From Candidatus Kuenenia hertensis (GTDB taxonomy: Bacteria > Planctomycetota > Brocadiia > Brocadiales > Brocadiaceae): a DNA stretch of 40,054 nt. Of the stretch, positions 1 through 40,054 are shown in pieces; position 1 is the stretch's first letter, and every line of letters begins with the position of its first letter. The notes beneath the pieces are model-generated. The model was not told the origin of the DNA. It was given only the letters and a program-made list of their open reading frames with translations, and made no database searches. The stretch is taken from positions 1 through 40,054 of the forward strand of contig SOET01000040.1 of NCBI GenBank assembly GCA_021646465.1, written 5' to 3'. Both the position numbers and the translations under genes were made by a program.

Positions 1-27
1 CAATTCAATTTAATTTCGAGGTGGTTT

Positions 28-831
28 ATGGTGGTTAATAATGTTGATCTTCGGGAAGCAGATCATGTTGAAGAGGTTGAGGGATTATTGATACGCAGTA
101 GTCTCTATCAGGTTTTGTCGGCGTGTTATCTCTATCCTGAAGGCGAAAAACTTTCGTTTTTGAAGAGTGAAGATTTTCAGGAGTTGGTAGATAATCTTGG
201 AAAAATAAATACCTGTTACCATGAAGCAGGCGATACGTCAGTGTTGATAACTTTCTTAAAATCGGTACGTGCAGAGTTTGAAAAGATCGATATTGAAGAT
301 TTGCAAAGTACGTATAATAGAATTGTCGGGCATACGATATCGAAGGATTGCCCTTTTTATGAAGGTCAATATGGAGCAGCCCATGTGCATCAGCAGGTAC
401 ATGAATTGGCTGATATTCAGGCTTTTTACAGGGCATTTGGGCTTGATATTTCCGAGGAAGAGAAAGAAAGATGTGATCACGTTGGCGTAGAGTTTGAATT
501 TCTGCAGTTCTTGCTATTTAAACAGGCTTACGCGTTGGAAAATCATGGAAGAGAAGAGGCCGAGGTTTGCTTGGAGGCACAAAAAAAGTTCCTGAAGCAG
601 CATGCTGGTAAATGGATACCTCTTTTATCGATTCTTCTTGGTAAAAAAGCAAGAGAAGGGTTTTACTTTGCCGTATCCGAATTAACAAAGGAATTTATGA
701 AGCTGGAAATGAAATTACTGGGTGTGGTGACAGAGATGATGAAAGAGTCGGATCTCAACCAGGAAGAGGTTGCTGGGGCGCCGGATGAATGTTTATCTTG
801 TGCTGGTTTTGATGGTACGGAGTCTAATTAA
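28..831 (+). CDS. TorD/NarJ-family molybdoenzyme chaperone
   Basis: Predicted cytoplasmic chaperone of the TorD/DmsD/NarJ superfamily, which binds the signal peptide of a molybdoenzyme and holds it until the cofactor is inserted. The 267-residue product is all-alpha in character. It carries a CPFYEGQYG segment near residue 110 and a DHVGVEFEFLQFL segment near residue 150, which match the family pattern of a conserved Pro/Tyr loop followed by a D-H-x-x-x-E-x-E-F helix. The ATG is preceded by GAGGTGG. It lies 3 bp from the next gene, with nxrA after that, so NxrA is the obvious client (inference from context). The C-terminus has a CLSCAG motif whose role is unknown. The superfamily assignment is fairly secure; the client is inferred. 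Confidence 0.8.
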   Translation: MVVNNVDLREADHVEEVEGLLIRSSLYQVLSACYLYPEGEKLSFLKSEDFQELVDNLGKINTCYHEAGDTSVLITFLKSVRAEFEKIDIEDLQSTYNRIVGHTISKDCPFYEGQYGAAHVHQQVHELADIQAFYRAFGLDISEEEKERCDHVGVEFEFLQFLLFKQAYALENHGREEAEVCLEAQKKFLKQHAGKWIPLLSILLGKKAREGFYFAVSELTKEFMKLEMKLLGVVTEMMKESDLNQEEVAGAPDECLSCAGFDGTESN

Positions 832-834
832 GCA

Positions 835-1800
835 ATGAATATAGAATTTGATCCTGGTTTGATTGGAGAGGTGTTATTCAAGGAAATGCAGACGAGAGAA
901 GAGCAGGGGGATACTCAGCTTACTGAGGAATATCATTCTCTTGTTGACCCTGTTTATGAGAATTTTTCTATAGAGGATCGTCCGAAACAATTCAGAAAGA
1001 TAGAATGGGATTTTTTTAAGAAACTGGGGTTTGTTGCATTAATTGAAAATGCACTGAATGAATTTCCGGAGTTTGAAGATTCGGTTGCCGGCATGGTGGT
1101 TGTAAAAGCAAAGAGTACTCACGATGAAGGATCGAACCTTATAAAGGGCCTGGACGATGAAGAAGCGAAAAGGAAGATCAAGGTGAAGTTGTTGCTTGAA
1201 AGGTTTCATGACCAGAGCTATTTGCAGAAGTTTATGCGTCATGAACTAATGCATATTTCAGATATGCTCAACGATAGGTTTGGTTACAGAGATGAGGTGC
1301 TGGCAGGAAATCCTATGGAACAAAGTATTATAACCGAGCGTTACAGTACTTTTTGGGATATCTTTGTTGACAGCCGTTTAATAAGAGACGGCAAAGAAAC
1401 GATCGGTAGCAGAGACAGCAGATATGAAGAGTTTGCCGCACTGTATATGGGATTTCCCGAAGAGACAAACAGAGAGATTTTCGACAAGCTGTGGGACGAT
1501 GAAAACCATACCCATGGAAGCATGCTGGAATTGGCTAAAGATGTTAATAAGGTTATTGAGATTGCAAAGGATAACTTACCTGAAGATATGCGCCGAAAAA
1601 AGAAAGTGCTATTACCGGGTTCTGTCTGTCCTTTATGTCAGTTCCGTACTTACAGTTGGGTGGATAATCTTGAAAAGGATCCGGAAATTGTTCAGGTAAT
1701 AAAAAGCGATTTTCCTGATTGGTCACCGGAGGATGGTGCTTGTGATCGATGTGTCGAGATGTATAAATCAAGAAGAGCAATTTCTCAAAATTTAATATAA
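835..1800 (+). CDS. Uncharacterised HExxH and zinc-ribbon protein of the nxr cluster
   Basis: A 321-residue protein I cannot assign to a characterised family. It has no signal peptide or membrane segment, so it is probably cytoplasmic. Two metal-binding patterns are visible: an HELMH motif (H136, E137, H140) inside a predicted helix, and a four-Cys zinc-ribbon pattern near the C-terminus (C265-x2-C268 and C303-x2-C306). A possible third ligand for the HExxH site lies in the acidic helices between residues 160 and 210, which are rich in E and D. Spacing of 3 bp after the chaperone stop and the absence of a clear Shine-Dalgarno sequence suggest translational coupling. Its place between chaperone and nxrA suggests a part in NXR maturation or quality control (inference). 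Peptidase activity is not shown by the motif alone. Confidence 0.75.
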   Translation: MNIEFDPGLIGEVLFKEMQTREEQGDTQLTEEYHSLVDPVYENFSIEDRPKQFRKIEWDFFKKLGFVALIENALNEFPEFEDSVAGMVVVKAKSTHDEGSNLIKGLDDEEAKRKIKVKLLLERFHDQSYLQKFMRHELMHISDMLNDRFGYRDEVLAGNPMEQSIITERYSTFWDIFVDSRLIRDGKETIGSRDSRYEEFAALYMGFPEETNREIFDKLWDDENHTHGSMLELAKDVNKVIEIAKDNLPEDMRRKKKVLLPGSVCPLCQFRTYSWVDNLEKDPEIVQVIKSDFPDWSPEDGACDRCVEMYKSRRAISQNLI

Positions 1801-1842
1801 TAGTTTGTATTGAGGTATGTTTTTAAGAAAGGAGTAGGAAAT

Positions 1843-4800
1843 ATGAAGCTAACAAGGAGGACTTTCCTACAGGTAGCGGGTGCGGCTGGTGCAACCTTGA
1901 CGCTTGCAAAAAAGGCGATGGCATTCAGATTATTAAAGCCTGCAGTTGAGGTGGGAAACCCACTAGACGCATATCCTGACCGAAGATGGGAATATGTTTA
2001 TAGGGATCAGTATATGTATGACAGGAGTTTTACCTATTGTTGTTCTCCGAACGATACGCACGCCTGCAGGATAAGGGCATTTGTACGGAATGATGTAATC
2101 ATGAGGGTAGAGCAGAATTACGATCATCAGAGATATGCTGATTTATACGGGAACAAGGCGACCAGGAACTGGAACCCAAGAATGTGCCTGAAAGGGTACA
2201 CCTTCCATAGAAGGGTGTATGGTCCCTACCGGCTTCGCTATCCGGTAATTCGTAAAGGATGGAAGCGTTGGGCTGACGATGGTTTTCCGGAATTAACGCC
2301 AGAAAATAAAACGAAATACATGTTTGATAACAGGGGAAATGACGAACTGCTAAGAGCTTCCTGGGGTGAAGCATTTACCTACGCTGCCAAAGGCATTATC
2401 CACATTACCAAGAAGTATAGTGGTCCCGAAGGTGCACAGAAACTTATCGATCAAGGTTATCCTAAGGAGATGGTTGATAGAATGCAGGGTGCCGGTACGA
2501 GGACATTCAAGGGACGTGGAGGTATGGGGCTTTTGGGTGTTACTGGTAAATATGGTATGTACCGGTTTAATAATTGCCTTGCTCTTGTGGATTCCCATAA
2601 CAGAGGCCTTGGTCCTGATAAGGCACTGGGAGGCAGGAACTGGTCGAACTATACATGGCACGGAGATCAGGCTCCGGGTCATCCGTTCTCCCATGGATTG
2701 CAGACATCCGATATTGATTTTAATGATCTGCGGTTTTCAAAATTGGTTATCCAAACGGGTAAAAATTTAATCGAAAATAAAATGCCGGAGGCTCATTGGC
2801 TCACGCAGGTAATGGAAAGGGGCGGAAAGTTAGTTGTTGTTACACCAGAATATAGCCCATCGTCTCAAAAGGCTGATTATTGGATACCAATTAGGAATAA
2901 TACTGATACAGCTCTTTATCTTGGTGTAACAAAAATACTGATAGACAACAAATGGTATGATGCCGATTATATTAAGAAGTTTACCGACTTCCCCTTGCTG
3001 GTAAGGACCGATAACTTAAAGAGATTGTCTCCAAAAGATATCATTCCGAATTATAAATTGCAGGATATTTCCGATGGTCCTAGTTATCATATTCATGGTT
3101 TAAAAGATGAACAAAGAGAAATCGTTGGAGATTTTGTTGTCTGGGACGCAAAGACCAAAGGCCCAAAAGCGATCACCAGAGATGATGTGGGTAATACGTT
3201 AGTTAAAAAAGGTATAGACCCTGCTTTGGAAGGTTCGTTTAAGCTGAAAACGGTTGATGGAAAAGAGATAGAGGTTATGACGCTCCTTGAGATGTATAAA
3301 ATACATCTGAAGGATTATGATATTGATTCAGTTGTTGAAATGACCAATTCCCCTAAAGAACTTATCGAAAGGCTGGCGAAGGACATCGCAACAATTAAAC
3401 CGGTTGCAATTCATTGTGGTGAAGGGGTAAACCACTATTTCCATGCTACATTGATGAATCGTTCTTATTACTTGCCTTTGATGCTTACTGGAAATGTAGG
3501 ATATTTTGGTTCCGGCTCACACACATGGGCGGGGAATTATAAGGCAGGTAATTTCCAGTCAGCAAAGTGGTGTGGACCTGGTTTCTATGGCTGGGTTGCA
3601 GAGGATGTGTTTAATCCGAATTTGGACCCGTATGCATCTGCAAAGGATTTAAAGATTAAAGGGCGTGCTTTGGATGAGGAAGTTGCTTACTGGAATCATA
3701 GTGAGAGGCCTCTCATTGTCAATACTCCGAAATACGGAAGAAAGGTCTTTACTGGCGCAACTCACATGCCTACTCCGACAAAGATCATGTGGTTTACCAA
3801 TGTGAATCTGATAAACAATGCAAAACATGTATACCAGATGTTGAAAAATGTAAATCCAAATATTGAGCAAATCATGTCCACCGATATTGAGTTAACCGGT
3901 TCCATAGAATATGCGGATTTTGGATTTCCTGCCAATTCCTGGGTCGAGTTTCAACAGTATGAGATTACCTCTTCCTGTTCTAACCCGTTTTTCCAGATTT
4001 GGGGCAAGAGCGGAATCAGGCCTGTCTATGATTCCAGGGATGATATCAATATCCTCGCGGGCATGGCGGCGAAGTTAGGCGAATTGCTTAAGGATACCCG
4101 TTTTGCCGATAACTGGAAATTTGCATTAGATGGCAGATCAGAGGTATATATAAACAGGCTTCTCGATGGTAGTACGACCGCTCATGGATATACGTGTGAA
4201 GATATCCTGGCAGGTAAGTATGGTGAGCCAGGGGTTGCCCTGTTGCTGTTCCGTACTTACCCACGGCATCCTTTCTGGGAACAGGTTCATGAAGATCAAC
4301 CGTTCTATACACCTACAGGAAGACTACAGGCGTATAATGACGAAAATGAAGTTATTGAGTATGGTGAGAATTTCATAGTACATCGTGAAGGGCCTGAGGC
4401 CACGCCGTATCTGCCAAATGCCATCGTCAGTACCAACCCATATATTCGTCCCGATGACTACGGTATTCCGGAAAGTGCAGAGCACTGGGAAGAAAGGACT
4501 GTGAGGAATATCAAGAAGTCATGGGAAGAAACAAAGAAGACGAAGAACTTCTTGTGGGAAAAGGGATACCAGTTCTACTGTGTAACTCCAAAGTCCAGGC
4601 ATACGGTACATTCACAGTGGGCGGTAACCGACTGGAACTTTATCTGGAACAACAACTTTGGCGACCCTTACAGGATGGATAAGAGGATGCCGGGTGTTGG
4701 TGAGCATCAGATTCATATCAATCCACAGGCAGCGAAAGACTTGGGTATTGAGGACGGTGACTATGTATATGTTGATGCAAACCCTGCGGACAGGCCGTAT

Positions 4801-5289
4801 GAGGGATGGAAGCCAAATGATCCGTTCTATAAAGTTTCAAGGCTTATGTTGAGGGCGAAGTATAATCCTGCATATCCGTATAACTGTACGATGATGAAAC
4901 ACTCTGCGTGGATTTCATCTGACAAGACGGTACAGAGTCATGAAACAAGGCCGGATGGAAGGGCTTTATCACCGAGCGGCTACCAGTCGAGTTTCCGTTA
5001 CGGTTCGCAGCAGAGTATTACCAGGGACTGGTCGATGCCTATGCATCAGCTGGACAGCCTCTTTCACAAGGCGAAAATCGGAATGAAATTTGTGTTCGGT
5101 TTTGAGGCGGATAACCACTGTATTAATACGGTACCAAAAGAGACGTTGGTAAAGATTACGAAGGCTGAGAATGGTGGTATCGGAGGAAAAGGAGTTTGGG
5201 ACCCTGTGAAAACGGGATACACTGCCGGCAATGAAAATGATTTCATGAAAAAATTCCTGAATGGTGAATTAATAAAAGTTGAAGCATAG
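1843..5289 (+). CDS. nxrA: Nitrate/nitrite oxidoreductase alpha subunit (NxrA type)
   Basis: Catalytic molybdopterin subunit of the type II DMSO reductase family; in anammox bacteria NXR oxidises nitrite to nitrate and feeds electrons to CO2 fixation. The ATG at 1843 is chosen over an in-frame TTG at 1810 because GGAG lies just upstream and the Tat signal then starts at once (MKLTRRTFLQ). This gives 1148 residues, about the length I recall for anammox NxrA. The FS0 cluster motif reads C67-x3-D71-x3-C75-x39-C115, with Asp where many relatives have Cys. D275 in a W-H-G-D-Q-A-P context aligns with the Mo-ligating Asp of NarG. The protein should be exported folded through Tat. No nxrB or nxrC follows; a hairpin and a cupredoxin gene do. 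A nitrate reductase role cannot be excluded by sequence alone. Confidence 0.9.
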   Translation: MKLTRRTFLQVAGAAGATLTLAKKAMAFRLLKPAVEVGNPLDAYPDRRWEYVYRDQYMYDRSFTYCCSPNDTHACRIRAFVRNDVIMRVEQNYDHQRYADLYGNKATRNWNPRMCLKGYTFHRRVYGPYRLRYPVIRKGWKRWADDGFPELTPENKTKYMFDNRGNDELLRASWGEAFTYAAKGIIHITKKYSGPEGAQKLIDQGYPKEMVDRMQGAGTRTFKGRGGMGLLGVTGKYGMYRFNNCLALVDSHNRGLGPDKALGGRNWSNYTWHGDQAPGHPFSHGLQTSDIDFNDLRFSKLVIQTGKNLIENKMPEAHWLTQVMERGGKLVVVTPEYSPSSQKADYWIPIRNNTDTALYLGVTKILIDNKWYDADYIKKFTDFPLLVRTDNLKRLSPKDIIPNYKLQDISDGPSYHIHGLKDEQREIVGDFVVWDAKTKGPKAITRDDVGNTLVKKGIDPALEGSFKLKTVDGKEIEVMTLLEMYKIHLKDYDIDSVVEMTNSPKELIERLAKDIATIKPVAIHCGEGVNHYFHATLMNRSYYLPLMLTGNVGYFGSGSHTWAGNYKAGNFQSAKWCGPGFYGWVAEDVFNPNLDPYASAKDLKIKGRALDEEVAYWNHSERPLIVNTPKYGRKVFTGATHMPTPTKIMWFTNVNLINNAKHVYQMLKNVNPNIEQIMSTDIELTGSIEYADFGFPANSWVEFQQYEITSSCSNPFFQIWGKSGIRPVYDSRDDINILAGMAAKLGELLKDTRFADNWKFALDGRSEVYINRLLDGSTTAHGYTCEDILAGKYGEPGVALLLFRTYPRHPFWEQVHEDQPFYTPTGRLQAYNDENEVIEYGENFIVHREGPEATPYLPNAIVSTNPYIRPDDYGIPESAEHWEERTVRNIKKSWEETKKTKNFLWEKGYQFYCVTPKSRHTVHSQWAVTDWNFIWNNNFGDPYRMDKRMPGVGEHQIHINPQAAKDLGIEDGDYVYVDANPADRPYEGWKPNDPFYKVSRLMLRAKYNPAYPYNCTMMKHSAWISSDKTVQSHETRPDGRALSPSGYQSSFRYGSQQSITRDWSMPMHQLDSLFHKAKIGMKFVFGFEADNHCINTVPKETLVKITKAENGGIGGKGVWDPVKTGYTAGNENDFMKKFLNGELIKVEA

Positions 5290-5316
5290 TTTGTTGAGGG
5301 TAAAATGATTGTGATA

Positions 5317-5362
5317 ACGAGCTAACAAATGTTTACAGAAGTTGAAGCGTTTGTTAGCTCGT
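5317..5362 (+). other. Intergenic 13-bp stem-loop between nxrA and the cupredoxin gene
   Basis: ACGAGCTAACAAA at 5317-5329 is repeated exactly inverted as TTTGTTAGCTCGT at 5350-5362, with a 20-base loop. No run of T follows directly, so it is not a classic intrinsic terminator. It could stabilise the 3' end of a highly expressed nxrA transcript or reduce read-through into the gene starting at 5405 (inference). Confidence 0.7.
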
Positions 5363-5404
5363 GTATTTTATGAAAATTTTGTAAATGGAGGAAAACGAGG
5401 GCTT

Positions 5405-6136
5405 ATGAAAAGGTTTTTGGTTTCTGGTATTCTTGCGATGTCATTTATGGTATCAATGACCGTTGCATTGAAAAATGTTTATGCAGAGGAAGAGAAGAAG
5501 GCTTTAAGTGTTGAAGAGGCTGCTGAGGCTCAAAGAAAATTGGAGGAGGCGCAGCAAAAATTAAGAAGGGTTGTCAATAACATCCCAAAAATTGATAATG
5601 GTGGTTCTATCACAGGAAACGTAACATGCAAAAGGGAACGGACAAATGCGAATGTGGTTGTTTTTCTTGAAACAGTAGGAAATAACGATTTTCCGCCACC
5701 GGCTGACCATGCAGTTGTTGATCAGCTTAACCTGACGTATGTGCCAAGGGTGGTCGCATTGCAAAAAGGTACAGTTGTTGATTTCCCGAATAGTGATGCA
5801 GTGCGCCACAATGTATTTTCACCTCCAACAGCGGCATTGCAGTTCAACCTGGGAACATATCCTACGGGTGTTATCAAGGAGGTGACGTTTGATGTGTTAG
5901 GGGAAACGCCTCTACTTTGTAATGTTCATGCAGAAATGGCAGGCTATGTGCTTTCGCTTGCTAATCCATACTTTGCAATGACTGATAAAGACGGGAATTA
6001 TACCATTGAGGGTGTACCCCCGGGAAAATATACAGTAAAAACGTGGCACGAAAAACTTAAAGAACTGTCGGAAGAGATTACTGTGGAGGCAGGAAAGGCT
6101 ACTACAGTAAATTTTGAATTAAAAAGAAGAAGATAA
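5405..6136 (+). CDS. Secreted cupredoxin-like protein with C-terminal regulatory-like beta domain
   Basis: A 243-residue exported protein. Translation from ATG 5405, after GGAGG and GAGGG, gives a clean signal peptide ending near residue 27 (VYA); an upstream in-frame TTG at 5342 would spoil it and falls inside the hairpin. Residues 28-60 are a charged, coiled-coil-like helix. Residues 70-185 form a cupredoxin-like fold with a plausible type 1 copper set: H135, C172, H175 and M178 (C-x2-H-x2-M). Residues 190-240 resemble a carboxypeptidase-regulatory-like beta sandwich (TDKDGNY, GVPPGKYTVKTWHE). It follows nxrA and ends at a strong terminator, so it may be an electron carrier or structural partner for NXR (inference). 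A paralogue lies at 14.5 kb. Confidence 0.8.
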   Translation: MKRFLVSGILAMSFMVSMTVALKNVYAEEEKKALSVEEAAEAQRKLEEAQQKLRRVVNNIPKIDNGGSITGNVTCKRERTNANVVVFLETVGNNDFPPPADHAVVDQLNLTYVPRVVALQKGTVVDFPNSDAVRHNVFSPPTAALQFNLGTYPTGVIKEVTFDVLGETPLLCNVHAEMAGYVLSLANPYFAMTDKDGNYTIEGVPPGKYTVKTWHEKLKELSEEITVEAGKATTVNFELKRRR

Positions 6137-6154
6137 GGTCTTGTTGTGAATCTG

Positions 6155-6196
6155 AAAAATCCTGGTAAGGCAGAACAGCGCTTACCAGGATTTTTT
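6155..6196. terminator. Bidirectional intrinsic terminator
   Basis: Perfect 15-bp inverted repeat: AAAAATCCTGGTAAG (6155-6169), an 11-base loop, then CTTACCAGGATTTTT (6181-6195) running into further T. The A tract on one side and T tract on the other make it work on both strands. It lies between the end of the nxr group and the convergent gene ending at 6270. Confidence 0.92.
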
Positions 6197-6269
6197 ATTT
6201 TGTGATTCATATTGTTCTGGCATATCTCGGTGAAGCAAATGATCTCTTATTAACGATACATTGGTATCC

Positions 6270-7145
6270 TCAATGCGCAGGTATAGCTAACCAGCTATGC
6301 CAGTCAGGGCCAATATCTCCTCTTCGCTTATAACGTTCCATTAATGACTGGCACTGGCAGAGGTTTTTTTGTCGTTTAATATTTTCTGCAATTTTTTTTA
6401 TAATCTGTGGAAAAAGTGAAACGGCATTTTTCACTGCTTCCCGGTCACTGTCATTTGCAAGACCCTCAAACAATTCTCCTGCTCTAAAAGGTCTGCTTAC
6501 AATTCCCTCTGCATAGTTTGTGACATAACAAATAGATGCATAACACATTTCCAACTCCTTCGCAAGAAAGACTTCGGGGACAAGTGTCATGCCAACAAGG
6601 TCTCCACCGTAAGATTTATATTTTTTTATCTCAGCGGGAGTTTCAAGCCGAGGTCCTTGTGTGCATACATAGGTGCCTTTGTCTGTAGCGTTAACGCTGA
6701 AAGATTGTAATGTGTGCAGGATACATTCTCGTAATGTGGGGCAGAAAACAGGAAATTGACGTATAAATCCGATTCCCAGATTTTTATAAAAAGTTGACTC
6801 CCTGCCATGCGTTTCGTCTATAATATCGTCTGCCAATACGTACTCACCAATTTTATACTTTTCATTAATCGCGCCAGGGCCTGACCACGAGACTATTTGT
6901 CTGGCGCCCAGTTCTTTCAGCGCATATATATTTGCCCTGTAGTTTACAAATGGGGCGGTAATGCTGTACCCTTTCTCTCCGTGACGCGACAAAAAAAGCA
7001 TTTCTGCATTAGTTTCCTGGACAAGGTATATTGGTTGCGATAGTCCGTAAGGGGTATTGATCTCTCCCAGTCTTTTGCCTTTAATACAACCGCTAAGGAG
7101 CAAATCATAAGCCTGGCTGCCGCCAATTACCGCTAAGGTTACCAA
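6270..7145 (-). CDS. mtnP: 5'-methylthioadenosine phosphorylase / purine nucleoside phosphorylase family
   Basis: Predicted cytoplasmic phosphorylase splitting methylthioadenosine (or a related purine nucleoside) to adenine and methylthioribose 1-phosphate. Family marks are an N-terminal VIGGSQAYDLL, an SRHGEKGYSITAPFVNYRANI phosphate and sugar region, CTQGPRLETPAEI, and a GMTLVPEVFLAKELEMCYAS helix. I choose a TTG start at 7145 because GGGAGG lies about 7 bases upstream and the product then begins as the family does. The longer frame reaching 7208 would add an unusual N-terminus inside the upstream gene. It overlaps the upstream oxidoreductase gene by 7 bp, so the two are co-translated. The 291-residue length is usual. 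MTA against other purine nucleosides cannot be settled here. Confidence 0.85.
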   Translation of the reverse strand: MVTLAVIGGSQAYDLLLSGCIKGKRLGEINTPYGLSQPIYLVQETNAEMLFLSRHGEKGYSITAPFVNYRANIYALKELGARQIVSWSGPGAINEKYKIGEYVLADDIIDETHGRESTFYKNLGIGFIRQFPVFCPTLRECILHTLQSFSVNATDKGTYVCTQGPRLETPAEIKKYKSYGGDLVGMTLVPEVFLAKELEMCYASICYVTNYAEGIVSRPFRAGELFEGLANDSDREAVKNAVSLFPQIIKKIAENIKRQKNLCQCQSLMERYKRRGDIGPDWHSWLAIPAH

Positions 7146-8053
7146 GCGTGAACCTCCCGTTTTTTTTCTATTGCTTTCGAGGGGCATTCCTCCATGCAAA
7201 TCATACACCCTTTGCAGTTATTATAATCGGTAAACGGAAAACCCTCTTCGTTAATGGAAATACAGCTATCAGGACATCTGTTGACGCATATCATACATTT
7301 TGTGCAGGCATCGTAATTCCATACAGGTTTAAATACTCTCCAGTTGCCGGTTTTTCGCAAGGGCGTGTTTGCAACGGAATTTACGGTTGGGCTTGAAATA
7401 GTTGCAGGTTCAAAAGGAACAGAAATGACGGGGTTATTCCTATATACAATTTCCATCATATCTATTTTTACTGACGGAGTAGAAAGAAAACAATGCAAAG
7501 CGGCTTTAATATTCTTTTCGATAATCTCTTTGTCTTGTATTATTTCCGATACTTCCATTTCGACGGCTTGCCTCAGGAAATTTTCTCCCACGTTGGTAAT
7601 TTTGGAAGCAACTCCTCCTGCCAGTGTGCTTAAGATTGGTTTTCCCAGTAATTCAAGGCTGATTTTTGTAATATCAAGGGTAATTGTTTGTTCCGTAAGA
7701 TGGTATTTTGTTTTTATTTCTTCAGGGGTATGGGTGGAGTTGATAAAAACAATACCGCCTTTTTTCAAGTCTGATAAAGGGTTTGCTGCGGTATCGTCCA
7801 AAAGAGTCTCATCCATTATAATGATAATATCAGGGTTATTTATTACTCCCCTTTCCAGTATTGGTTCTGAAGAAATACGTGTACAGGCCAGTATAGGGGC
7901 TCCTCTGCGTTCAGCCCCGTAAAGCGGAAAGTCCTGTGCATATAATCCTCCCAAGAAGGCAGCAGTTCCCAGTATCCTGCTTGCAACTTTTGCACCCTGG
8001 CCGCCTCTTCCGTGAAATCGTATCCTGTAAGTAAAAGTTTTTTGCGTTTCCAT
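7139..8053 (-). CDS. 2-oxoacid:ferredoxin oxidoreductase, fused gamma and delta (ferredoxin) subunits
   Basis: A 304-residue fusion. The N-terminal part (to about residue 180) is the gamma domain of pyruvate/2-oxoacid:ferredoxin oxidoreductases, with FHGRGGQGAKVASRILG and the YGAERRGAP motif. After a linker of about 50 residues comes a delta-type ferredoxin with two 4Fe-4S motifs, CTKCMICVNRCP and CKGCMICMEECP. The ATG at 8053 starts the family-like METQKTFTYRIRFHGRGG; the frame is open to 8110 but the extra stretch is unlike the family. No alpha (thiamine-pyrophosphate) or beta subunit gene lies beside it, so the partners must be elsewhere or are missing. The substrate (pyruvate, 2-oxoglutarate or another) cannot be told from these subunits. 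It is the upstream gene of a pair with the phosphorylase. Confidence 0.85.
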   Translation of the reverse strand: METQKTFTYRIRFHGRGGQGAKVASRILGTAAFLGGLYAQDFPLYGAERRGAPILACTRISSEPILERGVINNPDIIIIMDETLLDDTAANPLSDLKKGGIVFINSTHTPEEIKTKYHLTEQTITLDITKISLELLGKPILSTLAGGVASKITNVGENFLRQAVEMEVSEIIQDKEIIEKNIKAALHCFLSTPSVKIDMMEIVYRNNPVISVPFEPATISSPTVNSVANTPLRKTGNWRVFKPVWNYDACTKCMICVNRCPDSCISINEEGFPFTDYNNCKGCMICMEECPSKAIEKKREVHAW

Positions 8054-8441
8054 AATAGTGAATTGTTTGTGTTCAACTAATTTTAAAACTACATTAAAAA
8101 TTATACACAAAAAAATAGTTTTCAGGCAAGGAAACGTTTTTTTTAGATATTTTTATGGTTGGGAAATTTCAAAACCAGAGAAGCAGGCAGATCCTTTAGG
8201 GGTATAATCTCGTGCCCCTATTCATGTAGGAAAATAAGGCTAAACCATGACCCCCTTCTTTTAAGAAAATGGCTATAATGTTTTTTGTGGTATCATGCTG
8301 TTCCGTTATTATTTTGATCATATTGTTTACTTTATAATCATTTCACTTGACTTGTAAAAACGATGTATATAGAATTTATTTTCTTTAGACTATCGATATT
8401 AATGTTGCACATAAAAAAACTTGAGACAAAGGAAGTAAAAG
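8054..8441. other. Divergent intergenic region
   Basis: About 390 bp between the minus-strand oxidoreductase gene and the plus-strand citrate synthase gene. It is AT-rich. I see no gene in it. The one supported element is the promoter at 8347-8375. Confidence 0.6.
8347..8375 (+). promoter_or_regulatory. Sigma70-like promoter for the citrate synthase-sucCD group
   Basis: TTGACT at 8347-8352 and TAGAAT at 8370-8375 are separated by 17 bases, each matching the sigma70 consensus at five of six positions. It lies 67 bases before the ATG at 8442, in the gap between divergent genes. Confidence 0.6.
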
Positions 8442-9815
8442 ATGCTCCGATTAAACAAACAGCGTAATACTTTAGAACCGGAAGAACATCCTTTTGAATT
8501 GCAAAATCCGGAAGAACCCAATCTTTTTCGCGATATATTTCCTTACGATAAAATACCCAAGATACCATTTAACTATCGGCTTAATCCAATGAATATGCCT
8601 GAAGAAATCTGGATTACCGATACGACGTTTCGTGATGGTCAACAGTCCAGACCTCCTTATACGGTGAAACAAATTGTGGATTTGTTCGATATGATACACA
8701 GGCTTGGCGGCAAAAGAGGCCTTATTCGCCAGTGTGAATTTTTTCTGTATAATGAGAAGGACAAGGAAGCGGTACGGAAATGTATGGAGAGAGGATATAA
8801 ATATCCTGAGATAACAGGTTGGATCCGTGCGGTTAAAAGCGATTTCAAATTGGCGAAAGAAATGGGCCTTAAAGAAACGGGTATTTTGTGCTCCGCTTCT
8901 GATTACCATATATATTTAAAATTAAAAAAGACGAGAAAACAGGCGTTGGAAATGTATTTGGATATCGTACGCGCCGCCCTTGATGAGGGCATGATTCCAA
9001 GATGTCATTTTGAGGATATAACAAGGGCTGATCTTTATGGGTTTGTAATACCGTTTGCAAAGGAACTTATGAAAATGTCGAGAGAAAGCGGTATTCCCGT
9101 AAAAATTCGCGCATGTGATACTATGGGAATGGGGGTTAGCTACCCAGGTGCTGCACCGCCCCGCAGCGTGCCCGGAATTATATACGGGTTAACGCATTAT
9201 GCCGATGTCCCCTCCGAATGTCTGGAATGGCATGGTCATAATGATTTGTATTTGGCGATGAGTAATGCGTCAGCCGCATGGTTGTTTGGATGCAGTGCTA
9301 TTAACGGGGCTTTGCTGGGATTGGGGGAACGTACGGGGAATACTCCGGTAGAAGCACTGGTGATTGAATATCTCGCCTTACGGGGTAACGACGAAGAAAT
9401 TGATACTACGGTCATAACGGAAATTGCGGACTATTACCGAAATGAGATCGGGTATCAGATCCCTCCTAATCAACCGCTGGTAGGTTCAGAATTCAATGTA
9501 ACAAGGGCGGGCATACATTCAGACGGATTATTAAAAAATGAGGAAATCTATAACATTTTTGATACCGCAAAATTATTAAATAGACCGATAGGTGTTTCTG
9601 TGACGGATAAATCTGGAATTGCAGGGATCGTGCAGTGGATAGATATTTATTTTAAATTGCAGGGAGATAAGAAAATCTCTAAAGACCATCCTGGGGTAGC
9701 AAAGATTAAGGAGTGGATTGACGAACAATATGCCAACGGCAGGGTTACTTCTATTTCCGATAAAGAAATGGTTGAACAGGTTAAAATTCACCTCAATGAT
9801 GTTGTTGTTAATTAA
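8442..9815 (+). CDS. Predicted Re-citrate synthase (pyruvate carboxyltransferase family)
   Basis: A 457-residue enzyme of the DRE-TIM metallolyase (HMG-CoA lyase/isopropylmalate synthase) superfamily. The metal and catalytic marks are DTTFRDGQQ (D60, R64, D65) and the HGH pair at H264/H266 in WHGHND. The RPPYTVKQI and CHFEDITRADLYGFVIPF segments and the length are those I associate with Re-citrate synthase, the oxygen-sensitive enzyme of Clostridium kluyveri that condenses acetyl-CoA with oxaloacetate with opposite stereospecificity to the usual enzyme. Linkage to sucC and sucD supports a TCA-cycle role. Anammox genomes lack an ordinary Si-citrate synthase and Re activity has been reported there (established knowledge). 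Alternatives are homocitrate or isopropylmalate synthase. The start has AAGGAAG upstream. Confidence 0.82.
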   Translation: MLRLNKQRNTLEPEEHPFELQNPEEPNLFRDIFPYDKIPKIPFNYRLNPMNMPEEIWITDTTFRDGQQSRPPYTVKQIVDLFDMIHRLGGKRGLIRQCEFFLYNEKDKEAVRKCMERGYKYPEITGWIRAVKSDFKLAKEMGLKETGILCSASDYHIYLKLKKTRKQALEMYLDIVRAALDEGMIPRCHFEDITRADLYGFVIPFAKELMKMSRESGIPVKIRACDTMGMGVSYPGAAPPRSVPGIIYGLTHYADVPSECLEWHGHNDLYLAMSNASAAWLFGCSAINGALLGLGERTGNTPVEALVIEYLALRGNDEEIDTTVITEIADYYRNEIGYQIPPNQPLVGSEFNVTRAGIHSDGLLKNEEIYNIFDTAKLLNRPIGVSVTDKSGIAGIVQWIDIYFKLQGDKKISKDHPGVAKIKEWIDEQYANGRVTSISDKEMVEQVKIHLNDVVVN

Positions 9816-9855
9816 TAGGTAACATAAAATCATCTGAACAGCTAAAGTAATATCT

Positions 9856-11031
9856 TTGAAGGTATATGAGTTTCAAGCAAAAGATATATTAAAAACGTAT
9901 AGCATTTGTGTTCCTCGCGGCAAGGTGATATCACAGGCCGACGATGTTCAAAAGTTATATAATGAAATTGGATGTAACCGTTGCGTGGTAAAGGCGCAAA
10001 TCCATGCTGGTGGCAGGGGAAAGAGTGGTGGTATCCAATTCGTCAATTCATCTGAAGAAGCTGTAGCATGTATTTCAAACATGCTTGGCTCAAAACTTTC
10101 TACATATCAAACCAACCAGGAATCCTTTGAAATTAAACACGTTCTCCTGGAAGAAGTTGTTGAAATTCAAAAGGAATTCTATCTTGCCATAACGATTGAT
10201 CGTTCCATACAATCCCTTCTGTTAATAGTAAGTGCAGGAGGAGGTGTAGATATAGAAGAGATTGCAAAAAAAACCCCCGAAAAGATTTTTAAAGAACCTG
10301 TTGACATGTTTTTTGGGTTGCTTCCCTTTCAGTCGCGCCGTATTGCGGAAAGATTAACTATTTCTGCGGATGCGTCAAAGAAGTTAAGCGGGTTAATTAA
10401 AAAACTAATCCATATCTTTGTAAATAAGGATTGTTCGCTGCTGGAAATCAACCCTCTGGCACTGACAACTGATAATAAACTGGTTGTGCTTGATGCCAAA
10501 ATGGAAATAGACGATAATGCCTTTTTTCGCCATCCGGAATTCGAACAAATTGCAGAAAGCCAGGACCTTTCTCCCAATGAGACGTTGGCTAAGAAATACA
10601 GGCTGAGTTACATAAACCTTGATGGAGATATTGGGTGTCTTGTAAACGGCGCGGGTCTTGCGATGGCTACCATGGATATTATTAAACATTACGGAGGAGA
10701 ACCTGCAAATTTTCTTGATGTGGGGGGAGATGCGTCTTTGGAGCGGGTGGAACAGGCGTTTAAAATAATTTTGTCCGATAAAAAAGTAAAATCCATTTTC
10801 ATAAATATTTTCGGCGGAATAATGAAATGCGATGTGATTGCTGAAGGAATTATAAGTGCCGTCAAAGAGGTAGGCATTCATACCCCATTAGTGGTTAGAT
10901 TGGAAGGAACTAATGTGGATTTGGCAAGAAAAATTCTTGGGGAATCGGGGTTAAAAATTATTTCTGCCAGAGACATGAAAGATGCGGCAGAGTTTGCGGT
11001 AAAGGCGTCAAAGGGTGAGTATATTAATTGA
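9856..11031 (+). CDS. sucC: Succinyl-CoA synthetase beta subunit
   Basis: ATP-grasp subunit of succinate-CoA ligase, which interconverts succinyl-CoA and succinate with nucleotide phosphorylation. The TTG start is accepted because translation then begins [15 protein letters not shown], matching the family N-terminus, and no ATG fits. Visible features are [14 protein letters not shown] in the ATP-grasp fold, [23 protein letters not shown], and the C-terminal [14 protein letters not shown] segment. At 391 residues it has normal length. It follows the citrate synthase by 40 bp, overlaps sucD by 17 bp, and so belongs to one transcription unit. The Shine-Dalgarno sequence is weak. Nucleotide preference (ADP or GDP) cannot be told. 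Confidence 0.95.
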
Positions 11032-11896
11032 TAAAGAAACAAAAGTCATATGCCAGGGCATAACAGGGCATGCCGGAAGTTTTCATTCCTTGCGGATGCT
11101 GGAGTACGGAACCAAGTTAGTTGGAGGGGTAACTCCTGGTAAAGGAGGCACCGCCATGGATGGAATTCCCGTGTTTGACAGTGTGCATGATGCGGTTAAC
11201 AAAACAGGGGCAAGTGCTTCTGTTATATATGTTCCTGCCCCTTTTGCCGCGGACGCTATTATGGAAGCAGTGGATGCAGAAATAGAATTGGTGGTATGTA
11301 TCACTGAGGGCATACCAACACTGGACATGCTAAGGGTAGTGAAATTCCTTGCAAAGGGAAGGACTAGACTCATAGGTCCCAATTGTCCCGGTATTATTTC
11401 ACCCGGAAAATGTAAAATTGGTATTATGCCGGGATATATCCATAAAAAGGGCAGCGTCGGTGTCGTTTCACGCAGTGGCACCCTTACCTATGAGGTTGTT
11501 TGGCAATTGACTCAACAGGATGTTGGGCAATCAACATGTATCGGGATAGGAGGGGACCCTGTCATTGGGACGCATTTTATCGATATACTTAAGATGTTTC
11601 AGCATGACGAAGAAACGTCAGCGATTGTGCTTATTGGAGAAATAGGCGGAAGTATGGAAGAAGAAGCATCTGAGTATATAAAACAGGAAGTCACAAAGCC
11701 GGTTATTGGCTTTATTGCAGGCAAATCGGCGCCTCACGGTAAGCGTATGGGGCATGCCGGAGCAATCATTGCCGGTGAGAAAGGAACGGCTGTGACAAAG
11801 ATTGTTGCGTTGCAGGAGGCGGGTACCGTTATGGTTGATAATCCTGCGGATATCGGCATAACCGTATCAAAAATATTAAAAGATGCCGGGAAGTAG
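11015..11896 (+). CDS. sucD: Succinyl-CoA synthetase alpha subunit
   Basis: CoA-binding and phosphohistidine subunit of succinate-CoA ligase. The N-terminus [21 protein letters not shown] is the CoA-binding Rossmann segment; [20 protein letters not shown] and the [14 protein letters not shown] motif, with catalytic H247, follow in the usual order. The GTG start at 11015 overlaps the end of sucC by 17 bp, consistent with coupled production of the two subunits. Length (293 residues) is normal. No clear intrinsic terminator is visible in the 240 bases that follow. Confidence 0.95.
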
Positions 11897-12046
11897 AGTT
11901 TCATTACGGTAATTTGAGCAGTTCATTTCATAAACAATAAATAAATGTTTCCGTTGTTTTTTCGTTTCCTTGATAATTATTGAGGCATTTGTTACATTAA
12001 CACGGTTTTACATAAGTACAACGTTTTTAATAAAGAATTATTCCCC

Positions 12047-12120
12047 GTGCTGTCAGGAGTTTCCTCCTGCCACCACTGCATCTGCATTTTTCTGTGAGGG
12101 ATGGCTGGAGTAATCCAGCC
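12047..12120 (+). other. Structured leader upstream of the M1-like gene
   Basis: Two hairpins lie between sucD and the peptidase gene. The first spans 12047-12076: perfect CAGGAG/CTCCTG arms (12054-12059 and 12064-12069) round a TTTC loop, extended outward by GTG/CAC and TG/CA pairs with two mismatches. The second is GGCTGG/CCAGCC (12103-12108 and 12115-12120). A competing pairing, GAGTA with TACTC just beyond 12120, would break the second hairpin. The stretch is more G+C-rich than its surroundings. It matches no riboswitch class I can name; it could also be a dispersed repeat. Confidence 0.5.
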
Positions 12121-12140
12121 GCCTACTCAACTATATTTTT

Positions 12141-14279
12141 ATGAAGGATTATTGTGCAAATATGTTTTTGATTATTAAGTCAATGTATCGAATATTACCT
12201 CTTTTATGTGTTTTTTCCGGCGTAATGTCTCTGCATGCACATGCCGGAGAGATACATGGCAGCATCAGAAGTCACGACCTTGAAGTTGAATTGTATTTGA
12301 AAGAAAATAAACTGAGAGCAGTTGATCATATGTGTGTGCAAAGGGGAGATAGTGATGAGGTTATATTTTTCATCAATAAGTCATTTAAAGTGGTGTCAAT
12401 AACTTCTTCCGGGATGAATGTAATATTTGAGGCGGAAAAAGGAGGATATGCGGGAAATGCAAAAATTGTTGCGATTACTGTTCCCGCACCGTTAAAAAAC
12501 AAAGAAAGTATCTGTTTTGATATTGTATATGAAGGGACGCTTCCAGCGCTACCGGATTCATTCAGCGGCGAAGATATCGGTGTTACCTCAGGGGTTATCG
12601 GAGAAGAGGGTGTTTATTTGAGTCCCTCCAGCAGATGGTACCCCGATATGATTAATTCACTAGCAACATTCAGGGTAACTGTTGTTACCCCCAAAGAGTA
12701 TGAGTCTGTAACGCAAGGTGTTCTTGTTGGGGAAAAAACAGAAGATAATAAAGTATATACCACTTGGGAGGAAGGAAATGTGTCTGAGGGGTGCAGTCTT
12801 GTGGCGGGTAAATATAAAGTGACGCATGTTACGCATGATGGTATAGATTTATATGCGTATTTTTTCCCGGAAGAACAGTCACTCGTTGATACATATCTGA
12901 ATGCAACAAAACGATACCTGGATATATACCGAAATATCATTGGAGAATATCCGTATAAAAAATTTGCCATAGTTGAAAACTTCTTTCAAACAGGGTATGG
13001 AATGCCCTCATTTACCCTCCTGGGCAGTGCAGTAGTAAAGCTTCCGTTTATTGTTGACATTTCATTGGGGCATGAAGTCTTGCATAACTGGTGGGGAAAC
13101 TCTGTTTTTGTTGATGATACCGGGGGGAATTGGTGTGAAGGACTGACGACTTACATGGCAGATTATTATTATAAGGAAATACAAGGGGCTTCAGCGGCAA
13201 ATGATTATCGTAATGAAGTTTGCAGGAAATATACAAATTATGTGACAACACAGAATGATTTCCCCTTAAAATTGTTTATCGGCAGAAGTAACAAGGCAAC
13301 GCAGGCTATTGGCTATGGAAAGACGGCGATGGTTTTTCATATGCTCAGAAAAATGATAGGAGATGAAGTATTTTATAAATCACTAAAAGATTTTTATAAA
13401 AAGATGATCTGGCAGCGTGCGAATTGGGGAGATATTGAAAATATATTTGAAGAGGTGAGTGGACAGGAGTTGTCGTGGTTTTTTGATCAGTGGGTAAACA
13501 GGAAAGGCGCTCCGATTATAGAATTAGGGGAGACGCATGTTATTAAGGAAGGGGATACCTGGAGTGTAACGGCAAAAATTTTGCAAAAAACTGACGAGCC
13601 ATATCGTATTCACTTGCCTATACATTTCCAACTGGAAGAAGGCATTTTTCATACAACAACAGAGATCAAGAATAATTCTGAAAGTATTTCTCTAAAGGTA
13701 AAATCCCGACCGAAAAGTATTGCAATAGACCCTGACAATGAAATCTTCCGGCGCTTGCATGCAGAGGAGATTCCCCCTGCGATAGACCTTGTAATGGGTG
13801 ATAGAAAAGTTATTGTATATCCCACAAAGGGTGAAGACTCCATGAAGAGGGCATATAAAAAACTGGCAAATATACTGGCGAATGAACAGGATTTTATTAA
13901 GGCGGATACAGAAATTACCGAGGCAGAAATATCGCAAGCAACTTTGTTTGTTTTGGGTGGCGTAGAAGAAAACAAAATGAGTAAACTCGTTCAAAAGAAT
14001 CTGCCCGGGAAATTATCTCTCGCCAAAGATGTTTTTAGCGTTGATGCAGTTATGTATAAAGATAAAAAAGACGCCTTCCTGATAACAATAAAGAATCCTT
14101 TTAATAAGGAAAAAGGGATTGCTTTATTTGCGGGATTTAGTCCTGAAGCTGTGGAAAAAACAGGATACAAAATACCACATTATGGAAAATACAGTTATCT
14201 TGTTTTTTCCGATGGAAAGAACAGGGTGAAAGAAATATTAAGTGTTGAAAGCAGTCCTTTGCAAAGAACATTTGAATAG
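12141..14279 (+). CDS. M1-family (gluzincin) metallopeptidase-like exported protein
   Basis: Exported 712-residue protein resembling M1 aminopeptidases. The zinc site is HEVLHNWWGN (H311, E312, H315) with E333 in NWCEGLTTY as third ligand; the gap is 17 residues, one less than the classical M1 spacing. The exopeptidase GAMEN motif is replaced by GYGMPSFTLLG around residue 287, so aminopeptidase activity is doubtful. A beta-rich N-terminal domain (about 35-240) precedes the catalytic domain; residues 450-700 form a further C-terminal region. A signal peptide is clear, but the start is uncertain: ATGs at 12141, 12162 and 12183 are in frame and none has a good Shine-Dalgarno; 12183 gives the most compact signal peptide. 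It lies between sucD and the HAO group and may process envelope proteins (inference). Confidence 0.8.
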   Translation: MKDYCANMFLIIKSMYRILPLLCVFSGVMSLHAHAGEIHGSIRSHDLEVELYLKENKLRAVDHMCVQRGDSDEVIFFINKSFKVVSITSSGMNVIFEAEKGGYAGNAKIVAITVPAPLKNKESICFDIVYEGTLPALPDSFSGEDIGVTSGVIGEEGVYLSPSSRWYPDMINSLATFRVTVVTPKEYESVTQGVLVGEKTEDNKVYTTWEEGNVSEGCSLVAGKYKVTHVTHDGIDLYAYFFPEEQSLVDTYLNATKRYLDIYRNIIGEYPYKKFAIVENFFQTGYGMPSFTLLGSAVVKLPFIVDISLGHEVLHNWWGNSVFVDDTGGNWCEGLTTYMADYYYKEIQGASAANDYRNEVCRKYTNYVTTQNDFPLKLFIGRSNKATQAIGYGKTAMVFHMLRKMIGDEVFYKSLKDFYKKMIWQRANWGDIENIFEEVSGQELSWFFDQWVNRKGAPIIELGETHVIKEGDTWSVTAKILQKTDEPYRIHLPIHFQLEEGIFHTTTEIKNNSESISLKVKSRPKSIAIDPDNEIFRRLHAEEIPPAIDLVMGDRKVIVYPTKGEDSMKRAYKKLANILANEQDFIKADTEITEAEISQATLFVLGGVEENKMSKLVQKNLPGKLSLAKDVFSVDAVMYKDKKDAFLITIKNPFNKEKGIALFAGFSPEAVEKTGYKIPHYGKYSYLVFSDGKNRVKEILSVESSPLQRTFE

Positions 14280-14518
14280 CTCGTTTTTGTCTTTAGAAAC
14301 GGCTACCAACTATTTTGAATAAATAGATTAATAAAGTTTGTATTTTGAAACTGCCATTTCATACCTGAAATTGTTTTTGTGGTTGGATCATAGGAGCAAA
14401 ACGGTTTTTGCTTGATTTAATATCTTTAATATTAGCAACTTATGAGATATTTTATGTTTTTCATTTTTTTATATATCAGGGGAACGATTTTTGTCAGTCT
14501 ATAAGGGGATTATAGAAT

Positions 14519-15268
14519 TTGAAGAAAGCGACGGAATCAATGAAACGAACACTTTTGCTGTATATTTTATCGTGGTTTTTATTGTGTAATGTTTTGTCTT
14601 CAAAAGGGTTATTTGCAAATGGACTTTATACAGAGATAGAGGTGCCTGATGGTGGTTGTGTTGCAGGGTATGTTAAATGTACCGGAAACGCAGGAGCACC
14701 TTCAATAGACTTATATGCCGGGTGGGAACTGCCCCGGGCTTCTCAGGTTATTTCCGAAAAGCTCACTGTGAACAAAGTAAACAATGGGGTAAAGAATGTT
14801 ATCGTTTCCATTTCGGATATAGAGAAGGGGAAGAAGGGAGTGGTTCCTCAGATTCATCCTGTTATCGATCAGCAGAGAAGTGTATTTATTCCGCGTGTGA
14901 CGGCGATATTAGCTGGTACAACGGTTGATTTGCTTAATGGTGATGAAGAAATGCATAACGTTCATACCACATCAATGAGAAATCAACCCTTTAATTTTGG
15001 CATGGCGTATAAACAAAGGATATCGAAAAAATTTGACTTTCCTGAAACGGTGAAACTTTCTTGCGATATTCACAAAGAATATGCTTGGATTGTTGTTTTT
15101 GGTAATCCCTATTTTGATGTAACGGATAGGAACGGATATTTTGAAATATGTGATATTCCTGAAGGTACTTATAAATTTAGGGTATGGCATGAAGAATTAG
15201 GAAAACGAGAAAAGGAGGTAATGGTACGGGCGAAAAAGATAGAAAATATTGAGTTTGTTTATGAGTAG
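14519..15268 (+). CDS. Secreted cupredoxin-like protein, paralogue lacking the axial Met
   Basis: A 249-residue exported protein with the same architecture as the product at 5405-6136: signal peptide (to about residue 34), cupredoxin-like domain, then a C-terminal beta domain (NPYFDVTDRNGYF, RVWHEELG). The copper-site positions are H146, C182 and H185, but the motif is CDIHKEY, so the axial Met is absent. The start is TTG 14519, with AGGGG about 10 bases upstream; an in-frame ATG at 14540 is possible and leaves a shorter signal peptide. It sits directly before the diheme cytochrome c and the octaheme protein, as its paralogue sits directly after nxrA, suggesting a partner role with nitrogen-redox enzymes (inference). 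The 240 bases before it are AT-rich and hold no gene. Confidence 0.78.
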   Translation: MKKATESMKRTLLLYILSWFLLCNVLSSKGLFANGLYTEIEVPDGGCVAGYVKCTGNAGAPSIDLYAGWELPRASQVISEKLTVNKVNNGVKNVIVSISDIEKGKKGVVPQIHPVIDQQRSVFIPRVTAILAGTTVDLLNGDEEMHNVHTTSMRNQPFNFGMAYKQRISKKFDFPETVKLSCDIHKEYAWIVVFGNPYFDVTDRNGYFEICDIPEGTYKFRVWHEELGKREKEVMVRAKKIENIEFVYE

Positions 15269-15354
15269 AATTAATGGGGAAATTAGAATTTTAATGATAA
15301 TGAATATTAATTAGGTTTTTTAAAATTTGCAACCGGAAAGGAGGATTTGCTGAT

Positions 15355-16137
15355 ATGAAACCTAAGGGCTTATTTTATAAATTTGGCTTCTTGAGTGCTG
15401 CAGTATTTTCCTGCGCAGTGATGTCTGTTAACATGCGCCCTACTACTGCATCAGCAATTGAAATTCCCACAGAAGTTACTGAAGAAGGAAAAAATGTGTA
15501 TAAAAAGTATTGTAGTCCTTGCCATGGGGAAGAAGGTGGTGGTGATGGTCCTCTTTCAAGGTCAATGATCCCTAAGCCACGTGATTTTACACGGGGGGCA
15601 TATAAGTTCAGATCAACCCCAAGTGGTTCGCTTCCTACGGATGAGGATATTTTCAGAACAATCTCATATGGTGTGCCAAACTCTACCATGATTCCATGGG
15701 ATATTTTGACCGAGGAACAACGTGCTTCCGTAATACCGGTTCTCAAAAGTTTTTCAGAAGCTTTTGAATATCGGGAACCCGATGCTCCTGTTGAAGTTGG
15801 TTTACCGCTGAGGCCAACGGAAAGAACCATTTTAGAAGGGAAAAAGATATACGAAGAGAAATTGGAATGCTGGAAGTGTCATGGTGTTGAAGGCCGCGGA
15901 GATGGCCCAAGTGCTGCGGAGCAGGAAGATGATTTTGGATTTCCTATAAAACCATTTGATTTTACTACGGGTAAGTTTAAAGGGGGGAATTCGCCAACTG
16001 ATGTTTATCTGAGATTTACAACGGGTTTGAACGGAACCCCGATGCCTTCTTTTGCCAAAGAACTTAGCGACGAAGAAAGATGGTATTTAACCCATTATGT
16101 AATGTCACTTGTTCAACCAGAGGAATGCGAAGAATAA
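15355..16137 (+). CDS. Diheme c-type cytochrome
   Basis: Exported electron-transfer protein of 260 residues made of two class I cytochrome c domains. Haem-binding motifs are C53-S-P-C56-H57 and C172-W-K-C175-H176. Likely distal Met ligands are M112 (NSTMIPW) and a Met in the GTPMPSF segment near the C-terminus. A hydrophobic signal segment covers residues 8-25. The start is firm: GGAAAGGAGG lies shortly before the ATG. It is followed after 52 bp by the octaheme gene. In Kuenenia an HAO-like protein (kustc0458) forms a complex with a small diheme cytochrome c (kustc0457); gene order and domain content here agree with such a pair, though I cannot align them. Confidence 0.9.
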   Translation: MKPKGLFYKFGFLSAAVFSCAVMSVNMRPTTASAIEIPTEVTEEGKNVYKKYCSPCHGEEGGGDGPLSRSMIPKPRDFTRGAYKFRSTPSGSLPTDEDIFRTISYGVPNSTMIPWDILTEEQRASVIPVLKSFSEAFEYREPDAPVEVGLPLRPTERTILEGKKIYEEKLECWKCHGVEGRGDGPSAAEQEDDFGFPIKPFDFTTGKFKGGNSPTDVYLRFTTGLNGTPMPSFAKELSDEERWYLTHYVMSLVQPEECEE

Positions 16138-16189
16138 AAAATTTATAGGTTTTTGTCTTTAAATGTTGACCATACGGAGGTGTTTTGAA

Positions 16190-17818
16190 ATGAAAAAGAT
16201 ATTATTGGGCATGGCTGCGCTTGCGGTGATGCTGCCCGCTACAATGGAATGGGCATTAAGGCAGTCAAATGTAGTTTGGGCTACGGAACAAACAACCGAG
16301 GAGTTGCCGCCGCCGGATTTATATAAGGATACACCAGACTGGTACAGGGCTGTTTATAAAGATAATGTCGGGTTGAGTGAGGGAGCAGGACCATTTAGCA
16401 AATATTTCAAGCCTCAGATGCTTGATATGTACTGGCAGCCTAACAGGCATTATGAACCGATGGAGAATCTCGATCATTCTATTTTTATCGAACAGGAGAG
16501 AAGAGATTTGTGCGTAATATGCCATGAAGAAGCTACTCCCGGCATAGTCGCGGATTGGAGAAGTTCTGGTCATAAAAATCCCAAAAGCACTCCTTATCTT
16601 TCAAGCAGAACTGCTCTGATAGAAAAGAATGTTGGCAGGGTTCTCAATGAAGTTCACTGTTTTGATTGTCATGCCGATACGGAAAAGAAACAAATAAGGA
16701 TGCCGACCGGAGAGGTGTGCGGTGGATGTCATAGACAACAGTTTGACGAATTCCTCAGGGAAAGGGAAATGGGGCGTCCGAATCACTTACAATCCTGGGA
16801 GGCGAACACGATTGTGCCATGGTATGCCGAAGCGGCCCGAAGGGGTTATTTATACGGACAGCATGGTTGTGATATGTGTCATTCTGGCGCAGAAAAATGC
16901 GATGTTTGTCATACACGACACAAGTTTAGCGCCGTAGAGGGCAGGCAGCCGGAAGCCTGTATTACATGTCACATGGGGCCTGATCATCCGGATGCGGAAT
17001 CCTATGGCGAATCAAAGCATGGTGTTATCTATGAAAAAGAAGAAGAACATTTTGATTTTACGAAACCACTTGTTGAAGTTCGTCCTGGAAAGGATTATCG
17101 TACACCCACATGCCAATTCTGCCATATGTATGAGAAACATGGCAGATTTATTCACAACCCTGTTATGAAGGGTATTTGGCGTATGGGAACTATTCCTCCT
17201 TCGAATCTGGAATATACCTCGTCTTTAAAAGATTATCCTTATGGAATAAATTTAATCCCTGATAAGATTGATATTTATTCTGAAGAAAATGTCGCGAAAA
17301 GATCATACTGGCTCGAGGTTTGTGCAAATTGTCATAGCGACAGATTTGCGGATACTTACCTGAAATCGTTGGATCAATTCATGTTCCAGGCGCATACTCT
17401 TGCGGATCAGGCGCAAAAAATCGTTGAGGACTTGATTGCTGATGGAATATTATATCCTGATGCTGCGAATCGAGATCCTTATCCGTTAAGTGACGGAATT
17501 GTGAATGAACTCAATGCAGATTTTCTTGGTGAGCCGGTTTATAATGCCTTTAAGACGTTAAAAGGTAAATTCCCGGTTGTAGGGCCTATCCTGGGTGTTT
17601 ATGGTATGTTCTTACAACAACAGGATAATCCTTCTCACATAGAGAACGAATACAATAGATTATGGTTCTGGTATAAACTCCAGGGTTACAAAGGTACGGC
17701 GCATGCGCAGCAGGACGTTTCATGGTGGTGGGGACAAGCTCCTATGATGATGTCAATGACAAGAATTCAGTCTGAAGCTGCAAGGTTACGTAGAGAAGCA
17801 GGTCTTGAAAAAAAGTAA
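16190..17818 (+). CDS. Octaheme hydroxylamine oxidoreductase-like protein
   Basis: Exported 542-residue octaheme cytochrome of the HAO family. Eight CxxCH motifs are present, with haem-ligand His at 112, 161, 181, 231, 241, 261, 312 and 382; none is CxxCK, which argues against NrfA. The fourth motif (HGCDMCHSG) occupies the position of the catalytic haem P460. Candidate residues for the Tyr cross-link region near the C-terminus are Y488, Y495 and Y500, but I cannot say which, if any, aligns with the cross-linking Tyr. ATG 16190 follows ACGGAGG; the frame is open from 16163 but that start lacks a signal peptide. It may oxidise hydroxylamine or, without the cross-link, reduce nitrite to NO or ammonia as reported for the kustc0457/0458 complex (inference). 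Confidence 0.88.
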   Translation: MKKILLGMAALAVMLPATMEWALRQSNVVWATEQTTEELPPPDLYKDTPDWYRAVYKDNVGLSEGAGPFSKYFKPQMLDMYWQPNRHYEPMENLDHSIFIEQERRDLCVICHEEATPGIVADWRSSGHKNPKSTPYLSSRTALIEKNVGRVLNEVHCFDCHADTEKKQIRMPTGEVCGGCHRQQFDEFLREREMGRPNHLQSWEANTIVPWYAEAARRGYLYGQHGCDMCHSGAEKCDVCHTRHKFSAVEGRQPEACITCHMGPDHPDAESYGESKHGVIYEKEEEHFDFTKPLVEVRPGKDYRTPTCQFCHMYEKHGRFIHNPVMKGIWRMGTIPPSNLEYTSSLKDYPYGINLIPDKIDIYSEENVAKRSYWLEVCANCHSDRFADTYLKSLDQFMFQAHTLADQAQKIVEDLIADGILYPDAANRDPYPLSDGIVNELNADFLGEPVYNAFKTLKGKFPVVGPILGVYGMFLQQQDNPSHIENEYNRLWFWYKLQGYKGTAHAQQDVSWWWGQAPMMMSMTRIQSEAARLRREAGLEKK

Positions 17819-17851
17819 CCACTGAGTAAAAAAACAGTTGAATGCAAAAAT

Positions 17852-17888
17852 AAAAAGCCCATGATATTCACAATATCATGGGCTTTTT
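17852..17888. terminator. Bidirectional intrinsic terminator
   Basis: A near-perfect stem: GCCCATGATATT (17857-17868), loop CAC, AATATCATGGGC (17872-17883), flanked by an A tract before and TTTTTT after. It lies between the convergent octaheme gene and hemC and should stop both. Confidence 0.95.
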
Positions 17889-17945
17889 TATTGATACTAA
17901 TAAACAGGAAGGTTTCCAGTAAAATACTAAACACTGATTAATTAT

Positions 17946-18890
17946 TTATTTGCCTGAAAATTTCTGCCTGATTTCCTGCAAAATTTTGTCGCCGCCATTG
18001 TCCAGCATTCTCTGGGCAAGTTCGTTTCCAACCGTTGTTGCTTGTTGAATGGAACCGCTATGGCTGTCCCGTATGGTGCGTTCTCCGTCAAGCGTACAAA
18101 TAACTGCTTCGAGATGCACTTCATTATTAAGAACTTTAGCATGTGCGCCTATCGGAACCTGACACCCTCCCTGGAGTGTTGCCAGGAGAGCACGTTCCGC
18201 TTCTACCGCTATTCTGGTATGCTGATCATCCATTTTCGATACGATTTTATTCACCCGTTCGTCGTTTTTGCGAATTTCTATGCCAAGTGATCCCTGCCCT
18301 ACAGCGGGCAACATTATTTCGAAGGGAATAATTTCGCTGATTGGCCCGGTATAGCCAATTCTTATTAATCCTGCACGGGCGACTAAAATAGCATCCAAAT
18401 CGTTCTCTTCAAGTTTTTTGAGACGGGTGTCAAGATTGCCCCGCAAGTCTACAATTTCAAAATCAGGTCTCAAAGCAAGGAGTTGCGCCTTTCTGCGTAA
18501 ACTGCTGGTACCGATACGCGCATTTCCAGGAAGTCTTTCAAGAGTAACATTCTTTGCGCTGATAAGGACATCGCTGGGATCCACACGTTTTGGCATCGCT
18601 CCGATTATTAATTCTTCAGGTATTTCTGTGGGAATATCTTTCGCGCTATGAACGGCAAGGTCAATTTTTGCCTTAATTAAAGCTACTTCTAATTCTTTGG
18701 TAAAGACGCCAACACCTCCAAGACGCGACAATGGTACATCGGTAATCTTGTCCCCGCTGGTGGCTATTTTTTTGATTTCAAATTCAAAATCAGGGTTTAA
18801 TTTTTTGAGTTCAGAAATAACCCAATTTGTCTGGGTTAATGCGAGTTTACTTCCTCGTGACCCAACGATAATAAGTTTCCCTTTTGGCAA
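17946..18890 (-). CDS. hemC: Hydroxymethylbilane synthase (porphobilinogen deaminase)
   Basis: Cytoplasmic enzyme joining four porphobilinogen units in haem and other tetrapyrrole synthesis. N-terminal VGSRGSKLALTQT, the GVGVFTKELEVALI segment, AVHSAKDIPTE, GTSSLRRKAQLL, DLRGNLDTRL and LPAVGQGSLGIE all match the family in order, and C243 in LQGGCQVPIGA is the dipyrromethane-cofactor Cys. Length (314) is normal. The start is TTG, with GGAG about 9 bases upstream and no in-frame ATG before it. A promoter with 17-bp spacing is visible upstream. It is divergent from dsbD, and an ample haem supply suits a multihaem-cytochrome lifestyle. Confidence 0.96.
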   Translation of the reverse strand: MPKGKLIIVGSRGSKLALTQTNWVISELKKLNPDFEFEIKKIATSGDKITDVPLSRLGGVGVFTKELEVALIKAKIDLAVHSAKDIPTEIPEELIIGAMPKRVDPSDVLISAKNVTLERLPGNARIGTSSLRRKAQLLALRPDFEIVDLRGNLDTRLKKLEENDLDAILVARAGLIRIGYTGPISEIIPFEIMLPAVGQGSLGIEIRKNDERVNKIVSKMDDQHTRIAVEAERALLATLQGGCQVPIGAHAKVLNNEVHLEAVICTLDGERTIRDSHSGSIQQATTVGNELAQRMLDNGGDKILQEIRQKFSGK

Positions 18891-18964
18891 TGCAAACCGT
18901 CTCCATTTAAAAAGTAAAATAGTGATAATATGTGCGTAGATTTTTTGCTGTATTTAATAGTTTG

Positions 18965-18993
18965 ATAATAGCATAATATGCCATATGAGTCAA
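18965..18993 (-). promoter_or_regulatory. Sigma70-like promoter for hemC
   Basis: Read on the minus strand: TTGACT (complement of 18988-18993), a 17-base spacer, then TATTAT (complement of 18965-18970). Both boxes match consensus at five of six positions. It ends 74 bases before the hemC start. The spacer contains a near-palindrome, GCATATTATGC. Confidence 0.62.
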
Positions 18994-19132
18994 ACTACTT
19001 TGTTGCAGGGAAAATTACTTGTAATAATGATATACAATCAAAAATCATCTTTAGGTTGGCATAAAGGATAGATGAAAAAAACAAACGAACTTAATTGTTT
19101 TTTTCACTTTCGATAAATATAAGGGAGAGATT

Positions 19133-20965
19133 ATGAAAACCAGCATACCGAAAAAAGTTCTCTATAGTTTTTTTTTATTTATCCTGATTCAAAATGTTTC
19201 ATCAGCAAATTCCCTTCCTTTCAGAGCACATGCGACAGCAGAACAGGAGGAGGTTTTTATTGGAGAACAAATCCCTGTAACGATTACTATTGCAATGGAT
19301 CAGGACCATTACATCTATAAGGATCAATTACGAATAATGAGTGGTGAGCCTGACCGATATGAGGTTTTCTTAACAGAACTTCCAGAAGGGGAAACCAAAA
19401 TAGATCCCTTTCTGGAAAAAGAGGTACGTTATTACGAAGGACAAGTCACAATACCAGCGTCTGTGCAATTGAGCGATAATGTGCCTGAAGGCCCTTATAC
19501 AATTCAACTGAAGGTTCGCTATCAAGGGTGTTCTGCTACAATCTGTTTTGCTCCAAAGACGGAGAAATTGCTGTTACCGTTAATAATCAAATCATCCTCA
19601 AGCATTACATTCACAGAAAAAGCAGAAGATGCTCCACGTACATTGCAGGAAGAGGAAACCACATCAGAAGTGAGCGATATACAAAAAACCATCGAAGATA
19701 AAGGTATTTTCTTATCATTCATTTTTATATTTCTGGCAGGAATAGGCTTAAGCTTTACTCCATGTGTATATCCTATGATCCCCATTACTGTGGCGATAAT
19801 CGGAGGACAAGCTACTGGCGAACAACAGCAAGGGAAAAGGAGCCCCCTTAGGTCGTTCCTTCTCTCATTGGTCTATGTATTGGGTATTTCCATCGTATAT
19901 TCCGCAATGGGAGTAACGGCGGCTTCTACCGGTGCATTGTTTGGTACCGCGTTGCAAAGCCCGTGGGTTATTGGTTTTGTTGTGGCGGTTTTTGTAGCAC
20001 TTGCAATGAGTATGTTTGGAGTGTATTACTTAAGAGTTCCGCCATTTATTTCAAACCGGCTTGGCGGGAAAACGGGAAAGGGTGTTGCCGGTATTTTTGT
20101 CATGGGTTTGATTTCCGGTATTGTGGCATCGCCGTGCATCGGGCCGATCCTTGCCAGTTTGCTGGTATATATTGCGAGCACTGGAAATAAATTTTTAGGT
20201 TTCTGGATGCTGTTTGTCTTTGCGTGGGGGCTAGGCGTTATCCTTATCGTGCTGGGAACGTTTTCGGGTGCGGTTCGGGCTCTTCCCAAATCCGGCTCAT
20301 GGATGGAAACGGTGGAAAGGATATTCGGATTTCTCTTAATCGGAGCTGCTCTGTATTATCTACGTCTTATCATTCCCCAGGGGGCTTTTATTATCATACT
20401 CGGAGTTTTCCTGATCGTTATCGCAGTTTTCTCAGGAGGCTTCGATAGGCTAATATTTGACAGCTCGCATTTTCAGCGTGCCAGGAAATCATTCGGTTTA
20501 ATAGCATTTATCTTTGGTGCTTATTTTTTAATTGGATATCTGATAAGCAAAGGTTTCATTGTGCCGCCGTTATTCACATCGACAACTATTCAGACTGCCG
20601 GTGTACACAAAGAAGAAATACAATGGGTCACAAACGAGAAAGAGGGACTCGAAAGGGCAAGGAAGGAAGGGAAAGCAGCGATAATAGATTTTTGGGCAAC
20701 GTGGTGTTCCGCCTGCATGGAATTGGAAAAGATTACGTATGTTGACTCACGAGTCATAGAAGAATCAAAGAAATTTGTAAATATTAAAATAGATTCCACA
20801 AACTCTGATGACCCAGAGATAAAAAAACTGTGGAAAAAATACCAGATTGTCGGCTTGCCTACAATACTATTTGTGAATAAAGACGGCAAGGTGTTGAAAG
20901 ATAAAACAATCACTGGCTTTGTCAATCCCGAAAAATATTTGCGGATATTGAAAAGTGTGGAGTAG
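19133..20965 (+). CDS. dsbD: Thiol:disulfide interchange protein DsbD
   Basis: Membrane protein carrying reductant from cytoplasmic thioredoxin to exported thiols, including apocytochrome c. All three domains are visible in 610 residues: a signal peptide then an N-terminal DsbD-alpha domain with C133 and C138; a central domain of about eight membrane spans from about residue 190 to 470 with the pair C211 (FTPCVYP) and C335 (ASPCIGP); and a C-terminal thioredoxin domain with W-C525-S-A-C528. The start follows AAGGGAGAG. No neighbour shares its strand closely. Reduced haem-binding cysteines are needed for the many c-type haems encoded nearby, so a role in cytochrome maturation is likely (inference). 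Confidence 0.95.
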   Translation: MKTSIPKKVLYSFFLFILIQNVSSANSLPFRAHATAEQEEVFIGEQIPVTITIAMDQDHYIYKDQLRIMSGEPDRYEVFLTELPEGETKIDPFLEKEVRYYEGQVTIPASVQLSDNVPEGPYTIQLKVRYQGCSATICFAPKTEKLLLPLIIKSSSSITFTEKAEDAPRTLQEEETTSEVSDIQKTIEDKGIFLSFIFIFLAGIGLSFTPCVYPMIPITVAIIGGQATGEQQQGKRSPLRSFLLSLVYVLGISIVYSAMGVTAASTGALFGTALQSPWVIGFVVAVFVALAMSMFGVYYLRVPPFISNRLGGKTGKGVAGIFVMGLISGIVASPCIGPILASLLVYIASTGNKFLGFWMLFVFAWGLGVILIVLGTFSGAVRALPKSGSWMETVERIFGFLLIGAALYYLRLIIPQGAFIIILGVFLIVIAVFSGGFDRLIFDSSHFQRARKSFGLIAFIFGAYFLIGYLISKGFIVPPLFTSTTIQTAGVHKEEIQWVTNEKEGLERARKEGKAAIIDFWATWCSACMELEKITYVDSRVIEESKKFVNIKIDSTNSDDPEIKKLWKKYQIVGLPTILFVNKDGKVLKDKTITGFVNPEKYLRILKSVE

Positions 20966-21303
20966 CACTTTTTAGGTGCCGGATTGAATTTGTTTTTAAA
21001 TCTTTTATAATTATCGGCAGTTATTTACCTTAACATCCTCTTAAATAAAGTCAAAACATAACAAAATAAAACAATTATACGAATTCCGTATAAAAGTACA
21101 TATTGCAAAATTTTGTTGATATATGTGTTGATATGCACCATTGTTTTTGTGAAATTTACTTAGTGTACACGATTTCAAGCGATACTATAGAGAAAATAAA
21201 GAATAAATATTAAGAATACATGTTGTACGTAAATATAAATTAGAAAATGACGGCGTTGTCGTTATGCAATGTGCTAAATGTCCGGTGCGGAAGGGTGGGC
21301 TCG
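20966..21303. other. AT-rich intergenic region
   Basis: About 340 bp after dsbD. A weak GCAC/GTGC inverted repeat lies just past the stop codon. I see no gene, firm terminator or promoter in it. It marks the left edge of the accessory patch. Confidence 0.5.
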
Positions 21304-21981
21304 ATGGAAAATAAGATTTCAAAGATATGTTGGAATTCCGAAGGCTGGAAATTTCCACCAGGTTCAAAAGGCAAAAGTGCGGCGGCAAAGTCTTTCGAGG
21401 CGGAATATGGCTATGGCCACGAGGAATGGGTGTTTGATAAAACTCGCATGATTGAAGGGTATCACTATGCCTTCTTGCGGCCACTAAACTTGAAATCCGA
21501 CAAGCATGTCGGCAAAATCTACAATTTGTTCCTCTATACAATCACTAACAGCATAAAGTATTTTGTGGGGCAAATAAAAAATGCGGAATGTATTTCTAAA
21601 AAAGAATCTAGAGATATCTTTGCGATATATAAGCAAAAGAAATGGCTTAATGAAATGGTAAAAGAAATAGAGAGGGCAGGCGCTAATCCAAAAACCTTTA
21701 TGGAAACATCTCCGGAGATCTTTTTTAACGTAAAATTCAAATTTGAAAATGTCATAAGACCGGAAGAAGTTGAAGAGTTATCGGACGATGACCTTAACAT
21801 ATCAACGACTCGTTATAAACTCCTGCCTAGATCAACAGACTTCAAATTTGTAACTGAAAGCATCGATGAGGGGAATGACGGCAATTTTAAGAGCACAAAG
21901 ACAAGAAAGCGCATATATAAAGTTGACAGTTCTTTTGGTCCATATCATAACAAATTACAAAATGCCCTATGTACATTTTAA
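21304..21981 (+). CDS. Truncated restriction-type protein (N-terminal module only, tentative)
   Basis: A 225-residue product with no signal peptide. The N-terminus (ICWNSEGWKFPPGSKGKS, then YGHEEWVFD and EGYHYAFLRPL) resembles the leading module of multi-domain proteins often annotated as HNH or modification-dependent restriction endonucleases. The reading frame ends at HNKLQNALCTF, which in my memory of such relatives is where the nuclease part begins, so the catalytic half seems missing. ATG 21304 follows GGAAGGG and gives the conserved start; the frame is open from 21247. No methylase or second restriction gene is nearby. It may be a decayed defence gene or a stand-alone binding module. 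Family assignment rests on memory and is not certain. Confidence 0.5.
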   Translation: MENKISKICWNSEGWKFPPGSKGKSAAAKSFEAEYGYGHEEWVFDKTRMIEGYHYAFLRPLNLKSDKHVGKIYNLFLYTITNSIKYFVGQIKNAECISKKESRDIFAIYKQKKWLNEMVKEIERAGANPKTFMETSPEIFFNVKFKFENVIRPEEVEELSDDDLNISTTRYKLLPRSTDFKFVTESIDEGNDGNFKSTKTRKRIYKVDSSFGPYHNKLQNALCTF

Positions 21982-22028
21982 ACAAGTGCGAAGTGTAATA
22001 GTAAAATACAAATTGGGGGAACGAATAG

Positions 22029-22244
22029 ATGGGTAAATACAAATATGAAATAATAATTTATTGGAGTCAGGAGGATGAGTCGTTTGTTGCAGAAGCGCCG
22101 GAGTTGCCAGGCTGTGCAGCAGATGGTGACACACATATGGAGGCGCTTGCCAATATTGAGGTCGTTATACAGGAGTGGATAGAGACTACAAAAGAATTAG
22201 GATGCCATATTCCTGAACCAAAAGGCAGATTAGTCTTTGCATAA
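22029..22244 (+). CDS. HicB-like antitoxin-family small protein
   Basis: A 71-residue protein of the HicB/UPF0150 type: a beta-beta-alpha start (YEIIIYWSQEDESFVAEAPELPGCAADG) followed by a helix (EALANIEVVIQEWIETTKELG) and a short proline-containing tail. This is the partial RNase-H-like fold found in HicB antitoxins. It lacks the C-terminal DNA-binding part of longer HicB proteins. No HicA toxin (short double-stranded-RNA-binding fold) is seen on either side, so it is an orphan. A strong GGGGGAA lies before the ATG. It is 48 bp after the truncated restriction-type gene. Confidence 0.8.
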   Translation: MGKYKYEIIIYWSQEDESFVAEAPELPGCAADGDTHMEALANIEVVIQEWIETTKELGCHIPEPKGRLVFA

Positions 22245-22322
22245 AACACTAATACCTAACAAAATAATCCAACGGGCATAAAAAACGCTACCGCATGCAT
22301 TTCCGGACAGGAGGTTTAAGCC

Positions 22323-22541
22323 ATGAAATTAGCAAATTATCCCGAAACTGATTCTCTTTATATTGATCTTTCAGAAAAAACAAGTGTTGAAAGTATGGAA
22401 ATTTCAGAAGGTATAGTGTTTGATTACGATGACGAGGGGAAATTAGTAGGCATTGATATAGATAATGCCAGCAGTAAAGTAAAATTGAAGGAACTTATTA
22501 TTAATAGATTGCCATCAGAAATCAAAAAAATTATGGCATAA
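22323..22541 (+). CDS. DUF2283-family small protein
   Basis: A 72-residue protein matching the DUF2283 pattern: Y-x-x-x-T/D-SLYIDLS near the start, an ISEGIVFDYDDEGKLVGIDIDNAS core and a helical tail. Function is unknown; family members often lie beside toxin-like DUF4258 genes, which would suggest an antitoxin role, but no such gene is here. AGGAGG precedes the ATG. Together with the HicB-like gene it forms a pair of antitoxin-like orphans of the size commonly carried on mobile cassettes. Confidence 0.8.
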   Translation: MKLANYPETDSLYIDLSEKTSVESMEISEGIVFDYDDEGKLVGIDIDNASSKVKLKELIINRLPSEIKKIMA

Positions 22542-22548
22542 TAAGACA

Positions 22549-22640
22549 TTGAGCCAACAGCAAGCAACGCCCCCGGCGGGTGAACACGCTGTTGGAACAG
22601 AAGGGACTCTATCCCTCAGCTCAACTGCGCACCGTTAGAC
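22549..22640 (+). repeat. Folded element, possible degenerate attC-like site
   Basis: Just after the DUF2283 gene, TTGAGC (22549-22554) pairs with GCTCAA (22619-22624), and inside it CCAACAGC (22554-22561) pairs with GCTGTTGG (22588-22595). The element ends with GTTAGAC (22634-22640), which fits the integron R' core consensus GTTRRRY. The expected left core RYYYAAC is not recognisable, and no integrase is in the window, so the attC reading is tentative. It has no T tract and is not an obvious terminator. Confidence 0.35.
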
Positions 22641-22813
22641 TATGAGATTACATATTTAAAACTAAATCTGCAGAATTCCTCAAATGATATGATGAATGTA
22701 ATAGTTGTTAACCATAATTAACAAAGGCAAACATCAGGTTGAAAAATGAGTACCAGAAAAATTGCATTACAATACATTTAAAGAAATAAACGTCTCGAAT
22801 GTAAATATTAGAA

Positions 22814-23431
22814 TTATTTCCTGCCTATCTTGTTTTCTGTGCCGTTGATGATTCGCCTGATATTGGATTTGTGCCGTATGATGAGAAATACCGAGATAAA
22901 TATGGAAAACAACGTTATGGGCAGTCTGCTCCCGAAGGGTTCTTTATTGATCAGGATTATACAGATTATTAATATGATGGAACTGACCATTGACCCTAAA
23001 GAGACGTAGCGGGAAATGAATGTGGTTAACACCCACGCTGTTGCTGAAATGAACAACGGTATGGGTGCCAGCCATATAAAGACGCCGCAGCCTGTCGCGG
23101 CTGCCTTGCCGCCTTTAAAACTCAAAAAGATCGGAAACGTATGCCCCAGTATCACTCCGATGCCGCACAATACCGTGTATACTGTGCGACTCTGCCCCTG
23201 AGTTATGTAATCAAAAATAAAAACCGGAAGAAACCCTTTCATCATATCCAGAATAAAAACCAGTATCCCGTATTTTTTCCCCAATACCCGCCATACGTTA
23301 GTTGCCCCCGGATTGCCGCTTCCTACCTGACGTATGTCAACGTCTTTTGCCAGTTTGGCAACGATAAAGCCAAATGGAATACTCCCAATAAAATAGGAAA
23401 GAACCGGACACAGTATATTTACGATGAACAT
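22814..23431 (-). CDS. plsY: Glycerol-3-phosphate acyltransferase PlsY
   Basis: Membrane enzyme that transfers the acyl group of acyl-phosphate to glycerol 3-phosphate, the first step of phospholipid synthesis. The family motifs are clear: GSIPFGFIVAKL, GSGNPGATNVWRVLG and LGHTFPIFLSFKGGKAAATG, set among about six membrane segments in 205 residues. It lies 27 bp after the LPS kinase gene on the same strand, which makes a small envelope operon. Bases 22641-22813 upstream of its stop hold nothing I recognise. Confidence 0.95.
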   Translation of the reverse strand: MFIVNILCPVLSYFIGSIPFGFIVAKLAKDVDIRQVGSGNPGATNVWRVLGKKYGILVFILDMMKGFLPVFIFDYITQGQSRTVYTVLCGIGVILGHTFPIFLSFKGGKAAATGCGVFIWLAPIPLFISATAWVLTTFISRYVSLGSMVSSIILIICIILINKEPFGSRLPITLFSIFISVFLIIRHKSNIRRIINGTENKIGRK

Positions 23432-23458
23432 AGAATAACCTTTTCCATTGAATTGTTT

Positions 23459-24349
23459 TTAAGATAACCGAAGTACACGCCACCAGAATTTGTGAAATGT
23501 GTGAGGCGAATAATATTGACGAATGTATGTCTTCCAATCGCTGTCAATCACGGGTTCATTTGCCATGTATGCCCTGAAAAATCTCATCCTGTCGATCTTT
23601 GATACAGGAAAAAGTTCTTTTCCTGTTTTTTCCCTTTGAAGCCAATAATACTTCTCAAGAGAACGATCTAAACGTAATAGATTCTTCATTCTTTTCGGAA
23701 GAGTTAATTTTGGCAAAACCGTTGATTTATCCAGATCAATTATGTATGCCTCAAACGTTTCAGCGGAATTTTTTCTTACGAGTATATTTTTTAAATGCAA
23801 GTCCGCATGATATATTCCCGCGTCATGCATTTTCCTTATCAGTTTTGCAAGGACAGGAATAATAAATTTTTTAGACTCCCGGATATATTCTGAGGGATGT
23901 TCATTAAGAAAGTGTATCAGGTCAACTGCCCCGGGAATTTCCTTTGTTATGAAATCAGCCGAATAGAGGCCTCCCAGTATTTTTCTCTTTGTTATGGCAA
24001 TGGCTTCTGCGGAAGGTATGCCGTTTTGTAAGGCAACTTCATGTACATAGATTTCATTGAATGGCCTGTCACTGTAAAAGAATACATTTCCCAAAAGCTT
24101 TCCCAATAGACCTCCATGTCTGTAGTTTCTGATAATGAGTCTTTCACCGCCATTTTTTTTAACCGGAATCGACAGATAACTGCCACGGCCCTGTTTTACC
24201 CGAAAAACATCTGAATAGCCCGTTCCTGCCGGCAGTGTATCGAAAATGATGTCTGAAATGAAATCTTTATACTCTTCTTTTACAAATAAGGTGATCTTCT
24301 TGTTTTTCACTATAGAAAAATGTGGGGGTATTTTTGTTGTAAGCGACAT
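23459..24349 (-). CDS. LPS-core/Kdo kinase family protein (KdkA/WaaP-like)
   Basis: A 296-residue kinase-fold protein of the lipopolysaccharide kinase family, which phosphorylates Kdo or heptose in the inner core. Visible elements are an N-terminal glycine-rich region with RNYRHGGLLGKLL, an HEVALQNGIPSAEAIA segment, the catalytic loop H181-A-D183-L-H-L-K-N188, and the metal-binding IIDLDK segment (D205, D207). It starts with ATG at 24349. Its partner gene plsY and the nearby heptosyltransferase-type gene fit an outer-membrane glycolipid pathway. I cannot separate Kdo kinase from heptose kinase specificity. Confidence 0.85.
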   Translation of the reverse strand: MSLTTKIPPHFSIVKNKKITLFVKEEYKDFISDIIFDTLPAGTGYSDVFRVKQGRGSYLSIPVKKNGGERLIIRNYRHGGLLGKLLGNVFFYSDRPFNEIYVHEVALQNGIPSAEAIAITKRKILGGLYSADFITKEIPGAVDLIHFLNEHPSEYIRESKKFIIPVLAKLIRKMHDAGIYHADLHLKNILVRKNSAETFEAYIIDLDKSTVLPKLTLPKRMKNLLRLDRSLEKYYWLQREKTGKELFPVSKIDRMRFFRAYMANEPVIDSDWKTYIRQYYSPHTFHKFWWRVLRLS

Positions 24350-24568
24350 ACATAATATTTTATCAAATTGATGTGCATTGTCTGATGATTTTTTATTATA
24401 TTACACGAATTCTATGAATACAAATGCAAAGTTAATGCGCATAAAATGAGATGGAGAGAGATATCACGGGTTAAATTGGAGTTGCAAATAAGTTTCACAG
24501 AGGGTACAGTAATCGAAATGTAATAAGAATTGTAAAATAACAGGATAGCATTCCTGAGCATTTAATTA

Positions 24569-24661
24569 GATTCTTCGCTCCGCTCAGAATGACAAGCTTT
24601 TTCATAGATGACATTGTGGCAATAAAAGTGTCATTCGGAGGGCGGAATGACCGAAGAATCT
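24569..24661. repeat. Palindromic intergenic repeat element
   Basis: AGATTCTTCG (24569-24578) is inverted as CGAAGAATCT (24652-24661). The arms are longer but imperfect: inside the left arm AGAATGACA (24586-24594) faces TGTCATTC (24630-24637). The central part holds the start of an open frame, but the element is best read as a short dispersed palindromic repeat (a REP- or MITE-like unit) of the GAATGACA type seen between genes in several phyla. Confidence 0.65.
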
Positions 24662-24684
24662 CGACTTTAAAATTCCAAACAAAC

Positions 24685-25779
24685 ATGAACATAGGAAAAA
24701 ATATCATCAACCCGAAGAATATTTTAGTCATTCGTCTGGGTGCAATGGGAGATATTATCCACGTAATACCTGCTGTAAAAATGGTAAGAGAGGCTTTGCC
24801 CTCCTGTAAGATTTCATGGCTTGTCGAGGATAAGAATAAAGATTTGGTTGAAACGGTTTCTGAGGTGGATGAAGTGAATGTTTTCCCCAGGAGTCGCTGG
24901 CAATTATGGTTAAGGCATCCTGAACGATATTTTCAATTAATTTCTGAAATGTTTGTGTTTTTTAAACGTTTAAGAGCGAAAAGATATGATGTTGTATTGG
25001 ATTTTCATGGTAATTTTAAAAGCGGGATTTTGGGATATTTGAGCGCCTCGAAAATACGGGTAGGTTTTTCCCGAAAATATTGTAAAGAATTCAATTATAT
25101 TTTTACAAATGTGCGTATTGCTCCGCCGCAAAAGGTAATGCATAGAATTGAAAAATACCTGTCGCTTGTGAAAGGATTGGGTATTGAGGCATATTATCAA
25201 AGGCCGGTATTTTCCGTTCCGGAAGAATACCGTGATTATATTAACGATTTTATCCGCCAAAACCAACTGGAGCACAAACCCATGGCGATTCTTCACCCGG
25301 GAACAAGTTTGTTTGGTAAATACAAGAGATGGTCTCCGGAAAAATATGCGAACTTGTCGGATAAACTGATAGAGGATTTCGGGTATTCGGTCGTTTTTAC
25401 GTGGAGCGGAAAGGAATATGACATAGCGGAAGACATTCAATCACGCATGCGTTTCCCGTCAACAATTGCCTGCAAGACGGCATCGGTTAAACAGTTAATT
25501 GCTTTACTGCAATGTGCGGCCCTTTACATTGGTGGGGATACAGGACCAACCCATCTTGCGTCATGTCTCGGAATCCCGACTATCGCAATTTTTGGCCCAA
25601 AGGACCCGGTCATTTACGCTCCATATGACGATACTGCGTTGGTGGTGAGAAAAGATATTTATTGCAGTCCTTGCGCAAAACGCAGTTGCGATCATGTAAC
25701 GTGCATCCATTCCATAACTCCCGATGATGTGTATGGTAAAGTCTGTGAATTAAGGATGAAAAGAAGTTTGACTTTTTAA
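24685..25779 (+). CDS. GT9-family glycosyltransferase (heptosyltransferase-like)
   Basis: Cytoplasmic-face glycosyltransferase of the ADP-heptose:LPS heptosyltransferase family, 364 residues. The N-terminal NILVIRLGAMGDIIHVIPAVKMV and the C-terminal ILHPGTSLFGKYKRWSPEKYANL and GGDTGPTHLASCLGIPTIAIFGPKDP motifs are typical GT9 acceptor- and donor-binding parts. A C-terminal Cys cluster (CSPCAKRSCDHVTC) is also common there. The frame is open from 24589, but that start lies inside a palindromic repeat; ATG 24685 gives the usual N-terminus, though its Shine-Dalgarno is poor. It works with the neighbouring LPS kinase (inference). Heptosyltransferase I or II cannot be chosen. Confidence 0.88.
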   Translation: MNIGKNIINPKNILVIRLGAMGDIIHVIPAVKMVREALPSCKISWLVEDKNKDLVETVSEVDEVNVFPRSRWQLWLRHPERYFQLISEMFVFFKRLRAKRYDVVLDFHGNFKSGILGYLSASKIRVGFSRKYCKEFNYIFTNVRIAPPQKVMHRIEKYLSLVKGLGIEAYYQRPVFSVPEEYRDYINDFIRQNQLEHKPMAILHPGTSLFGKYKRWSPEKYANLSDKLIEDFGYSVVFTWSGKEYDIAEDIQSRMRFPSTIACKTASVKQLIALLQCAALYIGGDTGPTHLASCLGIPTIAIFGPKDPVIYAPYDDTALVVRKDIYCSPCAKRSCDHVTCIHSITPDDVYGKVCELRMKRSLTF

Positions 25780-25847
25780 ATATTGCCTGATATTATAACT
25801 CTTCGCTTCACTATTATTGGAAGGTGACATTAAGGAGAGATTTTGTT

Positions 25848-26819
25848 TTGGAAACCGAGGATATTTTCGCTTCAATTAAAACCCTCATGGATGAGGTGGA
25901 AGCCAGATTCTATAAAGAATTACAACCGAAGAACAACTCATTAGCAGATCTTGTAGTACACATAAGTAAATATAAAGGCAAAAGACTGCGCCCCGCGTTA
26001 ACACTGCTTTCCGGAAAATGTATCAGTGATACGGCGCCCCAGCACATTGACCTTGCTGTTGTTGTGGAAATGGTACATACCGCAACGCTGGTACACGATG
26101 ACATCATTGATGAGGCTGCCATGAGAAGGCATGTTGAAAGTATGAATTCGAAGTGGGGACGTGAAATATCCATTTTATTTGGAGATTATTTGTTTTCCCG
26201 TGGCTTTACCATCCTTTCTTCCCTTGATTCTCAAATAGCGACGTTGCTGCTTTCTCAAACGGTAAATACGATGTGCGAGGGAGAATTGATTCAACTGAAA
26301 AGACGTTATGATATGGGACTCAGTGAAGAAGATTACATTGATATTATTGAAAAGAAAACTGCTTCATTGTGCGCTACAAGCTGCCGTTTAGGCGCTGCCT
26401 TCGCCGGAGCAAACCACAAACTTTCGGATATGATGTCAAATTATGGTTTAAAAGTAGGAGCCGCTTTTCAGATTATAGATGATTGCCTTGACTTTATGGG
26501 AGATGAAGATGAAGTTGGCAAATCGCTGAATACGGATATTAAAAAAGGGAAACTTACTTTACCGCTAATTCGGTTGGTAAATCAGCTTCCCGTAAGCAAG
26601 CTGGAATCAGCAAAGGAATTGATCTTCGAAGGTCATTTAGATGAAAGAAAGAACGCGATAGTAGAGCTGCTTACCGAGCATGATGCGGTAGAATACGCGT
26701 TTGATAAGGCAAAAAGTATTATTAAACAGGCACAGGATGAGATAGCGCCGCTTCCCGATTCTCAATACAAAACAGCGCTTATCGAACTGGCTGAGTATAT
26801 AATTACCAGAAAAAAATAA
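25848..26819 (+). CDS. Long-chain polyprenyl diphosphate synthase
   Basis: Trans-type isoprenyl diphosphate synthase making the side chain of menaquinone or a related quinone. Both aspartate-rich motifs are present: HDDIIDEA near residue 81 and IIDDCLDFMGD near residue 210, with GKRLRPALTLL before the first. I favour TTG 25848, which has AAGGAG 10 bases upstream; a GTG at 25824 is also in frame but lacks a good Shine-Dalgarno. That gives 323 residues. tatA follows after 14 bp. Chain length cannot be deduced with confidence. Confidence 0.88.
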   Translation: METEDIFASIKTLMDEVEARFYKELQPKNNSLADLVVHISKYKGKRLRPALTLLSGKCISDTAPQHIDLAVVVEMVHTATLVHDDIIDEAAMRRHVESMNSKWGREISILFGDYLFSRGFTILSSLDSQIATLLLSQTVNTMCEGELIQLKRRYDMGLSEEDYIDIIEKKTASLCATSCRLGAAFAGANHKLSDMMSNYGLKVGAAFQIIDDCLDFMGDEDEVGKSLNTDIKKGKLTLPLIRLVNQLPVSKLESAKELIFEGHLDERKNAIVELLTEHDAVEYAFDKAKSIIKQAQDEIAPLPDSQYKTALIELAEYIITRKK

Positions 26820-26833
26820 GAAAGGATCGTTTT

Positions 26834-27043
26834 ATGTTTTCCATACCGGGTGGATGGGAGTGGATTATTATCGGTTTGATTGTTTTCTTAATATTTGGGA
26901 AAAGATTGCCAGGCATTATGAAAAATGTCGGAAAGAGTTTTGCCGAGTTCAGGAAGGGGTTTAAAAACGTTGAAGAAGAAATAAATGAAGTGAAAGAAAT
27001 AAAAAGCAACATCGACACCATTACCAAATTCAAAATTAATTAA
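26834..27043 (+). CDS. tatA: Twin-arginine translocase component TatA/TatE
   Basis: A 69-residue protein with one N-terminal membrane helix (WEWIIIGLIVFLIF), the FGKRLPG hinge, an amphipathic helix (MKNVGKSFAEFRKGF) and a charged tail: the standard TatA layout. It helps form the pore that exports folded, cofactor-loaded proteins such as the Tat-signal-bearing NxrA in this window. AAGGATCG lies just before the ATG. tatC is not in the window. Confidence 0.93.
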   Translation: MFSIPGGWEWIIIGLIVFLIFGKRLPGIMKNVGKSFAEFRKGFKNVEEEINEVKEIKSNIDTITKFKIN

Positions 27044-27178
27044 TACTTGCCAGTATTTCACAGATAGCATTCTTATAACACAAACAATTCTGTAATTTCC
27101 AAATAACTCACCCAGAGTATTAAATAAATTCAAAAAACAACAAATAGTGACATTCCTTTTTTAAAGCAGGTTAAGAAC

Positions 27179-28459
27179 ATGGATAATGTAATTTCAGTGA
27201 TATTAGGAGGAGGTCGCGGGACAAGGCTCTATCCCCTGACGAAAGAAAGATCAAAGCCGGCGGTTCCCCTTGCCGGAAAATACCGGTTGATTGATATTCC
27301 CATCAGCAATAGTTTGAATTCAGGTATTAACAAAATTTATGTTTTAACCCAGTTTAATTCCGCTTCCCTCCACCGGCACATTACCAGGGCTTACAAATTT
27401 GATAACTTTTCAAAAGGGTTTATCGAAATCCTTGCGGCAAACCAAACGATAGGCAGTTTGGACTGGTATCAGGGTACTGCCGATGCTGTCCGGCAGAACT
27501 TGCGTTTTTTTGATCAGCCAAATATTGAATACATATTGATTCTTTCCGGTGACCAGTTATATCGGATGAATTATCAGAAGTTCATTGAGGAACATATCAG
27601 CTCCGGAGCGGAAGTAACCGTTTCCGCTATTCCTGCGGAAAGAAGGCATGCTCACGCTTTGGGACTCTTAAAAATAAATGGGCAGGGACGTATTACCGAT
27701 TTTTTTGAAAAACCGAAAGACGAAGAGATTATTGATTCGCTTTCTTTAGATGCGTCATTTTTTGAAAAGAGAGGAGTCGAGCCAAAAGGGAGAACACTTT
27801 TGGCTTCGATGGGTATTTATATATTTAACATTAATGTATTAAAAGACGTATTACGAAAAACAAAAAAACCTGATTTTGGAAAGGAAATTATTCCGGAAAT
27901 TATCAAGGAAAGGATGGTGTATGCACATTTATTTGACGGATATTGGGAGGACATCGGGACAATAAAATCGTTTTATGAAGCCAACCTTGAATTAGCAACT
28001 CTTAACCCGCGGTTTAACTTATATAGCGAAAAGAATCCAATATATACCAATCCACTATTCCTGCCGGGGGCTATCATAAACAATTGTAAAATTACACAGT
28101 CTATTATAGCGGACGGATGCGTTATTGATAATGGGGAAATAAATAATTCTGTCATCGGTTTCCGGACAAAAATGGGGAAGAACGTTACGATCAGCAATTC
28201 CGTCCTTATGGGGGCCGATTATTATGAAACAAAAGAAAATATTCGCTCAAACTGTATAAAAAAAATACCGAACATCGGGATTGGAGATAACACAAAAATA
28301 GTGGGTGCTATCGTTGATAAGAACGTTCATATCGGAGAAAATGTTCATATAGAAAACACAAAAAACATTGAAAATCTTGATGCGGAAAATTACATGATCC
28401 GTGATTCAATCATCATTATCCCCAAAGGGAGTGTTATTCCATCAAATACCGTTACATAA
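27179..28459 (+). CDS. glgC: Glucose-1-phosphate adenylyltransferase
   Basis: Makes ADP-glucose from ATP and glucose 1-phosphate for glycogen synthesis. The nucleotide-binding GGGRGTRLYPLTKERSKPAVPLAGKY, RLIDIPISNSLNSGI, the WYQGTADAVRQN segment, ILSGDQLYRM and GYWEDIGTI motifs appear in the expected order, and residues after about 290 carry left-handed beta-helix repeats with isoleucine-rich turns. At 426 residues its length is normal. The next gene begins 13 bp downstream. Glycogen storage is known in anammox cells (established knowledge). Confidence 0.96.
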   Translation: MDNVISVILGGGRGTRLYPLTKERSKPAVPLAGKYRLIDIPISNSLNSGINKIYVLTQFNSASLHRHITRAYKFDNFSKGFIEILAANQTIGSLDWYQGTADAVRQNLRFFDQPNIEYILILSGDQLYRMNYQKFIEEHISSGAEVTVSAIPAERRHAHALGLLKINGQGRITDFFEKPKDEEIIDSLSLDASFFEKRGVEPKGRTLLASMGIYIFNINVLKDVLRKTKKPDFGKEIIPEIIKERMVYAHLFDGYWEDIGTIKSFYEANLELATLNPRFNLYSEKNPIYTNPLFLPGAIINNCKITQSIIADGCVIDNGEINNSVIGFRTKMGKNVTISNSVLMGADYYETKENIRSNCIKKIPNIGIGDNTKIVGAIVDKNVHIGENVHIENTKNIENLDAENYMIRDSIIIIPKGSVIPSNTVT

Positions 28460-28471
28460 CGTTAGGTAATT

Positions 28472-29640
<1,169 letters not shown>

Positions 29641-29718
29641 ATTCCTCAATCTGTTGATAAAAACCCAATAAAGATATGTTTGTATAATTTTTGAAAAAAT
29701 AAAAGGAATTTCCTCCCG

Positions 29719-31809
29719 TTACTTCAAAAGCCTTAATCCATTTGATATTACTATTAATCCTCCTATCTCATTAATCAGGATCCCTGGCACGAGATTAATC
29801 CACCCATAAACAGCCACTGGCACAAGGAAGGCAATAATAAGCAGCGAAACAATTATATTTTGGCGTATGTTCTTTACTGTCCTTTTGCTGAGTTCAATAG
29901 CATAAGGAATCTTCGTTAAATCATCAGACATGAGCACAATATCGCCGGTTTCAATGGCGATGTCAGCGCCTGCTGCCCCCATGGCAATACCAACATCCGA
30001 TTCTGCCATGGCAGGAGCATCATTAATCCCGTCTCCGACCATTGCTATATATTGATACTTTTCTTTTAATTTTTTTACTGTTTCAACCTTCTTTTCCGGA
30101 AGCAGTCTGGCAAAATATTCATCAATATCGGCTTCTTTGGCAATAGTTTTTGCAGTTGCTTCGTTATCTCCAGTGAGCATGATAACACTCTTTATCCCCT
30201 TATCCTTTAAGATATTTACAACCTGTTTAGCATCTCTTCTTATTGTATCTGCGACAGCAATTATTCCAAGAAGTTCCTGCCGAGAACCCAACAAAAGCAC
30301 GGTTTTCCCCTGTTGCTCTAACTCAGAAATTTGTCCGCGAATGTCTTCTGTAAGAATCGGGAACGGAGAAAAAAGACATTCATTGCCAATAAAATATTCA
30401 CACGTACCTATTTTTGCCTTGACTCCCAATCCTGTCAGTGACTCAAAGGACTCAACCCGTTGAAGCATTAATTCCTTTTCCTTTGCATTATTTACCACTG
30501 TTTCACCAAGAAGATGTTCCGAATAGCTTTCAATACTGGCAGCCAGTTGCAGGATTTTTTCCTCAGTATGATTACGCAGCGGTATAATATCAGTAACAGT
30601 TGGTTTTCCTATGGTAATGGTTCCCGTTTTATCAAAGGCGATTGTTTGTAATTTTCCTGCAATTTCCAGATAGCTGCCACCCTTTATCAACAATCCGTGC
30701 CGCGCCGCGTTTCCTATGGCAGCAACTACAGCGACAGGTACTGAAAGGGCGATGCCGCAAGAGCATGAAACCACAAGGACAACCAACCCCCGATAAAACC
30801 AGTAAGAAAATCCTCCCCATAGAAGTGCGGGAACTATTGCCACGACAAATGCAAGGGCAAATATTGCAGGGGTATAATATTCTCCGAATCTTTCGCTAAA
30901 GCGTTGATAGCTCGACTTTCTTGCCTGTGCCTCTTCCACTGAATGAATAATCCTGGCAAGAGTCGTATCCTTTGATAACTTTGTTACCTTTACCTCTAAC
31001 ATTCCTCTTTGATTTAAAGTGCCGGCAAAGACCTCTTCACCCGGACCCTTTTCGACAGGCATAGACTCACCGGTTATAGGAGCCTGGTCAACATGAGAAT
31101 ATCCAGCTATGACTTTTCCATCTAATGGAATTTTTTCTCCGGGCCGTATAATGATGGTATCTGAAACCGTTATTTCTTCTACAGGTAGAATCACTTCTTT
31201 TGCATTTTTCTTTACCAATGCTTCTTTAGGAGCCAAATCCATCAGCATCTTTATCGCTCCTCTGGATTTATTTACGGTATAGATTTCCAAAACATCGCCC
31301 AGCAAGTAAATAAAAACCAACATTGCGGCCTCTTCCCATAGTCCGAGAGTTATAGCCCCTATAGCTCCGGTAACCATCAATGTTCTGATATTAAAGGTGA
31401 ATGTTTTTATTGCATTGTACGCCATCTTCGCCGGATAATAACCGCCGACTACAATGGCAACACTGTGAAAAACAACAGGCATTGTTCCTTTTATACCAGC
31501 CTTTTCTAAGAAAAAGGCAATAAGGGTAAACAGACCACAAATCGAAAGCGCAATGATTCTCCTTTCCTTCCACCAGTTAGTCCTTGAACCTCTACCCTTA
31601 AAGACAGATGCCTTTAAGCCGGTTTCATTAATATTTTTGATGATTTGCCGGATTGAAATTATTGAAGAGTCAGAAACCACTGTTACCCTTTGAGTGGCAA
31701 GATAGATATTGAAATCTTTTATCCCGCTCAGGGATTTCAACTTTCTTTCGAGCATATTCACTTCATCCTGACAGTCCATTCCCTCTATGATCAAATTGTG
31801 TGTATCCAT
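29719..31809 (-). CDS. P1B-type heavy-metal-translocating ATPase
   Basis: Membrane pump of 696 residues. The order is: N-terminal HMA-like domain (residues 1-70), about eight membrane spans, actuator domain with TGES, phosphorylation motif D393-K-T-G-T, ATP-binding domain and the GDGINDAPA hinge. Three sites deviate. The metal-binding motif of the HMA domain is GMDCQDE, lacking the second Cys. The membrane metal site is C349-S-C351 rather than CPC. The nucleotide-domain SEHP motif is SEH432-L433. The start at 31809 (ATG) follows AAAGGGG; a TTG just before it is in frame. The metal cannot be fixed: Zn, Cd, Pb or Cu are possible. It sits downstream of the czc genes on the same strand and looks like part of the same resistance region. 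Confidence 0.88.
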   Translation of the reverse strand: MDTHNLIIEGMDCQDEVNMLERKLKSLSGIKDFNIYLATQRVTVVSDSSIISIRQIIKNINETGLKASVFKGRGSRTNWWKERRIIALSICGLFTLIAFFLEKAGIKGTMPVVFHSVAIVVGGYYPAKMAYNAIKTFTFNIRTLMVTGAIGAITLGLWEEAAMLVFIYLLGDVLEIYTVNKSRGAIKMLMDLAPKEALVKKNAKEVILPVEEITVSDTIIIRPGEKIPLDGKVIAGYSHVDQAPITGESMPVEKGPGEEVFAGTLNQRGMLEVKVTKLSKDTTLARIIHSVEEAQARKSSYQRFSERFGEYYTPAIFALAFVVAIVPALLWGGFSYWFYRGLVVLVVSCSCGIALSVPVAVVAAIGNAARHGLLIKGGSYLEIAGKLQTIAFDKTGTITIGKPTVTDIIPLRNHTEEKILQLAASIESYSEHLLGETVVNNAKEKELMLQRVESFESLTGLGVKAKIGTCEYFIGNECLFSPFPILTEDIRGQISELEQQGKTVLLLGSRQELLGIIAVADTIRRDAKQVVNILKDKGIKSVIMLTGDNEATAKTIAKEADIDEYFARLLPEKKVETVKKLKEKYQYIAMVGDGINDAPAMAESDVGIAMGAAGADIAIETGDIVLMSDDLTKIPYAIELSKRTVKNIRQNIIVSLLIIAFLVPVAVYGWINLVPGILINEIGGLIVISNGLRLLK

Positions 31810-32123
31810 CAAAGAAACCCCTTTAATAATAATCCGTACTTATATTTTTACCCTTTTCAATCCTGATTTTTCCAACTAATTAAGCCTTAGTACCTTGGTA
31901 ATGACCAGACATTTTTTAACTCCTTCGTTATCTTTTCAGAGGTAATGGGAGCGATATTTATTGGTTTTATTTTGTCCGGTGTTGTCAACACATCACCCTG
32001 AACGGAGTCGAAGGGTTAAGTATGCGCTAATTGCTTTTGTACAAAAAAATCGGGAATGCTCCCCCTTACCCTTATGTCCCTGTTCTTCTCTGCAACCCCT
32101 GTGATCTCTGGTGTAAAACTATT
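31810..32123. other. Intergenic region with a possible permease remnant and a repeat
   Basis: A 314-bp gap between the ATPase and czcA. On the plus strand, 31891-31998 can be read as a short hydrophobic peptide (SFVIFSEVMGAIFIGFILSG) resembling the start of YraQ/DUF318-type permeases, with no start codon and a stop at 31999-32001. The stop falls in CCCTGAACGGAGTCGAAGGGT (31996-32016), a palindromic intergenic repeat type found in many genomes. The rest shows nothing I recognise. Confidence 0.4.
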
Positions 32124-35100
32124 TTATATAGTCTCTATCCTCTTGGGAAACCACTGATAGAGGGTGGGAATTACAAAGAGTGAAACAAAGTTTGAAAAGA
32201 TAAGACCGCCTATAATTACCGTAGCCAGCGGCTTCTGTACCTCAGCGCCCATTTCTTTTGAGACCGCCATGGGCAGAAATCCGATAATATCAGTGAGTGC
32301 CGCCATTAAGATAGGACGAAGCCGTATCGTCGCCCCTTCTATAATGGCATCACGCATCTTCATGCCTTTTTGCCGTAAATCGTTTATAAAAGATACCATG
32401 ACGGTGTCGGCCAGAATTCCCAAGCCAAACAGGACAATAAATCCCACTCCCGCCGAAACACTCATGGACATGCCCCGTAAAAACAACGCTATAATACCAC
32501 CTGTTGCCATGAGAGGAATATCTATATAAATCAACAGGGTGTTCTTTATTGATCGGAAAGCCAGATAGAGCAGCGTAAAAATAATGCCCAGCGTTACGGG
32601 AACAACAATGAATAAACGATTCGTTGCCTGTTGCATATTTTCAAATTGGCCACCCCAGCTCAGATAATAGCCGGCGGGAAGCTCAACGTTTTCCTGTATC
32701 TTCTTTTGCGCTTCAGCGACAAAACTCCCAATATCCCTGCCGCGGACGTTACATTCAACCACAATGCGGCGTTTTCCATTTTGACGGCTTATCTGGGCAG
32801 GCCCTTCTGTTACAGAAATATCAGCTAACTGGCTCAGTGGTACACGGACTCCGCTGGGCGCACTCACCAGGATATTTTTTATCTTCTCAACATTATCCCT
32901 CGTTTCCTCGGTATACCGAACGAAAAGATCAAATCTCATCACTTCTTCAAGCACCTGGGTAGCCGCTTTGCCACCAATGGCCGTTTCAATAACATCCTGT
33001 ACATCCGATACGTTGATGCCATATCGGGCAATAGCAGTACGGTCAATTTTTGCCTGTATTACCGGTAAACCATCCACCTGCTCTGTTTTCACATCTTTCG
33101 CTCCGGTGATTGATGTAATTATCGTGTTTATTTCTGCTGCCTTTGGCATTAATATCTTGTAGTCGTCACCATACAGCCAGATTGCAATATCCGATCGCAC
33201 TCCGGCAATCATTTCGCTCACCCGGAGTTCTATGGGCTGCGAAAAGCTATATCTCATACCGGGAATTTTTTCCAGGTCTTCCTTCATGCGCGCAACAAGT
33301 TCTTCTTTCGTAAGGCCCGACCGCCATGACTTTTTTGGCTTGAGCATCACAAATACATCGCTGATCTGCTGTCCCATCGGATCCGTCGCAATTTCAGGTC
33401 TTCCGGTCTTGGAGACAACGGTTTCCACCTCAGGATATTTCAACAGGGTTTTTTCCATCTGCTTGCAACTTTCTACTGATTCCGTCAGGGCAATACTGGG
33501 AAGTCGCACCACATTAATTGCCAGGGAACCTTCATCCAGTTCGGGCATGAATTCTCCCCCTAAAAAGGGGACGAAAGCAAGGCTGAAGAGAAGGCATGAG
33601 GTTGGCGAGATGATTGTTGTTTTTGGGTGTGATAAGCATTTTTCTAGGGCATATCTATAATAATGCTTTAAAACCCGCATTACACGATTATCAAAATCGT
33701 CTCCATGGGTCTGGGAATTCAAACCTTTGAAAAAGGTAAATGAACAGAGCGATGGCATAATGACGATTGCAACAAAGAGAGAGCTGAACATGGCGATGCT
33801 GACGGTGTAGGCCATAGGTTTGAACATTTTTCCTTCAATGCCCTGTAAGGTCATGAGGGGGAGATAGATAATGACAATAATTCCTACGGCAAATAGGACA
33901 GGCCTGCTTACTTCACAGGCAGCCTGAAGTATCGTCTTAGGGGAGGCGTCTATATTCTTTTCCTGCGAAATGCGACGCATGATATTTTCCACCATTACAA
34001 TGGAGCCATTTACCACCATACCAAAATCCAACGCGCCGAGGCTCATTATCGTAACAGGAATGTCAGCGTAATACATTCCGCAAAAGGTCAAAAACGCCGT
34101 AAGTGGAATGGAAAACGCAACGAGAATGGCCCCGCGTATGTTTCCCACCAGGAAAACAAGTATCAGAATTACCAGAAAAATACCGATACTGAGATTGGTA
34201 AAAACGGTATGAACGACTTCGTTGACAAGATGCGCCCTGTCATAAAACGGGATAATATCGACACCCTGTGGCAGGCTTTGTCTGATCTCTTTTACCTTTT
34301 CTTTTATTGTTTTTACAACAGTACGGCTATTCTCTCCCTTGAGCATCATGGCTACACCGGTGACAATCTCTCCTCGTCCGTCCTGAGTAACTGCACCATA
34401 CCGTACTTCTCTGCCAAGCCTTACCTCCGCAAGGTTTTTTATATAAATAGGGGTTCCTTCATCTGTTGCGTCAACAACGATGTTCTCAATATCCTGTATG
34501 GTATTGATCAGGCCAATTCCCCGTACCAGATATTGTTCCGAGGCATGTTCTATGTATTGACCGCCTGCGTTTCTATTATTGGCGGAAAGGGCATTAAATA
34601 CCTGCCGAAGGGTAATGTCATAGGTGATCAGTCTGTCAGGGTTAATCAGTACCTGGTATTGCTTTACAAAACCACCAAAGCTGTTCACTTCATTGACGCC
34701 CGGAACACTCAGCAGTCGAGGCCTGATCATCCAGTCCTGTATCGTTCTCAGTTCCATGAGGGTTTTTCCTTCACCGGAAACTTTATAGTGGTATATTTCT
34801 CCCAGACCTGTGCTGATGGGTCCCATTTCCGGTTGTGCGTTCAGAATTTGAGGGAGTTGCTCTTTTGCCGTTTGCAACCGTTCAAGTATCAGTTGGCGGG
34901 CAAAGTAAATATCAATATCGTCATCAAAAAAGACTACTACCTGTGAGAGTCCGGTCTTTGAAAGGGATCGTATTTCTTCCACACTGGGCAAACTACTCAT
35001 GGAAAACTCAATAGGAAACGATATGAGTTTCTCCATTTCAACGGGACCGAGCCCCGGCACTTCGGTGTTGATCTGTACCTGATTTGGAGATATATCCGGG

Positions 35101-35216
35101 ACGGCATCAATGGGAAGATGTTTCAGATAAAATATGCCAAGTCCTATGATGACTCCTATGGCCATCATGACCAGAAAACGGAGTTGTAAAGAGTATTCGA
35201 TGAGTTTATTTAGCAT
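32124..35216 (-). CDS. czcA: Heavy-metal efflux RND transporter, CzcA/CusA family
   Basis: Inner-membrane pump of 1030 residues belonging to the heavy-metal-efflux RND group that exports divalent or monovalent metal ions with CzcB and CzcC. The N-terminus (LPIDAVPDISPNQVQINTEVPGLGPVE) and twelve-span layout with two large periplasmic loops are typical. Key departure: the transmembrane-4 proton-relay motif reads DFGMVVN403GSIVMVEN, with Asn where CzcA has the essential Asp (D408 in C. metallidurans numbering); the partner Asp and Glu in that helix are kept. The ATG at 35216 lies 3 bp after the czcB stop and has GGAGG 9 bases upstream inside the czcB end. The metal specificity is not determinable here. 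Confidence 0.93.
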   Translation of the reverse strand: MLNKLIEYSLQLRFLVMMAIGVIIGLGIFYLKHLPIDAVPDISPNQVQINTEVPGLGPVEMEKLISFPIEFSMSSLPSVEEIRSLSKTGLSQVVVFFDDDIDIYFARQLILERLQTAKEQLPQILNAQPEMGPISTGLGEIYHYKVSGEGKTLMELRTIQDWMIRPRLLSVPGVNEVNSFGGFVKQYQVLINPDRLITYDITLRQVFNALSANNRNAGGQYIEHASEQYLVRGIGLINTIQDIENIVVDATDEGTPIYIKNLAEVRLGREVRYGAVTQDGRGEIVTGVAMMLKGENSRTVVKTIKEKVKEIRQSLPQGVDIIPFYDRAHLVNEVVHTVFTNLSIGIFLVILILVFLVGNIRGAILVAFSIPLTAFLTFCGMYYADIPVTIMSLGALDFGMVVNGSIVMVENIMRRISQEKNIDASPKTILQAACEVSRPVLFAVGIIVIIYLPLMTLQGIEGKMFKPMAYTVSIAMFSSLFVAIVIMPSLCSFTFFKGLNSQTHGDDFDNRVMRVLKHYYRYALEKCLSHPKTTIISPTSCLLFSLAFVPFLGGEFMPELDEGSLAINVVRLPSIALTESVESCKQMEKTLLKYPEVETVVSKTGRPEIATDPMGQQISDVFVMLKPKKSWRSGLTKEELVARMKEDLEKIPGMRYSFSQPIELRVSEMIAGVRSDIAIWLYGDDYKILMPKAAEINTIITSITGAKDVKTEQVDGLPVIQAKIDRTAIARYGINVSDVQDVIETAIGGKAATQVLEEVMRFDLFVRYTEETRDNVEKIKNILVSAPSGVRVPLSQLADISVTEGPAQISRQNGKRRIVVECNVRGRDIGSFVAEAQKKIQENVELPAGYYLSWGGQFENMQQATNRLFIVVPVTLGIIFTLLYLAFRSIKNTLLIYIDIPLMATGGIIALFLRGMSMSVSAGVGFIVLFGLGILADTVMVSFINDLRQKGMKMRDAIIEGATIRLRPILMAALTDIIGFLPMAVSKEMGAEVQKPLATVIIGGLIFSNFVSLFVIPTLYQWFPKRIETI

Positions 35217-35219
35217 ATA

Positions 35220-36674
35220 TTAATGTCCTCCGCACCCTTCTCCAAATTTTTCCTTCATAATTTCTGATTTGAGCAAAAAACCGCCTTTGGTAACCACCGG
35301 ATCGTTTGCTTCCAGGCCACTGATAACTTTTACATACCCGTTCAACCGTGTGCCAAGAGTTACGTTATGTCGTATGAAACATCCCTCTTTGAGCGGGATA
35401 AAGACGAATCGTTCCTGTCCGTCAGCCTGTACAGCTTCTTCCGGTAATCCCACACCACTTTTAGCATTATCTACCTGAAGTAATACCCTTGCAAACATAC
35501 CCGGTTTTAATTTTTCGTGGCGGTTATCAATCTCCGCACGGACCTTTACCGTGCGTGTCTTTTCATCTATGGTATTTCCAATATAGGAGACGTATCCTTC
35601 GAACTGTTCTTCCGGCCAGGAAGCCACAGATATCGTTACACTGCTATCCATCTTTACCTTTGGTAAATCTTTCTCGTAAATGTCAAACCATACCCATAAA
35701 TGCGTAAGATCTGCAATGGTGACGATGGGATCAAAGGCATTTTTGAGTTCTCCGATAGCGACCTTCTTTTCAATAACGGTGCCATCAAAGGGAGCGGTAA
35801 GCGTAAATAGCGAAGATACATGTTTCTCCTTTTCCGTTGTGTGATTCACCTCCCCTTCTTCGTGATCCATGAGGAGCAGTTTTTCCTGCATGTCATTGAC
35901 ACTCCCTTCTTCCTGACCCATGAGAAGCAATTTTTCCTTCATGGCATTTAATTCAATGTGTGCCTGTTCATGGGCATTCTCCGCATCAAGAAAGTGTTTT
36001 TTTGAAGTAATATTTTTACCGTAAAGGGCCTTTTCTCTTATATAGTTCTTTTCTGCCAGTTTCAGCATGGCTGCGGCCTTCAGGTAATCCGCCCTTGATT
36101 CACCGAGTTCTATACTATCAAGAAGCGCCAGTTTTTGTCCTTTCTTTACCCGCTCTCCCCAATCAACAAATACCTCTTTTACAACCCCCGAGATCCTTGG
36201 AGAAACGATCACGAAACGATCCTGGTTAGGACTTACCTCTCCGGTTGCCTCAAGGGTAATACCCATGTCCAGGGGCTTTGCGTGGCCAAGAACAACAACT
36301 TCACCAAAAAGAGACGAGTCGACCTTGACCACCCCCACTTCATAGCGGCATTCATCACATTTGACAATTGATACGTCATGTTCACAGTATTTTTTCAATA
36401 ATTTTTCGTAAAGTTCGTTCCCCGAATCAGTACTATTCAAAAAACTTTCTCCGGATGAAACGCCATGATCATGTTCATGATTATTTTCACCTGTGATTAT
36501 CTGTTCCTGAATATGTTCGTCTTCTTTCCCGCACGAATTTTCACATGCATGTTCTTTTTCTCTCTGTGCAAAAATATCTGTTACAGGTAAAAATCCAATA
36601 AAGAAAACAATAAGCATAGCATGTATTAAACTAAGTAGAGGATTTGATAACGGAAAATGATGTAAGTGAACCAA
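35220..36674 (-). CDS. czcB: Efflux RND periplasmic adaptor, CzcB family
   Basis: Membrane fusion protein of 484 residues linking pump and outer-membrane channel. Residues 1-36 are a signal or anchor segment. Residues 40-75 are His- and acid-rich (NNHEHDHG), and residues 90-125 hold a Cys-rich metal-binding domain (YCEHDVSIVKCDECRYEVGVVKV). Then come a lipoyl-like half (EVFVDWGERVKKGQKLALLDS), an alpha-hairpin and the second lipoyl and beta-barrel parts. The alpha-hairpin contains a 17-residue tandem duplication (residues 245-278). TTG is the start: AAGGAG lies 6 bases upstream and no ATG fits. It overlaps nothing and is followed 3 bp later by czcA. Confidence 0.92.
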   Translation of the reverse strand: MVHLHHFPLSNPLLSLIHAMLIVFFIGFLPVTDIFAQREKEHACENSCGKEDEHIQEQIITGENNHEHDHGVSSGESFLNSTDSGNELYEKLLKKYCEHDVSIVKCDECRYEVGVVKVDSSLFGEVVVLGHAKPLDMGITLEATGEVSPNQDRFVIVSPRISGVVKEVFVDWGERVKKGQKLALLDSIELGESRADYLKAAAMLKLAEKNYIREKALYGKNITSKKHFLDAENAHEQAHIELNAMKEKLLLMGQEEGSVNDMQEKLLLMDHEEGEVNHTTEKEKHVSSLFTLTAPFDGTVIEKKVAIGELKNAFDPIVTIADLTHLWVWFDIYEKDLPKVKMDSSVTISVASWPEEQFEGYVSYIGNTIDEKTRTVKVRAEIDNRHEKLKPGMFARVLLQVDNAKSGVGLPEEAVQADGQERFVFIPLKEGCFIRHNVTLGTRLNGYVKVISGLEANDPVVTKGGFLLKSEIMKEKFGEGCGGH

Positions 36675-36755
36675 AGTGTTCTCCTTATAAAAAAAGTTTC
36701 TTTTGTAACCTTCCAGGAGGTTTCAGATTTATAACCAGAAGCCACATGGAGATTG

Positions 36756-38060
36756 TTATTTTCCAATTTTCAATACTGCCAGTCTTTCAAGTTCAGCTAT
36801 TATCATGTTCAATTGCTTTACCGATTCGATATATGAAATTTTCGTATCTGCCCAGATTCTCTGCGTATCCAGCAGATCTATATAATCGAATTCTCCTTCT
36901 TTATACCCCTTTGTAATTAACGAGAGGGCTTCTTCCGCCCGCGGCAGAATTTTATCTTTAAATTCGAGCATGCGTTTTCTCTCAACATTGTATAAGTTGA
37001 AATTCTTTTTTAACTCGAACAGCATTTGCTGATAAACCGAAATACTTTCATTTTTTGCCTTTTTTGAAAGGGCCTTGCTCTTTTGTATATTTCCCTGGTT
37101 ACGGTTAAAAAAAGGGGCGGGTATTCCAAGCCCGAATTCAATGGTATCCGCATCTTCCTGAGAAAGCCTTTTGTAGCCTGCCGATACAGTAATATCCGGT
37201 ATGACCTGCCGTTGTTCCAGCACCAACCTGGCTTGCGCCATTTCTATCTTCTTTTCCGAAGCCTTGAGCATCGGCTGATTATTTTTCATATTCAGCTCCA
37301 GTTCATGTAATGACAATTCCACTGGTGCTGTTACCAGTTTTCCGGTGATATTCAAATCGGTTGCCTCCGGGATGCCCATGACTGTTTGCAATTCCTTTAG
37401 AGAATTTTGCAGTTCTCCCTCTGCGTGAGAAACGAGGTTTCTTGCCTTTGACAATTCCACCTCGGCCCTGAGCACATTCGTAAGTGCAACCTCTCCTGCT
37501 TCAAACTGTATCTTTTCACTTTCATAAATATCTTTCGATATCTTTTCCGTTTCCTTTGCCACCGAGTAACCTTCCTGATCTGCCAATACCTTGTAAAATG
37601 CCTTTTTGGTATCAGCAATAACACTGAGGAGAAAGGAGTCTCGCTCAAATTCATTTTTTTCTTTTGCTTTTTTGCTTACCTTTATTTCGAGACCTCTCTT
37701 GCCCGCAGTAATAATGGGTTGAGTTATTGATACAAGGTTCTGGCTTTCATTCAGCCCTATTTCATGGGTAGGCATTTCTTCCGTCAGAAATTCAATTACC
37801 GGATTTGGGTAGAGTCCTGCCTGTTTCAAAGAGCCAATTTGTGCTTCTACCTGATCTCTCATCGATTGCAATTGCGGATTTTTCCCAAGGGTAATGTTTA
37901 TCGCTTCATTAAGAGAAATAGCCTTGTCCGAAGTCTGCATATCGTTTCCGTAAGACATTTTAGAAGGGGAAACAAAGTAAATCAGCAGGCAAGCAAACAA
38001 AAGAAACCATTTCGATAACCATAGTTGAAAAATACACGTGTTAAAAAAATATGTGAGCAT
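36756..38060 (-). CDS. czcC: Outer-membrane efflux channel, CzcC/TolC family
   Basis: Outer-membrane factor completing the CzcCBA pump, 434 residues. After a signal segment (to about residue 35) two repeats of long alpha-helical coiled-coil region are visible, beginning SLNEAINITLGKNPQLQSMRDQVEAQI and SLHELELNMKNNQPMLKASEKKIEMAQARL, as in TolC-type proteins. ATG 38060 follows AAAAGGTC; the frame is open to 38120 but that start is unlike a signal peptide. It lies 81 bp before czcB on the same strand. Confidence 0.92.
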   Translation of the reverse strand: MLTYFFNTCIFQLWLSKWFLLFACLLIYFVSPSKMSYGNDMQTSDKAISLNEAINITLGKNPQLQSMRDQVEAQIGSLKQAGLYPNPVIEFLTEEMPTHEIGLNESQNLVSITQPIITAGKRGLEIKVSKKAKEKNEFERDSFLLSVIADTKKAFYKVLADQEGYSVAKETEKISKDIYESEKIQFEAGEVALTNVLRAEVELSKARNLVSHAEGELQNSLKELQTVMGIPEATDLNITGKLVTAPVELSLHELELNMKNNQPMLKASEKKIEMAQARLVLEQRQVIPDITVSAGYKRLSQEDADTIEFGLGIPAPFFNRNQGNIQKSKALSKKAKNESISVYQQMLFELKKNFNLYNVERKRMLEFKDKILPRAEEALSLITKGYKEGEFDYIDLLDTQRIWADTKISYIESVKQLNMIIAELERLAVLKIGK

Positions 38061-38390
38061 AGTATGACCTTTTAAAAAAAACATTTTCGAATACACGTTT
38101 TTAACAAAGAAAAAAATCATTCGCAGATCAGATTAATACGTAGAGTGGGCACTGTCCATACGCATCAATCTAACTATTTAAAAAACCAGCGGTTCTATTC
38201 TCATTCCCAAGTTCCACGACTGGGAGCGCAATTGCATTGGAATCTCTTGTTTTCCATTTAGTAAAACAAAAGAGTCATTCAGGCTTATGAAACCCGCATG
38301 TAGGGAATGGCATCGCCTGCAAAATAAAACTGCAAATGTGTAAGGGTTCAGGATTTGAACCCCTTAAATAATGAGTAGTTGCTGGAAAAG
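38061..38390. other. Intergenic region with inverted repeats
   Basis: About 330 bp between the small Cys/His-rich gene and czcC. It holds an inverted repeat, AAGGGTTCA (38343-38351) against TGAACCCCTT (38356-38365), just downstream of the small gene, and a weaker TCCCA/TGGGA pairing near 38204-38225. No gene is seen. The first repeat could act as a weak terminator or attenuator for the minus-strand transcript. Confidence 0.45.
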
Positions 38391-38750
38391 TTATGCGATA
38401 ATACGCGGGGGGCGAAATATGATGGTCAGGAAGATATTTTTGAAGTGGTTTGTATGAAGAATAACATTATTGCCGGAAAGATTTGTGTGAGTAAACGGTG
38501 GATACTGAGTTACGTACAGAACAAGGTTGTGTGCACAAAGTATGCAACAGTCGGAGCAATGCGAATTGTCGCGGGAAGCAGTAGAATGATCATCGCAATG
38601 AGACAAGGCAATGGAATCATCTTCATTGCAATGGGATAAACCTCCCTCCTTACATCCCAGCAATAAACAGTCGCCGGGTAATATGCACAAAAGAAACCAT
38701 ACTACCATGATACTATAAAATATTTTTTTAAGAGAAAGCATCCTGGCCAT
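38391..38750 (-). CDS. Small Cys/His-rich exported protein of the czc region
   Basis: A 119-residue product I cannot name. It has a hydrophobic signal segment (YSIMVVWFLLCILPG), then a stretch rich in Cys, His and Asp (residues 33-70: LGCKEGGLSHCNEDD, SHCDDHS, HCSDCCILCAH) suited to binding soft or transition metals, and a hydrophobic tail ending FRPPRIIA. Small exported proteins of this build often precede czcCBA genes. The start is ATG 38750 or ATG 38741; neither has a good Shine-Dalgarno. It may be a periplasmic metal-binding or sensing protein for the pump (inference). Confidence 0.65.
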   Translation of the reverse strand: MARMLSLKKIFYSIMVVWFLLCILPGDCLLLGCKEGGLSHCNEDDSIALSHCDDHSTASRDNSHCSDCCILCAHNLVLYVTQYPPFTHTNLSGNNVILHTNHFKNIFLTIIFRPPRIIA

Positions 38751-38953
38751 AAAAAAAATCTAATTTTTTATTTTTGAATCATGACGGCAAAAATAATCAG
38801 CGTAGTCTAGAATAAAAATCATCCAGTATTAATTTTTATAATAATCTCTCAACAAATATAAAAGCAAGTTTAAATTTTTTTGGCAGATTACAATAAATTA
38901 ATTCTACGTTCATCTTATTTTCATTTGCCGGATGTTATTGTAGATGAGACACC

Positions 38954-39634
38954 ATGAAAAATAAAAATATGATAATGAAATTAACAATTGCTACTATCTT
39001 TCTTTTGCTTATGTCCTCCCAGATTGGATGGACTTTTGCGCCGGAAGAACTACTTCGGGAAACATTCGACAGAAGCATGGATATTCAAAAAGAACTTTCA
39101 GCGAAAGAAGATCATGAGAATAAATACAAAGAAGCTTTATGGAAAGAATTTTCTTCCGTTTTTGATTTGGAAGAAATGGCAGGGAGATCGCTTGGCCGTT
39201 TCTGGAAAGAACGTTCCAATGAAGAAAAAAAAGAATTTGTGAAAATATATACTCATCTTTTCAAATATATGTACTTGAAAAATTCATTTGTCTTTGATGT
39301 GGAGAAAATTAATTTTCTGAAGGAATGGCAAAAGGGGAAGTATGCAAAGGTGCACACGAAAAATATTCTTAAAACGGGAGATAGTATATCGGTAGATTTC
39401 CTTATGCATACGAATTCCGGAGAATGGAATGTTTATGATGTTGTTATTGAAGGATTAAGTATGGTGAATAGTATTCGCAGTCAACTTTATGATATTTTAG
39501 CAAAACAACCCTATGATAAACTTATTGAAAGACTAAGAATTGTGATAAATGAAACTCAGGACAAAAACGATCGATCTCCCGGGCAATTTAACAGGAATAA
39601 GGAATTTTTGTTCTATTTTATCGGCGCTGGCTGA
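38954..39634 (+). CDS. MlaC/Ttg2D-family phospholipid-binding protein
   Basis: Exported 226-residue protein of the MlaC (toluene tolerance Ttg2) family, a periplasmic carrier of phospholipids between the outer membrane and an inner-membrane ABC transporter. Marks are a signal peptide (to about residue 29), FDLEEMAGRSLGRFWKERSNEEKKEFVKIY, then YAKVHTKNI and WNVYDVVIEGLSMVNSIRSQL, in the family order. No mlaF, mlaE, mlaD or mlaB gene is near, so it is an orphan here. The C-terminus has a short extension after residue 195. Several ATGs lie at the start (38954, 38975, 38981) and no clear ribosome-binding site chooses among them. Confidence 0.88.
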   Translation: MKNKNMIMKLTIATIFLLLMSSQIGWTFAPEELLRETFDRSMDIQKELSAKEDHENKYKEALWKEFSSVFDLEEMAGRSLGRFWKERSNEEKKEFVKIYTHLFKYMYLKNSFVFDVEKINFLKEWQKGKYAKVHTKNILKTGDSISVDFLMHTNSGEWNVYDVVIEGLSMVNSIRSQLYDILAKQPYDKLIERLRIVINETQDKNDRSPGQFNRNKEFLFYFIGAG

Positions 39635-39787
39635 CATACCAAAGAGACAACGCCAATTTTTGTGTGCCTGTTTTAGTTGTCGCTTTCAACTAGACTTAGT
39701 AAAAGTTGTTTTTAAAACCGTTACTTACCTGTTAAATTTTCTGTAACAATTTAGTTTTTGAAAAACATGATTTCTCAGCTATATTTT

Positions 39788-39821
39788 AACCCTGACAGGG
39801 TTTTGAAGCCCTGTCAGGGTT
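39788..39821. repeat. Perfect 13-bp inverted repeat (REP-like or terminator)
   Basis: AACCCTGACAGGG (39788-39800), an 8-base loop TTTTGAAG, then CCCTGTCAGGGTT (39809-39821), an exact match. No T run follows. It resembles the CCCTGACAGGG-type palindromic repeats spread through many bacterial intergenic regions. It lies 150 bases after the MlaC-like gene. Confidence 0.8.
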
Positions 39822-40054
39822 AAACCGGCACGCATGATTTGCCGTACGTTATCACAATGTTTCAAAAAACGTATCTATTCAGCATAAATGTTACACGGCT
39901 CGTTCCCAAAGTGGACAGGCTGGGTCAAATGAGGCAATTATCACCTAAAAAGGTTAGGGAGAGATATAAGAACCATTTTTATGCTAAACAACCACGAGTC
40001 TTTTCCGGGAATAGGAAATATGACGTAAGTATTTGTATATTAGTAAATTAAAGC
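39822..40054. other. Apparently non-coding tail of the window
   Basis: An open frame of 70 codons (39839-40051, plus strand) crosses this stretch, but it starts with TTG without a Shine-Dalgarno sequence and its translation resembles nothing I know. I treat it as non-coding, or as the front of something cut by the window edge. Confidence 0.35.

Follow-up and report, generated by a model that had tools for sequence, protein, structure and literature searches.

Nitrite oxidoreductase (NXR) makes nearly all biological nitrate. The enzyme contains five Fe-S clusters (PMC8387239), and its catalytic subunit NxrA has a Tat signal and cofactors that are buried. Dedicated helpers of molybdoenzymes are a known class, of which the cytosolic TorD/NarJ chaperones (PF02613), encoded in the operon of the one enzyme they serve, are the closest described examples; TorD, for example, keeps apo-TorA stable and assists in the insertion of its cofactor (PMC9103625). 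A close logical precedent for an assembly role without proteolysis is provided by the HExxH protein Atp23 (peptidase M76), as ATP synthase is still assembled in atp23 mutants that lack proteolytic activity (PMC8877559). Here, we describe a gene wedged between a TorD-type chaperone gene and nxrA in an anammox bacterium, whose product (Q) combines a zincin-like domain with a putative zinc ribbon and is, in our reading, probably a second cytosolic helper of NXR assembly.

Results

Locus and sequence motifs

The analysed stretch of DNA (the window) comprises 40,054 nucleotides of Candidatus Kuenenia hertensis (positions 1 to 40,054 of contig SOET01000040.1, assembly GCA_021646465.1), a Brocadiaceae-like genome (G000). 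The features of interest are the following:

28..831, forward strand: TorD/NarJ-type chaperone (PF02613, TIGR03482), the partner gene, with a CxxC tail (DECLSC); kustd1702 by synteny
835..1800, forward strand: Q, 321 aa, with a zincin-like domain and a putative zinc ribbon at the C-terminus; kustd1701 by synteny
1240..1254, forward strand: HExxH codons, H136-E137-L-M-H140, read directly
1369..1371, forward strand: D179, on the long helix that follows (residues 160-184), a candidate for the third metal ligand from alignment and model, its ligand role being conjectural
1627..1752, forward strand: putative four-cysteine zinc ribbon, C265/C268/C303/C306, from conservation
1852..5289, forward strand: nxrA, catalytic subunit and proposed client, with a Tat-type N-terminus and a conserved FS0 ligand pattern C-N-D-C-C
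5342..6136, forward strand: blue-copper-like exported protein, next gene of the cluster; kustd1699 by synteny

The open reading frame of Q is complete, running from an ATG start to a TAA stop, and is separated by exactly 3 bp (TAA-GCA-ATG) from the upstream gene, which matches PF02613 with an E value of 3e-18 and TIGR03482 (chaperone of type II DMSO-reductase enzymes) with 1e-24. The blue-copper-like protein lies outside the function of Q. In G031, presumed to be K. stuttgartiensis, the order is nxrC-nxrB-torD-Q-nxrA-blue copper protein (the names NxrC and blue copper protein being taken from synteny with the kustd genes and from size), matching the K. stuttgartiensis order kustd1704-1703-1702-1701-1700-1699 (PMC6423088). 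By synteny, the counterpart of Q is kustd1701, whose entry reads only "Unknown protein"; at the kustd1701 and kustd1702 positions transcription falls together with NXR under NO feeding, 5.5-fold and 18.9-fold, and both proteins escaped detection in the proteome (PMC6423088), as expected of scarce helpers. Beyond that report, no further mention of kustd1701 or kustd1702 was found in the literature searched. Purified NXR consists of the subunits A, B and C, tubules also contain T, and the reported components do not include Q (PMC8387239); Q, which has no signal peptide, was accordingly rejected as a structural component of the enzyme.

The motif HELMH occupies residues 136-140 of Q, and cysteines 265, 268, 303 and 306 are its only four. 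In 20,000 composition-preserving shuffles of Q the HExxH pattern appeared 298 times and the pattern C2C-(20..60)-C2C never; HExxH by itself in one protein could be chance (1.5%). Both patterns are kept in every full-length Brocadiaceae or Scalindua-like ortholog aligned. Since the hydrophobicity of Q peaks at a mean of only 0.83, in a 19-residue stretch at residue 258, neither an N-terminal export signal nor a membrane helix is present, and Q is predicted to be cytosolic. The two metal-binding patterns, the missing export signal and the 3-bp linkage to a TorD-type chaperone ahead of nxrA, as claimed in a preliminary description of the window, were thereby all borne out.

Family searches and predicted fold

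No significant family was found for Q in Pfam, NCBIfam or PHROGs, and PDB sequence profiles gave no significant relative, neither for the whole protein nor for the ribbon alone. Furthermore, no relatives were found in plasmids or viral contigs. Q did not match PF02613 (TorD/NarJ). Over the HExxH region Pfam PF09768 (peptidase M76) scored 12.7 bits (E 0.11), below its gathering cut-off of 25.2, so that this search did not place Q in the Atp23 family.

An AlphaFold2 model of Q was obtained from 16 sequences (pLDDT 79.8, pTM 0.74). Foldseek returned nothing at E<=0.001 with this model; in VIA-align, HExxH proteins took the first eight places with weak Z values of at most 6.0 (Wss1 6.0, selecase 5.3, jannalysin 5.0, TTHA0227 4.9, ChlB HExxH domain 4.8, collagenase H 4.1). 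The profile and structure search proposed at the outset thus delivered no significant match, only weak zincin neighbours; each of these is weak alone, and taken together they fit a zincin-like core, whose predicted fold weakly resembles HExxH zincins (Z 4-6). The best neighbours are Wss1-type proteins and the mini-zincins/minigluzincins selecase, jannalysin and TTHA0227 (Z 4.9-6.0), sharing only 8-21% identity with Q. Unlike in these zincins, the putative third ligand of Q is a helical Asp that follows at a distance of about 39 residues, and the HExxH motif is often lost. This residue, 179, is D in 32 of the 37 HExxH-intact rows, G or A in four and E in one.

The ribbon signature of Q, CPLCG...W...DGxCxxCxEY, recurs in two other kinds of protein, both without the zincin domain. 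One comprises Planctomycetota zinc-ribbon proteins of about 70-98 aa, which are not near NXR (L158:7945-8157, L159:7696-7959, L160:1222-1518, L161:7517-7780). The other, X, is an exported-looking protein of about 200 aa between nxrB and torD in Scalindua-like nxr operons (L051-L057, e.g. L055:6420-7055), whose ribbon is that of Q with 39-51% identity over about 51 residues, and which has a conserved tail of its own.

Conservation of the motifs

Among about 45 NXR-linked Q sequences the most conserved residues are W174 (100%), E137 (98%), D143 (98%) and R169 (96%), with H136 at 78%, H140 at 84% and D179 at 73%. In the ribbon-bearing rows C303/C306 reach 100% and C265/C268 97%. HExxH is absent from 12 of the 44 aligned Q (e.g. 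RREFLH, RAELVR, RNEWRH), and the Q tree calls for at least 7 changes of the motif (7-9 over the bootstrap, and 3 if only well-supported branches are counted). Since the stand-alone outgroup described below retains the motif, loss is more likely than gain. Evidently, HExxH with both histidines and the general base fails as a family-wide feature, although it is present in the Q of the window. That E137 persists in sequences without the histidines would argue for a role of this residue beyond zinc-dependent catalysis.

Within the Brocadiaceae and Scalindua-like groups HExxH is invariant in all Q, which suggests a retained metal function there; residue 179 is D in all aligned members. Six aligned Q lack the ribbon (L060, L061, L113, L122, L123, L140) and still reside in NXR operons; consequently, neither module is universal. 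HExxH loss and ribbon loss form only a few independent pairs.

Distribution in Brocadiales

Within the 62 genomes of the order the groups f1-f5 were distinguished, of which f1 was read as Brocadiaceae (named Brocadia and Jettenia contigs map there), f4 as Scalindua-like and f3 as Bathyanammoxibiaceae-like, on the basis of literature and identity only. Q is found in 39 of the 40 f1 and f4 genomes with an NxrA match, the exception being G036, where NxrA lies on a contig fragment, and the gene order is nxrB-(X)-torD-Q-nxrA. The association and order with nxrA that the preliminary description had proposed for checking across Brocadiales therefore hold in these two groups, whereas the NXR operons of f3 contain nxrB and torD without Q.

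The two f2 genomes show the order nxrA-nxrB-torD-Q, one of them with an extra gene between torD and Q. Their NxrA (L096, L097) groups with that of non-Brocadiales Planctomycetota and not with f1/f4, and the f2 Q has neither HExxH nor ribbon, as is likewise the case for L122 and L123; horizontal transfer of the NXR operon is suggested for this group.

Second nxrA copies occur in five Brocadiaceae loci without an adjoining Q (G000:C85:944-4381 (L092), L093, L094, L098 and L099; 94% identical in the genome of the window). As these genomes hold one Q elsewhere, Q would have to act on such copies in trans. The torD beside two of the second copies has lost its C-terminal CxxC. A correlation of this TorD tail with Q was considered and rejected, since the tail is found in many NXR-linked TorDs, both with and without Q.

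Furthermore, a stand-alone paralog of the Q core of about 210 aa without the ribbon (HExxH...YIDSRL; L059:7191-7892, L062:5056-5733, L063, L064, L065) is encoded away from the NXR genes in f3 and f4. It keeps HExxH and the D, and its neighbourhoods, which include a PPIase and a class I tRNA-synthetase, gave no functional clue.

Distribution beyond Brocadiales

In a draw of 392 Planctomycetota genomes, which together with the plasmid and viral sets defines the range covered, Q was found scattered in 28 non-Brocadiales genomes; in a 29th, G148, its C-terminus lies at a contig edge. Outside Brocadiales, Q and NxrA occur together in 27 genomes, Q without NxrA in one, NxrA without Q in 29 and neither in 299 (Fisher p 7e-24, uncorrected for relatedness). 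Where NxrA is at least 60% identical to that of the window, Q is present in 26 of 28 genomes, and where it is 40-58% identical, in 2 of 27; G282, with a 182-residue, 85% identical NxrA fragment that is likely contamination, was left out of these counts. The two Q genomes with divergent NxrA are G359, whose truncated NXR operon ends at a contig edge, and G186, whose match is weak and outside an operon.

Of the 25 flanked non-Brocadiales Q loci, 24 have Q on the same strand directly beside TorD or nxrA, the remaining one being a second Q copy in G064. The orders are Q-nxrA-nxrB-torD or nxrA-nxrB-torD-Q, in some cases with 4-bp overlaps. G081 holds a torD-Q pair and no NXR was found in it, which may reflect loss or incomplete assembly; the pair (L106:5027-6789) adjoins a sigma-54 response regulator, an aconitase and a protoglobin-type sensor kinase.

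In a tree of 65 NxrA rows a single change accounts for the operon-borne Q, and the clade that carries Q is supported at 97. Given this single change and the NXR without Q in f3, Q tracks the NxrA lineage and not the species tree. Operon-borne Q marks one NxrA clade on this tree and is absent from more divergent NxrA, including that of one anammox family. In published work the NxrA of Nitrospira and Nitrospina is reported between the anammox lineages, with Bathyanammoxibiaceae basal (PMC10467342).

Two side observations concern the NxrA of these genomes. About 28 of 356 sampled non-Brocadiales Planctomycetota have an NxrA that shares 60% identity or more with the anammox protein, and nxrB, torD and Q usually accompany it (L105-L124, L138-L148); it is possible that they are unrecognised nitrite oxidisers or nitrate reducers. 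In a non-Brocadiales sub-clade of NxrA (L107-L110, L114, L121) Cys replaces the unusual Asp ligand of FS0, giving CNCCC instead of CNDCC (Kuenenia residues 67/70/71/75/115).

Discussion

The operon linkage, the co-occurrence and the single change on the NxrA tree support an accessory or maturation role of Q for NXR. We infer that Q is a cytosolic assembly factor which acts together with TorD on NxrA before Tat export, through a zincin-derived binding core and a ribbon that presumably holds zinc, and give this reading a probability of about 0.6. Q would then be a dedicated biogenesis factor of one nitrite oxidoreductase clade, co-expressed with the TorD-type chaperone, and both would act on the cofactor-bearing NxrA precursor, possibly on NxrA plus NxrB. 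The core would serve mainly for binding and be built around the conserved residues E137, D143, R169 and W174, the ribbon being a second conserved module, probably structural or partner-binding. The metal site (H136, H140, perhaps D179), kept in the Brocadiaceae and Scalindua-like groups, would be dispensable for the common function of the family, and proteolysis would be optional at most. Several points weigh against an assembly factor: the NXR of f3 and that of the NxrA clade of 54-58% identity function in the absence of Q, G081 has a torD-Q pair and no NXR was found there, HExxH is invariant in all f1/f4 Q, and the ribbon is missing from some Q in NXR operons.

The idea of an unrecognised NXR factor, as put forward in the preliminary description, is well supported by the near-exclusive linkage to NXR operons, beside TorD and/or nxrA, over the whole NxrA clade. 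Homologues common in genomes without NXR, which would have spoken against it, were not encountered for Q itself (one of 28 non-Brocadiales genomes), while the ribbonless paralog does occur away from NXR. The part of that idea which concerns a protease or metal catalysis fared worse in view of the incomplete conservation of H136, H140 and D179 and the repeated changes of the motif: poor conservation of HExxH among relatives, named there as counter-evidence, is indeed seen in the wider family and is not seen in f1/f4. That Q of anammox bacteria is an active zinc peptidase (ligands H136, H140 and D179, general base E137), trimming an NXR subunit or clearing misfolded NxrA, with the HExxH-less relatives as decayed pseudo-proteases, would agree with the invariant HExxH and D179 in these two groups, with the HExxH proteins as best structural neighbours of the model and with the stand-alone paralogs that retain the motif and the D. 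Nevertheless, we regard such a peptidase as rather unlikely, as the motif changed at least seven times while the gene stayed in the NXR operon and E137 persisted, a clade of four members (L105, L107-L109) has kept HExxH but not D179, and the fold matches are of low Z and below Foldseek significance. The repeated loss of the protease motif makes an assembly helper more likely than a protease.

Two further functions start from the ribbon. As zinc ribbons are often nucleic-acid binders, Q might regulate nxr expression, with its core as a sensor of metal or of the state of NXR and its ribbon as the part that binds nucleic acid or RNA polymerase; a marginal profile match to the archaeal RNA polymerase subunit P points in this direction, but with an E value of 0.63 it is not significant, and the neighbours of Q are TorD and NxrA, with close or overlapping TorD junctions, and no regulators, which leaves this role very improbable. 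Delivery of metal or iron-sulphur clusters to NxrA/NxrB would suit a four-cysteine module adjoining an enzyme with five Fe-S clusters (PMC8387239) and the altered cluster ligands (CNCCC) of some relatives. However, several lineages lack the ribbon, no correlation of Q features with the ligand type emerged, and in f3, where the operon has no Q, NXR shows CNDCC as well; a delivery factor is likewise very improbable.

The assembly factor preferred here can be set against the known helpers. With the TorD/NarJ chaperones Q shares the operon, the predicted cytosolic location and the dedication to one enzyme, and the same client and stage are proposed; it differs in its predicted fold with HExxH and ribbon and would be an extra partner, not the chaperone itself. 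Compared with Atp23, Q would have a different client and carries a C-terminal ribbon. Tentatively, and at slightly less than even odds, Q could represent a new class of molybdoenzyme assembly factor, in which a zincin-derived client-binding domain joined to a ribbon has come to accompany TorD as a standard further helper in one lineage of NXR, the catalytic motif being repeatedly discarded and the binding core kept. The sources searched describe neither this helper nor its architecture, nor its association with a single NxrA clade.

We know of no established genetics for anammox bacteria. Q offers a concrete, testable candidate for the loading of cofactors into, or the folding of, the NXR apoenzyme before export, a step about which little is known. 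In addition, HExxH was lost many times independently while the gene was kept, which makes the family a natural experiment that may separate catalytic from scaffold roles in zincin-like proteins.
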